Positions 1-46,674 of a DNA stretch of 46,674 bases are shown here, piece after piece (position 1 is the first letter of the stretch; every line of letters begins with the position of its first letter). The position numbers were made by a program, and so were the translations under genes. Source of the stretch: Clostridiaceae bacterium (lineage in GTDB: Bacteria; Bacillota; Clostridia; DSM-8532); contig JAAYTU010000075.1 of the NCBI GenBank assembly GCA_012523705.1, forward strand, positions 1 to 46,674. The letters are read 5' to 3'. The notes below the pieces were generated by a model, which ran no database searches, had not been told where the DNA came from, and saw only the letters and a list, made by a program, of their open reading frames with translations.

Positions 1-14
1 AAATTGCGAGTCTG

Positions 15-974
15 TTAGTTTTTCAGATTAACCTTGTATACCTTCCTTCTGTCCAACGAAAATACCGGTTCTGAAAATTGTCCTGCCTCTATATTTTCTA
101 CAGCATTTTGAAAATCGTAAACTCTGGCATCTATCATATCTAAATGATGTAGCAGCTCCGCTTCTAAAAACATAGGCTTCTTCGGACTTCCAAAATCAGC
201 TTCGTTATGATGACTTACCACCATATGCTTTAACAACATCATTACTTCCTCTGATGCGCCAACCGACCTGCCGGCCTGATCTAACTGCTCAACGCCCATA
301 ATAATATGCCCCAGCAACTGGCCTTTCCCGGAGTATTCGGCAATTCCCAACTCATTACTTTTTAGCTCGCCTATTTTAGCTAAATCATGAATAATAACAC
401 CTGCGAAAAGCAAATCAGAATTTATTCCCTCATAGACTTTACACAGGGCATCGGCTGTGCGAAGCATACGCAGAATATGATATAGCAATCCGCCTTTTAT
501 AGAGTGGTGAAAGGACTTAGCTGCCGGGTAATAAAGCAGCTCATCTTCCTTTTGCTTAAGAATAGTCCTGACCAATGAACGAATCTCAGGGTTTGCGATT
601 CTATCAGTATAGAAATAAACCTCTTGTAACATATCCCCGGATTTAATAGGGGCAGACTGAACATAATTGTCTATATACTTCTGGTCTTCATCATCAGCCA
701 GTTTTATCACATTCACTGTTAGCTGAGGCGAATCCTGCCATGAATCAACCTTAGCATTAACATAATACAGTTTATTCAGTTTTAAGTCTGAGTAATCCTG
801 CTCACGGGCGTCCCACATCTTAGCACGGACAGTTCCCGTTTTGTCACTGAAGAGAAGATCTAAATAATTTTTTTTATTGGATGCAAGCTTTAATTCGGCT
901 GACCTTAATATGTAAATACCATTTACAGTATTTCCTACAACTAAATCTCGTATATCAATTCCCTCAAATTTCAT
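15..974 (-). CDS. yhaM: YhaM-type 3'-5' exoribonuclease (OB fold plus HD domain)
   Basis: This 319-residue protein has an N-terminal OB-fold nucleic-acid-binding domain (about residues 10-95, with the stretch LDLLFSDKTGTVRAKMWD) followed by an HD domain with HHSIKGGLLYH and IHDLAKIGE, and a later HH motif. This layout and length match the YhaM family, which degrades short or structured RNA from the 3' end with metal ions held by the HD residues. The ATG at 974 is preferred over upstream in-frame starts because AAGGAGG lies six bases before it on the minus strand. It ends the minus-strand series that starts with rny, so two RNA-decay enzymes lie in one neighbourhood. A related HD-domain nuclease or phosphohydrolase function cannot be excluded by sequence alone. 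Confidence 0.8.
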   Translation of the reverse strand: MKFEGIDIRDLVVGNTVNGIYILRSAELKLASNKKNYLDLLFSDKTGTVRAKMWDAREQDYSDLKLNKLYYVNAKVDSWQDSPQLTVNVIKLADDEDQKYIDNYVQSAPIKSGDMLQEVYFYTDRIANPEIRSLVRTILKQKEDELLYYPAAKSFHHSIKGGLLYHILRMLRTADALCKVYEGINSDLLFAGVIIHDLAKIGELKSNELGIAEYSGKGQLLGHIIMGVEQLDQAGRSVGASEEVMMLLKHMVVSHHNEADFGSPKKPMFLEAELLHHLDMIDARVYDFQNAVENIEAGQFSEPVFSLDRRKVYKVNLKN

Positions 975-1089
975 TTTTGCCTCCTTCTTAATCTCAAGCC
1001 GAAAGTATGGCCGATGGAGCTTAAACCGGATATGTCTGTTTGAAACCATTATATTCTATTGTAAACTAAAAATCATAATAAAACGAGAT

Positions 1090-2154
1090 TTATATATCCC
1101 AAACACCAACTATTCTAAGTTCCGGGGATAAAAGAAGGTTTGCTTCTTTTTGAGCTTCATATTTCTCTCCATTTTTATCAACCACTAAACGAATAACAGG
1201 CTTATTGTGAAACCCTCTGTTATACTTTGCTACTATGCCTTTTTCGCCCGAATTTAGCTTAACAGCCATTCCTATGGGATAATTAGTAATATGACTTGTG
1301 AAAGCATCAAGCAATGCCTTGTCGAAATGTTTCTGACTTAAGGAGCACAAATAATCCACCACTTCATGGGGATACATCTTTTTTCTGTATATCCTGTCAG
1401 TAGTTAACGCATCATATACATCGGCTATAGCAACTATCCTTGCCTGCAGTGGAATCACACTGTTTTTCAGATTATAAGGGTATCCGCTTCCGTCGGTCCT
1501 TTCATGGTGGTATAAAGCGATATCACATGCTATGGGGGGAATACCCTCTGATTTTTTTAGTATTTCATACCCATAAAAGGTATGCCTTTTAACTTCATTA
1601 TATTCATTAATAGAAAGGTTAGTAGGCTTTTGCAAAATATTTTCATCTACCATTACCTTGCCGATATCATGAAGGAGAGCTCCTATTCCTAGCTCCTTTA
1701 AATGATTTCCCCTCAATCCCACGGCATACCCTGTAATCAAAGAAAAAATAGCTACATTAACACTGTGTGAATAAGTATAATCGTCAACAGAACGAACATC
1801 ATAAAGATTCATTGTTATAAAATCGTTCTTTAAGATTTCGTTCAGGAGGGTTTCGACAATGTTCAAAATCTTCTGGGCGTTAACAGAAATTTTAATGGTG
1901 GGGGAAGTCATGATGTCCTTTACTTTTGATTTAATATCTACTAATATCTCTTCTTTTATAGCCTCAACAACTGTAATTCCTCTTGATAAATCATCCTCAA
2001 TATATATATCGGTAATACGGTAATTTCGCAATTGCTTAATAATCTCATCTGTTAGCCTGGTCCCAGCCGCCAGAAGAAGTTTACCATCCAGAGTATGAAT
2101 ATCGCATGCCGTACAATAGCCCGGTTTTGCTCTACATAGGTCAATTCTTCTCAC
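1090..2154 (-). CDS. HD-GYP domain protein, probable cyclic-di-nucleotide phosphodiesterase
   Basis: The 354-residue product has an N-terminal DUF3391-like part (RRIDLCRAKPGY, then DGKLLLAAGT) and a C-terminal HD-GYP domain. The catalytic signatures are complete: LLHDIGK for HD and HHERTDGSGYP for the GYP loop, followed by ARIVAIADVYDALTTDR. Members of this family hydrolyse cyclic di-GMP or related dinucleotides in the cytoplasm. I see no membrane segment or receiver domain, so the input signal is unknown. The start is placed at the GTG at 2154, which has GGAGG ten bases upstream and begins the conserved RRIDL segment. An ATG at 2226 would add 24 residues that do not look conserved. It lies about 110 bases downstream of the phosphoglucomutase gene. 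Confidence 0.85.
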   Translation of the reverse strand: MRRIDLCRAKPGYCTACDIHTLDGKLLLAAGTRLTDEIIKQLRNYRITDIYIEDDLSRGITVVEAIKEEILVDIKSKVKDIMTSPTIKISVNAQKILNIVETLLNEILKNDFITMNLYDVRSVDDYTYSHSVNVAIFSLITGYAVGLRGNHLKELGIGALLHDIGKVMVDENILQKPTNLSINEYNEVKRHTFYGYEILKKSEGIPPIACDIALYHHERTDGSGYPYNLKNSVIPLQARIVAIADVYDALTTDRIYRKKMYPHEVVDYLCSLSQKHFDKALLDAFTSHITNYPIGMAVKLNSGEKGIVAKYNRGFHNKPVIRLVVDKNGEKYEAQKEANLLLSPELRIVGVWDI

Positions 2155-2263
2155 GTACAAGAATCCTCCATAATATTGTAGAGATAGCCTATCTAAGCCA
2201 TGGTCCAGAGCATAAAAAAAGGTCAAGAATAAACAGACAGACTTTAAATAAACTCCAGCTAAT

Positions 2264-4000
2264 TCATACCACCAAAAGAGGATTTATAACATCTTTTACA
2301 TTTTTCTTCAAAATTTTTAGTTCTGTCTGTGCCTCGGCAAGGGAATAAGAAGACACTCCATAGTAAATTTTTATTTTGGGCTCAGTTCCGGAAGGTCTGA
2401 CACAGAACCAGAATCCAGAGTCCAATGTGTAATGAAGCACATTGGATTTAGGTAATTGTATCCGGGTAGTCTCATTAGTTTTAAGATCCTTTCTTACCTG
2501 CCTTTCGTAATCTGAGAAAATACGTACATCCATGTTACCCACTTTATTTAATTCCATATTTCTTAAAGTTTCCATGGCCTGGGCTATTTTATCCTGGCCC
2601 TCTTTACCCTTCAGGACAATGGAATCAGTTTCTTCCTTAACATACCCATACTTCTCGAATAACTCCAGCAGTCCGGAATACACGTTCATACCACGGGATT
2701 TATACCATGCGTACAACTCAGCTATAAGCATAGACGCTGACACTGCATCCTTGTCCCGGGCATGGGTTCCAATAAGAAAACCATAGCTTTCCTCGAAGCC
2801 AAACATAAAGCATTTCTTTCCGGTATCATGATAAAGCTTTATAAGCTCTCCGATAAATTTAAAACCGGTAAGAACATCTATGGATTCAACATTATAATTT
2901 TCAGCAATTGTCCTTGCTAGATTGCTTGATACAATAGTTTTAACAGCAAAAGCATTATCCGGCAATTCCTTTTTCTCATACCTTTGTGAAAGAATATATT
3001 CCAATAACAGACAGCCTATCTGATTGCCTGTCAGCGTGACATATTCATTCCTGTCATTTTTTACAACTACTCCGACGCGGTCGGCATCGGGATCAGTTCC
3101 TATTATAAGGTCAACCCCTTCTTTTTCCGCCATTTCTATAGCAATCTTAAAGGCTGCCTTTTCCTCAGGGTTAGGGTATGATACAGTAGAAAAGTTCGGA
3201 TCAGGCTTTTCCTGTTCTTTTACAACCAAAACATTTTCAAATCCAATTTCATTTAAAAGCCTTCTTACCGGCTTATTCCCTGAGCCATGGAGAGGCGTGT
3301 AGATAATTTTAGTTTCTTTACCATACTTTCTGGACAGTTCAGAATTTATACAAAGCTTCTTACATTCTTCAATGTATTTGTTATCAATATCTTCTCCGAT
3401 AATTTCAATCAGTCCACGTTCTTTAGCCTCGGACTCCAGCATGCAGCTGATTTTTGAGATGTCTGTTAATGCATTAACCTCATCTATTACTGCATCAGAT
3501 TCCTTAGGAGGAAGCTGACAACCATCGCTGCCATATGCTTTAAATCCATTATATTCTTTTGGGTTATGGCTGGCAGTAATCACAACACCAGCTCCGCATT
3601 TAAGATATCTTACTGCAAAAGAAAGCTCTGGAGTGGGGCGAAGTTCGTCAAAGAGATATGCCTTTATTTCGTTGCAAGCCATAACTAATGCTACTTCCAA
3701 GGCAAATTCGTATGAGCAATTACGGGAATCATAAGCAATTGCAACGCTCTGTTTATCAGGTTCATACTTTTTAATGAAATTAGCCAATCCCTGTGCTGCT
3801 TTGCGCACAGTGTATCTGTTCATACGATTGGTGCCCGCACCAATGGTTCCCCGCATGCCCCCTGTACCGAACTCTAGCTCCTTATAAAACCTGTCTTCTA
3901 TTTCTTTTTCGTCATCCTTAATAGCTAATAATTCATTCTTTGTTTTCTCATCATAATATGGATTCTCAAGCCACTCTTTATATACAGCTTTATATGTCAT
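2264..4000 (-). CDS. pgcA: Phosphoglucomutase/phosphomannomutase, alpha-D-phosphohexomutase family
   Basis: The 578-residue protein interconverts glucose 1-phosphate and glucose 6-phosphate, feeding UDP-glucose and cell-envelope sugar synthesis. The four family signatures are present: the phosphoserine loop TASHNP (Ser near residue 144), the metal loop DPDADR (about 301-306), the sugar loop GFEESYGF and the phosphate-binding RPSGTEPK near the C-terminus. Length agrees with the roughly 580-residue PgcA type of Firmicutes rather than the 450-residue GlmM. The ATG at 4000 is chosen because GGAGGAG lies just upstream; a longer frame to 4066 would overlap spoVS. It follows spoVS by about 50 bases and is probably cotranscribed with it. 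Confidence 0.93.
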   Translation of the reverse strand: MTYKAVYKEWLENPYYDEKTKNELLAIKDDEKEIEDRFYKELEFGTGGMRGTIGAGTNRMNRYTVRKAAQGLANFIKKYEPDKQSVAIAYDSRNCSYEFALEVALVMACNEIKAYLFDELRPTPELSFAVRYLKCGAGVVITASHNPKEYNGFKAYGSDGCQLPPKESDAVIDEVNALTDISKISCMLESEAKERGLIEIIGEDIDNKYIEECKKLCINSELSRKYGKETKIIYTPLHGSGNKPVRRLLNEIGFENVLVVKEQEKPDPNFSTVSYPNPEEKAAFKIAIEMAEKEGVDLIIGTDPDADRVGVVVKNDRNEYVTLTGNQIGCLLLEYILSQRYEKKELPDNAFAVKTIVSSNLARTIAENYNVESIDVLTGFKFIGELIKLYHDTGKKCFMFGFEESYGFLIGTHARDKDAVSASMLIAELYAWYKSRGMNVYSGLLELFEKYGYVKEETDSIVLKGKEGQDKIAQAMETLRNMELNKVGNMDVRIFSDYERQVRKDLKTNETTRIQLPKSNVLHYTLDSGFWFCVRPSGTEPKIKIYYGVSSYSLAEAQTELKILKKNVKDVINPLLVV

Positions 4001-4049
4001 ATTAGCTCCTCCAAAAATTAGAATATAATAAAGATTAAAAAAAAGTATA

Positions 4050-4313
4050 TCATCTTCTTGGCTCAATAATCAACTTAATTGCAGTTCTTTCATCCCCATC
4101 TATAATAATCTCTGAAAATGCTGGTATACAGACCAAATCTATTCCTACAGGTGCTAGAAACCCTCTGGCAATAGCTACAGCTTTAATAGCCTGATTTAAT
4201 GCCCCTGCACCAACAGATTGTATTTCGGCTACTCCATTTTCTCTTACAACTCCTGCTATTGCACCAGCTACCGAGTTGGGATTTGATTTTGATGAAACCT
4301 TCAACAGACTCAT
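4050..4313 (-). CDS. spoVS: Stage V sporulation protein S
   Basis: The 87-residue product matches SpoVS over its full length, with the hallmark stretches SNPNSVAGAIAGV, VGAGALNQAIKAVAIARGF and GDERTAIKLIIEPR. SpoVS is a small Alba-like protein needed for progression beyond stage V of sporulation and is also found in some bacteria that do not sporulate. The ATG at 4313 has GGGGG eight bases upstream. It lies 18 bases after ymdB, a spacing that suggests one transcript; the order rny-ymdB-spoVS is a familiar one in spore formers. Confidence 0.96.
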   Translation of the reverse strand: MSLLKVSSKSNPNSVAGAIAGVVRENGVAEIQSVGAGALNQAIKAVAIARGFLAPVGIDLVCIPAFSEIIIDGDERTAIKLIIEPRR

Positions 4314-4331
4314 TTGGCAACCCCCATATAA

Positions 4332-5117
4332 TTAAATATTAAATACCTCATTAATTCTTACTATTTTACTAGCTTTATAAGTTTGATCATCTATATCTAT
4401 TATTACTGCGTTAATTTGTACTTTCCCTTTAGCAACCTCATGTTGTATAGGCATTCCTAGTGTAAATTTCTTTATAATAAGTTCCTTGTCAACACCGATG
4501 ACACCTCCGAAGGGACCGGTCATTCCTACATCAGAAATATAGGCCGTACCTTTTTCGAGTATCTTTTCATCGGCAGTTTGAATATGGGTATGGGTACCCA
4601 CCATACACGAAACTCTTCCGTCAAGATAATAGCCCATGGCAACCTTTTCACTGGTTGCTTCAGCATGAAAATCGACCAGAATACAATCAGCTTGTCCCTT
4701 AAGAAAAGAAATTTCACGATCAACTATCTGAAAAGGACAATCAACCGTAGAATCCATATATACGCGACCTAAAAGGTTAATCACGGCTAATTTCAGTCCG
4801 TTCTTTTCCAGAACCATACGGCCTTTACCCGGTACACCCTTTGGGTAGTTTGCTGGTCTTATTATATTAATGCCCGAATCAATAATCCTTAATATTTCTT
4901 TTCTGGACCAGGTGTGGTTACCCATAGTAATAGCGTCTATGCCAGTATTAAATATCTCTTGGGCAGTGTTATAACTAATTCCTCTGCCACCTGCTGTATT
5001 TTCTCCATTAGCTATAGTGAAATCCGGGCGATATTTTGACTTAATTGTATCCATTGAAGCTCTTAGAGCATTTCTCCCTGCTTCTCCAAATACATCCCCT
5101 ATAAAAAGGACCTTCAA
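4332..5117 (-). CDS. ymdB: YmdB metallophosphoesterase, 2',3'-cyclic-nucleotide phosphodiesterase family
   Basis: The 261-residue protein shows the binuclear metallophosphoesterase motifs of the YmdB family: GDVFGEAGR at the N-terminus (Asp8), NGEN near residue 38, MGNHTW near 67, VDFHAEATSEK near 150 and GTHTHIQTAD near 177. YmdB of Bacillus acts on 2',3'-cAMP and influences the choice between biofilm and motility, probably through RNA metabolism with RNase Y. The start codon is TTG at 5117, with GAGAGGAAG upstream; it directly begins the conserved MKVLFIGD segment. It lies just behind the hairpin that follows rny, so its expression may depend on read-through. Confidence 0.93.
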   Translation of the reverse strand: MKVLFIGDVFGEAGRNALRASMDTIKSKYRPDFTIANGENTAGGRGISYNTAQEIFNTGIDAITMGNHTWSRKEILRIIDSGINIIRPANYPKGVPGKGRMVLEKNGLKLAVINLLGRVYMDSTVDCPFQIVDREISFLKGQADCILVDFHAEATSEKVAMGYYLDGRVSCMVGTHTHIQTADEKILEKGTAYISDVGMTGPFGGVIGVDKELIIKKFTLGMPIQHEVAKGKVQINAVIIDIDDQTYKASKIVRINEVFNI

Positions 5118-5130
5118 TATTTTCTTCCTC

Positions 5131-5162
5131 TCAAAACACGGGAAGCGTTTTCACGCTTCCCG
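5131..5162 (-). terminator. Hairpin between rny and ymdB
   Basis: A perfect 9-bp stem (CGGGAAGCG at 5139-5147 with CGCTTCCCG at 5154-5162, six-base loop) begins eight bases after the rny stop codon on the minus strand. A short TGTTTTG tract follows it. The weak T-run suggests partial termination or mRNA 3'-end protection rather than a full stop, because ymdB follows at once with only its ribosome site. Confidence 0.7.
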
Positions 5163-5169
5163 CCTAAGA

Positions 5170-6741
5170 TTATTTTGCATATTCAACTGCACGAGTTTCC
5201 CTTATAATATGGACCTTAATTTGTCCGGGATACTCCATTTCGTTTTCAATTTGTTTTACTATATCCCGTGCGACCATAACCATGGTTTCATCGTTAACCA
5301 TTTCAGGCTTAACCATAATACGAACTTCGCGTCCTGCCTGAATAGCATACGACTTATCAACCTCAGAAAATCCATTAGCGATTTCCTCGAGTTTTTGCAA
5401 CCTCTTAACATAGTTTTCTATGGTCTCGCGTCTGGCTCCTGGTCTTGCTCCTGAAACTGCATCGGCAGCCTGTACCAGAACAGCAATAATAGAATTTGGT
5501 TCCACATCACCATGGTGAGCCATAACGGCATGGATAACGTCTTCGCTCTCCTTGTACTTCCTGCAGATCTCAGCACCTATAGATACATGGGTGCCTTCAA
5601 CCTCATGGTCAATAGCTTTACCGATGTCGTGTAATAATCCTGCGCGTTTTGCCAGAGTTACATCCTCACCGAGTTCAGCAGCCATAAGGCCTGCAAGATG
5701 GGATACCTCTATTGAGTGTGTCAGAACATTCTGTCCATAGCTTGTTCTGTACTTAAGCTTTCCAAGAAGCCTAATAATCTCTGAATTTAAGCCGTGAACA
5801 CCTGTTTCAAAGGTAGCACGGTCTCCCTCCTCACGAATTGTGTTTTCAACTTCCTTCTTGGCTTTTTCAACCATTTCTTCAATTCGGGCAGGGTGAATTC
5901 TTCCATCGACAATGAGTTTTTCTAGAGCAATCCTGGCAATTTCTCTTCTTATAGGATCAAACCCTGATAAAACTACTGCCTCCGGAGTATCATCAATAAT
6001 GAGTTCAATACCTGTAAGGGTTTCAAGTGTTCTGATATTCCGGCCTTCGCGTCCAATAATTCTGCCCTTCATTTCATCATTAGGCAATGGAACAACCGAA
6101 ACTGTTATCTCAGATGCATGGTCTGCAGCACATCTTTGGATGGCAGTGGATAAAACCTCCTTAGCCTTCCTGTTAGCCTCTTCCTTGGCGCGGTCAAAGA
6201 TATCTTTAACCATTATTGCCGCTTCATGCTTGACTTCACCTTCAATATTACTTAAAAGGTATTGTTTTGCCTCTTCTACCGACAACCCGGATATACTTTC
6301 CAGCTTCTCTAACTGCTGTTTGTAAATCTGTTCGATATCGGCCTGTCTTTGTTCAATCTCCTGAATCTGCTTATTCAGTGCTTCATCTTTCTTTTCGAGG
6401 GCATCCATTTTCTTTTCGAGAGTTTCATCCTTCTGTTGAAGGCGTCTTTCATTCCTCTGAATTTCTGACCTGCGTTCACGAACCTCTCTTTCAATTTCAA
6501 CCCTGCTTTTATGAATTTCTTCACGTGCCTCTATCAAGGCGTCGCGTTTCTTTCTTTCTGCAATTTTCTCAGCTTCACTTACTATGCGTTGGCTTTCCTT
6601 TTCAGCACTTCCTATTTCGGCTTCAGCCACTCGCTTTCTATGCTCAACTCCCCTTCGGAAGAAAATAAGTGAACTTATAAATGCTATTACGAGTCCAATA
6701 ACAAGTCCTACAATAATTGAGATTAGATCGATTACACTCAC
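5170..6741 (-). CDS. rny: Ribonuclease Y
   Basis: The 523-residue protein has the RNase Y layout: one N-terminal membrane segment (about residues 5-27), a long charged coiled coil (about 30-200), a KH RNA-binding domain containing [10 protein letters not shown] (about 224-233) and an HD domain with [12 protein letters not shown] (about 367). RNase Y is the membrane-bound endonuclease that starts mRNA decay in many Firmicutes. Length is typical. The GTG at 6741 lies directly after AGAGGAGGTGA, so the Shine-Dalgarno spacing is short; no other in-frame start precedes the membrane segment. ymdB follows after a hairpin. Confidence 0.96.
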
Positions 6742-6866
6742 CTCCTCTGCTTTTGTTTCTTCACATCTAATTCATAATCAATAAAGCAAATAAAATAAAA
6801 TGGCATAATAGAAAACGCATACGAAATGCCATCATAGAACTATTGTATACAGTTTTAAAAACTGTG

Positions 6867-7730
6867 TCAAGAAAGCATATTTGCTTTGTGCATATTGCAT
6901 GCCTTTATGGTATTAACCAATAACATAGCCCTTGTCATAGGTCCGACTCCTCCAGGAACAGGAGTAATCGCAGACACTTTTTCTTTGACATCTTCAAAAT
7001 TTACATCCCCAGTCAACCTGCCCTCAGGTGTTCTGTTCATGCCAACATCTATTACTATGGCACCCTCTTTAACATATTCAGATGTTATAAGCTCAGTTTT
7101 ACCAATTGCAGCAACCAGTATATCTGCCTGTTTGCAAACAGATTTTAAATCCTTTGTTTTCGAATGACAAATGGTTACAGTCGCATTATTATGAAGCATG
7201 AGCATTGCCATCGGTTTTCCTACGATATTGCTTCTGCCTATAACTACGCAGTTTTTACCGGCTACTTCCAATCCGGCATCCTTTATCAGTTCCATAATAC
7301 CGGCAGGAGTACAGGGTGCAAAAATGGGTGTACCTATCATGAGCTCTCCCACATTATAGGGATGGAATGCATCCACATCCTTCTTTGGACTTATTCTTCT
7401 AATCACCTTGGCTTCATCAAGATGCTTCGGAATAGGCAGCTGAACCAAGATACCGTCAACAGAATCATCCTCGTTAAGAGTATCTATTAAACCCAATAGC
7501 TGCTCTTCTGTTGTTTCCTCGGGCAGAGCATACTCAAATGATCTGATGCCTACCTCAGCACAATCTTTCTTTTTACTGTTTACATATACTCTGGAAGCAG
7601 GATCATTTCCGACAATAACAACTGCTAGGCCCGGGACTACCCCTTTAGCAGCCATGTTTTCAACTTTTTCGCGCATTTCCGCCTTCATTCTTCCTGCTAA
7701 ATCCTTACCGTCTAATAATATATATGACAT
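6867..7730 (-). CDS. folD: Bifunctional methylenetetrahydrofolate dehydrogenase/cyclohydrolase
   Basis: The 287-residue cytoplasmic enzyme interconverts 5,10-methylene-, methenyl- and 10-formyl-tetrahydrofolate. Family signatures are complete: RVYVNSKKKDC with the catalytic Tyr49 and Lys53, QLPIPKHLD, the PCTPAG loop, the nucleotide-binding GRSNIVGKPMA and PVPGGVGPMT near the C-terminus. The ATG at 7730 has GGAGTG upstream. In acetogens and other clostridia FolD belongs to the methyl branch of one-carbon metabolism, but no other gene of that pathway is seen here. It lies between ddh and rny with gaps of 66 and 125 bases, so cotranscription is possible but not shown. Confidence 0.96.
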   Translation of the reverse strand: MSYILLDGKDLAGRMKAEMREKVENMAAKGVVPGLAVVIVGNDPASRVYVNSKKKDCAEVGIRSFEYALPEETTEEQLLGLIDTLNEDDSVDGILVQLPIPKHLDEAKVIRRISPKKDVDAFHPYNVGELMIGTPIFAPCTPAGIMELIKDAGLEVAGKNCVVIGRSNIVGKPMAMLMLHNNATVTICHSKTKDLKSVCKQADILVAAIGKTELITSEYVKEGAIVIDVGMNRTPEGRLTGDVNFEDVKEKVSAITPVPGGVGPMTRAMLLVNTIKACNMHKANMLS

Positions 7731-7796
7731 GCCTACACTCCTTTATATTAATCTTCATATATTATTACCTGAAAATATTGGTAATGCAATACTCAA

Positions 7797-8789
7797 TCAT
7801 AAAAACTCTTTGCGCAATTTTTCAGGAGATTTGGGCGATAAATATGCCGGTGGTATATCGAATACCGTTAATGCTCCTGACTTGCCCCGGGCATTAAGCT
7901 TCACTACTGCCCTTGCATAGGCCACAAGAATACTGGCTGTAAACTCCGGATTACTTTCAAGATTCAGTGAAAACTCTACAATCTGCTTATGCCCGTTGTT
8001 CTCACCAGTATTGCCGCTCCTTATTACGAAACCGCCATGGGGCATTTTATTATGATTTTTGTCAAACTCCTCCTCAGAGATAAAGTGGACGATTGTTTTA
8101 TAATCAGCAAAGTAGTTGGGCATATTGATTATTGTATTTTCTATAACAGTTGTATCGGTACCCTCCTCTGGCACAACAAAGCATTCCCTGAGGTGCCTTT
8201 CACCTGTTGCTAAATCAGGCTGCTCGCCACTTCTGATTCTTGTAATTGCATCCTCCAGAGGTATCGTATATTGAACAGCTTTTTTAACTCCCTTAACTCT
8301 TCTGACAGCATCAGAATGTCCCTGACTTACTCCCTTACCCCAGAAGGTATAGTTTTGCCCGTTGGGCAAAATGGCCTCCAGCATCATTCTGTTTATAGAA
8401 AAAAGCCCCGGATCCCAACCGGCAGATATAACAGCAGCTTTTCCTGCTTTTTTGCAGGCATCATCCATAATAGCGAAATACTCGGGAATCCTGGCATGAG
8501 TGTCAAAAGAGTCGACACAATTAAAACAACTTGCATATTTAGGACCCTGAACAGGCAAATCGGTAGCTGAACCTCCACATAAAATTAGAACATCAATACT
8601 GTCCTTATATTCATTTATATTATCAACATGAACTACTTTTACATCTTTAGATATAACCTTCAAGGTTTCAGGAGCTCTTCTTGTAAAAATTGCAACTAGT
8701 TCCATGTCTGGATTCTGAAGCAGGGACAGCTCCACTCCCCTTCCTATGTTTCCATAACCTAGAATTCCTACCTTAATGGTTTGTGTCAT
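7797..8789 (-). CDS. ddh: meso-Diaminopimelate D-dehydrogenase
   Basis: The 330-residue protein has the N-terminal Rossmann motif GILGYGNIGRG (about residues 8-18), the DAP-dehydrogenase stretches LCGGSATDLP, NCVDSFDTHARIPEY and SAGWDPGLFS, and the later KGVSQGHSDAVRR. The enzyme reductively aminates tetrahydrodipicolinate to meso-diaminopimelate in one NADPH-dependent step, bypassing the acylated intermediates. This joins functionally to dapA and dapB at 13615-15275, which make its substrate. The ATG at 8789 has GGAGGAT upstream. It is separated from the TPR gene by only 22 bases and is probably on the same transcript as ftsK and that gene. Confidence 0.95.
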   Translation of the reverse strand: MTQTIKVGILGYGNIGRGVELSLLQNPDMELVAIFTRRAPETLKVISKDVKVVHVDNINEYKDSIDVLILCGGSATDLPVQGPKYASCFNCVDSFDTHARIPEYFAIMDDACKKAGKAAVISAGWDPGLFSINRMMLEAILPNGQNYTFWGKGVSQGHSDAVRRVKGVKKAVQYTIPLEDAITRIRSGEQPDLATGERHLRECFVVPEEGTDTTVIENTIINMPNYFADYKTIVHFISEEEFDKNHNKMPHGGFVIRSGNTGENNGHKQIVEFSLNLESNPEFTASILVAYARAVVKLNARGKSGALTVFDIPPAYLSPKSPEKLRKEFL

Positions 8790-8811
8790 AAATCATCCTC
8801 CAAATCAAAAT

Positions 8812-10632
8812 TTACTCTTCCTTTACCGGCAGTTTTGTTATTTCCATAAATTCAGGGAGAGTCCTGAAAGCTGAAAAATCATTAGATGCTTTTGCCCTCA
8901 TTTTAAGGCCGGGGTTTATGGCAAAGGCTTGATTCAAAAATCCGATGGTTGCATCCACATCTCCCGATAAGGCAGATACTCTGGCAAGTCCAAACAGTAT
9001 TTCATCATCATCAGATTTAAGCTTTAAGCCTTCCTTATATAACGCCGCCGCTTCCGAATAATTCTTCAAAGAAATCTCGGCCGAAGCCCAATTGTAGTAA
9101 AGGGCAGGATCATCATGAGTCAGCTTATGTGCTCTGTTAAATATTCTGACCGATTCCTCATAACGCCTTACCATCATTAATGAAATTCCTAAATTATAAT
9201 GAAGAAGGTATGACTCGGGATAGGCCGCAACTGCCTCCTCATAGATCCTTATAGCATCGTACACCTTATCGGTGGATATAAATATTTCTGCCAGAAGATT
9301 GTATGCCATTTCAAGCTTTTCATTACCTTCAAGGGATTTTCCCAGACATTCAACTGCCTTATCGGTTTTACCTTTTGCATCAAAAATCGAAGCCATGCTA
9401 TATAAAGCTCGGCTATGCTCAGGCATGAGCTCCACTGTAAACTTTAAGTTAGACAGCGCCTCTTCTGTTTTACCTTCATGACGCTGGGCTATTGCAAGCC
9501 AATAATAAGCTTCGGCTTGGTCAGGATTCAGCTTGGTTAGCTTTTTATACACTCTTAGAACATTGGGCCAATCCTTGCGCCTTCTATACAGCTCCCCGAG
9601 TAATTCCCATGCCTCGTCAAACTCATAATCATTTCCCACAATAGTTTCTAATTGATGCTTGCACTCCATCTCCTCGTTTTGCTCAAAGCATAATCTGGCC
9701 AGAATATACCGTAGTTTATTGTCCTCTTTATATTCCAGGGCTTCACGGATATGCTTCTGAGCCTCTTTTATTTCACCAACTGCTATATAGCATTTTGCAA
9801 TATTAACATCAGCTTCCTTTAACTCACCTTGTTCTTCTTTGGCTAAGGTAAATTGCTCTATTGCAAACAGATAGCTTTTTAAGCAATATAAAGCGCTGGC
9901 ATATCCGAAATGCATCAGAGCCTTGATTCTATATTTCCCTTTGCCTTGGATTCGTTTTTTGTCCTCATCGGGCATGTTTTCCAGAAGAGATAATGCATTC
10001 TTGTAATGCTTTATAGATTCATCATAAAGCTCATTTCTGTAGCTTAATAATGCGATGTTATAAAGCACTAAAGGGCTGCCCGAAAATAGCTCGCCAAGAA
10101 TAGTATAAATAGGAAGGGCCTGTTGATATTCACCATTATCAATAAGCCTGTGAACCGATGTCAGCTGCTGAACTAGATTATTTCTTACCTGCTTATCCTC
10201 AAGAGTCAAAGAATTTATAACCGCAGCTGTATTTATCTCAGAATTCCACTCATCAACCATTTCTAAATAAGACTCATATTGCCATGCCAGATGGTTCGGT
10301 TTTCTGATCTTTTCTATCAGAGGCATATCTACATTATTCATCTTTATTTTTTGTTTCATGGAAATATAGTCATAAAGCAAGAATGCTCCGGGCACCAGTA
10401 TACCGAATGCAATTATTAATGCCTCATAGAGTGGAACCGAAATCACCTTGTTCATTATAGAAAGGATTCCAAAGGTTAAAACAAACAGCTGGAAACAAAA
10501 AGCAATAACGGTTAAGACCTTAGGGCGTTTAATGCAACGAATCAACATATATATTACAAGTAACGTTGCCAACAGGACAATAAATGATAATGCAATATTA
10601 TAATTTTCAATGGTATTCTCCAACCAGTTCAT
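8812..10632 (-). CDS. Membrane-anchored TPR-repeat protein, function unknown
   Basis: The 606-residue protein starts with three hydrophobic segments (about residues 10-33, 39-64 and 66-92). A long array of tetratricopeptide repeats follows, from about residue 160 to 590, seen as repeated patterns such as [37 protein letters not shown] and [23 protein letters not shown] arrays bind partner proteins, so a scaffold role at the membrane is likely; no enzyme motif is visible. Its ATG (10632-10630) overlaps the ftsK TGA in an ATGA arrangement, which points to translational coupling. I cannot match it to a named family. Confidence 0.8.
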
Positions 10633-13169
10633 TGCTCAACCCCCGGATTAGACATCCTCATTTCTTCCCAACGCTCCCTCGTTATGAGTATACGCCTGGG
10701 TTTGCTGCCCTCATAGCCACTTATAATGTTGCGTTCAGCCATTTGGTCAATTATACGGCCGGCCCTTGCATAACCGACCTTAAACTTTCTTTGTATAAAG
10801 GAAACCGAAGCCTGCCCACAGTCTATAACTGCTTCTATGGCCTGTTCCAAAAGTTCATCACTGTCATCCTCAATTGCGTGTTGTTCGCTGGTTTTTACAT
10901 TATCATTAATATTCTCGATAATATCCTGGTCATAGGATGCTCTTATCTGGTTTTTAACAAAGTCAACCACCAGCTCAACCTCTTTATCGGAAACGAAGGC
11001 CCCCTTTACTCTTATGGGTTTAGGGACACCTACCGGATAATAAAGCATGTCTCCCTTGCCTAAGAGTTTTTCGGCACCTGCCATATCGATTATAGTTCTG
11101 GAATCCACCTGTGAGGATACAGCAAAAGCAATACGTGAAGGTATGTTTGCCTTAATTATACCAGTGATGACATTTACCGAGGGTCTTTGAGTTGCTATAA
11201 CCAGATGCATACCGGCTGCACGGGCCATTTGGGCTAACCGGCAAATAGAATCCTCCACATCGTGAGGTGCCACCATCATAAGGTCGGCCAGCTCATCAAT
11301 AATAATTACTATCTGTGGTAGTCTGGCTCCTTCTCCTACCTCATCTATGTATGCATTGTAGCCTAATAGGTCTCTTACACCCTTATCTGCAAAAAGCTTA
11401 TATCTCATGGTCATTTCTGATACGGCCCAACGAAGGGCCCCTGCCGCTTTATTGGGATCTGTAACTACAGGAATAAGCAAATGTGGAATTCCGTTGTATA
11501 CGCCCAATTCCACCACCTTAGGGTCTATCATCAGAAGCTTGACATTATCAGGGGATGATTTATATATAAGGCTTGTTATAAAGGAATTAATACATACGCT
11601 CTTACCAGAACCAGTGGCTCCGGCAATAAGAATGTGGGGCATTTTAGCCAGGTCTATTACTGCATCTTCGCCGGTAATATCTTTACCCAATGCTACCGCC
11701 AGGGAGGACTTATGATTTCTGAAGGCCGGAGACTCGATTACGCTTCTGAGACTGATGGGAGCAACCTCTTTATTTGGAACCTCTATCCCTATGGCCGCCT
11801 TGCCGGGTATAGGTGCCTCTATTCTAACACCAGTTGCAGCCAGATTAAGTGCAATATCATCAGTAAGATTAACTATCTTGCTTACCTTGACTCCCGGTGC
11901 CGGCTGTAGCTCATAGCGGGTAAATGCGGGACCAACAGACACATTAAGAACCTTTACACCTATACCGAAGCTTTCAAAAGTGCTTTCAAGCTTTTTGGCA
12001 TTATAAACTGAGGCGTTTCGAAGCCTCTTCATATTGCTCTCGCCCTCTTTAGATTTTGAAAGCAGCTCAACAGGTGGAAATAAATATTCTATTCTGTCAT
12101 TTGAATAATTAATAATTTCAGCTTCGACTTGAGATGTATCCTTTTTTGGTGCCTTTCGGGAATCCTTTGTAGAATTTGAAGTGGTCGAAGCATCTGAAGC
12201 CTCATGAGCCTCTGAACCACCCGAAACATTCGAGAGAGAGACTATTGAAGGGTCGGAATCTCCCCGGGCAACATCAGGCTCCAAAATAGTGAGCTTGTCT
12301 TCATGAGTCACCGGTTCATCTCCCATTATAATCCCATCAGAGGATTTGTTTTGTATTTTTGGTTCATCATATAAGGAAATATTGTCCAGGCTCTCATCCA
12401 ACGGGAAATCCACCACTTGATTGCGGCCCTTATTTCTCGTGCCCATTTTTTCCTCTTCTTCGTCTTGATGGGCTCTGTTCATAAGGCGCTCTTCACGCTT
12501 TTTACGAGCGGCACCCACTACTCCGGTAATAGCCTCCGAAGTTCCCTTTGCAACGCTTCTGGCCGCATCAGCCAAGGATAATCTGGTTATTAGCATTGCG
12601 ACTATGAGTGATAGCGTTACAAGTACAATCATGGTTCCCCATTTTTTAAGCACAAACAATAAAGGGATACCTATGATACCTCCTAGGACTCCACCACTGG
12701 CAATAAACTCGTCTCCTTTACCAATGGCACTTTTCCCCTCTCTGTAGAACGCTTTTAAGTACTGTATTAAATCCTTATTCTGATGTTCAACATGATCATA
12801 GATTCCTGCCTGAAATATGGCAGAGATTAAAATGAGCAGAATCAATAACAGGTAGAATCGTCTGTCCTGATGTAGCAACTGAGGTTTAAAGATCTTAATA
12901 ATTCCATGAATGACCACTACCAGAGGAATAACATATGCAGTTAAACCAAATAAGCCTCCTACGATTTGACCTAGGATATTTCCTATATCCCCTGCTAAAT
13001 CTTTGGAATATATACTTAAGGACATAATGATACCTAAAGCGACCAGAACAACCCCTTGTATTTCAGTTCTAAGCTGCTTGGACACACTTGAAGACCTTTT
13101 CCTTGTCCCTTGACTATTTGATTTTCTTTTGACCGAGCCAGGCCTCTTTTTTGGTTTCCGAGGAGCCAC
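10629..13169 (-). CDS. ftsK: DNA translocase of the FtsK/SpoIIIE family
   Basis: The 846-residue protein has a basic N-terminus, about four membrane segments (roughly residues 30-200), a low-complexity acidic and Ser/Thr-rich linker (about 230-370) and a RecA-like motor. The motor carries GATGSGKS (about 516-523) as Walker A and [13 protein letters not shown] as Walker B. A winged-helix gamma domain ends the protein (about 775-835, [24 protein letters not shown]), which recognises KOPS/SRS-type DNA. It pumps chromosomal DNA through the division or sporulation septum. The start is GTG at 13169 with GGAGG seven bases upstream. Sequence does not separate a vegetative FtsK from sporulation SpoIIIE; in Clostridia a single protein often serves both roles. 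Confidence 0.95.
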
Positions 13170-13247
13170 TCCAATACCTCCACAAATAATTACAGTATTA
13201 TTTTGTAAGTGTTTATGCAGATTTAATATATCACATTAGTTTACCCT

Positions 13248-13276
13248 TTGACAATGTGAGGTATACATGATATTAT
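13248..13276 (+). promoter_or_regulatory. Sigma-A type promoter for dapAB
   Basis: A perfect -35 hexamer TTGACA (13248-13253) and a -10 TATTAT (13271-13276, five of six) are separated by 17 bases. Transcription would start near 13283, about 50 bases before the lysine riboswitch. This is the only strong plus-strand promoter I see in the ftsK-dapA gap. Confidence 0.75.
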
Positions 13277-13330
13277 TTACGGTAATTTCACAGTTTATTT
13301 GTGGAGTACTGACAGAAAACAGAATATAAT

Positions 13331-13496
13331 TTATAGATAGAGGCGCATTTTTCAAAAGTAGCTTAAATGAAGGTAACGGGCCTGTTGATTTTAAGTGAAA
13401 GGGAAAAATGCCGAAGGATTAGGTGCCGTTTCATCATAGTCCTGGTTGACTGGTTAACAGCCTTTCAATTGTCGCTATAGCGGAGAGCTATCGGTA
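13331..13496 (+). promoter_or_regulatory. Lysine riboswitch (L box) aptamer upstream of dapA
   Basis: The aptamer shows the conserved L-box segments in order: GATAGAGGCGC at its 5' end, AAAAGTAGCTT, GTGAAAGGGAAAAATGCCGAAG, and a closing GGAGAGCTATC. The outer helix P1 is formed by GATAG (13336-13340) with CTATC (13488-13492). The family binds lysine and represses lysine and diaminopimelate synthesis genes, which agrees with dapA and dapB downstream. The 3' strand of P1 also takes part in the alternative antiterminator (see the terminator entry). Confidence 0.92.
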
Positions 13497-13530
13497 GGGT
13501 AAAGATTGTCATTTATGACTTAATGTAGTC

Positions 13531-13569
13531 AGGCTGCCGGTAGCAATATTGGTAGCCTTTGTTTTTATT
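13531..13569 (+). terminator. Riboswitch-controlled terminator (expression platform of the lysine riboswitch)
   Basis: AGGCTGCC (13531-13538) pairs with GGTAGCCT (13551-13558), and a T-rich run follows. The alternative antiterminator pairs GCTATCGGTAG (13487-13497) with CTGCCGGTAGC (13534-13544), eleven contiguous pairs including two G-U. It uses both the P1 3' strand and the terminator 5' strand. Lysine binding would hold P1 closed and leave the terminator free to form, turning dapAB off. Confidence 0.85.
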
Positions 13570-13614
13570 GTAGTTTTACTGTTTCTAAATTATTAACCGA
13601 GAGGAGTGCTCATT

Positions 13615-14493
13615 ATGAAAAGAACTTTATTCACCGGGTCATGCGTTGCTTTAGTAACTCCCTTTAACCAAACAGGCGTCGATTATAGTAAGCTCGAAGA
13701 ACTTATCGAATGGCATATTAAGGAAGGCACAGATGCAATACTGATATGTGGAACCACCGGCGAAGCTTCAACCATGCCGGACGAGGAACATATGGAGGTA
13801 ATTCGCTTTGCTGTAGAAAAAATAAATAAGCGTGTTCATGTTATGGCGGGTGCTGGCAGCAATGATACAAATCATGCTATAGAGCTGTCCAAATTTTGCG
13901 AGCAGGTCGGAGCTGATTCCATTCTTTCAGTAACCCCTTACTATAACAAAACTACTCAAGAAGGTATATACCAGCATTTTAAGGCCATTGCTCAAAGCAT
14001 AAGCATTCCGGTAGTTTTATACAATGTTCCTTCTAGAACAAATTTGAACATTAATCCTGCCACTTTGCAGAGACTGGCTCAAATAGATAATATTGTTGCA
14101 GTTAAGGAATGTAACCTACTCCAGGTGCCTGAAGTCATGTATTTATGCGGTGATAAGCTGGATATATACTCGGGCGAGGACGGTAATGTTGTTCCTTTGT
14201 TGGCTCTAGGAGGTAAAGGTGTTATCTCGGTAATGGCAAACATAATCCCGAAGGATACTCATAATTTGGCCCAGTCCTTCCTGGATGGAGATATTGCCAC
14301 TAGCCGTGAGCTCCAGATTAAAACCGTGCCTATAGAGAAAGCGCTATTTTGTGAAACAAACCCGATTCCCATTAAAGCAGCAATGAATATGATGGGATTT
14401 GATGTGGGCCCCTGCAGGCTGCCATTGGTTGATATGTCAGACAACGGTATGGACCAGCTTAGAAAGGCTCTTATAGAATATGGACTTATATAG
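13615..14493 (+). CDS. dapA: 4-Hydroxy-tetrahydrodipicolinate synthase
   Basis: The 292-residue cytoplasmic enzyme condenses pyruvate with aspartate semialdehyde, the first committed step to diaminopimelate and lysine. It has the GTTGEAS phosphate-loop motif, YNVPSRTN with the catalytic Tyr136, and AVKECN with the Schiff-base Lys164. The ATG at 13615 has GAGAGGAG eight bases upstream; a GTG at 13606 lies inside that ribosome site and is unlikely to be used. It is followed by dapB after 26 bases, and both sit behind the lysine riboswitch. Confidence 0.97.
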   Translation: MKRTLFTGSCVALVTPFNQTGVDYSKLEELIEWHIKEGTDAILICGTTGEASTMPDEEHMEVIRFAVEKINKRVHVMAGAGSNDTNHAIELSKFCEQVGADSILSVTPYYNKTTQEGIYQHFKAIAQSISIPVVLYNVPSRTNLNINPATLQRLAQIDNIVAVKECNLLQVPEVMYLCGDKLDIYSGEDGNVVPLLALGGKGVISVMANIIPKDTHNLAQSFLDGDIATSRELQIKTVPIEKALFCETNPIPIKAAMNMMGFDVGPCRLPLVDMSDNGMDQLRKALIEYGLI

Positions 14494-14519
14494 TTTAAGT
14501 CCCTTGTGGAGGTCATGTA

Positions 14520-15275
14520 ATGATTCAGATACTACTGATAGGATGTAATGGTCATATGGGTCGAGCCATAACCCAGTCATGCAGATACAACGAGAACATG
14601 ACTATTGTGGCCGGCGTTGATGCTGTGGTTAATGTTGATAATGATTATCCTGTTTACGCAGATATATTTGATGTAAAAGAAACCGTTGATATTATTATTG
14701 ACTTTTCCCACCCCAAAGTACTTAATGTAATTCTAAAATATGCTCTTGAGAAATCTCTGCCCCTGGTTATTGCAACCACAGGGCATAGCGATGAGCAGAA
14801 GGACATGATTGAAAAAGCAGCAAGCTCAATACCAATTCTTCTTTCGGCAAATATGTCATTAGGTATCAACCTTATGGTTGATCTGGTTAAGCGCGCTACC
14901 AAGCTGCTTCATGGTTCCTTTGATATTGAAATAATTGAGAAGCATCATAACCAGAAGATAGATGCCCCAAGCGGCACCGCCCTTCTCATTGCCGATGCTG
15001 TGAATTCTACCCTTGCCGGTAATGAGATGAAATATGTGTATGACCGGCATTCCTCAATGCAAAAAAGAACCCGCGACGAGATTGGAATACACTCAATCCG
15101 AGGTGGAACCATAACCGGAGAGCACACCATTATATTTGCCGGCAATGACGAAATGATTGAAATAAAGCACACTGCTGTTTCAAAAAGTCTGTTTGCAGAA
15201 GGTGCGCTAAAGGCTGCATCCTTCTTATATGACAAGACTCCCGGCTACTATAAGATGCAGGACATCTTTGAGTAA
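14520..15275 (+). CDS. dapB: 4-Hydroxy-tetrahydrodipicolinate reductase
   Basis: The 251-residue enzyme reduces the DapA product to tetrahydrodipicolinate with NAD(P)H. It shows the N-terminal dinucleotide-binding GCNGHMGRA, the ATTGHS segment, the EKHHNQKIDAPSGTA active-site signature (about residues 140-154) and GEHTIIFAG. GGAGG lies upstream of the ATG at 14520. Its product is the substrate of Ddh at 7797-8789. The stop codon merges into a copy of the GGGGAC repeat family. Confidence 0.97.
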   Translation: MIQILLIGCNGHMGRAITQSCRYNENMTIVAGVDAVVNVDNDYPVYADIFDVKETVDIIIDFSHPKVLNVILKYALEKSLPLVIATTGHSDEQKDMIEKAASSIPILLSANMSLGINLMVDLVKRATKLLHGSFDIEIIEKHHNQKIDAPSGTALLIADAVNSTLAGNEMKYVYDRHSSMQKRTRDEIGIHSIRGGTITGEHTIIFAGNDEMIEIKHTAVSKSLFAEGALKAASFLYDKTPGYYKMQDIFE

Positions 15276-15300
15276 GACACGGGGACAGGTACCTTTCCTG
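15274..15300 (+). repeat. GGGGAC palindromic repeat family, copy A (partial)
   Basis: The sequence AAGACACGGGGACAGGTACC begins with the last two bases of the dapB stop codon. It matches one arm and the core of the copies near 18287, 37935 and 44120, but the closing arm is degraded. Confidence 0.5.
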
Positions 15301-15334
15301 CTTTCCTGTAAACAAGTTTAAGTAATATTTAAGG

Positions 15335-15376
15335 GGCTGGAGGTTAAAATTAAAATCCTCCAGCCTCTTTCTTCTC
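15335..15376 (+). terminator. Rho-independent terminator after dapB
   Basis: GGCTGGAGG (15335-15343) and CCTCCAGCC (15357-15365) form a perfect 9-bp stem with a 13-base A/T loop, followed by TCTTTCTTCTC. It ends the dapAB transcript. Confidence 0.85.
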
Positions 15377-15401
15377 AATCTCACTTATACTAAACATCGA
15401 T

Positions 15402-16298
15402 TTAATTGGAATTGTCGTCTATATCGCTTTTCGCGTTACTAACCATATCTGTCCCGGAATTTTTCTCATCAGCCCTTAAATGCTTGTCAACGATCGGATT
15501 TATATACGAGTTTATTACAAGGCCGGGCAGGGCGAATCCCAGAAGCATATAATAAACATATACTAAGCTAAGAGCCAGATAGCTTTCTGTCGCTATTACA
15601 ATTAGCATAGGCCCAAGCATCAGCACAAACAGGATTATCAATATCATTAAATTTGGTAAGAAGTGTCCTAAGCTTAATAGAAAAGCGTTCTTATAAATGT
15701 TTTTAATGCTCAGCTCATAGGAAACCATCATTGGATAGATATACATAGTCATCATTAATATTAATATCAATACAATAAGTATAACAGCATAGGCAAAGGG
15801 CATAAAGGACTGATCTAATGCCCCTGCTATATTCTTATACAAATATAAGTCGATAAGTAAAAAAGCTATGGCAACAAAGTTTATCAAGCTTACTATCAGG
15901 CTTTGCCTGAAGTTCTCTTTAGCCTTTTGCTTAAAATCATACCAGAAGAAAATCGGTATCCCATAGCAATAAGATTTTAGAACATATGTTAACCCTGCCT
16001 GAGCCGGCCCCACTGTAATTACGGGAACAGCCAAGAAAAATATCATAACAGGAAATACCAAAACTAACAGTAACATTAATCCGCTTTCATCTGTCGAAAT
16101 TGGCAATAGATCCACTACATAATTACATAAGAAGTAGGACAGTATCAGTGCCGGAATATTCAGCAGCAGGAAAACCACATTTGCACTCATGAGTTTCCAA
16201 AATTTCCCTGTAAAAGCGCGGAAAAACATTACTAAACTGTTATCATCAACATAAGTTCCATCAACAAAAGGATCTAAATTATCTTTCTCTCTGATCAT
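15402..16298 (-). CDS. DUF624 (YesL-like) integral membrane protein
   Basis: The 298-residue protein begins with a short acidic cytoplasmic stretch and then FFRAFTGKFWKLMSANVVFLLLNIP, which is typical of the DUF624/YesL family. Six hydrophobic segments follow at about residues 37-60, 73-100, 130-155, 165-190, 205-235 and 240-265. YesL-type proteins often accompany polysaccharide-uptake genes, but none is adjacent here, so no function is proposed. Two starts are possible: ATG at 16298 with AAGGG eleven bases upstream, or GTG at 16310 close behind AGGTAAGG. It is transcribed away from the LURP-one-like gene. Confidence 0.75.
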   Translation of the reverse strand: MIREKDNLDPFVDGTYVDDNSLVMFFRAFTGKFWKLMSANVVFLLLNIPALILSYFLCNYVVDLLPISTDESGLMLLLVLVFPVMIFFLAVPVITVGPAQAGLTYVLKSYCYGIPIFFWYDFKQKAKENFRQSLIVSLINFVAIAFLLIDLYLYKNIAGALDQSFMPFAYAVILIVLILILMMTMYIYPMMVSYELSIKNIYKNAFLLSLGHFLPNLMILIILFVLMLGPMLIVIATESYLALSLVYVYYMLLGFALPGLVINSYINPIVDKHLRADEKNSGTDMVSNAKSDIDDNSN

Positions 16299-16450
16299 AA
16301 ACTTTTGCACCCTTACCTGTTCAATATTGAATTATTGTAATATAAAGTCTCTTCTATTATAATAAACGAGTATACCACAAAGTCAAAGCTTATTATTAAA
16401 TAATGGAAGGACAGGACTTATAAATTACAGACCTGAGATGTGTGGTTAGT

Positions 16451-16936
16451 ATGAGAAGGCTATATATCAAGCAAAAAGTATTTTCCATAAGAGATCGGTA
16501 TAGTATTTTTGACGAGCAGGGACAGCCTGTATTCAATGTTGAAGGCAAGATCTTTTCATTTGGTGCAAAGATTCATCTCTATGATGCCGCCGGAATGGAG
16601 CTGCTTTATATTGAACAGAAGCTTTTCAGGTTTCTGCCCGAATATCATATATACAGCGGCAATACATTAATTGCCGTAATAAAAAAAGAATTCTCCTTAT
16701 TTAAGCCAAAGCTGAACATTCAAAGTCAATTTGGGGATTATTCTTTCATCGGCAATCTGTTTGGTATGGACTTTTCAATAGTCCGAGATAATATGGTAAT
16801 CGGAGAGCTCCATAAAGTCTGGCTTTCATGGGGTGATAGCTATGAACTTATAGTTGAAAATGAAAATGATGTTCCTCTGTTTTGCGCCCTTTCTATCGCT
16901 ATAGACCATTGTATTCATAATGAAAGTGATCGGTAA
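16451..16936 (+). CDS. LURP-one-related (DUF567/YxjI-like) protein
   Basis: The 161-residue protein has the repeated beta-strand pattern of the LURP-one/Tubby-like fold: KQKVFSIRDRYSIFDEQGQP, VEGKIFSFGAKIHLYD, YIEQKLFRFLPEYHIY, then FGDYSFIGNLFGMDFSIV and FCALSIAIDHCIH near the end. No enzymatic activity is established for bacterial members; they are small cytoplasmic or membrane-associated proteins of unknown role. The ATG at 16451 begins the conserved segment; no good Shine-Dalgarno site precedes it, and a GTG nine bases earlier is an alternative. The gene lies alone between the divergent DUF624 gene and tRNA-Leu. Confidence 0.82.
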   Translation: MRRLYIKQKVFSIRDRYSIFDEQGQPVFNVEGKIFSFGAKIHLYDAAGMELLYIEQKLFRFLPEYHIYSGNTLIAVIKKEFSLFKPKLNIQSQFGDYSFIGNLFGMDFSIVRDNMVIGELHKVWLSWGDSYELIVENENDVPLFCALSIAIDHCIHNESDR

Positions 16937-16964
16937 TACAAATTAAGAACAGCAACTTTTATGT

Positions 16965-16994
16965 ATTGACAGAGACAAAATCAATATGTATAAT
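16965..16994 (+). promoter_or_regulatory. Consensus promoter of the tRNA-Leu gene
   Basis: TTGACA (16965-16970) and TATAAT (16989-16994) are both perfect consensus hexamers with an 18-base spacer. They end about 48 bases upstream of the tRNA, as expected for a strongly expressed stable RNA. Confidence 0.85.
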
Positions 16995-17042
16995 AAGTCT
17001 TGCTGTTAAAATTGTATTTGCAGCATGTAAAGACCACGATAT

Positions 17043-17125
17043 GCGGCCGTGGTGGAATTGGCAGACACGTACGTTTGAGGGGCGTATGCGCGAGCATACC
17101 GGTTCAAGTCCGGTCGGCCGCACCA
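17043..17125 (+). tRNA. tRNA-Leu, anticodon GAG
   Basis: The 83-base gene folds as a class II tRNA. The acceptor stem is GCGGCCG with CGGCCGC and the D-arm is GGTGGAATTGGCAGAC. The anticodon stem TACGT/GCGTA holds the loop TTGAGGG (anticodon GAG). A variable arm TGC-GCGA-GCA and a T-arm ACCGG-TTCAAGT-CCGGT follow. The discriminator is A, and CCA is encoded. It reads CUC and CUU leucine codons. The T-box at 22905-23205 appears to sense this tRNA. Confidence 0.96.
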
Positions 17126-17132
17126 GAGTAAA

Positions 17133-17160
17133 CTCCATCGAGAATTCGATGGGGTTTTTT
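17133..17160 (+). terminator. Terminator of the tRNA-Leu transcript
   Basis: CTCCATCGA (17133-17141) pairs with TCGATGGGG (17146-17154) around a GAAT loop, directly followed by six T. It starts eight bases after the tRNA CCA end. Confidence 0.92.
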
Positions 17161-17262
17161 AGTACAAAGCATCATTTATCCCGGGAATGCTGTGCAAAGC
17201 TTTTGTTAAAGCTGAATTATTCCGGGACTATGCTGATCTCAATGTGATGGGGTGCGTTGTTA

Positions 17263-17970
17263 ATGGATTCTATACAGCCCGGCTATAAAGACGGCATAAA
17301 GGATGGTATACCAATAGCATTAGGTTATTTGTCTGTTTCTTTTACATTCGGTATTATGGCTGTTAATGCCGGTCTGCCTGTTTGGTTGACTGTCCTTATC
17401 TCAATGACAAACCTTACATCTGCCGGTCAATTTTCTGGAGTAGGCACCATAATTTCGGGTGCACCATATATTGAAATGGCTCTCACACAGCTAGTGATAA
17501 ACCTGAGATATTCTCTGATGTCGCTTTCACTTTCGCAAAAACTAGACAAATCCTTTACCAATCGTCAAAGACTGATCCTCTCATTTGGTGTTACAGACGA
17601 AATATTTGCGGTAGCCAGTCAAAAAAGTAATGAGATAAATATAAAATATATGTATGGGCTGATTACCCTTCCCTATTGGGGCTGGGCTATTGGCACATTA
17701 ATAGGTGCTGTGGCAGGCAGCATTCTCCCAGAATCCCTGTCATCTGCCCTTAACATAGCAATCTACGGAATGTTTATAGCCATTATCGTCCCCCCCGCCA
17801 GAAAATCAAGACCTGTACTTGGCGTTATTCTATTATCAGTTGCAATAAGCTTTCTTTTCAAATATATGCCCTACCTTAATAATTTGTCCGGAGGCCTGGC
17901 AATTATAATATGTGCCATTGTTGCATCAAGTCTAGGAGCAATATTGTCACCTGTAAAGGAGGAGACCTAA
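17263..17970 (+). CDS. azlC: AzlC branched-chain amino acid exporter, large subunit
   Basis: The 235-residue protein has the AzlC signatures GYKDGIKDGIPIALGYLSVSF, the Thr/Ser/Gly-rich NLTSAGQFSGVG and INLRYSLMSLSLSQKL, plus about five or six membrane segments. AzlC and the small AzlD subunit together export branched-chain amino acids and toxic leucine analogues such as azaleucine. The ATG at 17263 follows GGGGTG. azlD starts one base after the azlC stop codon. The pair lies directly behind tRNA-Leu but is separated from it by a strong terminator. I see no T-box or other control element in the 100 bases before it. Confidence 0.93.
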   Translation: MDSIQPGYKDGIKDGIPIALGYLSVSFTFGIMAVNAGLPVWLTVLISMTNLTSAGQFSGVGTIISGAPYIEMALTQLVINLRYSLMSLSLSQKLDKSFTNRQRLILSFGVTDEIFAVASQKSNEINIKYMYGLITLPYWGWAIGTLIGAVAGSILPESLSSALNIAIYGMFIAIIVPPARKSRPVLGVILLSVAISFLFKYMPYLNNLSGGLAIIICAIVASSLGAILSPVKEET

Positions 17971-18273
17971 ATGAAGCATTTGATTTACATTATAATCATG
18001 GCAGGCGTGACTTATTTAACACGAATGCTTCCAATGGTAATATTCAAGAAAAAAATAGAAAGCACTTTTATCAAGTCCTTTCTATACTATATCCCTTATG
18101 CTGTTTTAGGTGCCATGACCTTTCCGGCCATACTTTCATCAACCTCATCAGTCTATTCTGCAATAGCCGGAGCAGCTGTGGCCATTATTCTGGCTCTAAA
18201 GGAAAAAAGCCTTATAACTGTGGCTATATCAGCCTCTCTTACCGTCTATATTGTAGAACTGATACTTTTTTAA
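17971..18273 (+). CDS. azlD: AzlD branched-chain amino acid exporter, small subunit
   Basis: The 100-residue protein is almost entirely hydrophobic, with about three or four membrane segments and the family pattern GVTYLTRMLPMVIF and YYIPYAVLGAMTFPA. It is the partner of AzlC. The ATG immediately follows the azlC stop, and its ribosome site GGAGGAG lies within the end of azlC, so translation is likely coupled. Confidence 0.93.
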   Translation: MKHLIYIIIMAGVTYLTRMLPMVIFKKKIESTFIKSFLYYIPYAVLGAMTFPAILSSTSSVYSAIAGAAVAIILALKEKSLITVAISASLTVYIVELILF

Positions 18274-18286
18274 TGTAGGACTGGGT

Positions 18287-18311
18287 AAGATAAGGAACCG
18301 TCCCCTGTCTC
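18287..18311. repeat. GGGGAC palindromic repeat family, copy B
   Basis: A 25-base unit starting AAGATAAGGAACCGTCC and ending CCTGTCTC lies between the converging azlD and DUF1846 genes. On the opposite strand its core reads GGGGACGGTTCC, matching copies A, C and D. The imperfect arms could act as a weak terminator in both directions. Confidence 0.55.
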
Positions 18312-18323
18312 ATTGTCTCACTC

Positions 18324-19808
18324 TTACTTGTGATAAAGCTTCTTTGACTGATATTGGGGTTCGCAAGTAATATGAACTCCAAGCTTATGGAATACATTCT
18401 CGTCTACCCCAGATAAAATAACAGAAGAGTGTGCCTGGCTACCGCGTAATTTAGGCAGCTGCTGCATGGCAAGAGCTGCAGTAGGATTTGTAGCAGCACA
18501 TATGGATAGAGCAATGAGTATTTCATCAGTGTGAAGCCTGGGGTTTCTGTTCCCCATGTGTTCGGTCTTAAGTACCTGAATAGGTTCAATAACAATGGGT
18601 GAAATCAAATGGATATCATGGTGGATTCCACCAAGCTCCTTGAGCGTATTTAACAAGAGAGCAGCTGAAGCCCCTAATAAAGGGGTAGTCTTTCCTGTAA
18701 TAATTCTGCCGTCATTTAGCTGCAAGGCAACTGCGGGACCTCCCGTTTCCTCTGCCCGTTTAAGGGCAGCATCAACCACAGGGCGGTTTTTGGGTGATAT
18801 TCCTAGCTGCTTCATCAAAAGCTCAAGCCTGTAAACTTCAGCTTTTTCGGCTAATCCACGCTTTACAGAGCAGAAGGTGTTGTAATATCTTCTGATTACT
18901 TCCTGCTTTGAAGCCTCACATACAACATCGTCATCAGTAATACAGAAGCCTACCATATTAACCCCCATATCGGTGGGGCTCTTATATGGCGATTTACCCT
19001 CTATCCTTTCAAAGGTAGCATTCAGTACAGGGAAAATCTCAATATCCCTGTTATAATTAACTGACGTTTCTCCATATGCCTCCAGATGGAAGGGATCTAT
19101 CATGTTCACATCGTTTAAATCGGTTGTAGCCGCCTCATAAGCGAGATTAACAGGATGCTTCAGTGGCAGATTCCATATGGGAAAGGTCTCAAACTTAGCA
19201 TATCCTGCGCGGATTCCCCTGTTATAATCATGGTAAAGCTGAGACAGGCAAACAGACATTTTTCCGCTTCCCGGCCCTGGTGCAGTAATTATTATAAGCG
19301 AATGTTTTGTTTCGATATAGTCATTTTTCCCGCATCCTTCATCGCTTACTATAAGAGAAACATTTGAGGGATAATCAGGAATAGGATAGTGCTTATATAC
19401 CTTCATCCCAAGATTCTGGAGCCTTTTTTGGAAGGCATCGGCGGTCTGTTGCGAACGATACTGTGTTATAACAACGCTTCCCACATATAGCCCTATATCA
19501 CGGAAGGCATCAATTAATCTTAATACATCAAGATCATAGGTTATTCCCAGGTCACCCCTGAGCTTATTCTTTTCTATATCGTCAGCACTAATAGTGATAA
19601 CAATTTCGGCTTGATCCTTAAGCTGCAGAAGCATCTTAACCTTACTGTCAGGCTTAAAACCAGGAAGCACCCTAGATGCATGGTAGTCATCAAATAGCTT
19701 CCCGCCAAACTCAAGGTATAACTTACCCCCGAAATATTCTATCCTTTCAAGAATCTTTTGAGATTGCAATTCTATATATTTGTCATTATCAAATCCAATT
19801 TTCTGCAT
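18324..19808 (-). CDS. DUF1846 family protein
   Basis: The 494-residue protein matches the DUF1846 family in length and in the stretches MQKIGFDNDKY, RIEYFGGKLYLEFGGKLFDD, HASRVLPGF and PVVDAALKRAEETGGPAVALQL. A Gly-rich loop ITAPGPGSGKMS near residue 185 looks like a nucleotide-binding P-loop variant. Most members are cytoplasmic and uncharacterised; no reaction is proposed here. The ATG at 19808 has GGGAG eight bases upstream; an ATG 18 bases earlier lacks one. It ends 12 bases from a repeat and runs towards azlD. Confidence 0.88.
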   Translation of the reverse strand: MQKIGFDNDKYIELQSQKILERIEYFGGKLYLEFGGKLFDDYHASRVLPGFKPDSKVKMLLQLKDQAEIVITISADDIEKNKLRGDLGITYDLDVLRLIDAFRDIGLYVGSVVITQYRSQQTADAFQKRLQNLGMKVYKHYPIPDYPSNVSLIVSDEGCGKNDYIETKHSLIIITAPGPGSGKMSVCLSQLYHDYNRGIRAGYAKFETFPIWNLPLKHPVNLAYEAATTDLNDVNMIDPFHLEAYGETSVNYNRDIEIFPVLNATFERIEGKSPYKSPTDMGVNMVGFCITDDDVVCEASKQEVIRRYYNTFCSVKRGLAEKAEVYRLELLMKQLGISPKNRPVVDAALKRAEETGGPAVALQLNDGRIITGKTTPLLGASAALLLNTLKELGGIHHDIHLISPIVIEPIQVLKTEHMGNRNPRLHTDEILIALSICAATNPTAALAMQQLPKLRGSQAHSSVILSGVDENVFHKLGVHITCEPQYQSKKLYHK

Positions 19809-19926
19809 GATAAACTCCCGGCACAATTACATTTTTCTATGAATAAAAATTCTTTTTCTTTCTCAACGATAACACAATGAATTATTCTTTTCAATCATAG
19901 GAAACCACAGCAATAATTAACGGGGG

Positions 19927-21297
19927 TTAATCCGATTCCCCTAATAGTCTTTCAACACCACTCATAAAATCATACCAGTTAACATCCTCCATATAAATAC
20001 AGAAGACCACTTCGTTAATTTCATTATCCTCCACAAAATCAATAATATTACCTGTTATACTTCTGTTATAGAATCTTGAGTCTACAACATAGATTTCTTC
20101 ATAGTGGGGAACTAAGAATGGCACAAAAGCATTTCCGAAGGAATCCTTTATAACAAGAATCCTTTTGCCGTTATTAACATCAGTAGTTACTTTGCTCCAG
20201 CTTGCACCGCCTGAGCTTATGAATGTAAGATATTTCTTGGTTATATCATCCTTATATTTCAGGTCAATAATATCAGCCTTCTGAGCCTCAGCTCCTCTAT
20301 AGGTTATAAATTCATGGCTGTTACGGGGCTTGTAGGCTATGAGGTTGTCAGGGTTAGCCTCTAAGCTCTTATCCAATGTTTTGGTGTAGGAGCTACCTAA
20401 AAAATCTCCCAGATCTATCTTTTCATACTGGTCAAGGCCTAATGGTCTCTCCCCCTTATTTTCCATAAATGAGGCATAAGCGTAATAAGCACCCAGCGCG
20501 GTCCAGTGATGGTCAGTTCTGAAATAAATATACTCATCACTGTGCTCATTAAGGGCATGGAAAACATCTACCGATGATATACTCCTGTCCATTTTACTTT
20601 TCAGATAATCCAGTGCATCATTCTGAGAGTCTGTCATTCCTTTATACTTTCGAAGCTGCATAAACTCTGAATTTGTAGGCGGAATCATTGAATATATTTT
20701 TACATCATCCCCAAGCCTTTGCTTGTATTTATTTAATATCTCTGCATAGTAATCAAAGCTTTCCTTGTTAAATTTAAACAGCTGAACGGCCTTGCCATCT
20801 ATCACCATCCAGTATCCCACATTAGGTCCGTCTCCAAAATCTTTTTCCACATCAGGTTCCGGGGTTGGTGTAGGAGTGCTTTCCTTATCTCCCTGAGAAG
20901 GAGTATTCTCTCCGGGATTAGGTGTATCAGTGTTATCTATGGGGTCCTTTGTCTCAGGCTGAGGATCTGATGGCTCCGTTTCTTCAGGCGGCTTTTGCAC
21001 ATCTTCATAGGATTTTACGAGAGTAATATCAGGCCCCAATATAGCCAGAGCCTTGTCAATGTCCTTACTTACCATAACTAGATTATCCCTCAAGATGAAG
21101 GTGTCGCTGTAGTATTCCTCATAATCCCTTTGGTATTGACCTTCAATTATGCTGGAAAAGAGTAATTGTGGCTTTTCCTTAAGGGCTCTGTTTTCCAAAG
21201 CTGATTCTGTCGGCTTATTAAAGTTTAAAAAATTAATAATGCCAAGGACAGTAATAAACAATATAAAAAACAATGTGTCAATTCTTAGCTTCTTCAC
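19927..21297 (-). CDS. DHHW/AlgJ-type SGNH-like cell-surface protein
   Basis: The 456-residue protein has an N-terminal membrane anchor (about residues 7-25), a Pro/Glu/Thr-rich spacer (about 110-155) and an SGNH-like domain. That domain carries the DHHW signature FRTDHHWTALG (about residues 257-267) and a late VIKDSFGNAFVPFL block with the Asp-Ser pair. AlgJ and AlgX proteins with this signature work outside the membrane with an MBOAT partner to O-acetylate polysaccharides. The partner is encoded directly upstream at 21329-22738, 31 bases away. The start is GTG at 21297 behind GGAGG. The polymer acted on is not shown by the context. Confidence 0.85.
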   Translation of the reverse strand: MKKLRIDTLFFILFITVLGIINFLNFNKPTESALENRALKEKPQLLFSSIIEGQYQRDYEEYYSDTFILRDNLVMVSKDIDKALAILGPDITLVKSYEDVQKPPEETEPSDPQPETKDPIDNTDTPNPGENTPSQGDKESTPTPTPEPDVEKDFGDGPNVGYWMVIDGKAVQLFKFNKESFDYYAEILNKYKQRLGDDVKIYSMIPPTNSEFMQLRKYKGMTDSQNDALDYLKSKMDRSISSVDVFHALNEHSDEYIYFRTDHHWTALGAYYAYASFMENKGERPLGLDQYEKIDLGDFLGSSYTKTLDKSLEANPDNLIAYKPRNSHEFITYRGAEAQKADIIDLKYKDDITKKYLTFISSGGASWSKVTTDVNNGKRILVIKDSFGNAFVPFLVPHYEEIYVVDSRFYNRSITGNIIDFVEDNEINEVVFCIYMEDVNWYDFMSGVERLLGESD

Positions 21298-21328
21298 AGT
21301 AAAACCTCCTCGTAAAAATGCCACAAAA

Positions 21329-22738
21329 TTAAAACTTAAAGTACATAAACGGACTATAGGATTGTCCTACAAGATATATTACTGAAATAATAAGTACTAT
21401 TACATTGAGTATTGGCATTCCATACCGTCTAAGTAAAACAAAGAACTTTGATTTCCGTTCCTTAGCCTTATTGGTGATATATTTAGCTATTGGCGTACAT
21501 GCAATTAAGGCAATTATAATGAAAATAGCATTATTCCAGAAATAAATGCTTAATTCGGGGCTGGAGAGTGCATGATTCTTTAATCCAAACATTATTCCCA
21601 AAAATTCAGCTCCCTGGCTCATATCGGTATGATAAAAGAATACCCAGCCTACCAGCACAGCCACCGCGAGATATATTCTTGAAATAAATGTTGGTATTTT
21701 CTCAAACAACTTTAACAAAAATGTTTTTTCAATAAAAATCAGAACGAAATAATATAGTCCCCACAATACAAAGTTCCAGCTGGCTCCATGCCAAAGTCCT
21801 GTCAAGGCCCAGACAATGAGTAAATTCCTGAAGTGATGCCTTCTGTTTCCACCAAGAGGAATGTATACATATTCCCTGAAAAAGCTGCCCAGAGAAATAT
21901 GCCATCTGCGCCAGAATTCTGTTGCTGATTTGGAGATATAAGGGTAGTTAAAGTTCTCTTCATATTTAAAACCAAACATACGGCCAAGTCCTATAGCCAT
22001 ATCCGAATAGCCCGAAAAATCGAAATATAACTGCATGCTATACATGAAAATGCCAAACCATGCTCCTAAAACCGGTAGCCTTGAATAGTCCACACCTATA
22101 AAGGCCTCCCCGGTCTTTGCTGCAAGTCCTGATAATATGACCTTTTTGCCAAGACCTATAATAAAACGGCTCACACCGTAGTTGAAATCCTTAAGATTTT
22201 CGACTCTATTATCAAGTTGCTCAGCAATGTCCTTATACCTTGTAATAGGGCCCGACATAACCTGATGAAAAATAGAAACATAAAGTAAAAGCTTGAAGGG
22301 AGACTTTTGAGCCTCTGCCTCTCCCCTGTACACATCCACAAGATAAGTAATAATTTTGAATGTGTAAAATGATATTCCTATTGGTAAAGCAATCTTGCTA
22401 AGCTGAATATTGGCTCCGGTAATAAGATTAATATTATCAACCAAAAAGCCCGAATACTTAAAGAAGCTTAACACTAGAATATTAAGTGTAATTCCAAGTG
22501 CCATAAAGGCCTTACCTTTAGAAGTTTTGCTGTGGTTTTCAACCATTAATGCAAAAAAATAGCTGATAAATGTAGAAACCAGCAGCAATAAAATCCATAC
22601 AGGCTCGCCCCAGGCATAGAAAAACAATGATGAAATAATTAAAATCCAATTCCGGTATGTCCTGTTATTTACTATATAATACAATCCTAAACATATAGGC
22701 AAGAAATTGCATAAGAATAATAAGCTTGAAAATACCAC
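21329..22738 (-). CDS. MBOAT O-acyltransferase, AlgI type
   Basis: The 469-residue integral membrane protein belongs to the AlgI/DltB branch of MBOAT acyltransferases: VFSSLLFLCNFLPI at the N-terminus, FYTFKIITYLVDVYRGE, YFDFSGYSDMAIGLGRMFGF, SATEFWRRWHISLGSFFREYVYIPLGGNR, and the catalytic-His segment LTGLWHGASWNF (His near residue 315). It moves acyl groups across the membrane to an extracytoplasmic acceptor. The GTG at 22738 begins the conserved segment and has GGGGG upstream. It forms a pair with the DHHW gene and is separate from the MBOAT operon at 31834. Confidence 0.9.
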   Translation of the reverse strand: MVFSSLLFLCNFLPICLGLYYIVNNRTYRNWILIISSLFFYAWGEPVWILLLLVSTFISYFFALMVENHSKTSKGKAFMALGITLNILVLSFFKYSGFLVDNINLITGANIQLSKIALPIGISFYTFKIITYLVDVYRGEAEAQKSPFKLLLYVSIFHQVMSGPITRYKDIAEQLDNRVENLKDFNYGVSRFIIGLGKKVILSGLAAKTGEAFIGVDYSRLPVLGAWFGIFMYSMQLYFDFSGYSDMAIGLGRMFGFKYEENFNYPYISKSATEFWRRWHISLGSFFREYVYIPLGGNRRHHFRNLLIVWALTGLWHGASWNFVLWGLYYFVLIFIEKTFLLKLFEKIPTFISRIYLAVAVLVGWVFFYHTDMSQGAEFLGIMFGLKNHALSSPELSIYFWNNAIFIIIALIACTPIAKYITNKAKERKSKFFVLLRRYGMPILNVIVLIISVIYLVGQSYSPFMYFKF

Positions 22739-22856
22739 CCGATATTCCCCCTTGGCTAACGATTCATTTAAACAATATAAAGCTATCACACATAAGAATA
22801 CTTTTCAATTGCAATTACGGGCTTATTTTTTGTTTGCAAAAATCCTTCTCTTATTA

Positions 22857-22883
22857 TTGACAAAAGCCGCTTAACAGTATAAA
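22857..22883 (+). promoter_or_regulatory. Promoter of the T-box-liv transcript
   Basis: A perfect TTGACA (22857-22862) is followed by TATAAA (22878-22883, spacer 15), or by an overlapping TAAACT at 22880 with spacer 17. Either would start transcription just before the T-box stem I. Confidence 0.55.
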
Positions 22884-22904
22884 CTTACTAGAAATATAGT
22901 TATT

Positions 22905-23163
22905 TGCGTTGATCGGGAAAAATATCACATGAAGAACTCCAGAAAACTTATCATATGCTGAGAGATAAGGTTTAAAGTGTGAGAATAGCTCGCCCGGGAG
23001 CTATCTGGCTGAAAAACAATTATTGTAATTGATTATTAGGCTAGGTCGGATGACAACCGTTATCATGTCTGCACATACAAAGTATTATTGACTCATTTAT
23101 TCTTTGATGTGCTGGTGAGGGGCTGTTTTCACAGCAAAAAGAGTGGTACCACAGAACACGAAA
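22905..23163 (+). promoter_or_regulatory. T-box leader, leucine specifier (CUC), controlling the liv operon
   Basis: The T-box motif AAGAGTGGTACCAC lies at 23139-23152. Stem I can be followed from CGGG (22914-22917) pairing with CCCG (22993-22996), through TCACA (22925-22929) with TGTGA (22978-22982), a CCAGA AG-bulge (22939-22943) and a terminal loop containing GCTG (22957-22960). The specifier loop then holds CTC at 22989-22991 followed by G, as in other leucine T-boxes. The T-box bulge UGGU fits a tRNA ending in ACCA. Uncharged tRNA-Leu would stabilise the antiterminator and raise transporter synthesis. The specifier is inferred from my own folding. Confidence 0.87.
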
Positions 23164-23205
23164 GTTTTGTCTCTTAATATTATGTTAAGGAGCAAGGCTT
23201 TTTTT
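23164..23205 (+). terminator. T-box-controlled terminator before livK
   Basis: GTTTTG (23164-23169) pairs with CAAGGC (23193-23198), continuing into CTTAA and TTAAG nearer the loop with one mismatch. Seven T follow. The 5' half overlaps the antiterminator strand CTCTT that pairs with AAGAG of the T-box, giving mutually exclusive structures. Confidence 0.85.
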
Positions 23206-23287
23206 GTATTATTTTAAGTACAGCCAAAGATATTTCCACAAACCGGAAATACTTATTATAACAATAAAAAAATAAGGAGAGAGGAAT

Positions 23288-24439
23288 ATGAAAAAAACTT
23301 TAGCTATTATACTCATTTTGACACTTACAATGACTATCATGGCAGGCTGTGGAGCCTCCCAAAATGAGAACGAAATTAGAATTGGTATCAACTATGAGCT
23401 TACCGGCGATGTTGCTTCTTATGGTCAGGCTTCAGTTGAAGGTATTGAGCTTGCTCTTGAGGAAGTCAACAATGCAGGCGGAATCAATGGCAAAACGATC
23501 AGATGGATCAAATATGACAACAAATCAGATAAGTCACAAGCCACCACCCTTGCAACAAAGCTTATGACTCAGGACAAGGTTATTGCAGTACTTGGCCCAG
23601 CTACATCAGGAGCTTTTAAGGCTACTATTCCTGAGGCTATGAAGAATAAGATAGTTGTTGCTTCAGGCTCTGCAACAGACGATTCAGTTACTATTGATGA
23701 TAACGGAGTAAAGGAATATGCTTTCCGTATCTGCTTTACAGACTCTTATCAGGGAACAGCTATGGCGAATTTTGCTCTGAATAACCTGTCAGCAACAAAG
23801 GCGGTTGTTATCCTTGATAACAGTAGCGACTACGCTAAGGGACTAGCTACAAACTTTACTTCTACATTTGAAGCTGGCGGCGGCAAGGTTGTTGCTACAG
23901 AAGCATTCGTGTCCGGTGACACCGATTTCAACGCTATTATTACAAAGATTAAGGGCGAATCCTTTGATGTTGTCTTTATTCCCGGCTACTATAACGAAGC
24001 TGGCCTTATAATCAAACAGGCTCGTAATCAGGGTATCGATGCACCAATCCTCGGCCCTGACGGATTCGGAGCTCCAGAGCTTACCGAGCTTGCCGGTGCA
24101 GATGCATTGAATGATGTATACTTCTCCAGCCACTTCTCATCCCTTGACAAGGATCCCAGCGTTATGGGCTTTATCGAGAGTTACAAAGCTAAATACGGTA
24201 AGGAACCAGATCAGTTTGCAGCTTTAGGATACGATCTTGCCATGTTCGTAATAGATGGTATCAAGCGTGCTGGAAGTGAAGATCCAGTAGCTTTAAAGGA
24301 TGCATTGGCTCAAACTAAAGACTTTAAAGGTATTACCGGTTCATTCAGCATGGACGAAAACCATAACCCTGTTAAAGCTGTAGTTGTTGTTGGTATTGAA
24401 AATGGTGTACATGCTACAAGCCAAAGGGTTGAACAATAA
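23288..24439 (+). CDS. livK: Branched-chain amino acid ABC transporter, substrate-binding lipoprotein
   Basis: The 383-residue protein has a lipoprotein signal with lipobox MAGC (lipidated Cys21) and a type I periplasmic-binding fold of the LivJ/LivK family: RIGINYELTGDVASYGQASVEGIELA, VNNAGGINGK, LGPATSGAF, GSATDDSVT and PGYYNEAGLIIKQAR. It captures leucine, isoleucine or valine outside the membrane and delivers it to LivH-LivM. AAGGAGAGAGG precedes the ATG. It is first in the operon behind the leucine T-box. A strong hairpin after it may keep its mRNA more abundant than that of the membrane genes. The exact ligand cannot be read from sequence. Confidence 0.94.
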   Translation: MKKTLAIILILTLTMTIMAGCGASQNENEIRIGINYELTGDVASYGQASVEGIELALEEVNNAGGINGKTIRWIKYDNKSDKSQATTLATKLMTQDKVIAVLGPATSGAFKATIPEAMKNKIVVASGSATDDSVTIDDNGVKEYAFRICFTDSYQGTAMANFALNNLSATKAVVILDNSSDYAKGLATNFTSTFEAGGGKVVATEAFVSGDTDFNAIITKIKGESFDVVFIPGYYNEAGLIIKQARNQGIDAPILGPDGFGAPELTELAGADALNDVYFSSHFSSLDKDPSVMGFIESYKAKYGKEPDQFAALGYDLAMFVIDGIKRAGSEDPVALKDALAQTKDFKGITGSFSMDENHNPVKAVVVVGIENGVHATSQRVEQ

Positions 24440-24462
24440 TCCATTTTTGTAGTAGAATCAAG

Positions 24463-24496
24463 TATAAGTGGGGGTACCATGGTCCCCCCACTTATA
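24463..24496 (+). terminator. Long hairpin between livK and livH (partial terminator or mRNA stabiliser)
   Basis: TATAAGTGGGGG (24463-24474) pairs fully with CCCCCACTTATA (24485-24496), extended inwards by ACC/GGT. No T-run follows, so full termination is unlikely. Such hairpins behind binding-protein genes protect the upstream mRNA segment from 3' decay and give excess binding protein. Confidence 0.7.
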
Positions 24497-24572
24497 TCTA
24501 AACTTATAGTTACTATACAGTCATTAGTCTATTACTTAAGAACACAATGATTGTCGAAGGAAGGGAAATCAT

Positions 24573-25457
24573 TTGGAACAGCTACTTCAACAGATTATTA
24601 ACGGAATATCCCTTGGAAGCATATATGCACTTATCGCCTTAGGCTATACTATGGTTTACGGTATTATCAAGCTGATAAACTTTGCCCATAGTGATGTGTA
24701 CATGCTTGGAGCTTTTATAGGCTATTTTTCCATGACAACACTTAAGCTTGGTTTCCTGCCATCATTATTGCTATCAATGCTGTTTTCCATGATTCTTGGC
24801 GTTGTTATAGAAAAGGTTGCCTATAAGCCTTTAAGGAATGCGACCAGAATTGCAGTCCTGATTACTGCAATCGGTGTCTCTCTGTTCCTTGAATATGTTA
24901 CTATGGCTATTGCAGGTGCAAATGTACGCTCCTATCCCCCATTAACCGGAATTCTTACAGAGTCCTTTAATCTGATGGGTATTACCATTACAATGCAGCA
25001 GATTCTGATAGTTACGATAACAGTAGTTCTTATGATACTACTTCAGTTTATTGTTAAGAAAACAAGAATAGGTAAGGCAATGCGTGCCGTATCATTAGAC
25101 AGTGATGCAGCTGAGCTTATGGGTATAAACGTTAACAGTACCATTTCCTTTACTTTTGCTTTAGGTTCAGCCCTGGCAGGAGCAGCAGGTATTCTGGTGG
25201 GTATATACTATAATTCAATTAACCCTCTTATGGGAACGCTTCCAGGAATTAAAGCCTTTGTTGCAGCTGTTTTTGGTGGTATAGGCATAATACCTGGCGC
25301 TATGATTGGTGGTTATTTTATTGGAATAGTTGAAGTTTTAGTATCAGGGTACGGAAACTCTATGTACCGTGACGGTGTAGTCTTTGCTATTCTAATTTTG
25401 GTTCTTATAATTAAACCATCCGGTTTATTGGGTAAAAATACAAGGGAGAAGGTGTAA
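24573..25457 (+). CDS. livH: Branched-chain amino acid ABC transporter permease LivH
   Basis: The 294-residue membrane protein has about eight hydrophobic segments and the LivH signatures GISLGSIYALIALGYTMVYGIIKLINFAHSD and GKAMRAVSLDSDAAELMGINV, the latter being the coupling loop to the ATPases. It forms the channel with LivM. The start is TTG at 24573 behind GAAGGAAGGG; the conserved segment begins within ten residues. livM starts seven bases after its stop. Confidence 0.94.
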   Translation: MEQLLQQIINGISLGSIYALIALGYTMVYGIIKLINFAHSDVYMLGAFIGYFSMTTLKLGFLPSLLLSMLFSMILGVVIEKVAYKPLRNATRIAVLITAIGVSLFLEYVTMAIAGANVRSYPPLTGILTESFNLMGITITMQQILIVTITVVLMILLQFIVKKTRIGKAMRAVSLDSDAAELMGINVNSTISFTFALGSALAGAAGILVGIYYNSINPLMGTLPGIKAFVAAVFGGIGIIPGAMIGGYFIGIVEVLVSGYGNSMYRDGVVFAILILVLIIKPSGLLGKNTREKV

Positions 25458-25463
25458 TTTAAG

Positions 25464-26435
25464 TTGAAAAAATTAATTGAGACAAACTGGATAAGGAAGC
25501 TTATTTCACTTATATTAACCTTCGGTATTATCCAGCTTTTAATATCACTTGACATAATAAATAGTTATTTGCAAACCACACTAGCGACTATTTGCATTAA
25601 TATTATTTTGGCGGTCAGCCTTAACCTTATTACAGGCTTTACCGGCCAATTTTCCTTAGGCCATGCGGGATTCATGTCAATAGGAGCATATACCTGTGCT
25701 CTGATTACCTTAAGGGTTCCCTCTGTTTTAGGCTTTATCATTGGTGTCTTTGCAGGGGCAATCATGGCTGCAATAGTTGGATTCCTTGTAGGCTTACCAA
25801 CACTAAGGCTCAGAGGAGATTATCTCGCAATAGCCACATTAGGTATGGCAGAAATCATTCGTATTATATTCCTAAATCTGGACAGTATCACAAATGGTGC
25901 CGCCGGCCTGCAGGACATTCCTCATTTTACTAACTGGCCCTGGTTGTTTGTTTTTACTGCCGGTACTATACTTATTATTTCTAACTTTATCAAGTCCTCA
26001 CATGGCCGGGCATGTATTTCTATCCGTGAGGATGAAATCGCTGCCGATGCCATGGGAATTAATTCAACTAAATATAAGGTTATGGCCTTTACTATAGGTG
26101 CGTTCTTTGCTGGAATTGCGGGAGCCTTATATGCCTCCACCTTTAATTTTATAGATCCGAAGATATTCAGCTTTTCAAAATCTATAGACATATTGGTAAT
26201 TGTTGTTTTAGGTGGTCTGGGCAGTATCTCTGGTTCAGTTATAGCCGCTATTCTTCTAGCCATTATTACAACCTATTTACAATCCTTTGCTAATGTCCAA
26301 ATGATTATTTATTCGCTCCTATTAATCATTATTATGATATTTAGACCGCAAGGCTTAATGGGCTCTAAGGAGCTTTCCCTATCTATGTTCAGCAAAATTG
26401 GTGAAGGCTTTAAGCCAAAGAAAAGGAGGGTTTAG
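25464..26435 (+). CDS. livM: Branched-chain amino acid ABC transporter permease LivM
   Basis: The 323-residue membrane protein shows the LivM pattern LNLITGFTGQFSLGHAGFMSIGAY, LPTLRLRGDYLAIATLGMAEIIRI and the coupling segment SIREDEIAADAMGINSTKYK, with about eight to ten membrane segments. It pairs with LivH. The start is TTG at 25464 with GGGAGAAGG upstream. livG begins after a single base. Confidence 0.94.
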   Translation: MKKLIETNWIRKLISLILTFGIIQLLISLDIINSYLQTTLATICINIILAVSLNLITGFTGQFSLGHAGFMSIGAYTCALITLRVPSVLGFIIGVFAGAIMAAIVGFLVGLPTLRLRGDYLAIATLGMAEIIRIIFLNLDSITNGAAGLQDIPHFTNWPWLFVFTAGTILIISNFIKSSHGRACISIREDEIAADAMGINSTKYKVMAFTIGAFFAGIAGALYASTFNFIDPKIFSFSKSIDILVIVVLGGLGSISGSVIAAILLAIITTYLQSFANVQMIIYSLLLIIIMIFRPQGLMGSKELSLSMFSKIGEGFKPKKRRV

Positions 26436-26436
26436 A

Positions 26437-27228
26437 ATGTCAATACTAACGGTGAATAAGCTTACTAAATCCTTTGGCGGCCTGACCGCTGTCTCAAATG
26501 TAAATATGGAGATAAATGAGGGTGAATTATTAGGTCTGATTGGTCCTAACGGCGCCGGTAAAACCACCCTGTTCAATCTTCTGACAGGCGTATATGTGCC
26601 TACATCAGGCATAATAAATCTGAATACTGATGGAAAAGCTGTAACCCTTAACGGTTTAAAGCCTTACAGTATTTGTAAAAAGGGCGTAGCCAGAACATTC
26701 CAAAACATTCGTCTATTTAAGGATTTGACAGTGCTTGATAATGTTCGTATTGCTATGCATAAAAATATTAAATATGGCTTGATTCCAAGCTTTTTCCACC
26801 TTCCTTCCTATAAAAAAGAGGAAGCCAGACTTATAGAAAAAAGCATGGAATTACTTAAGATACTAAACCTTGAAGATAAGAAGGACGAGCTAGCTAGAAA
26901 CCTTCCTTATGGCGAACAGCGTCATCTGGAGATTGCCCGTGCCCTAGCAACAGACCCTGTTCTTCTGCTGCTAGATGAGCCGGCGGCCGGAATGAATCCT
27001 AATGAGACTGCTCAGCTGACCGAGTTAATCGGCTGGATCAGAGAAAAGTTTAAACTGACTATACTGCTGATAGAACACGATATGTCGCTTGTTATGAATA
27101 TCTGTGAACGCATATATGTTTTAGATTATGGTATGGTCATTGCAAATGGCACACCTGATGAGATAAAAATCAATCAACGCGTTATAGAAGCTTATTTGGG
27201 GGAGGATTTAAACAATGCTGGAGATTAA
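26437..27228 (+). CDS. livG: Branched-chain amino acid ABC transporter ATPase LivG
   Basis: The 263-residue ATPase has Walker A GPNGAGKTT, the Q-loop region ARTFQNIRLF, a signature motif in the form LPYGEQRHLEIARAL, Walker B LLLLDEPAAGMNP and the switch IEHD. It is one of two different ATPases driving branched-chain amino acid uptake. The ATG at 26437 has GGAGGG upstream; an upstream in-frame start at 26398 lies inside livM and is unlikely. Its end overlaps livF by 14 bases. Confidence 0.95.
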   Translation: MSILTVNKLTKSFGGLTAVSNVNMEINEGELLGLIGPNGAGKTTLFNLLTGVYVPTSGIINLNTDGKAVTLNGLKPYSICKKGVARTFQNIRLFKDLTVLDNVRIAMHKNIKYGLIPSFFHLPSYKKEEARLIEKSMELLKILNLEDKKDELARNLPYGEQRHLEIARALATDPVLLLLDEPAAGMNPNETAQLTELIGWIREKFKLTILLIEHDMSLVMNICERIYVLDYGMVIANGTPDEIKINQRVIEAYLGEDLNNAGD

Positions 27229-27919
27229 GAATTTAAATGTTCATTTTGGTGTAATCCATGCCCTCAAAAATGTTTCACTAACGGTAAATGAAGGTGAGAT
27301 AGTCACATTGATAGGCGCTAATGGAGCTGGTAAAACCACAACCCTTCGTACGATTTCAGGTTTGAAAAAGCCAACTGACGGATTCATATTTCTTGACGGA
27401 AAGGATATTACCAATACTACTCCTCAAGAAAGAGTTAAAATGGGAATCTCCCAGTCTCCCGAAGGCCGTCGCGTCTTCCCTACCATGACTGTTCTAGAAA
27501 ATTTAGAGTTAGGGGCATACCTTAGAAAAGATAAAAAAGAAATCGCTAAAGATTTAGAGATGGTCTATGAAAGGTTCCCCAGGTTGAAGGACCGAAGGAA
27601 GCAGGCTGCCGGTACCCTGTCAGGTGGAGAGCAGCAAATGCTTGCGATAGGACGTGCATTAATGAGCAGGCCAGAGATCCTTCTCCTTGATGAGCCCTCC
27701 ATGGGGCTTGCTCCGTTGCTGGTTCAGGAGATTTTTAGTATAATAAAAGATATCAACGAGGCTGGCACAACTATCTTACTGGTAGAGCAAAATGCCAGTA
27801 TGGCATTGCAAATAGCAAATCGTGCATATGTTATGGAAATCGGTTCTATCGTACTATCCGGTAAAGGATCAGAGCTCATGCAGAGCGACGATATCAAAAA
27901 AGCATATTTAGGAGGTTAG
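27215..27919 (+). CDS. livF: Branched-chain amino acid ABC transporter ATPase LivF
   Basis: The 234-residue ATPase has Walker A GANGAGKTT, SQSPEGRRVFPTMTVLENLELGAY typical of LivF, the signature LSGGEQQMLAIGRALM, Walker B ILLLDEPSMGLAP and LVEQNAS as the switch region. It works with LivG. The ATG at 27215 lies within the end of livG with GGAGG upstream, so the two are translationally coupled. A CBS-ACT gene follows four bases after its stop. Confidence 0.95.
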   Translation: MLEIKNLNVHFGVIHALKNVSLTVNEGEIVTLIGANGAGKTTTLRTISGLKKPTDGFIFLDGKDITNTTPQERVKMGISQSPEGRRVFPTMTVLENLELGAYLRKDKKEIAKDLEMVYERFPRLKDRRKQAAGTLSGGEQQMLAIGRALMSRPEILLLDEPSMGLAPLLVQEIFSIIKDINEAGTTILLVEQNASMALQIANRAYVMEIGSIVLSGKGSELMQSDDIKKAYLGG

Positions 27920-27923
27920 AATT

Positions 27924-28565
27924 ATGTTTGTAAAAAACAAAATGACTGCAAACCCGTTTACAATCTCCCCAGACCAGACGGTTCCGGAAGCTCATGAAAT
28001 AATGACTGTTAACGGTGTAAAACGCCTTCCGGTTATGAAGAATGGTAAACTTGTTGGTGTTGTATCAAAAGAAGATATTTTGCAGGCCTCTCCCTCCAAT
28101 GCAACCACATTCAGCATGGGTGAAATTACTTACCTGCTCTCTAAAATGAAAGTAAGTAAGATAATGAACAAAAATACTATTACTATTTCGTCCAGTGCTC
28201 TGTTAGAAGAAGCAGCAATATTAATGAGAGACAATAATGTCGGTTTCCTTCCTGTAGTTGATGATGAAAAGCTTGTAGGCATTATTACCGAGACTAATAT
28301 ATTTGATTCATTTATAGAATTATTAGGTTTTCGTGAACCGGGTACCCGTCTTACAGTCGAGGCTAAGGACGAGCCTGGAATAATGGCAAACCTAACTGGA
28401 ATCATCGGCGAATTTGGGGCTAACATTACTCATGTAGCAGTTTATAGAGGAGCTAACGGGAAGAGCTCTGTTGTTATAGGAATTAATTCTCTGAATACAT
28501 CAGAGATGGAAAAATCAATTGAAAGTCACGGCTATAAAATCCAGTATAAGCTTCAGAACAAATAA
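27924..28565 (+). CDS. CBS-pair and ACT domain protein, AcuB-like, last gene of the liv operon
   Basis: The 213-residue cytoplasmic protein has two CBS motifs (about residues 1-60 and 75-135: VNGVKRLPVMKNGKLVGVVS and NNVGFLPVVDDEKLVGIIT) and a C-terminal ACT domain (about 143-213: EPGIMANLTGIIGEFGANITHV). CBS pairs usually bind adenine nucleotides and ACT domains usually bind amino acids. Placed four bases after livF with AGGAGG before its ATG, it may sense branched-chain amino acids or energy state and adjust the transporter, but this is inference. AcuB-like proteins have also been linked to acetoin metabolism, with no such gene nearby. Confidence 0.87.
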   Translation: MFVKNKMTANPFTISPDQTVPEAHEIMTVNGVKRLPVMKNGKLVGVVSKEDILQASPSNATTFSMGEITYLLSKMKVSKIMNKNTITISSSALLEEAAILMRDNNVGFLPVVDDEKLVGIITETNIFDSFIELLGFREPGTRLTVEAKDEPGIMANLTGIIGEFGANITHVAVYRGANGKSSVVIGINSLNTSEMEKSIESHGYKIQYKLQNK

Positions 28566-28594
28566 GGGCATAATCTTTTATGATTATTATGATG

Positions 28595-28640
28595 AAGCTC
28601 CGCAATAGGCTTATTGACCGCGGAGTTTCTTATTTTATTA
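28595..28640 (+). terminator. Terminator of the liv operon
   Basis: AAGCTCCGC (28595-28603) pairs with GCGGAGTTT (28620-28628); the loop contains a smaller AATA/TATT stem. CTTATTTTATT follows. Confidence 0.8.
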
Positions 28641-28696
28641 TACGGCTTCAGGCTTTACACCGGGTTTGTTTTTTAATTCTATGTATAATCAACATT

Positions 28697-28725
28697 ACCC
28701 CATTTTTTCTGACTAATCCTTCGAA
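28697..28725 (+). promoter_or_regulatory. Possible SigI-type promoter before the small sigma-like ORF
   Basis: ACCCCA (28697-28702) and CGAA (28722-28725) resemble the C-rich -35 and CGAA-type -10 of SigI promoters, which usually precede sigI genes themselves. The distance is compatible with that class as I remember it. A TATAAT at 28684-28689 without a good -35 is a competing signal. Confidence 0.4.
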
Positions 28726-28748
28726 AGTATATACAGAGGGATGTTTAT

Positions 28749-28877
28749 ATGAGAGAAATAGATAAAAACGCCGTAAAGGCCCAAAAGGATAAAACCTATT
28801 TGGAAGAATTTATATCAAAAAACGAACCATTTATAATGAATACAGCTCATAAAACCCTTGGCTGTTTAGCCGTCTAA
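28749..28877 (+). pseudogene. Short ORF resembling the N-terminus of a SigI-family sigma factor
   Basis: The frame encodes 42 residues behind a good ribosome site (AGAGGG, nine bases before the ATG). Its segment LEEFISKNEPFIMNTAHKTL resembles the start of region 2 of SigI-like sigma factors, which carry an FI...PFI...A pattern at the same distance from the N-terminus. The reading frame stops at once, a strong terminator follows after about 25 bases, and no further sigma domain is found in other frames. It is either a remnant of a deleted sigI or a small functional peptide. No anti-sigma rsgI gene is nearby. Confidence 0.5.
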
Positions 28878-28900
28878 TATCATAAGCATGGACCTTAGAA

Positions 28901-28932
28901 GAAACGGGATATAATATCCCGTTTCTTTTTTA
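28901..28932 (+). terminator. Terminator after the small sigma-like ORF
   Basis: GAAACGGGAT (28901-28910) pairs with ATCCCGTTTC (28916-28925) around a five-base loop, followed by a run of six T. It is placed 24 bases after the stop codon, showing that the short ORF has its own transcription unit end. Confidence 0.88.
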
Positions 28933-28991
28933 TACTTGTATATCTAATAATAGTTTAGTAGGATTTAATTATAGATAAAGGAGTGGTTTTT

Positions 28992-29540
28992 TTGAACAGA
29001 TGCCCCTGGTGTGGTACCGATGAATTGTACATTAAATATCATGACCTTGAATGGGGTGTTCCTGTTCATGACGATAAGAAGCACTTTGAGTTCTTAGTTC
29101 TTGAATCTGCCCAGGCTGGCTTGAGCTGGATAACCATATTGCGTAAAAGAGAGAATTATCGGGCTGCCTATGATGGGTTTGATCCTAATAAGGTCGCCCA
29201 GTATGATGAAAAGAAAATTTGTGAGCTGCTTCAAAACGAAGGCATAGTCCGGAACAGAAGGAAAATCACTGCTTCAATCAATAATGCCCGCTGTTTTCTA
29301 GAGATTCAGAAGGAATGGGGTAACTTCGATAAATATATCTGGAATTTTGTAGATGGCACATCAGTCAAAGGCCGATGGACCGATTTGTCACAGGTCCCCA
29401 CTACCTCACAGCTTTCAGATAGGGTAAGCAAGGATTTAAAATCACGGGGCTTTACCTTTTTAGGAAGTACTATAATCTACTCCTATCTTCAGGCTACAGG
29501 CATTATCGATGACCACCTGACTACATGCTTCAAATACTAG
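28992..29540 (+). CDS. tag: DNA-3-methyladenine glycosylase I
   Basis: The 182-residue enzyme removes 3-methyladenine from alkylated DNA. With a TTG start at 28992, the zinc ligands fall at Cys4, His17, His175 and Cys179, the same numbering as Escherichia coli Tag. The start has AAAGGAG eight bases upstream, whereas the GTG at 28983 lies directly behind the same site. The motifs RCPWCG, YHDLEWG, FEFLVLESAQAGLSW and IVRNRRKI are typical. It stands alone and overlaps the converging membrane gene by 11 bases. Confidence 0.95.
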   Translation: MNRCPWCGTDELYIKYHDLEWGVPVHDDKKHFEFLVLESAQAGLSWITILRKRENYRAAYDGFDPNKVAQYDEKKICELLQNEGIVRNRRKITASINNARCFLEIQKEWGNFDKYIWNFVDGTSVKGRWTDLSQVPTTSQLSDRVSKDLKSRGFTFLGSTIIYSYLQATGIIDDHLTTCFKY

Positions 29541-30081
29541 GCTCATTTTCAGATATAGAGTCTGTTTTAGCCTTATTGCGGTTTGGAAATGCTGCATTAA
29601 TGGGAACAGCAACTGCAATCCCTATCAAGGTATCTATAATACGTTCTATTGCCATTTCTAACGGGGTCTGCTCACTTGTATACCCCAAAACAATTACTAT
29701 ATAGACAATACATGTAAGAGCTGTAGCCTCGGGCCAGCCCAATCTAACAGGTATATAGATAACCGGGATAAGCAATACACAAAGAATTAAATAGAACAGA
29801 ATTGAGTTATGAGATATACCCACCTCTAATAAGAATAGCAGCACCAAGGCACCGGTAACACCTCCGATCAGAGTGCCGATAATTCTAGTAATCCCTGTAC
29901 GAATGCTGTTTTTGGTATCGGGTTGAATACATAAAACAGCCGCGATACTGCTCTGTATAGGATCTGTTCCTCGGAGAAAATCAATTAGGCAACATATAAA
30001 GACTGCCACAACTGTCTTTACAGTGCGTAGTCCTATTTTAAACCTTTTCTTTTTCTTTTCAGGTTTCTCTTGTTTTTCCAT
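29530..30081 (-). CDS. Aromatic acid exporter-like (FUSC/DUF939) membrane protein
   Basis: The 183-residue protein has a basic N-terminus, then GLRTVKTVVAVFICCLIDFL, AAVLCIQPDTKNSIRTGITRIIGTLIGG and ERIIDTLIGIAVAVPIN, which fit the N-terminal membrane domain of the FUSC/aromatic acid exporter family. There are about four or five membrane segments and no C-terminal cytoplasmic domain, so it is a short-type member. It is the last gene of the eight-gene minus-strand series, 13 bases after the lipoprotein gene. Its substrate and its link to the other genes are unknown. Confidence 0.78.
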   Translation of the reverse strand: MEKQEKPEKKKKRFKIGLRTVKTVVAVFICCLIDFLRGTDPIQSSIAAVLCIQPDTKNSIRTGITRIIGTLIGGVTGALVLLFLLEVGISHNSILFYLILCVLLIPVIYIPVRLGWPEATALTCIVYIVIVLGYTSEQTPLEMAIERIIDTLIGIAVAVPINAAFPNRNKAKTDSISENEPSI

Positions 30082-30094
30082 ACCTAAACCCGTT

Positions 30095-30652
30095 TTAGTT
30101 CACAATAAGATTATATGATACATCTACCACTTCTTCATCCTTAATAACAAAGGCAAGTGTAGTGTTCGCATCAGTATAGGTATATTTGTCGTTTTTCTGA
30201 TCATAGTCGTTACCGTATTTTGAAATAATATCATTGAGCTTATTGCTGAGAGTAATCCCTTCCCTAGTTTCAACACCGTCATTCATAAACACAACCGAAA
30301 AGATATACTCAGTATCATCATCCCCATCTGTATATGTGTATAGCTCGAAGCCACTATATGTGTACACCCTGTCAATTCCCTGAAAGGCGCAGCTTGGAGA
30401 TTCAAAATAGTGCATAGGCTCACCTAAGGCATCTAAAACGGGCTCTGCCTTATCATTCATATATATAGAAATGCCGTTATGCTCAAAAAAGTATTTTGAT
30501 TTTTCCTCTGTAGTAACGGGAGAATTAGTGTTGTTTCCCGTTGATTGAGGCTCGGTCGGTGTTGGAGATTCGCCACCGTTATTAGAGCCACAAGAAGCTA
30601 AAATAAGAACTATAGCCATCATTATTGTTAATATCTTAAATTTTATTTTCAT
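30095..30652 (-). CDS. Putative lipoprotein of unknown function
   Basis: The 185-residue protein has a lipoprotein signal ending in LASC (Cys21), a Ser/Thr/Pro/Asn-rich linker (about 23-50) and a compact C-terminal domain of about 130 residues with FFEHNGISIYMNDKAEPVL and ALGEPMHYFES. That domain looks like a small repeated alpha/beta surface domain but I cannot name the family. GGAGGAG precedes the ATG. It lies 35 bases after the SGNH gene and 13 before the exporter-like gene, so it probably acts at the cell surface with the acyl-transfer system. Confidence 0.75.
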   Translation of the reverse strand: MKIKFKILTIMMAIVLILASCGSNNGGESPTPTEPQSTGNNTNSPVTTEEKSKYFFEHNGISIYMNDKAEPVLDALGEPMHYFESPSCAFQGIDRVYTYSGFELYTYTDGDDDTEYIFSVVFMNDGVETREGITLSNKLNDIISKYGNDYDQKNDKYTYTDANTTLAFVIKDEEVVDVSYNLIVN

Positions 30653-30687
30653 AACTCCTCCTGTTTAATAACATCAAATACCTGTCG

Positions 30688-31770
30688 TTACTTTTCTTCA
30701 GTGCGCTTCAGGTTAAATTTCAGTAAGTATCCGTACTCTTCAAGCTCCTGATACTGCTCCTGCTCCATATTATAATAATAAGCAGATTTATCATCCCAAA
30801 GGGCCTTCAACTCCGGATCATTTCTTTTATCAATAAGATTAAAATTATCCTTTAGGTACTTTCCAAAAAATACTGATGTTTTTTCGGCCCCCGCAAGATT
30901 TAAGTGAAGTCCTGCATCATAGGTATCTGTATTAAAATCCAGCCCCATTTCATCAAGATAATCGAGCAGGTTAATATATAATAAATCATTTTTAGCCGCA
31001 TAGTCAACCATCTGCTCATCCCATTCATCATACCAATGGGGATAAAGGCTGGGGGCTTTGAGCAAAACAAGCTCTATGTCATTATCCTTACAAAGCTGTG
31101 TCATCTTATCCAAATACTCATAGCAAATATCTCCGAACTTATAATCTGCCAGAGCTCTAGGCTTCGGAAATGTATCCACTGGCTTTGCGTCAACCCTCAT
31201 AAGGTACCCGTTGTGAGCTATCTGGTCCTTTTTAAACCAATATTTAAAGTCCTCCTCTGAAAGCTCATTCCATCTAGAATGATATCTCAACAGCGGGAAG
31301 ACATATGTAATTAAATCCTCCTCGGGCATCATGGCAGCCTTCGCGGACCTAAGTTTTGTCAAAGATAAGGGCATACCATCTATACTCATACGATTATAAG
31401 CCTCATTCTGTGGCTCATCATACATCATTGAGAGGACACTGAATACAACAACATCGGGCTTTTCATATTTCAGGGTGTCCTCTAAAAGATAGTACGAGTG
31501 CCAGATAAGCTGCTGAGCACTTCCCCGGATATAGCTGGTAATACCATACTCCTCCCAAAGAGTAATTGGTGAGAAATTTTCGTAGACCTCGCAATCACCA
31601 ATAAATATGACATCATGGTCTTTATTTTTTTCATGATAATACTCGGAAATCAAAGCACCCTCAACTATCTTTGTCATATACTTGGGCATTAGAAGGCTCT
31701 GTAAAAGCACATACAGTCCTGCAATTATCAAAAATATTATTAAAATGGATATTATTTTCTTGTTTTTCAT
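30688..31770 (-). CDS. SGNH-like extracytoplasmic protein (DltD-like position), Cys in the nucleophile motif
   Basis: The 360-residue protein has one N-terminal membrane segment (about 5-27), then VIFIGDCEVYENFSP, where the expected catalytic Ser of an SGNH hydrolase is Cys60. A late DAGLHLNLAGAEK block (Asp285, His289) gives a complete Cys-Asp-His arrangement. By position after the MBOAT gene it corresponds to DltD, the last acceptor step in D-alanylation, but sequence similarity to DltD is weak. The ATG at 31770 overlaps the stop of a three-codon mini-ORF (see findings). The motif suggests either a thioester-forming transferase or a non-catalytic protein. Confidence 0.78.
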   Translation of the reverse strand: MKNKKIISILIIFLIIAGLYVLLQSLLMPKYMTKIVEGALISEYYHEKNKDHDVIFIGDCEVYENFSPITLWEEYGITSYIRGSAQQLIWHSYYLLEDTLKYEKPDVVVFSVLSMMYDEPQNEAYNRMSIDGMPLSLTKLRSAKAAMMPEEDLITYVFPLLRYHSRWNELSEEDFKYWFKKDQIAHNGYLMRVDAKPVDTFPKPRALADYKFGDICYEYLDKMTQLCKDNDIELVLLKAPSLYPHWYDEWDEQMVDYAAKNDLLYINLLDYLDEMGLDFNTDTYDAGLHLNLAGAEKTSVFFGKYLKDNFNLIDKRNDPELKALWDDKSAYYYNMEQEQYQELEEYGYLLKFNLKRTEEK

Positions 31771-31833
31771 TGATCCATAAATTCTCCCTTAAAATAAAAT
31801 ACTCTTTCCCTTATTTTACTTCATTATCCTGTA

Positions 31834-33420
31834 CTAAAACTGGTTATAGATAAATTGATTGCTGTCAAAGCCAATTCCATAGGCTCCAAGGATTAGTATG
31901 GAGAAAAATAATAGTATATAAACTGAATATCTTAATACCGGTCTCTTATTTGCAATTTTCTCCCTTACACTTCCACTTCTTTGTAATAGGCTAAAACCGA
32001 TTAATATGATTACCCCAATGACCAAAACTATGTAGTCTGATACATCAAGGCCCAGATCCAGCAATGAACCATTAAACAGAACTCCGATATCTAGCTTGGT
32101 AAACATGGACACAAACATTCTGAAGGAAACCCCCACATCCCTGTAACAGTCTAAAATTCTTAAGGACGATAAAAGGAGGACAGTGCGTATAACTTGAAAC
32201 AAACGGAATCCAAAGGTTCCTTTAACCTTAAATCTTTCATGAAACCTAGCGTATAGCGGATCGAACTCCTGGGAAATCAGAATTATTACTCCGTTCAGCA
32301 GGCCCCATACAATAAAGTTCCAGCTTGAGCCATGCCATATACCTGTCGTAAACCACACTATCAAGGTAGACAAATACACCGGTAGCCGCTTCCCTACCTT
32401 GTCTCCAAAACGTGCTCTGGAGGATCTGGAGATATTAAGCATGGGCTTACTCACTGATAAGGGATAGAATACATAATCCTTAAACCAGGTCCCCATACTA
32501 ATATGCCATCTCCTCCAATACTCTGTAATGGATTTTGAAAAATATGGGCGGATAAAGTTTTCCTTAACCTCAATACCCAGCATCTGGGCTATACCGATTG
32601 TAATATCAATCCCACCTGTAAAGTCAGCATAGAGCTGAAGAGCATAGAACAACATACCGATAAAAACATAGATGCCATCATAGGTATCAGGATTCTTGGT
32701 TATTGTCAGAACCGCAGTAATGATTCTGTCAGCTATGACCATCTTTTTGAAATAGCCCCACAGTACCCTTTGAAAGCCAAAGGAAAAGGTTTTGGCATTG
32801 AAGCTGTGTTCTTTATATAAGGTCTTGCTTAAATCATCAAAGCGGCTTATAGGTCCTTGAATCAACTGGGGGAAAAAGGATACAAACAGCGCCATCTTAC
32901 CTATATTTCTTTCAGGCTCATACTTTTCCCTGTACACATCAATGATGTAGGACATGGATTGGAATGTATAGAATGAAATCCCCATAGGCAAAAGCAGATT
33001 GACATATGAAATCTCATTCATCTTGAATAAAGTAAGTATTGAGTTTATATTGGATAGAGCAAAATTAGTGTACTTAATTACTGCCAGAATCCCAAGATTA
33101 AAAATCAGGCATAATAGCAGCCATCCCCAACGCTTCGACTTTATTTTTTCTTTGTAGACCTTTTTTTCTTCTCTGGATAAATCACGGTTTTCCTTTAAAT
33201 AAGCCTTTTGCTTTTTAGTAAGACCATTCAGCTTGATACTGACAAAATAGGTCGAAACAATGGTTACAGAAATATATAGCAGATTGCTCCAGCCCGAAAA
33301 GTAGTAAAAAACAAAGCTGGAAATCAAAAGCAGCTGCCATTGAAAACGCTTAGGTATAATATAGTATAAGCCTATCAGCAAACAGAGAAAGAATATAAAC
33401 TCATACGAAGTGAATAACAT
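31834..33420 (-). CDS. MBOAT O-acyltransferase, DltB/AlgI type
   Basis: The 528-residue integral membrane protein shows LLPMGISFYTFQSMSYIIDVYREKYEPE, YADFTGGIDITIGIAQMLG, SITEYWRRWHISMGTWFKDYVFYPL and the His segment TTGIWHGSSWNFIVWG (catalytic His near residue 361), with about ten membrane segments. A Lys-rich cytoplasmic loop (about residues 62-95) is notable. It should take the acyl group from the carrier protein encoded 13 bases upstream and pass it across the membrane. The ATG at 33420 lies close behind a run of six G. A longer frame to 33459 would overlap the carrier gene. Confidence 0.9.
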   Translation of the reverse strand: MLFTSYEFIFFLCLLIGLYYIIPKRFQWQLLLISSFVFYYFSGWSNLLYISVTIVSTYFVSIKLNGLTKKQKAYLKENRDLSREEKKVYKEKIKSKRWGWLLLCLIFNLGILAVIKYTNFALSNINSILTLFKMNEISYVNLLLPMGISFYTFQSMSYIIDVYREKYEPERNIGKMALFVSFFPQLIQGPISRFDDLSKTLYKEHSFNAKTFSFGFQRVLWGYFKKMVIADRIITAVLTITKNPDTYDGIYVFIGMLFYALQLYADFTGGIDITIGIAQMLGIEVKENFIRPYFSKSITEYWRRWHISMGTWFKDYVFYPLSVSKPMLNISRSSRARFGDKVGKRLPVYLSTLIVWFTTGIWHGSSWNFIVWGLLNGVIILISQEFDPLYARFHERFKVKGTFGFRLFQVIRTVLLLSSLRILDCYRDVGVSFRMFVSMFTKLDIGVLFNGSLLDLGLDVSDYIVLVIGVIILIGFSLLQRSGSVREKIANKRPVLRYSVYILLFFSILILGAYGIGFDSNQFIYNQF

Positions 33421-33433
33421 ATGCCCCCCTGAT

Positions 33434-33664
33434 CTAATCCTCGTCAAGCAGCCTTTCAATCAATCCATACAGCGCTTCTGCCGAGTTAAAATTTTCCGGT
33501 ATAATTTCATGAGCCGGAATAGCAACATCATATGCATCATTGATATCGGCTATGAGAGTAATGATATCAAAGGAATCTAATATTTTATCGTCAATTAAGC
33601 TTTTATTAGTATTAAAATCAACCTCTGGATGAAGTTCCTCGAGTATTTCCAATAGTTCTTCCAT
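33434..33664 (-). CDS. DltC-like acyl/peptidyl carrier protein
   Basis: The 76-residue acidic protein has the carrier signature DDKILDSFDIITLIADIND, in which the Ser of LDSF accepts the 4'-phosphopantetheine arm. Helix lengths and the late AEALYGLIERL match DltC-type carriers. It should receive the aminoacyl group from the adenylating enzyme encoded nine bases upstream and present it to the MBOAT enzyme. GGAGG precedes the ATG. The LDSF core is DltC-like, but DltC itself cannot be told from other single-domain carriers. Confidence 0.88.
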   Translation of the reverse strand: MEELLEILEELHPEVDFNTNKSLIDDKILDSFDIITLIADINDAYDVAIPAHEIIPENFNSAEALYGLIERLLDED

Positions 33665-33672
33665 ATTTCCTC

Positions 33673-35190
33673 CTATCGGTTGGCATACATTTCTTTTAAT
33701 GCCAGCCTATTAATCTTACCATTTGATGTAAGTGGCATTGTGTCAATCTTTTCCACAAGATGAGGCACCATATACCTTGGCAGCTTATTCTTGCAATAAT
33801 TAACTACTTCTATTTTAGATACATCACCAACATAATACAGAATAATTTTCTTTTTGTCATTATCAAAAATACAACAAACGCTCTGTATGCCTTCCATCTG
33901 ATTCATGACCATTTCAATTTCTCCAAGCTCAATGCGATGACCCATGTGCTTAATCTGATAATCCTTTCTGGAAACAAAGATCAGCTCTCCCCTATCGTTT
34001 AGCTTACCAATATCACCGGTACGATAAATCAGCTCCGGGTAATAGGGGTTCAATGGATTTTGAACAAAGGCCTCATTAGTCCTTTCAAAATCGTTGTAGT
34101 AGCCAAGAGTCAACGATGTTCCCCGTATACAGATCTCTCCCTGATCACCTGGTTCTGCAGGCTTATCCTGATCATTTAAGAGCAGTATTTCTGTATTATT
34201 AAAGGGTCTGCCAATAGGAATAGCTTCGTCTAAATCAAATTCCCTGTCAACAACATAGTAGCATGACATTCCCGTAGCCTCGGTCGGCCCATAGAGGTTT
34301 ATAAATCTGGCCTCAGGAAGTGTCTTCCTCCATATATTAAATTGCTTTATGGGAAAGACCTCACTGCCGAAGGCAATAGTGTGCAAATATTCCGGGACAT
34401 TATCCTTCAATGCACCAAGTCCTGAAATCAAGGTCAGAGCAGGAACTACCCAGCAAACTGTGTTAATCTTGTACTTATTTAAAAACTCGATCAGCTTGAT
34501 TGGAAACATAAACAGCTCTTTTGGTATGATATAGGTCTTGGCTCCAAACTTTAAAGTAGGGAATATCTCCTTCAGGCAGGCGTCCACATAAAGGGGGGTT
34601 TGATTTCCAAACACTGTATCCTCAGATATTTCCAGCACATCTGATAAAGTTTCGATATAGTCTATTACTGATCTGTGACAAGCCACGACACCCTTTGGCC
34701 TACCTGTAGAACCTGAGGTAAAGACTACATATATTGGATCAGTATCTATGGCCTTACTCCTGATATTATCGAGTGCCGCTTGGTTAACAGTCTCCTTAAC
34801 CATTTCATCATAAGCATATACATCACCTTGATAATCGAAGGTATTAATTAAATCCAGGGTTGTGTCATCACATATTACTGCACCTGGCTTAAGATTCTGA
34901 AATATAAGCTCTATACGGTGCCTGGGCATTTCAACATCAATAGGAACATAATAGCATCCCCCATAAACAACTCCTAAAAAAGTTACAATTGTGTTGGGAT
35001 GCTTTTTCATAAATACCACCACAGGCTCTTTGTATCTGCCCTTCTCATGCAGAAATGAACCTATGGCCCTTGCATTATCATATACTGTTTTAAATGACAG
35101 CTCGATACTTTCATTGGCGTAAGCAATTTTATCGGGATAAACATTGGCTATATTATCCAAATACTCAAGTATATTGTTTTGTCTTTTCAT
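33673..35190 (-). CDS. DltA-like amino acid adenylating enzyme
   Basis: The 505-residue protein is a stand-alone adenylation domain of DltA length. It carries A3 VFTSGSTGRPKGV (about 154-166), A5 NLYGPTEAT (about 297-305), A7 IYRTGD, A8 GHRIELGEIE (about 414) and A10 LTSNGKINR (about 486, with the catalytic Lys). The Asp that binds the substrate alpha-amino group is present in YVDACLKE (about residue 202), so an amino acid substrate is likely. The DltA pocket Cys that recognises D-alanine aligns with Ser in PALTLIS. It activates an amino acid with ATP and loads the carrier protein. Annotation as D-alanine ligase should be treated as unproven. Confidence 0.88.
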   Translation of the reverse strand: MKRQNNILEYLDNIANVYPDKIAYANESIELSFKTVYDNARAIGSFLHEKGRYKEPVVVFMKKHPNTIVTFLGVVYGGCYYVPIDVEMPRHRIELIFQNLKPGAVICDDTTLDLINTFDYQGDVYAYDEMVKETVNQAALDNIRSKAIDTDPIYVVFTSGSTGRPKGVVACHRSVIDYIETLSDVLEISEDTVFGNQTPLYVDACLKEIFPTLKFGAKTYIIPKELFMFPIKLIEFLNKYKINTVCWVVPALTLISGLGALKDNVPEYLHTIAFGSEVFPIKQFNIWRKTLPEARFINLYGPTEATGMSCYYVVDREFDLDEAIPIGRPFNNTEILLLNDQDKPAEPGDQGEICIRGTSLTLGYYNDFERTNEAFVQNPLNPYYPELIYRTGDIGKLNDRGELIFVSRKDYQIKHMGHRIELGEIEMVMNQMEGIQSVCCIFDNDKKKIILYYVGDVSKIEVVNYCKNKLPRYMVPHLVEKIDTMPLTSNGKINRLALKEMYANR

Positions 35191-35285
35191 ATACTGACAT
35201 CCTTTTTTTGTAATCCTGTTAATTAGTCTGTAATTATCTGCAGTCTTTTATTATTATGGTGTTTTGAATGCTCCAGTGAAAAATA

Positions 35286-36032
35286 TTATGTAATAAGGTT
35301 TTTATATTCCTCCTTCACAGAAGCACCGGAAAACTCAATTGATTTTACTGCCAGCACCTCCATAACATCCAAAAACCCCTTACCGGCATAACCATCCTTC
35401 TTTAATAAAGAAAGCTCTGTACAGCCAAGTATAATAACCTGAGCTCCTGCATCTCTAAGCTCTTTTTCAACAAGCCTGAACTCATTTATATCATAGGGCA
35501 TATTTGCCTTAATGCTATCGTATATTATGCCCATAATCTTTTTCTGAGAGGCTATTGAGGGAATAACAGTTCCGATACCTTTTTTCTCAAGCTCTTCAGT
35601 AAAAAAACCTGCGGAAACTGTGCCGTCGGTAGCCATAATTCCAACCTTCCGGATATCATTCTCCTTCAGGTAATTAGCTGTTTCCTCAATCATATTGATT
35701 ATTGGAATACTTATTCCTTTCAAAAGCTCATCAAAAAAATAGTGAACTGTAACGCAGGGTATTGCTATAATATCAACACCCAGGCATGCCAGGGAATTAC
35801 CAATTGCTATAATGGCATTCACAGGGCTATCCTGACTCTTGCCAAGAATATAGTCGGTTCTGTCAGGAATATCCGGACGATTATATATAATCATCGGAAC
35901 ATGCTCCCCGTCAGCTTTTGCATCTGTCATTTTAACAATCAGTTCATAAAAGTAGGCAGTTGCCATTGGGCCAAGACCACCTATTACGCCAAGCTCTTTC
36001 GTAAGTATTCCTCCCTCGCAGGTATTAAACAC
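35286..36032 (-). CDS. Aspartate/glutamate racemase family protein
   Basis: The protein belongs to the two-cysteine Asp/Glu racemase family: LGVIGGLGPMATAYFYELIV at the N-terminus, MIIYNRPDIPDRT, the first active-site Cys in IPCVTVHYF and the second in LGCTELSLL. In most relatives the first motif reads PCNTAH; here it is PCVTVH. No ATG is well placed. GGGAGG (36015-36010) stands seven bases before ACG at 36002, which would give MKELGVIGGLGP, exactly where relatives begin. The nearest allowed start is GTG at 36032, used here, without a ribosome site. The gene lies between the transglutaminase and the DltA-like genes and may supply a D-amino acid to the latter. Confidence 0.82.
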   Translation of the reverse strand: MFNTCEGGILTKELGVIGGLGPMATAYFYELIVKMTDAKADGEHVPMIIYNRPDIPDRTDYILGKSQDSPVNAIIAIGNSLACLGVDIIAIPCVTVHYFFDELLKGISIPIINMIEETANYLKENDIRKVGIMATDGTVSAGFFTEELEKKGIGTVIPSIASQKKIMGIIYDSIKANMPYDINEFRLVEKELRDAGAQVIILGCTELSLLKKDGYAGKGFLDVMEVLAVKSIEFSGASVKEEYKNLIT

Positions 36033-36033
36033 A

Positions 36034-37674
36034 CTATTTTTCAGGTGTTCGCGGGTAGTTTTCTTTATCAAATCTGTAATAATAATTGTCTTTTCCCACT
36101 CTGGCAGAGAATGCATCCATCTCCGCATCGGTCAACATAAAGGACACAAGCTTAGGAATGTGTATACACGCGTCAAAATGGTACCATCCCTCTCCATAAT
36201 TGACCAGATGCCAGTAATGTTTTGCCTCTCCCGGCTTTGTCAGCCTTTCTACCCTCATGGTTTCCATTCCAATTCTGTTTAAAAGCAGCTCTGACATTGC
36301 AAAATATGTGAAGCAGTCACCTACTTTGTTCGTAAAACCATTATATGCCTCATACATCCAGTCTGTTTTATCGGAAACACCGGTATAGGTAAGCAGGGTA
36401 TTAACATACTGGTATATTTCCCATGCCTTTTCTCTCAAGGTCATGTCAGGGGTTGTAATCTCAGCAAGAACCTCATCAGCGATGACCTCAAGCTGTTCCA
36501 TGGTAACCTTCATTTCCTTAACGGTAAAAATTGCTTCTTTACTTGAGGTGTTGCCCGAAGAATCAGTCGCTGTGTATACTACAGGATATTGTCCTGCTAC
36601 TTTCTGATTTACCTGAGAGCTGTCCACAGACACAGATATCTCTCCATCCCGGTTATCGTAAACATAAACGCCTTTTTTGAAGGAGACCGGATTATTAATA
36701 TAAATAGTATTGTCCTTTACACCATATATTTGTGGAGATTCAGTATCCTTAACAACTGTCAGAATAGACTCAATTTCTGTCTCATTCCCGCCTTCATCTG
36801 TCAATAGAAGCTTAACAGTCTGATCACCCACAAGAGAAAAGTCCGGTGTCTCTTTATAAGTAACAGAAACATTTGTCATATCCTCAATGTTTGTTACGAA
36901 TTTACTTGCTTCGATGCTGTCATTTTGCCATATGCTTTGGGCAACGGCATCAGCCTTAGGGGGAGTCAGATCGGTAACTGAAATATTAGATTCATAAGTG
37001 GTATCTCCAATCATAACCTTTGCAGGATAAATCCCTATCTCGGCAGGAACACTTTTGGGCTCAAGCAATACAGCATTGGGAAGATCCTCAGGATTCTTTA
37101 AAAATGCCTCGAGGTTTAATGCTCGATTTTGTATATCAACCTTTACTATATCGTTGGTCTTCGAAACCCTAAGTTTTGCCTTATACTCAGACTTATTCCC
37201 TGAGGTATCCTCAAGAATTAACTCCACCTCTCGGGTGCCAATTTTACTATACTCAGGCTCAGCCTTATATGAAACTGTAACATTTGTAGCGTCAGTTATT
37301 TCCTTAATAAACTCTGAAGGCTTCACTGTTCTGCCTTCATATAGGTCAACATCCTGAATCTGAGCTGTTGGGGCAGTGGTATCCTTTATCTCTAATTTAA
37401 CCTTATATTTTGTCCCACCAACTTCAATTTCAATTTTGTGAGCACCTGGCTGATTAATATTAATCCAGGTCAAATCGGTAACGTATTTCGCATCGGTGCT
37501 GTTATCCTTCAAAAACACATTAGCACTGGGTAACTCAGTTCCCGCTTCTGTGACAACGGTTTTATTAATATTTCTATATTTAAAGATATTAAAAAGAAAT
37601 AAACCCAGCGCAACAATTAATACACATACCAATATATAAAATCTATAAATATTTTTGTTTGGTCTCATGCTCAT
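36034..37674 (-). CDS. Membrane-anchored transglutaminase-like protein with Ig-like repeats
   Basis: The 546-residue protein has one N-terminal membrane segment (about 12-33). Three or four Ig-like modules of about 80 residues follow (SYKAEPEYSKIGTREVELILEDTSGNKS, TYKETPDFSLVGDQTVKLLLTDEGGNET and VYDNRDGEISVSVDSSQ...YTATDSSGNTSS). It ends in a transglutaminase-like domain with Cys454 in KVGDCFTYF, His489 in YWHLVN and Asp501 in YHFDACIH. The enzymatic part faces outside and could cut or form amide bonds in the wall. The ATG at 37674 has GGAGG five bases upstream. Its stop is next to the racemase gene, the first joint of the eight-gene series. Confidence 0.88.
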   Translation of the reverse strand: MSMRPNKNIYRFYILVCVLIVALGLFLFNIFKYRNINKTVVTEAGTELPSANVFLKDNSTDAKYVTDLTWININQPGAHKIEIEVGGTKYKVKLEIKDTTAPTAQIQDVDLYEGRTVKPSEFIKEITDATNVTVSYKAEPEYSKIGTREVELILEDTSGNKSEYKAKLRVSKTNDIVKVDIQNRALNLEAFLKNPEDLPNAVLLEPKSVPAEIGIYPAKVMIGDTTYESNISVTDLTPPKADAVAQSIWQNDSIEASKFVTNIEDMTNVSVTYKETPDFSLVGDQTVKLLLTDEGGNETEIESILTVVKDTESPQIYGVKDNTIYINNPVSFKKGVYVYDNRDGEISVSVDSSQVNQKVAGQYPVVYTATDSSGNTSSKEAIFTVKEMKVTMEQLEVIADEVLAEITTPDMTLREKAWEIYQYVNTLLTYTGVSDKTDWMYEAYNGFTNKVGDCFTYFAMSELLLNRIGMETMRVERLTKPGEAKHYWHLVNYGEGWYHFDACIHIPKLVSFMLTDAEMDAFSARVGKDNYYYRFDKENYPRTPEK

Positions 37675-37831
37675 ACCAGCCTCCAAATTAAGTGAATCTG
37701 ATAGTTATATTCTGCATTTTTACAAAAAGCTTTCACTATAAAATAAACCGCTATCTATTTTAGCATAAAACGATGTAAAAACAAATACTGGCCAATCAAG
37801 AATGGGACAGGAAACAATTGCATATCTCTGT

Positions 37832-37918
37832 GTCTTTGCTGAGAAATATAAAGGGGCGGTATTAAAGATAATCTAATATCTTTCAAGTGCGTCTTTACTG
37901 CGATATATAAAGGGACGG
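37832..37918. repeat. Pair of 28-base direct repeats
   Basis: A 28-base unit at 37832-37859 returns at 37891-37918 (period 59) with four differences. Both contain GTCTTT near the start and ATATAAAGGG...CGG at the end. They lie in the gap between the transglutaminase and MFS genes and look like relatives or neighbours of the GGGGAC repeat family. Confidence 0.6.
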
Positions 37919-37934
37919 AAGCTGCGTAAAAAGC

Positions 37935-37959
37935 AAGACACAGAACCGTCCCCTGTCTT
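37935..37959. repeat. GGGGAC palindromic repeat family, copy C
   Basis: A 25-base unit starts AAGACACAGAACC and ends CCCCTGTCTT, so the arms AAGACA and TGTCTT are inverted. On the minus strand it lies 22 bases behind the MFS stop codon and could form a weak terminator hairpin. Confidence 0.6.
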
Positions 37960-37981
37960 ATTGTATTGTTTGTTAAAGCCC

Positions 37982-39208
37982 TTATGTTTCTGATATAGTC
38001 TTGCCACCCTCTACCAGAACCTTACTGTTTGTAATTACTCCCGACATAATAGCCATAACCAGCCCTGTTACTATCAGCAGAAATTCAATGGCTATAACAT
38101 CGGCCAAAGGACCGAATATCAATATGCTCAAAGGCACCATGACGCTTTGTATCATATTAAATACACTGAATACTCTTCCTTGATAATCGGTTTCCACCTT
38201 CTGTTGTAATAATGCTATGGCCGTTGTATTAAACGCCGGAATAACAAGGCCGGCTATCATTGCAAATACAAGATAAAGCCAGAATACATTGACCAAACCC
38301 AGACCAATGGTCGCTATTCCAAATATCAAAATTGAAAAACCAATTGTATATATTTTATTTTTTAAACCGCCCCAGGCTGTCATAATGAGTCCGCCCAGAA
38401 TCATTCCACCGGCAAGTGCGACTTCAGCAAATGTAAGCCGCCAAACTTCCGGCCCGAAGCTCCGGGTCACCTGCAGGGGTGTTAAAAAGGCAACTGGTGA
38501 AACAAATATAAAAATAACAGCACAATAAATAAAGCAATCTCTGATAAATCTATAGTTAATAACAAATTTTAATCCTTCCCCTAAATCCTGAAAATATCCC
38601 TTGGGCTTCCTGGCTGTGGCTCTTTCGTGGGGGGGAACATGTACAAAAAGAAGTAATGTGATTATAGCAAAAGCAGCTGTAATTACATCAACAAAGAAAA
38701 CCACCTCAATAGATGCTACGCTGAGTAATGCACCACTAAGCATTGGAGATAAAAGCATTGCCATGGACTGAATAGTTCCATTCACAGCATTTACCTTAAC
38801 AAGCTTATCATCAGGCACGAATTGTGGTATAAAGGCATTCACGGCAGGAGTCTGGATGCTTGATCCCAGAGACCTGATTACTGATACTACAAAAAGAAGC
38901 CATAGCTTGTCATAGCCAATAAAAAACAGTACTGCCAATACCAAAGTTGCTAGGGCAATCAGAGCGTCCGATACTATTATCAGCATTTTACGGTTATGCC
39001 TGTCAGCCCACACTCCAGCAAAGGGAGAGAGGAAGAGAGTCGGTAAAAAACCGCAAATTATAGATATAGTCAGCATCATTCCTGATTGAGTATTTAATGT
39101 AATATACCATGTTATAGCAAACTGAACCAGAGACGAACCAAAAAGTGATATGGTTTGCCCAGCTAAAAACAACATTACATTCTTCTTCCAACAACGTTTA
39201 GTATCCAA
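37982..39208 (-). CDS. MFS transporter, EntS/macrolide-efflux type
   Basis: The 408-residue protein has twelve predicted membrane segments and the MFS loop motif FAGVWADRHNRKMLI between segments 2 and 3. The stretch SIQTPAVNAFIPQFVPDDKLVKVNAVNGTIQ is typical of the MFS_3 group (EntS and MefA-like exporters). It probably exports a drug or siderophore-like compound. The start is TTG at 39208 with GGAGG nine bases upstream. It is a single gene between repeat copy C and the divergent helicase gene. Confidence 0.88.
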   Translation of the reverse strand: MDTKRCWKKNVMLFLAGQTISLFGSSLVQFAITWYITLNTQSGMMLTISIICGFLPTLFLSPFAGVWADRHNRKMLIIVSDALIALATLVLAVLFFIGYDKLWLLFVVSVIRSLGSSIQTPAVNAFIPQFVPDDKLVKVNAVNGTIQSMAMLLSPMLSGALLSVASIEVVFFVDVITAAFAIITLLLFVHVPPHERATARKPKGYFQDLGEGLKFVINYRFIRDCFIYCAVIFIFVSPVAFLTPLQVTRSFGPEVWRLTFAEVALAGGMILGGLIMTAWGGLKNKIYTIGFSILIFGIATIGLGLVNVFWLYLVFAMIAGLVIPAFNTTAIALLQQKVETDYQGRVFSVFNMIQSVMVPLSILIFGPLADVIAIEFLLIVTGLVMAIMSGVITNSKVLVEGGKTISET

Positions 39209-39522
39209 AAGAATAGTCCTCCATCTTTATCTCATAGTAAAATATTACTGAATTAGTATACTCTACTAAGCAGGGAATGACAATAAACACTCCATTAATT
39301 TTCCTTAATTATACCTTAATGTTATATAATTATCCCCTTATCAGATATAAAATAGCATAAAGCCATATATAATTACAAGTCAATCTGGCAGGAACAGGTA
39401 ACGGCGCTTTGCTAAAACCAGCAAAATACTTGCTGAGGTACTATGGTGTGATATAATATTAATCAGAAACACTAATTGCTAAGAAGGCAAAATAATATAG
39501 ATAGCATGAAAGATGAGTAATA
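39209..39522. other. Divergent intergenic region between the MFS and helicase genes
   Basis: This 314-base AT-rich gap must hold promoters for both divergent genes. A plausible helicase promoter is TTGCTG (39430-39435) with TATAAT (39452-39457), spacer 16. A small TTTGCT/AGCAAA inverted repeat (39408-39425 region) lies just before it. I see no known riboswitch or RNA gene. Confidence 0.5.
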
Positions 39523-41025
39523 ATGAGTAACAGTTTTGAAGAGCTAGGTATCGTAACACCAATTTTGAGAGCGTTAACTGAAATGGGCTTTGAAGCACCT
39601 ACACCTGTGCAGAAAGAAGCAATTCCACATATTCTGAACCAAAAGGATTTAACCGTAAAATCTAAAACCGGAAGCGGAAAAACAGCCGTTTATAGCATTT
39701 CTATGCTTCAGATGCTTGATCCCGGCCAACCTGGCCCCCAGGCATTGGTACTGGTTCCGACAAGGGAGCTTGCAGTTCAGGTAGAAAATGAATTAAAACT
39801 TATTGGTAAACATACTCCCCACAAAATGACCTCTGTATACGGCCAGCACAATATATCCATCGAAACACAAGCTCTTGAGAAAGGGCCGTCCATTGTTTCA
39901 GGCACTCCTGGAAGAGTCTTTGATCATATCAGCCAAGGAAATCTCATAACCAAGAACATTCGCTTCTTAGTGCTTGATGAAGCCGACAGAATGCTTGACA
40001 TGGGCTTTATAGATCAAGTTGTCAGAATAATTAAAGAGCTTCCCAGGGACAGGATAACTCTGTTGTTTTCTGCTACTATCCCTGTCGAGGTCAAGGATAT
40101 TTGCCAGAAATATATGAAGGATCCTGAAATCATCGAAATAGAGTCTCCTACAATGACAGTTGACACTATAGAGCAAGTATACTTCCGTGTCGCACACAAC
40201 GAGAAACGAGCTTGGCTGGATAATCTTCTTCTGATGGAGCAACCCCAAAGTTGCTTGATTTTCTGTAATACGAGAATGACCGTTGACAGAGTTCATAAAT
40301 TTCTTTTAAGAAAAGGTTATGCTTCCCACGCACTTCATGGAAATATCCCGCAGAACAAAAGGCTTAAGACAATGGGACAGTTTAAGCATGGTAAGGTGCA
40401 GCTCCTTGTTGCTACTGATGTAGCTGCTAGGGGTATTCATGTTGATGATTTATCCTTGGTTATAAATTATGATGTTCCGATTGAAAATGACAGCTATGTT
40501 CATAGAATAGGCCGTACAGGCCGAGCAGGAAATGCCGGAAAGGCAATTTCTCTCGTCACCAGCGATGATATAATGACTCTTTATGAAATAGAAGAGCATA
40601 TCGGAGTAATGATTGAGGAAAAGGAGCTACCATCTGCATCCGAAGTAAAACAGATTACTGAGAATGCAAAGGATTGGATTAAAGCCCATGCTCATAATCT
40701 GCCCACTAATAATGAAATGATTAGAAGTCCGCATAGTAAAGGTGCCCCAAGGGGTAAAAAGCCTAATCGGGCTGGAGTAAGGATATACAACCAGAAAAAA
40801 CCTCTGACCAATAAAGCTAAGAGCCAGAAAGCTGAAGCTTTAGGGAAACAAAAATCATCTAGCCGCAAAATCACCACAAGTATTATGATCGGGTCTACTC
40901 AAAAAGCAGTCCCCCCGGTCTCTGGCCCCAATATCGCCTATGGGAATTCAAAGAATAGTATAGCATCAACTGAAAAGCAATCGCTGATCAAAAGACTGGT
41001 CAATCGCATATTGGGATCAAAATAA
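39523..41025 (+). CDS. DEAD-box ATP-dependent RNA helicase
   Basis: The 500-residue protein has all DEAD-box motifs: the Q motif (EELGIVTPILRALTEMGFEAPTPVQ), motif I SKTGSGKT, Ia VPTRELAV, GTPGR, II DEAD, III SAT, V ATDVAARGI and VI HRIGRTGRAG. After about residue 375 it ends in a long basic Lys/Arg/Ser/Pro-rich tail likely to bind RNA non-specifically. Such helicases assist ribosome assembly, cold growth and RNA decay. The tail has no recognisable DbpA domain, so no gene name is given. The ATG at 39523 has only a weak purine-rich site upstream. Confidence 0.93.
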   Translation: MSNSFEELGIVTPILRALTEMGFEAPTPVQKEAIPHILNQKDLTVKSKTGSGKTAVYSISMLQMLDPGQPGPQALVLVPTRELAVQVENELKLIGKHTPHKMTSVYGQHNISIETQALEKGPSIVSGTPGRVFDHISQGNLITKNIRFLVLDEADRMLDMGFIDQVVRIIKELPRDRITLLFSATIPVEVKDICQKYMKDPEIIEIESPTMTVDTIEQVYFRVAHNEKRAWLDNLLLMEQPQSCLIFCNTRMTVDRVHKFLLRKGYASHALHGNIPQNKRLKTMGQFKHGKVQLLVATDVAARGIHVDDLSLVINYDVPIENDSYVHRIGRTGRAGNAGKAISLVTSDDIMTLYEIEEHIGVMIEEKELPSASEVKQITENAKDWIKAHAHNLPTNNEMIRSPHSKGAPRGKKPNRAGVRIYNQKKPLTNKAKSQKAEALGKQKSSSRKITTSIMIGSTQKAVPPVSGPNIAYGNSKNSIASTEKQSLIKRLVNRILGSK

Positions 41026-41166
41026 AAAGCACCCTCGAAGTATAGCTGTTTATTCTGCTTCTGTTGCCTTACTGTTACAAGTTTTTTAAAAAACATGTTG
41101 AAGCATAAAATACCATGCTATTTATGCTAAAATTAAGGAAGTAGAATAAACATGACGGGGTGTGCC

Positions 41167-44121
41167 ATGAAATATCTAAAAACAGTAGTTACTTTTATTT
41201 TAATTCTTTCTTTTACCTTCTGCCCTTCGGCGTTTGCCGCTGAGGATAGCCAGTTGGATGATTCAATCACCAATGTTCTAATAACATTAAGCCTCAATAA
41301 TCTAGAAACCGTTCCTACAAAAGACTTTCGAGGTTTATGGGTTTCTACTGTGGTAAATATCGACTATCCTGTGAAGCCTACTACAGATTCAGAGGTGCTG
41401 AAAAGCGAAACTGTAAAGATTTTGGACTACGCGAAGAACACTGGATTTAACGCAGTGTTTTTGCAGGTTCGTCCAACCACCGATGCCTATTATGATTCTG
41501 AAATTTTTCCCTGGTCTAAGTATTTGACAGGAAAGCAGGGAGTAGCTCCTACAAATCAGTTTGATCCTCTTGAATTCTGGGTCAGCGAGGCCCATAAGCG
41601 GGGTATTGAACTCCATGCATGGATAAACCCCTATAGAGTTACGAAAAAAACCGCCAAGGAGCCTGCTCATGATTTTGCATCCCTACATCCATCAAATCCA
41701 GCCAGAAAGAATCCCGGTTGGGTGGTCAAGCATTCCGATGGTAATCTGTATTTTAATCCCGGTATTCCCGAGGTTAGACGGCTAATTGTTGACGGAGTTA
41801 TTGAAATCGTTGAAAACTATGATGTGGATGGCATCCACTTTGATGATTATTTTTATCCCGACAGTAATTTCAACGATGCCGATACTTACAAGAAATATAA
41901 CACATTGAACAGAAATCTGGGGGATTGGCGCCGGGATAATGTAAATTCTCTGGTAAAAGAAGTATCTGACGCCATTAAGGCAACAGGTCGCACTAATGTC
42001 AGGTTTGGAATAAGTCCCTTTGGTATATGGGCTAATAAAGCCAGTAATCCCGCAGGAAGTGATACAAAAGGCCTCCAATCCTATTATTCTCACTATGCCG
42101 ATTCTCTTTATTGGATCAATAATAATCTTATAGACTATATCCTTCCACAACTATACTGGAACATAGGATACTCCATTGCAGATTATGAAAAGCTGGCCAT
42201 CTGGTGGGAAAACGCTGTTAAGAATTCTAGTGTTGATCTATATATTGGCCACGCCGCTTATAAATCCAACGATAGCGATTCCTCAAGTCCTTGGTATGGA
42301 ACAAGTGAGATAGAGCGTCAGCTGAGGATGAATGAAGCAAGTAGCATCATAAAAGGAAGCGTATTGTTTACATATAACGAGATGGCAAAAAGACCTGATC
42401 TTACTTACTCGGTTAAATCAATTTTTGATGCCAGGGACGGCAAACTGCCACTAAGAAAATTAAAAATTACCCGTCCTTCCTCAAATATTACTACAAGCCT
42501 TAAATCCTTTTATTTGAACGGCTCTTCAGATGCATCATTGCCTCTTTATTTAAATGGCAAATTGGTTGAAAACCGTTCTCCTCAAGGCTACTTCGGGATA
42601 CTTGTTTCTCTTTCTGAAGGCGTAAACACCTTTACCTTTACCCAGGACGGTGAGAAGCAAACCTGTACCATAACAAGGAAAGCATCCTCCTCAGGAGCAC
42701 AAAAGATGAACAGTGTTGAAATACCTGTTTCTTCTACCTTCCCCCAAGCGCAGGAATATTGGATGCCCGGAGAAAAAATTACCCTTTCCTGTCAGGCTCC
42801 TGCTGGTGCAAATGTGAGTGTCAAGCTGAACGGTACCTCCTATAATATGAAGCAGACCTCTGGTCCTTCAAATCCTTCCGGGTTATATAAGGCTACTTAT
42901 TCACTTGAATATACAATACCCACATTTACAGGAGCTCCACGTAACGTTGACTTAGGTGCACCTGTTTACACCGTTAATTACAAAGGAACTGTGAAAACCC
43001 AAAAGGCCCCTGCGAATATTGGTGTTATCCTGGAGGGCTCACGCTTCCTTGCTAAAGTTCCTTATGATGTAGTTGATACCTATAATGCACCTGTTTCAGG
43101 CAATGGAGCTGCGTACGAGTTGTACAAAGGCATGGTGGATTATGTCACGGGTATGACCGGCAGTTATGCTCGTTTATCCTCAGGGCAGTGGGTCTTCAAA
43201 AATAAAGTTGAAATTTACTATGACTCCTCTTATAAAAGACCAGTCGTAAGATCTGCAAAGTATAATATTGGCGAGACATGTGATGTTTTTGAACTCACCT
43301 TTACTTCTCCCGCTGCGGCTATAGTTTCCTATGATGGTGAAGATGTAGTTCTTACTGTGTCGGCTCCATCCTCGGCAGCACTTCCTTTCCTTCCAGCCGA
43401 CAGTCTGATATCACAAATAGACAGTTCAACTACGCTCTTTAAATCAGAGTATGTCTTAGCCAAGAAAGAGGATAAAACCATTGAGGGCTATTATATTGAA
43501 AAAACCGATACCGGAATCAGGCTTGTCCTGAAGCACAAACCTGAAATAACAGACAAATCATCCCCTCTTACCGGCATTACAATAATGCTGGATCCGGGCC
43601 ATGGAGGGTCCGAGCCGGGTGCAATAGGTCCGTTAGGGTATCTATATGCAGAAAAAGATTTGAATCTGGACTTTTCCTTTAAACTGAAGGAAGAATTAGA
43701 AGAATTGGGTGCTGATGTTCTTATGACCCGAACTGATGATTCAACACTTTCATTACAAGACAGACTTAGCATGTCACGCAAGGCAAGGCCTGATATGTTT
43801 ATATCACTGCACTCTAACAGCATGGCTGATAATGTCGATATATCCAAGGTCTACGGTTTTTCCGTCTTCTACAGGGAACCCCTTGCAAAGGAATCGGCAC
43901 AGCTTGTTTATGATTATGTAATAGATGAACACGGCCGCAAAAAGCTTGGTGTAAACAAGAAGAACTTTTATGTGACCAGAAATACCTGGGCACCTTCATT
44001 TCTTCTTGAAAACGGATTCGTGCCCAATCCCTTCGAATTTGAATGGTTAACAGATGAAACCGAGCAGCAAAAGCTTGCTAATACTGTAGCCGAAGCAATA
44101 GTTGAATATTACAAACATTAA
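41167..44121 (+). CDS. Secreted GHL10 glycoside hydrolase-like plus N-acetylmuramoyl-L-alanine amidase fusion
   Basis: The 984-residue protein has a signal peptide cut after AFA (about residue 24). A GHL10/DUF187 TIM-barrel domain follows (about 45-400) with DFRGLWVSTVVNIDYPV, FLQVRPTTDAYYDSEIFPWS, HAWINPYRV and DGIHFDDYFYP. Beta-rich linker modules lie at about 425-790. It ends in an Amidase_3 domain (about 800-984) with the zinc and catalytic residues in LDPGHGG, the Glu of AEKDLN, SLHSN and LLENGF. It should cut both glycan strands and the stem-peptide amide of peptidoglycan. The ATG at 41167 has GGGGTG upstream. The stop codon merges with repeat copy D. Confidence 0.93.
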   Translation: MKYLKTVVTFILILSFTFCPSAFAAEDSQLDDSITNVLITLSLNNLETVPTKDFRGLWVSTVVNIDYPVKPTTDSEVLKSETVKILDYAKNTGFNAVFLQVRPTTDAYYDSEIFPWSKYLTGKQGVAPTNQFDPLEFWVSEAHKRGIELHAWINPYRVTKKTAKEPAHDFASLHPSNPARKNPGWVVKHSDGNLYFNPGIPEVRRLIVDGVIEIVENYDVDGIHFDDYFYPDSNFNDADTYKKYNTLNRNLGDWRRDNVNSLVKEVSDAIKATGRTNVRFGISPFGIWANKASNPAGSDTKGLQSYYSHYADSLYWINNNLIDYILPQLYWNIGYSIADYEKLAIWWENAVKNSSVDLYIGHAAYKSNDSDSSSPWYGTSEIERQLRMNEASSIIKGSVLFTYNEMAKRPDLTYSVKSIFDARDGKLPLRKLKITRPSSNITTSLKSFYLNGSSDASLPLYLNGKLVENRSPQGYFGILVSLSEGVNTFTFTQDGEKQTCTITRKASSSGAQKMNSVEIPVSSTFPQAQEYWMPGEKITLSCQAPAGANVSVKLNGTSYNMKQTSGPSNPSGLYKATYSLEYTIPTFTGAPRNVDLGAPVYTVNYKGTVKTQKAPANIGVILEGSRFLAKVPYDVVDTYNAPVSGNGAAYELYKGMVDYVTGMTGSYARLSSGQWVFKNKVEIYYDSSYKRPVVRSAKYNIGETCDVFELTFTSPAAAIVSYDGEDVVLTVSAPSSAALPFLPADSLISQIDSSTTLFKSEYVLAKKEDKTIEGYYIEKTDTGIRLVLKHKPEITDKSSPLTGITIMLDPGHGGSEPGAIGPLGYLYAEKDLNLDFSFKLKEELEELGADVLMTRTDDSTLSLQDRLSMSRKARPDMFISLHSNSMADNVDISKVYGFSVFYREPLAKESAQLVYDYVIDEHGRKKLGVNKKNFYVTRNTWAPSFLLENGFVPNPFEFEWLTDETEQQKLANTVAEAIVEYYKH

Positions 44122-44354
44122 CACAGGGAGACGGTCCTTTTGTGTTTTGCATTTACATGTAACACAAGGGGACTGTCCTTTTGTGTTTTGCAACTCCATG
44201 TAGCGGCTGCTGCCTGCTACCATTTAGCGCTCCAGAGAAACATCCGGTTTTTAGTCGCGCCCGCTACGCAATCCATGCTCCGCTTTAAATGGTAGCAGGC
44301 ACCTCCGCTTAAAGCGCACAGAAGGACGTTTCCCCTGTAATACCTCTGTGTTAA
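44118..44354. repeat. Composite inverted-repeat element after the amidase gene (MITE-like)
   Basis: The 237-base block is framed by TTAACACAG (44118-44126) and CTGTGTTAA (44346-44354). Inside lies a perfect 16-base inverted repeat, TGCCTGCTACCATTTA (44211-44226) with its complement at 44286-44301, enclosing a GC-rich centre unlike the neighbours. It also includes two tandem 41-base units. No ORF lies in it. It could be a small non-autonomous mobile element. Confidence 0.5.
44120..44201 (+). repeat. Two tandem 41-base GGGGAC repeat units, copy D
   Basis: Unit 1 (44120-44160) and unit 2 (44161-44201) are exactly 41 bases each and differ at about six positions. Both contain CCTTTTGTGTTTTGCA and end in CATGT. 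Within each unit AACACA and TGTGTT are inverted arms around the GGGGAC core. Unit 1 begins inside the amidase stop codon. Confidence 0.75.
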
Positions 44355-44388
44355 GTCCCCCTGTTAAACGTTTCATTTCAATAAAAAC

Positions 44389-44428
44389 AGGCTTATCTCC
44401 GTATTATCCGGGATAAGCCTTATTTTAT
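44389..44428. terminator. Bidirectional terminator between the amidase and acyl-CoA synthetase genes
   Basis: AGGCTTATC (44389-44397) pairs with GATAAGCCT (44412-44420). TTATTTTATAA follows on the plus strand and TGTTTTTATTG on the minus strand, so it can end transcripts from both converging genes. Confidence 0.88.
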
Positions 44429-44442
44429 AATTGGAAATCTGA

Positions 44443-46077
44443 TTATTTTGTAGTCTGTTGTTCAACTAAGCTTGATGCGCCAAACTTTTCTCTTAGTCTA
44501 GGCTTTTCAATCTTTCCTGTCGGGTTGCGAGGAACTTTATCAAATATAATCCTCCTTGGCCTCTTGTATCGAGGTAAATCCATGCAGAATTCTTTTATTC
44601 CCTGCTCGGTGCAGCTATGTCCAGGTTTTAATTCAATAATGGCAGCTGCGATCTCCCCAAGGCGATCATCCGGAAGTCCAATAACAGCAACATCCTTGAT
44701 GGAATCATGTGTCCGCAAAAAGTCCTCGATTTGAACAGGATATAGGTTCTCTCCACCGGTGATTATTACATCCTTTTTTCTATCAACCAAATATATGAAG
44801 CCGTCCTCGTCCATCTTTGCCATATCTCCTGAATATAGCCAGCCGCCCTTTAATGTGGCAGCAGTGGCCTTTGGATCATTGTAATAGCATTTCATAACGC
44901 CTGGGCCTTTTATGCAAAGCTCCCCTACTTCACCTTGAACAACAGGCTCGCCTTTATCATCACCAATCTTAATCTCCCAATTATGACCTGGTATTCCTAT
45001 AGCGCCGACCTTGTGAATATTTTCTATTCCCAAATGTACGCAGCCAGGACCGATAGACTCGCTTAGACCATAATTGGTATCATAGTCATGATGAGGAAAA
45101 TACTTTTTCCAACGATTTATAAGACTTGGAGGAACGGGCTGGGCACCAATGTGCATAAGTCGCCATCTGGACAAATCGTAGTCCTCTAAGTTCACCGCTC
45201 CACTTTCAATTGCATCTAGAATATCCTGTGCCCATGGAACCAAAAGCCAAACAATAGTAATCTGTTCTTCAGAAACTGTTCTTAATATCCATTCTGGCCT
45301 GATTCCCCTTAAAATCACAGCCTTGCTTCCTGATATCAGGCTGCCAAACCAGTGCATTTTTGCTCCAGTATGATACAAAGGAGGAATGCATAAGAAATTA
45401 TCCTCCCTGGTTTGTCCATGGTGGTTTTGTTCAGTATGGCAAGCAGACATCAAACTGCTGTGAGTATGTAAAATAGCTTTTGGGAAACCTGTCGTTCCCG
45501 ATGAGAAATATATAACTGCATCATCTTCATCAGATATTTCAACCTTGGGATCTGATGAGGGGCAGTTTGCAGTAAGTCTGTCATAGTTCTCAGCATAAGG
45601 AGGACGTCCCTCTCCTGCATAGAACAATAGTCTTATCTTTGGGATCTTTGAATATATGCTTTCTAATCTACCAATAAATTCAGGGCCAAAAATCAGGGCT
45701 GATGAATCAGAAAGGTCTAAACAATACCTTATTTCTTCTGCCGTATAGCGAAAATTCAATGGTACTGCAATGGCTCCGGCCTTTAGTATCCCAAAATAAA
45801 TAGGCAACCATTCTAAACAGTTCATTAGTAGAATAGCTACCTTATCTCCCTTTTTTACTCCCCGCTTGATCAATAGATTAGCAAACCTGTTGGCTTTTTC
45901 GTCAAAAACCTTCCAGGTCATATCTCTGCGGTATTCTCCGGCAGGATTATTCTCAATCAGTTCATATTCGTGCCAGATAACATTGTGAGAATCTTGCAGT
46001 TCCAGATTGATTTCAGTAAGACATTTTTCGTCCCCGTATAATTTAGCATTACGAGTCAAAAATTCTGTGATTGGCAT
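44443..46077 (-). CDS. AMP-dependent acyl-CoA synthetase (ANL family)
   Basis: The 544-residue enzyme has the P-loop-like YFSSGTTGFPKAIL (about residue 185), TNYGLSES, GWLYSGDMAKMDEDGFIYLVDRKKD and the C-terminal RNPTGKIEKPRLRE with the catalytic Lys. It activates a carboxylic acid with ATP and CoA; substrate could be a medium or long-chain fatty acid or an aromatic acid. The first Gly after TTG is followed by Phe, and the usual PKG is PKA. The ATG at 46077 has GGGAGG upstream; a longer frame to 46149 has none. It stands alone, so no pathway can be named. Confidence 0.9.
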   Translation of the reverse strand: MPITEFLTRNAKLYGDEKCLTEINLELQDSHNVIWHEYELIENNPAGEYRRDMTWKVFDEKANRFANLLIKRGVKKGDKVAILLMNCLEWLPIYFGILKAGAIAVPLNFRYTAEEIRYCLDLSDSSALIFGPEFIGRLESIYSKIPKIRLLFYAGEGRPPYAENYDRLTANCPSSDPKVEISDEDDAVIYFSSGTTGFPKAILHTHSSLMSACHTEQNHHGQTREDNFLCIPPLYHTGAKMHWFGSLISGSKAVILRGIRPEWILRTVSEEQITIVWLLVPWAQDILDAIESGAVNLEDYDLSRWRLMHIGAQPVPPSLINRWKKYFPHHDYDTNYGLSESIGPGCVHLGIENIHKVGAIGIPGHNWEIKIGDDKGEPVVQGEVGELCIKGPGVMKCYYNDPKATAATLKGGWLYSGDMAKMDEDGFIYLVDRKKDVIITGGENLYPVQIEDFLRTHDSIKDVAVIGLPDDRLGEIAAAIIELKPGHSCTEQGIKEFCMDLPRYKRPRRIIFDKVPRNPTGKIEKPRLREKFGASSLVEQQTTK

Positions 46078-46238
46078 TTTCCGTCCTCCCATTCTACAAA
46101 TTATGAAATAAAAAAACAAATACTTAACTACTATAATACCATTTATCATTATAAGATTTTATTATTTTTAAATCAACCTCTATTTAGTGCTTCAGATAAA
46201 AAAGCTCTTTAATAAAAAAACACAATCTCCAAATAATT

Positions 46239-46271
46239 AAGATGTTGAAGACTGTATAGCTTCAACATCTT
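46239..46271 (-). terminator. Terminator after the edge gene
   Basis: AAGATGTTGAAG (46239-46250) and CTTCAACATCTT (46260-46271) form a perfect 12-bp stem just behind the stop codon of the minus-strand gene at the window edge. On the minus strand TAATTATTT follows. Confidence 0.8.
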
Positions 46272-46274
46272 TTA

Positions 46275-46674
46275 TTACTGTAATTCTATAAATGCACGAA
46301 TTTTATATGCGTCATCTCTTTTCTCAAAAATAAGCCAATCTCCAGTGAACTCTGGCTCAGGTTCCTCAACTCCGCTGCTTTTGCAAAAAGCATATAAATT
46401 ATCATTTAATACAAATATTTGAGGAATATATTCATTATTAATAATATTGATTTTTTGACACGTCGAAATAATATCTTCTAAATTACTTTCTATAATATTT
46501 TCATCATTAATATGCCAATCTATATTAAACGATATCTTACTGCTTTCATCTGATTCTTGTATTGGAATATCATCCACATTTAAGTCTTTGTATGCTCCGC
46601 CTAGTGATATACCTACTTTCTTTGAATTTGCTAATACTAAATCGCTTCTGATCTCATCCCTATTAAGATGAAGC
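46275..46674 (-). CDS. Hypothetical protein, 5' end outside the window
   Basis: The minus-strand frame stays open from the window edge to a stop at 46275-46277, giving at least 132 residues. An internal GTG at 46577 would give 100 residues but has no ribosome site, and the preceding codons (encoding SLGGAYKDLNVDD) read as normal protein, so the gene is most likely cut by the window. The protein is acidic and rich in Ile and Asn, without membrane segments or motifs I recognise. Its base composition is more AT-rich than its neighbours, which could reflect a recently acquired gene. Confidence 0.65.
   Translation of the reverse strand, partial: LHLNRDEIRSDLVLANSKKVGISLGGAYKDLNVDDIPIQESDESSKISFNIDWHINDENIIESNLEDIISTCQKINIINNEYIPQIFVLNDNLYAFCKSSGVEEPEPEFTGDWLIFEKRDDAYKIRAFIELQ

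Follow-up and report, generated by a model that had tools for sequence, protein, structure and literature searches.

A 42-codon open reading frame lying between a CBS-ACT domain gene and the tag gene of a Clostridiaceae bacterium is, with a probability that we put at about 0.9, the remnant of a lost sigI-rsgI operon, left behind by ordinary gene loss. This frame (28749-28877, forward strand), here called the stub, is homologous to the N-terminus of the sigma factor SigI, stands where a related genome has its sigI-rsgI operon and is preceded by a promoter homologous to the one found there. In the assembly itself no SigI near the family cut-off is among the matches listed, and RsgI_M was not found. 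The window analysed is the whole stretch of 46,674 nucleotides, contig C44 of a source genome (G000) of 1.94 Mb in 146 contigs, which is 99.7% complete. The elements of the locus are the following:

27924-28565, forward strand: CBS-ACT domain gene (Pfam CBS and ACT), the syntenic anchor on the 5' side of the sigI site
28589-28633, forward strand: hairpin 3' of the CBS-ACT gene, seen by folding and likely its terminator
28697-28725, forward strand: SigI-type promoter, putatively autoregulatory, homologous and with the same spacing 5' of sigI in genomes G005 and G011
28735-28740, forward strand: ribosome-binding site AGAGGG, read from the sequence 5' of the ATG, with GAGG conserved in G005 and G011
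28749-28862, forward strand: sigI remnant, codons 1-38, with 67-68% identity to the SigI N-terminus of G011 and 58% to that of G005
28863-28877, forward strand: four tail codons (CLAV) and stop, non-homologous, after the proposed breakpoint, where the alignment with G005 and G011 stops
28882-28905, forward strand: possible scrap of rsgI, unproven, a local match to G005 rsgI
28897-28929, forward strand: intrinsic terminator-like hairpin (terminator scan and fold), unlike the rsgI terminators of relatives
28983-29540, forward strand: tag, DNA-3-methyladenine glycosylase gene (Pfam Adenine_glyco), the downstream anchor

The pattern of a SigI N-terminus that an earlier note on this DNA had seen in the 42 residues was confirmed by alignment. 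With the stub as query (E ≤ 0.1), three of the 61 genomes searched gave a match: G000 itself, G011 (residues 1-39, 67% identity over 39 residues, E 3.5e-12 per genome) and G005 (residues 1-38, 58% over 38 residues, E 8.7e-9 per genome). The truncated form is present in neither G005 nor G011, and G000 is its sole carrier among the 61 genomes. Against a profile of seven SigI proteins of the family, obtained from 10 entries above the TIGR02895 cut-off with G005 and G011 left out, the stub scored 13.5 bits, compared with 5.0 for the best of 2000 shuffles, and its frame ranked first among the 692 six-frame peptides of the window (13.9 bits, runner-up 4.0). On these sequence comparisons the likeness to SigI is beyond chance. 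It stops at codon 38, the last four residues having no counterpart in SigI. An NCBIfam scan of the 42 residues gave no match, hence none above the SigI family cut-off, and a Pfam scan gave only the unrelated HSM3_C, below its cut-off (15.5 of 25 bits); this silence is probably due to the stub being too short for the models.

The stub resembles the SigI (TIGR02895) and RsgI systems of B. subtilis and C. thermocellum in its 38 N-terminal residues, in its autoregulatory-type promoter and in standing at the place of such an operon in G005. It differs from them in being devoid of most of the sigma-2 domain, of the entire C-terminal domain and of an rsgI partner, and it is not a sigma factor. According to PMC10575876, recognition of the -10 element in the SigI open complex falls to residues 97-104 in SigI6 and 101-108 in SigI1, and contacts with the -35 element, with the flap tip and with RsgI are made by SigIC, the C-terminal domain. 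In an alignment by way of G005, the end of the stub falls at about residue 59 of SigI1; the frame stops before a sigma-2 domain with the -10-reading helix is completed, and SigIC is missing from it.

The promoter is composed of ACCCC (28697-28701) and CGAA (28722-28725), 25 bases apart from start to start, and the ACCC-to-CGAA spacing has this length in G000, G005 and G011 alike. The Bacillales SigI consensus in Table 1 of PMC4711584, ACCCCC--AA-15N-CGAA----T, has the same ACCC-CGAA distance. The T after CGAA is present in G000, and the AA of the extended -35 element is off its consensus place in G000, G005 and G011 alike. All three genomes have AT three bases past CGAA, a feature noted for SigI promoters in passages of PMC4711584 and PMC6056542. 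When the pattern ACCC-N18..20-TTCGAAANTAT was searched in the 14 genomes of the genus, it matched once in each of these three, always at the sigI locus, and nowhere in the other 11; no other promoter targets were found. The reversed pattern, used as control, gave 4 scattered matches in the 14 genomes against 3 for the real pattern, so the count proves nothing, and the case for the promoter lies in its position, alignment and spacing. By homology and its 25-base spacing the stub has the SigI-type promoter of a sigI-rsgI operon, as the earlier note had proposed from ACCCC...CGAA, the AA excepted; the good ribosome site that it had also reported is present as AGAGGG ahead of the ATG.

In G005 and G011 livF and the CBS-ACT gene are followed by a homologue of sigI, and in G000 the same pair is followed by the stub. 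The G005 SigI has 234 residues, and all 10 NCBIfam families listed for it are SigI models (TIGR02895 177 bits, cut-off 185). It precedes an rsgI gene with RsgI_N and RsgI_M, within which the contig ends. A further G005 contig, C184, starts with a comparable tail, RsgI-like and of low complexity, with a stop and a terminator, and continues with a small gene and an MFS gene, both reversed, and then tag; G005 looks to have kept sigI and all of rsgI, over two contigs. G011 (L024:2077-3330, contig C48) carries an in-frame SigI-RsgI fusion of 417 residues, in which SigI residues 1 to about 94 are joined to RsgI from the end of the membrane segment, apparently, by eye, at a shared GTA codon. This fusion has no SigIC, RsgI_N or membrane helix, and the sigI-rsgI locus was probably wrecked here a second time and in another way. 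In G001 (L025, contig C114, from 44632 downwards, minus strand) there is no sigI, and an 18-base scrap of the -10 region of the promoter lies after the CBS-ACT gene; its identity to G011 was reached by none of 300 shuffles of the G001 intergenic DNA. Neither sigI nor a promoter scrap is present at the locus in G002.

The CBS-ACT gene was found in 13 of the 14 genomes of the genus; G008, with no CBS-ACT match, has a different SigI with RsgI_M elsewhere. The gene order after the site is padR, HAAS, two SDR genes, MFS (reversed) and tag in G001 and G002, a shortened MFS gene and tag in G006, and tag alone in G007. The MFS before tag in G006 (L028, C36:14957-15565) matches residues 205-407 only, another sign of instability in this region. 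No sigI was found after the CBS-ACT gene in the stretches examined of the six other genus genomes, of which that of G004 extends only 248 bases there and that of G010 contains a run of N. Two of the 30 loci found with the CBS-ACT protein show sigI, those of G005 and G011, not all of the 30 reaching far enough downstream.

Searches of G000 as a whole were consistent with the loss of the system. With the G005 SigI as query, only the stub matched. TIGR02895 gave some match in all 32 genomes of the family, at least 9 of them above the cut-off; the best in G000 among the matches listed reached 42.0 bits against a cut-off of 185, and is presumably another sigma-70 protein. RsgI_M, present in 12 of the 32 family genomes, was not found in G000, and no rsgI adjoins the stub. 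A full sigI-rsgI pair elsewhere in the genome, which the earlier note had thought worth looking for, did not appear in these searches. The stub is shorter than its syntenic homologue, and no second copy of sigI was found in G000. Since no SigI near the cut-off is listed there, the promoter has very likely lost its sigma factor, and with that factor gone it would be silent.

The non-synonymous divergence (pN) of the stub is 0.16 to G011 and 0.25 to G005, that is 1.5 to 2.3 times the G005-G011 value of 0.107, compared with 1.4 to 1.6 times for the CBS-ACT gene, synonymous sites being saturated in the stub comparison. These ratios exceed those of the CBS-ACT gene by a little at most, so any relaxation is no more than slight. 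With one genome carrying the truncated form, a slight relaxation would fit a recent loss and would also be compatible with constraint. An open frame and a downstream hairpin that is near perfect and well placed also speak against a remnant.

As in other bacterial gene remnants (pseudogenes), one end of the gene and its upstream signals are left at the ancestral locus; we see no essential difference from these, and the stub has a neat hairpin downstream. The literature on SigI/RsgI pseudogenes and on the loss of sigma genes yielded nothing relevant among the matches listed. In the ancestor, sigI and rsgI would have formed an autoregulated operon situated 3' of the CBS-ACT gene. The lineage of G000 would then have undergone a deletion or a rearrangement, one of whose breakpoints fell after sigI codon 38. 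All of sigI beyond this codon, and rsgI almost in its entirety, would have gone, leaving the stub fused to DNA from upstream of tag, and the stop would have arisen in that joined DNA. Promoter, ribosome site and start would have been kept because all of them lie upstream of the breakpoint. The argument of the earlier note that simple decay would not be expected to keep these signals accordingly fails, as an intragenic breakpoint leaves them by default.

The hairpin at 28897-28929 is strong, with a T-rich tail (z -5.45; 0 of 200 shuffles fold as well). The earlier note had placed a terminator 24 bases after the stop; the hairpin is there, and by the terminator scan it begins 19 bases past the stop. 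It would have arrived with the joined DNA or arisen later. Its derivation from the old rsgI terminator was considered and rejected, the rsgI ends of G011 and G005 differing from it in sequence by eye. That note had also suggested a deleted sigI-rsgI locus that kept its ends. Synteny, homology and the promoter uphold the remnant and its ancestral 5' end; for the 3' end this does not hold, the terminator being unlike those of rsgI in G011 and G005. No hairpin like it was seen when the 300 bases ahead of tag were inspected in five relatives, and a string search of seven loci gave no source for it. Comparable hairpins, again with AGAAACGGG arms, are present at further loci of the genus (L103, L104, L107), and it looks like a common type of terminator. 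For the DNA between codon 38 and tag no convincing source was found in the relatives, the 24-base stretch at 28882-28905 being a possible rsgI scrap, whose local match to G005 rsgI was reached by 26 of 1000 shuffles.

The genes between the site and tag bear on the nature of the event. HAAS and a second SDR gene follow the sigI site in G001, G002 and G011, and neither was found in G000 (E ≤ 1e-20 and E ≤ 1e-40, respectively). An MFS gene like that before tag in G001, G002 and G005 lies in the window at 37982-39208, about 8 kb downstream of tag; its protein is 67% identical to that of G002, to which the proteins of G005 and G001 show 79% and 86% identity. This gene may have been moved here by a local rearrangement or may be a paralogue, and its presence weakens the idea of a single clean deletion running from sigI to tag, which the gene order of G001 and G002 would suggest. 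A single deletion may not be the whole story; deletion plus rearrangement would account for all of these observations.

An assembly artefact was also considered: a false join of sigI' with the region of tag in the contig, the locus being intact in the organism. The 146 pieces of the genome, the low-complexity 3' part of rsgI, at which the G005 assembly itself appears to break, and the MFS gene elsewhere in the window, like the one before tag in G001, G002 and G005, would all suit a misjoin. Against it, an assembly of such completeness lists no SigI near the cut-off and shows no RsgI_M on any contig, the HAAS and second SDR genes are missing from it too, and the CBS-ACT gene and tag lie close together on one contig in four relatives (G001, G002, G006 and G007). 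We regard an artefact as improbable. Still less credit can be given to the stub, with its strong hairpin ahead of tag, as a leader and terminator cassette shielding tag from transcription that starts further upstream; this is the least probable of the readings considered. A hairpin resembling a terminator already follows the CBS-ACT gene (-21 kcal/mol and z -3.09 in a fold of 28566-28640, 2 of 200 shuffles being at least as good), though the terminator scan does not list it, no Rfam family reached threshold across 28550-29050, and a sigI frame would be needless in such a role.

The 42 residues could also be made as an active peptide, a decoy that mimics sigma region 2 and binds the RNA polymerase core or disturbs other sigma factors: an open frame, a ribosome site, a promoter-like element and a terminator are all there, and non-synonymous divergence is raised slightly at most. 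The earlier note had offered a peptide competing with sigma region 2 as an option, and it finds no support here. Only 38 residues derive from SigI, ending before the -10-reading residues and SigIC, no cognate SigI that could drive the promoter or be competed with was found in G000, and of the three genomes matched among 61 the two others have no truncated form. We consider the decoy very improbable. An equally slender chance attaches to the head of the autoregulated operon, from promoter and ribosome site through the first helices of the sigma factor to the terminator, having been kept as a stand-alone gene for a short peptide, driven by another sigma factor once the sigma and anti-sigma factors were lost. 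For the remnant that we favour, the 42-residue frame would be without function.

The remnant of G000 can be placed among its relatives with a tree of LivF and the CBS-ACT protein from 13 genomes, the root being assumed. G000, G005, G011, G001 and G002 form a group set apart from the remaining genomes (support 100 with nucleotides, 99 with proteins); within this group G005, G011, G001 and G002 are together (99 and 68), as are G011 and G001 (79 and 87). By parsimony, the sigI-rsgI locus would have been present in the common ancestor of all five and have eroded separately. The differing end states and parsimony on this two-gene tree suggest that G000, G011, G001 and G002 each lost the locus partly or wholly, and the scrap in G001 and the blank in G002 suggest that its erosion recurs in the clade. 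Reading the stub as a remnant averts the false annotation of a small peptide gene in the window, and the clade offers a comparison of genomes with the system present and lost for asking what this SigI regulates.
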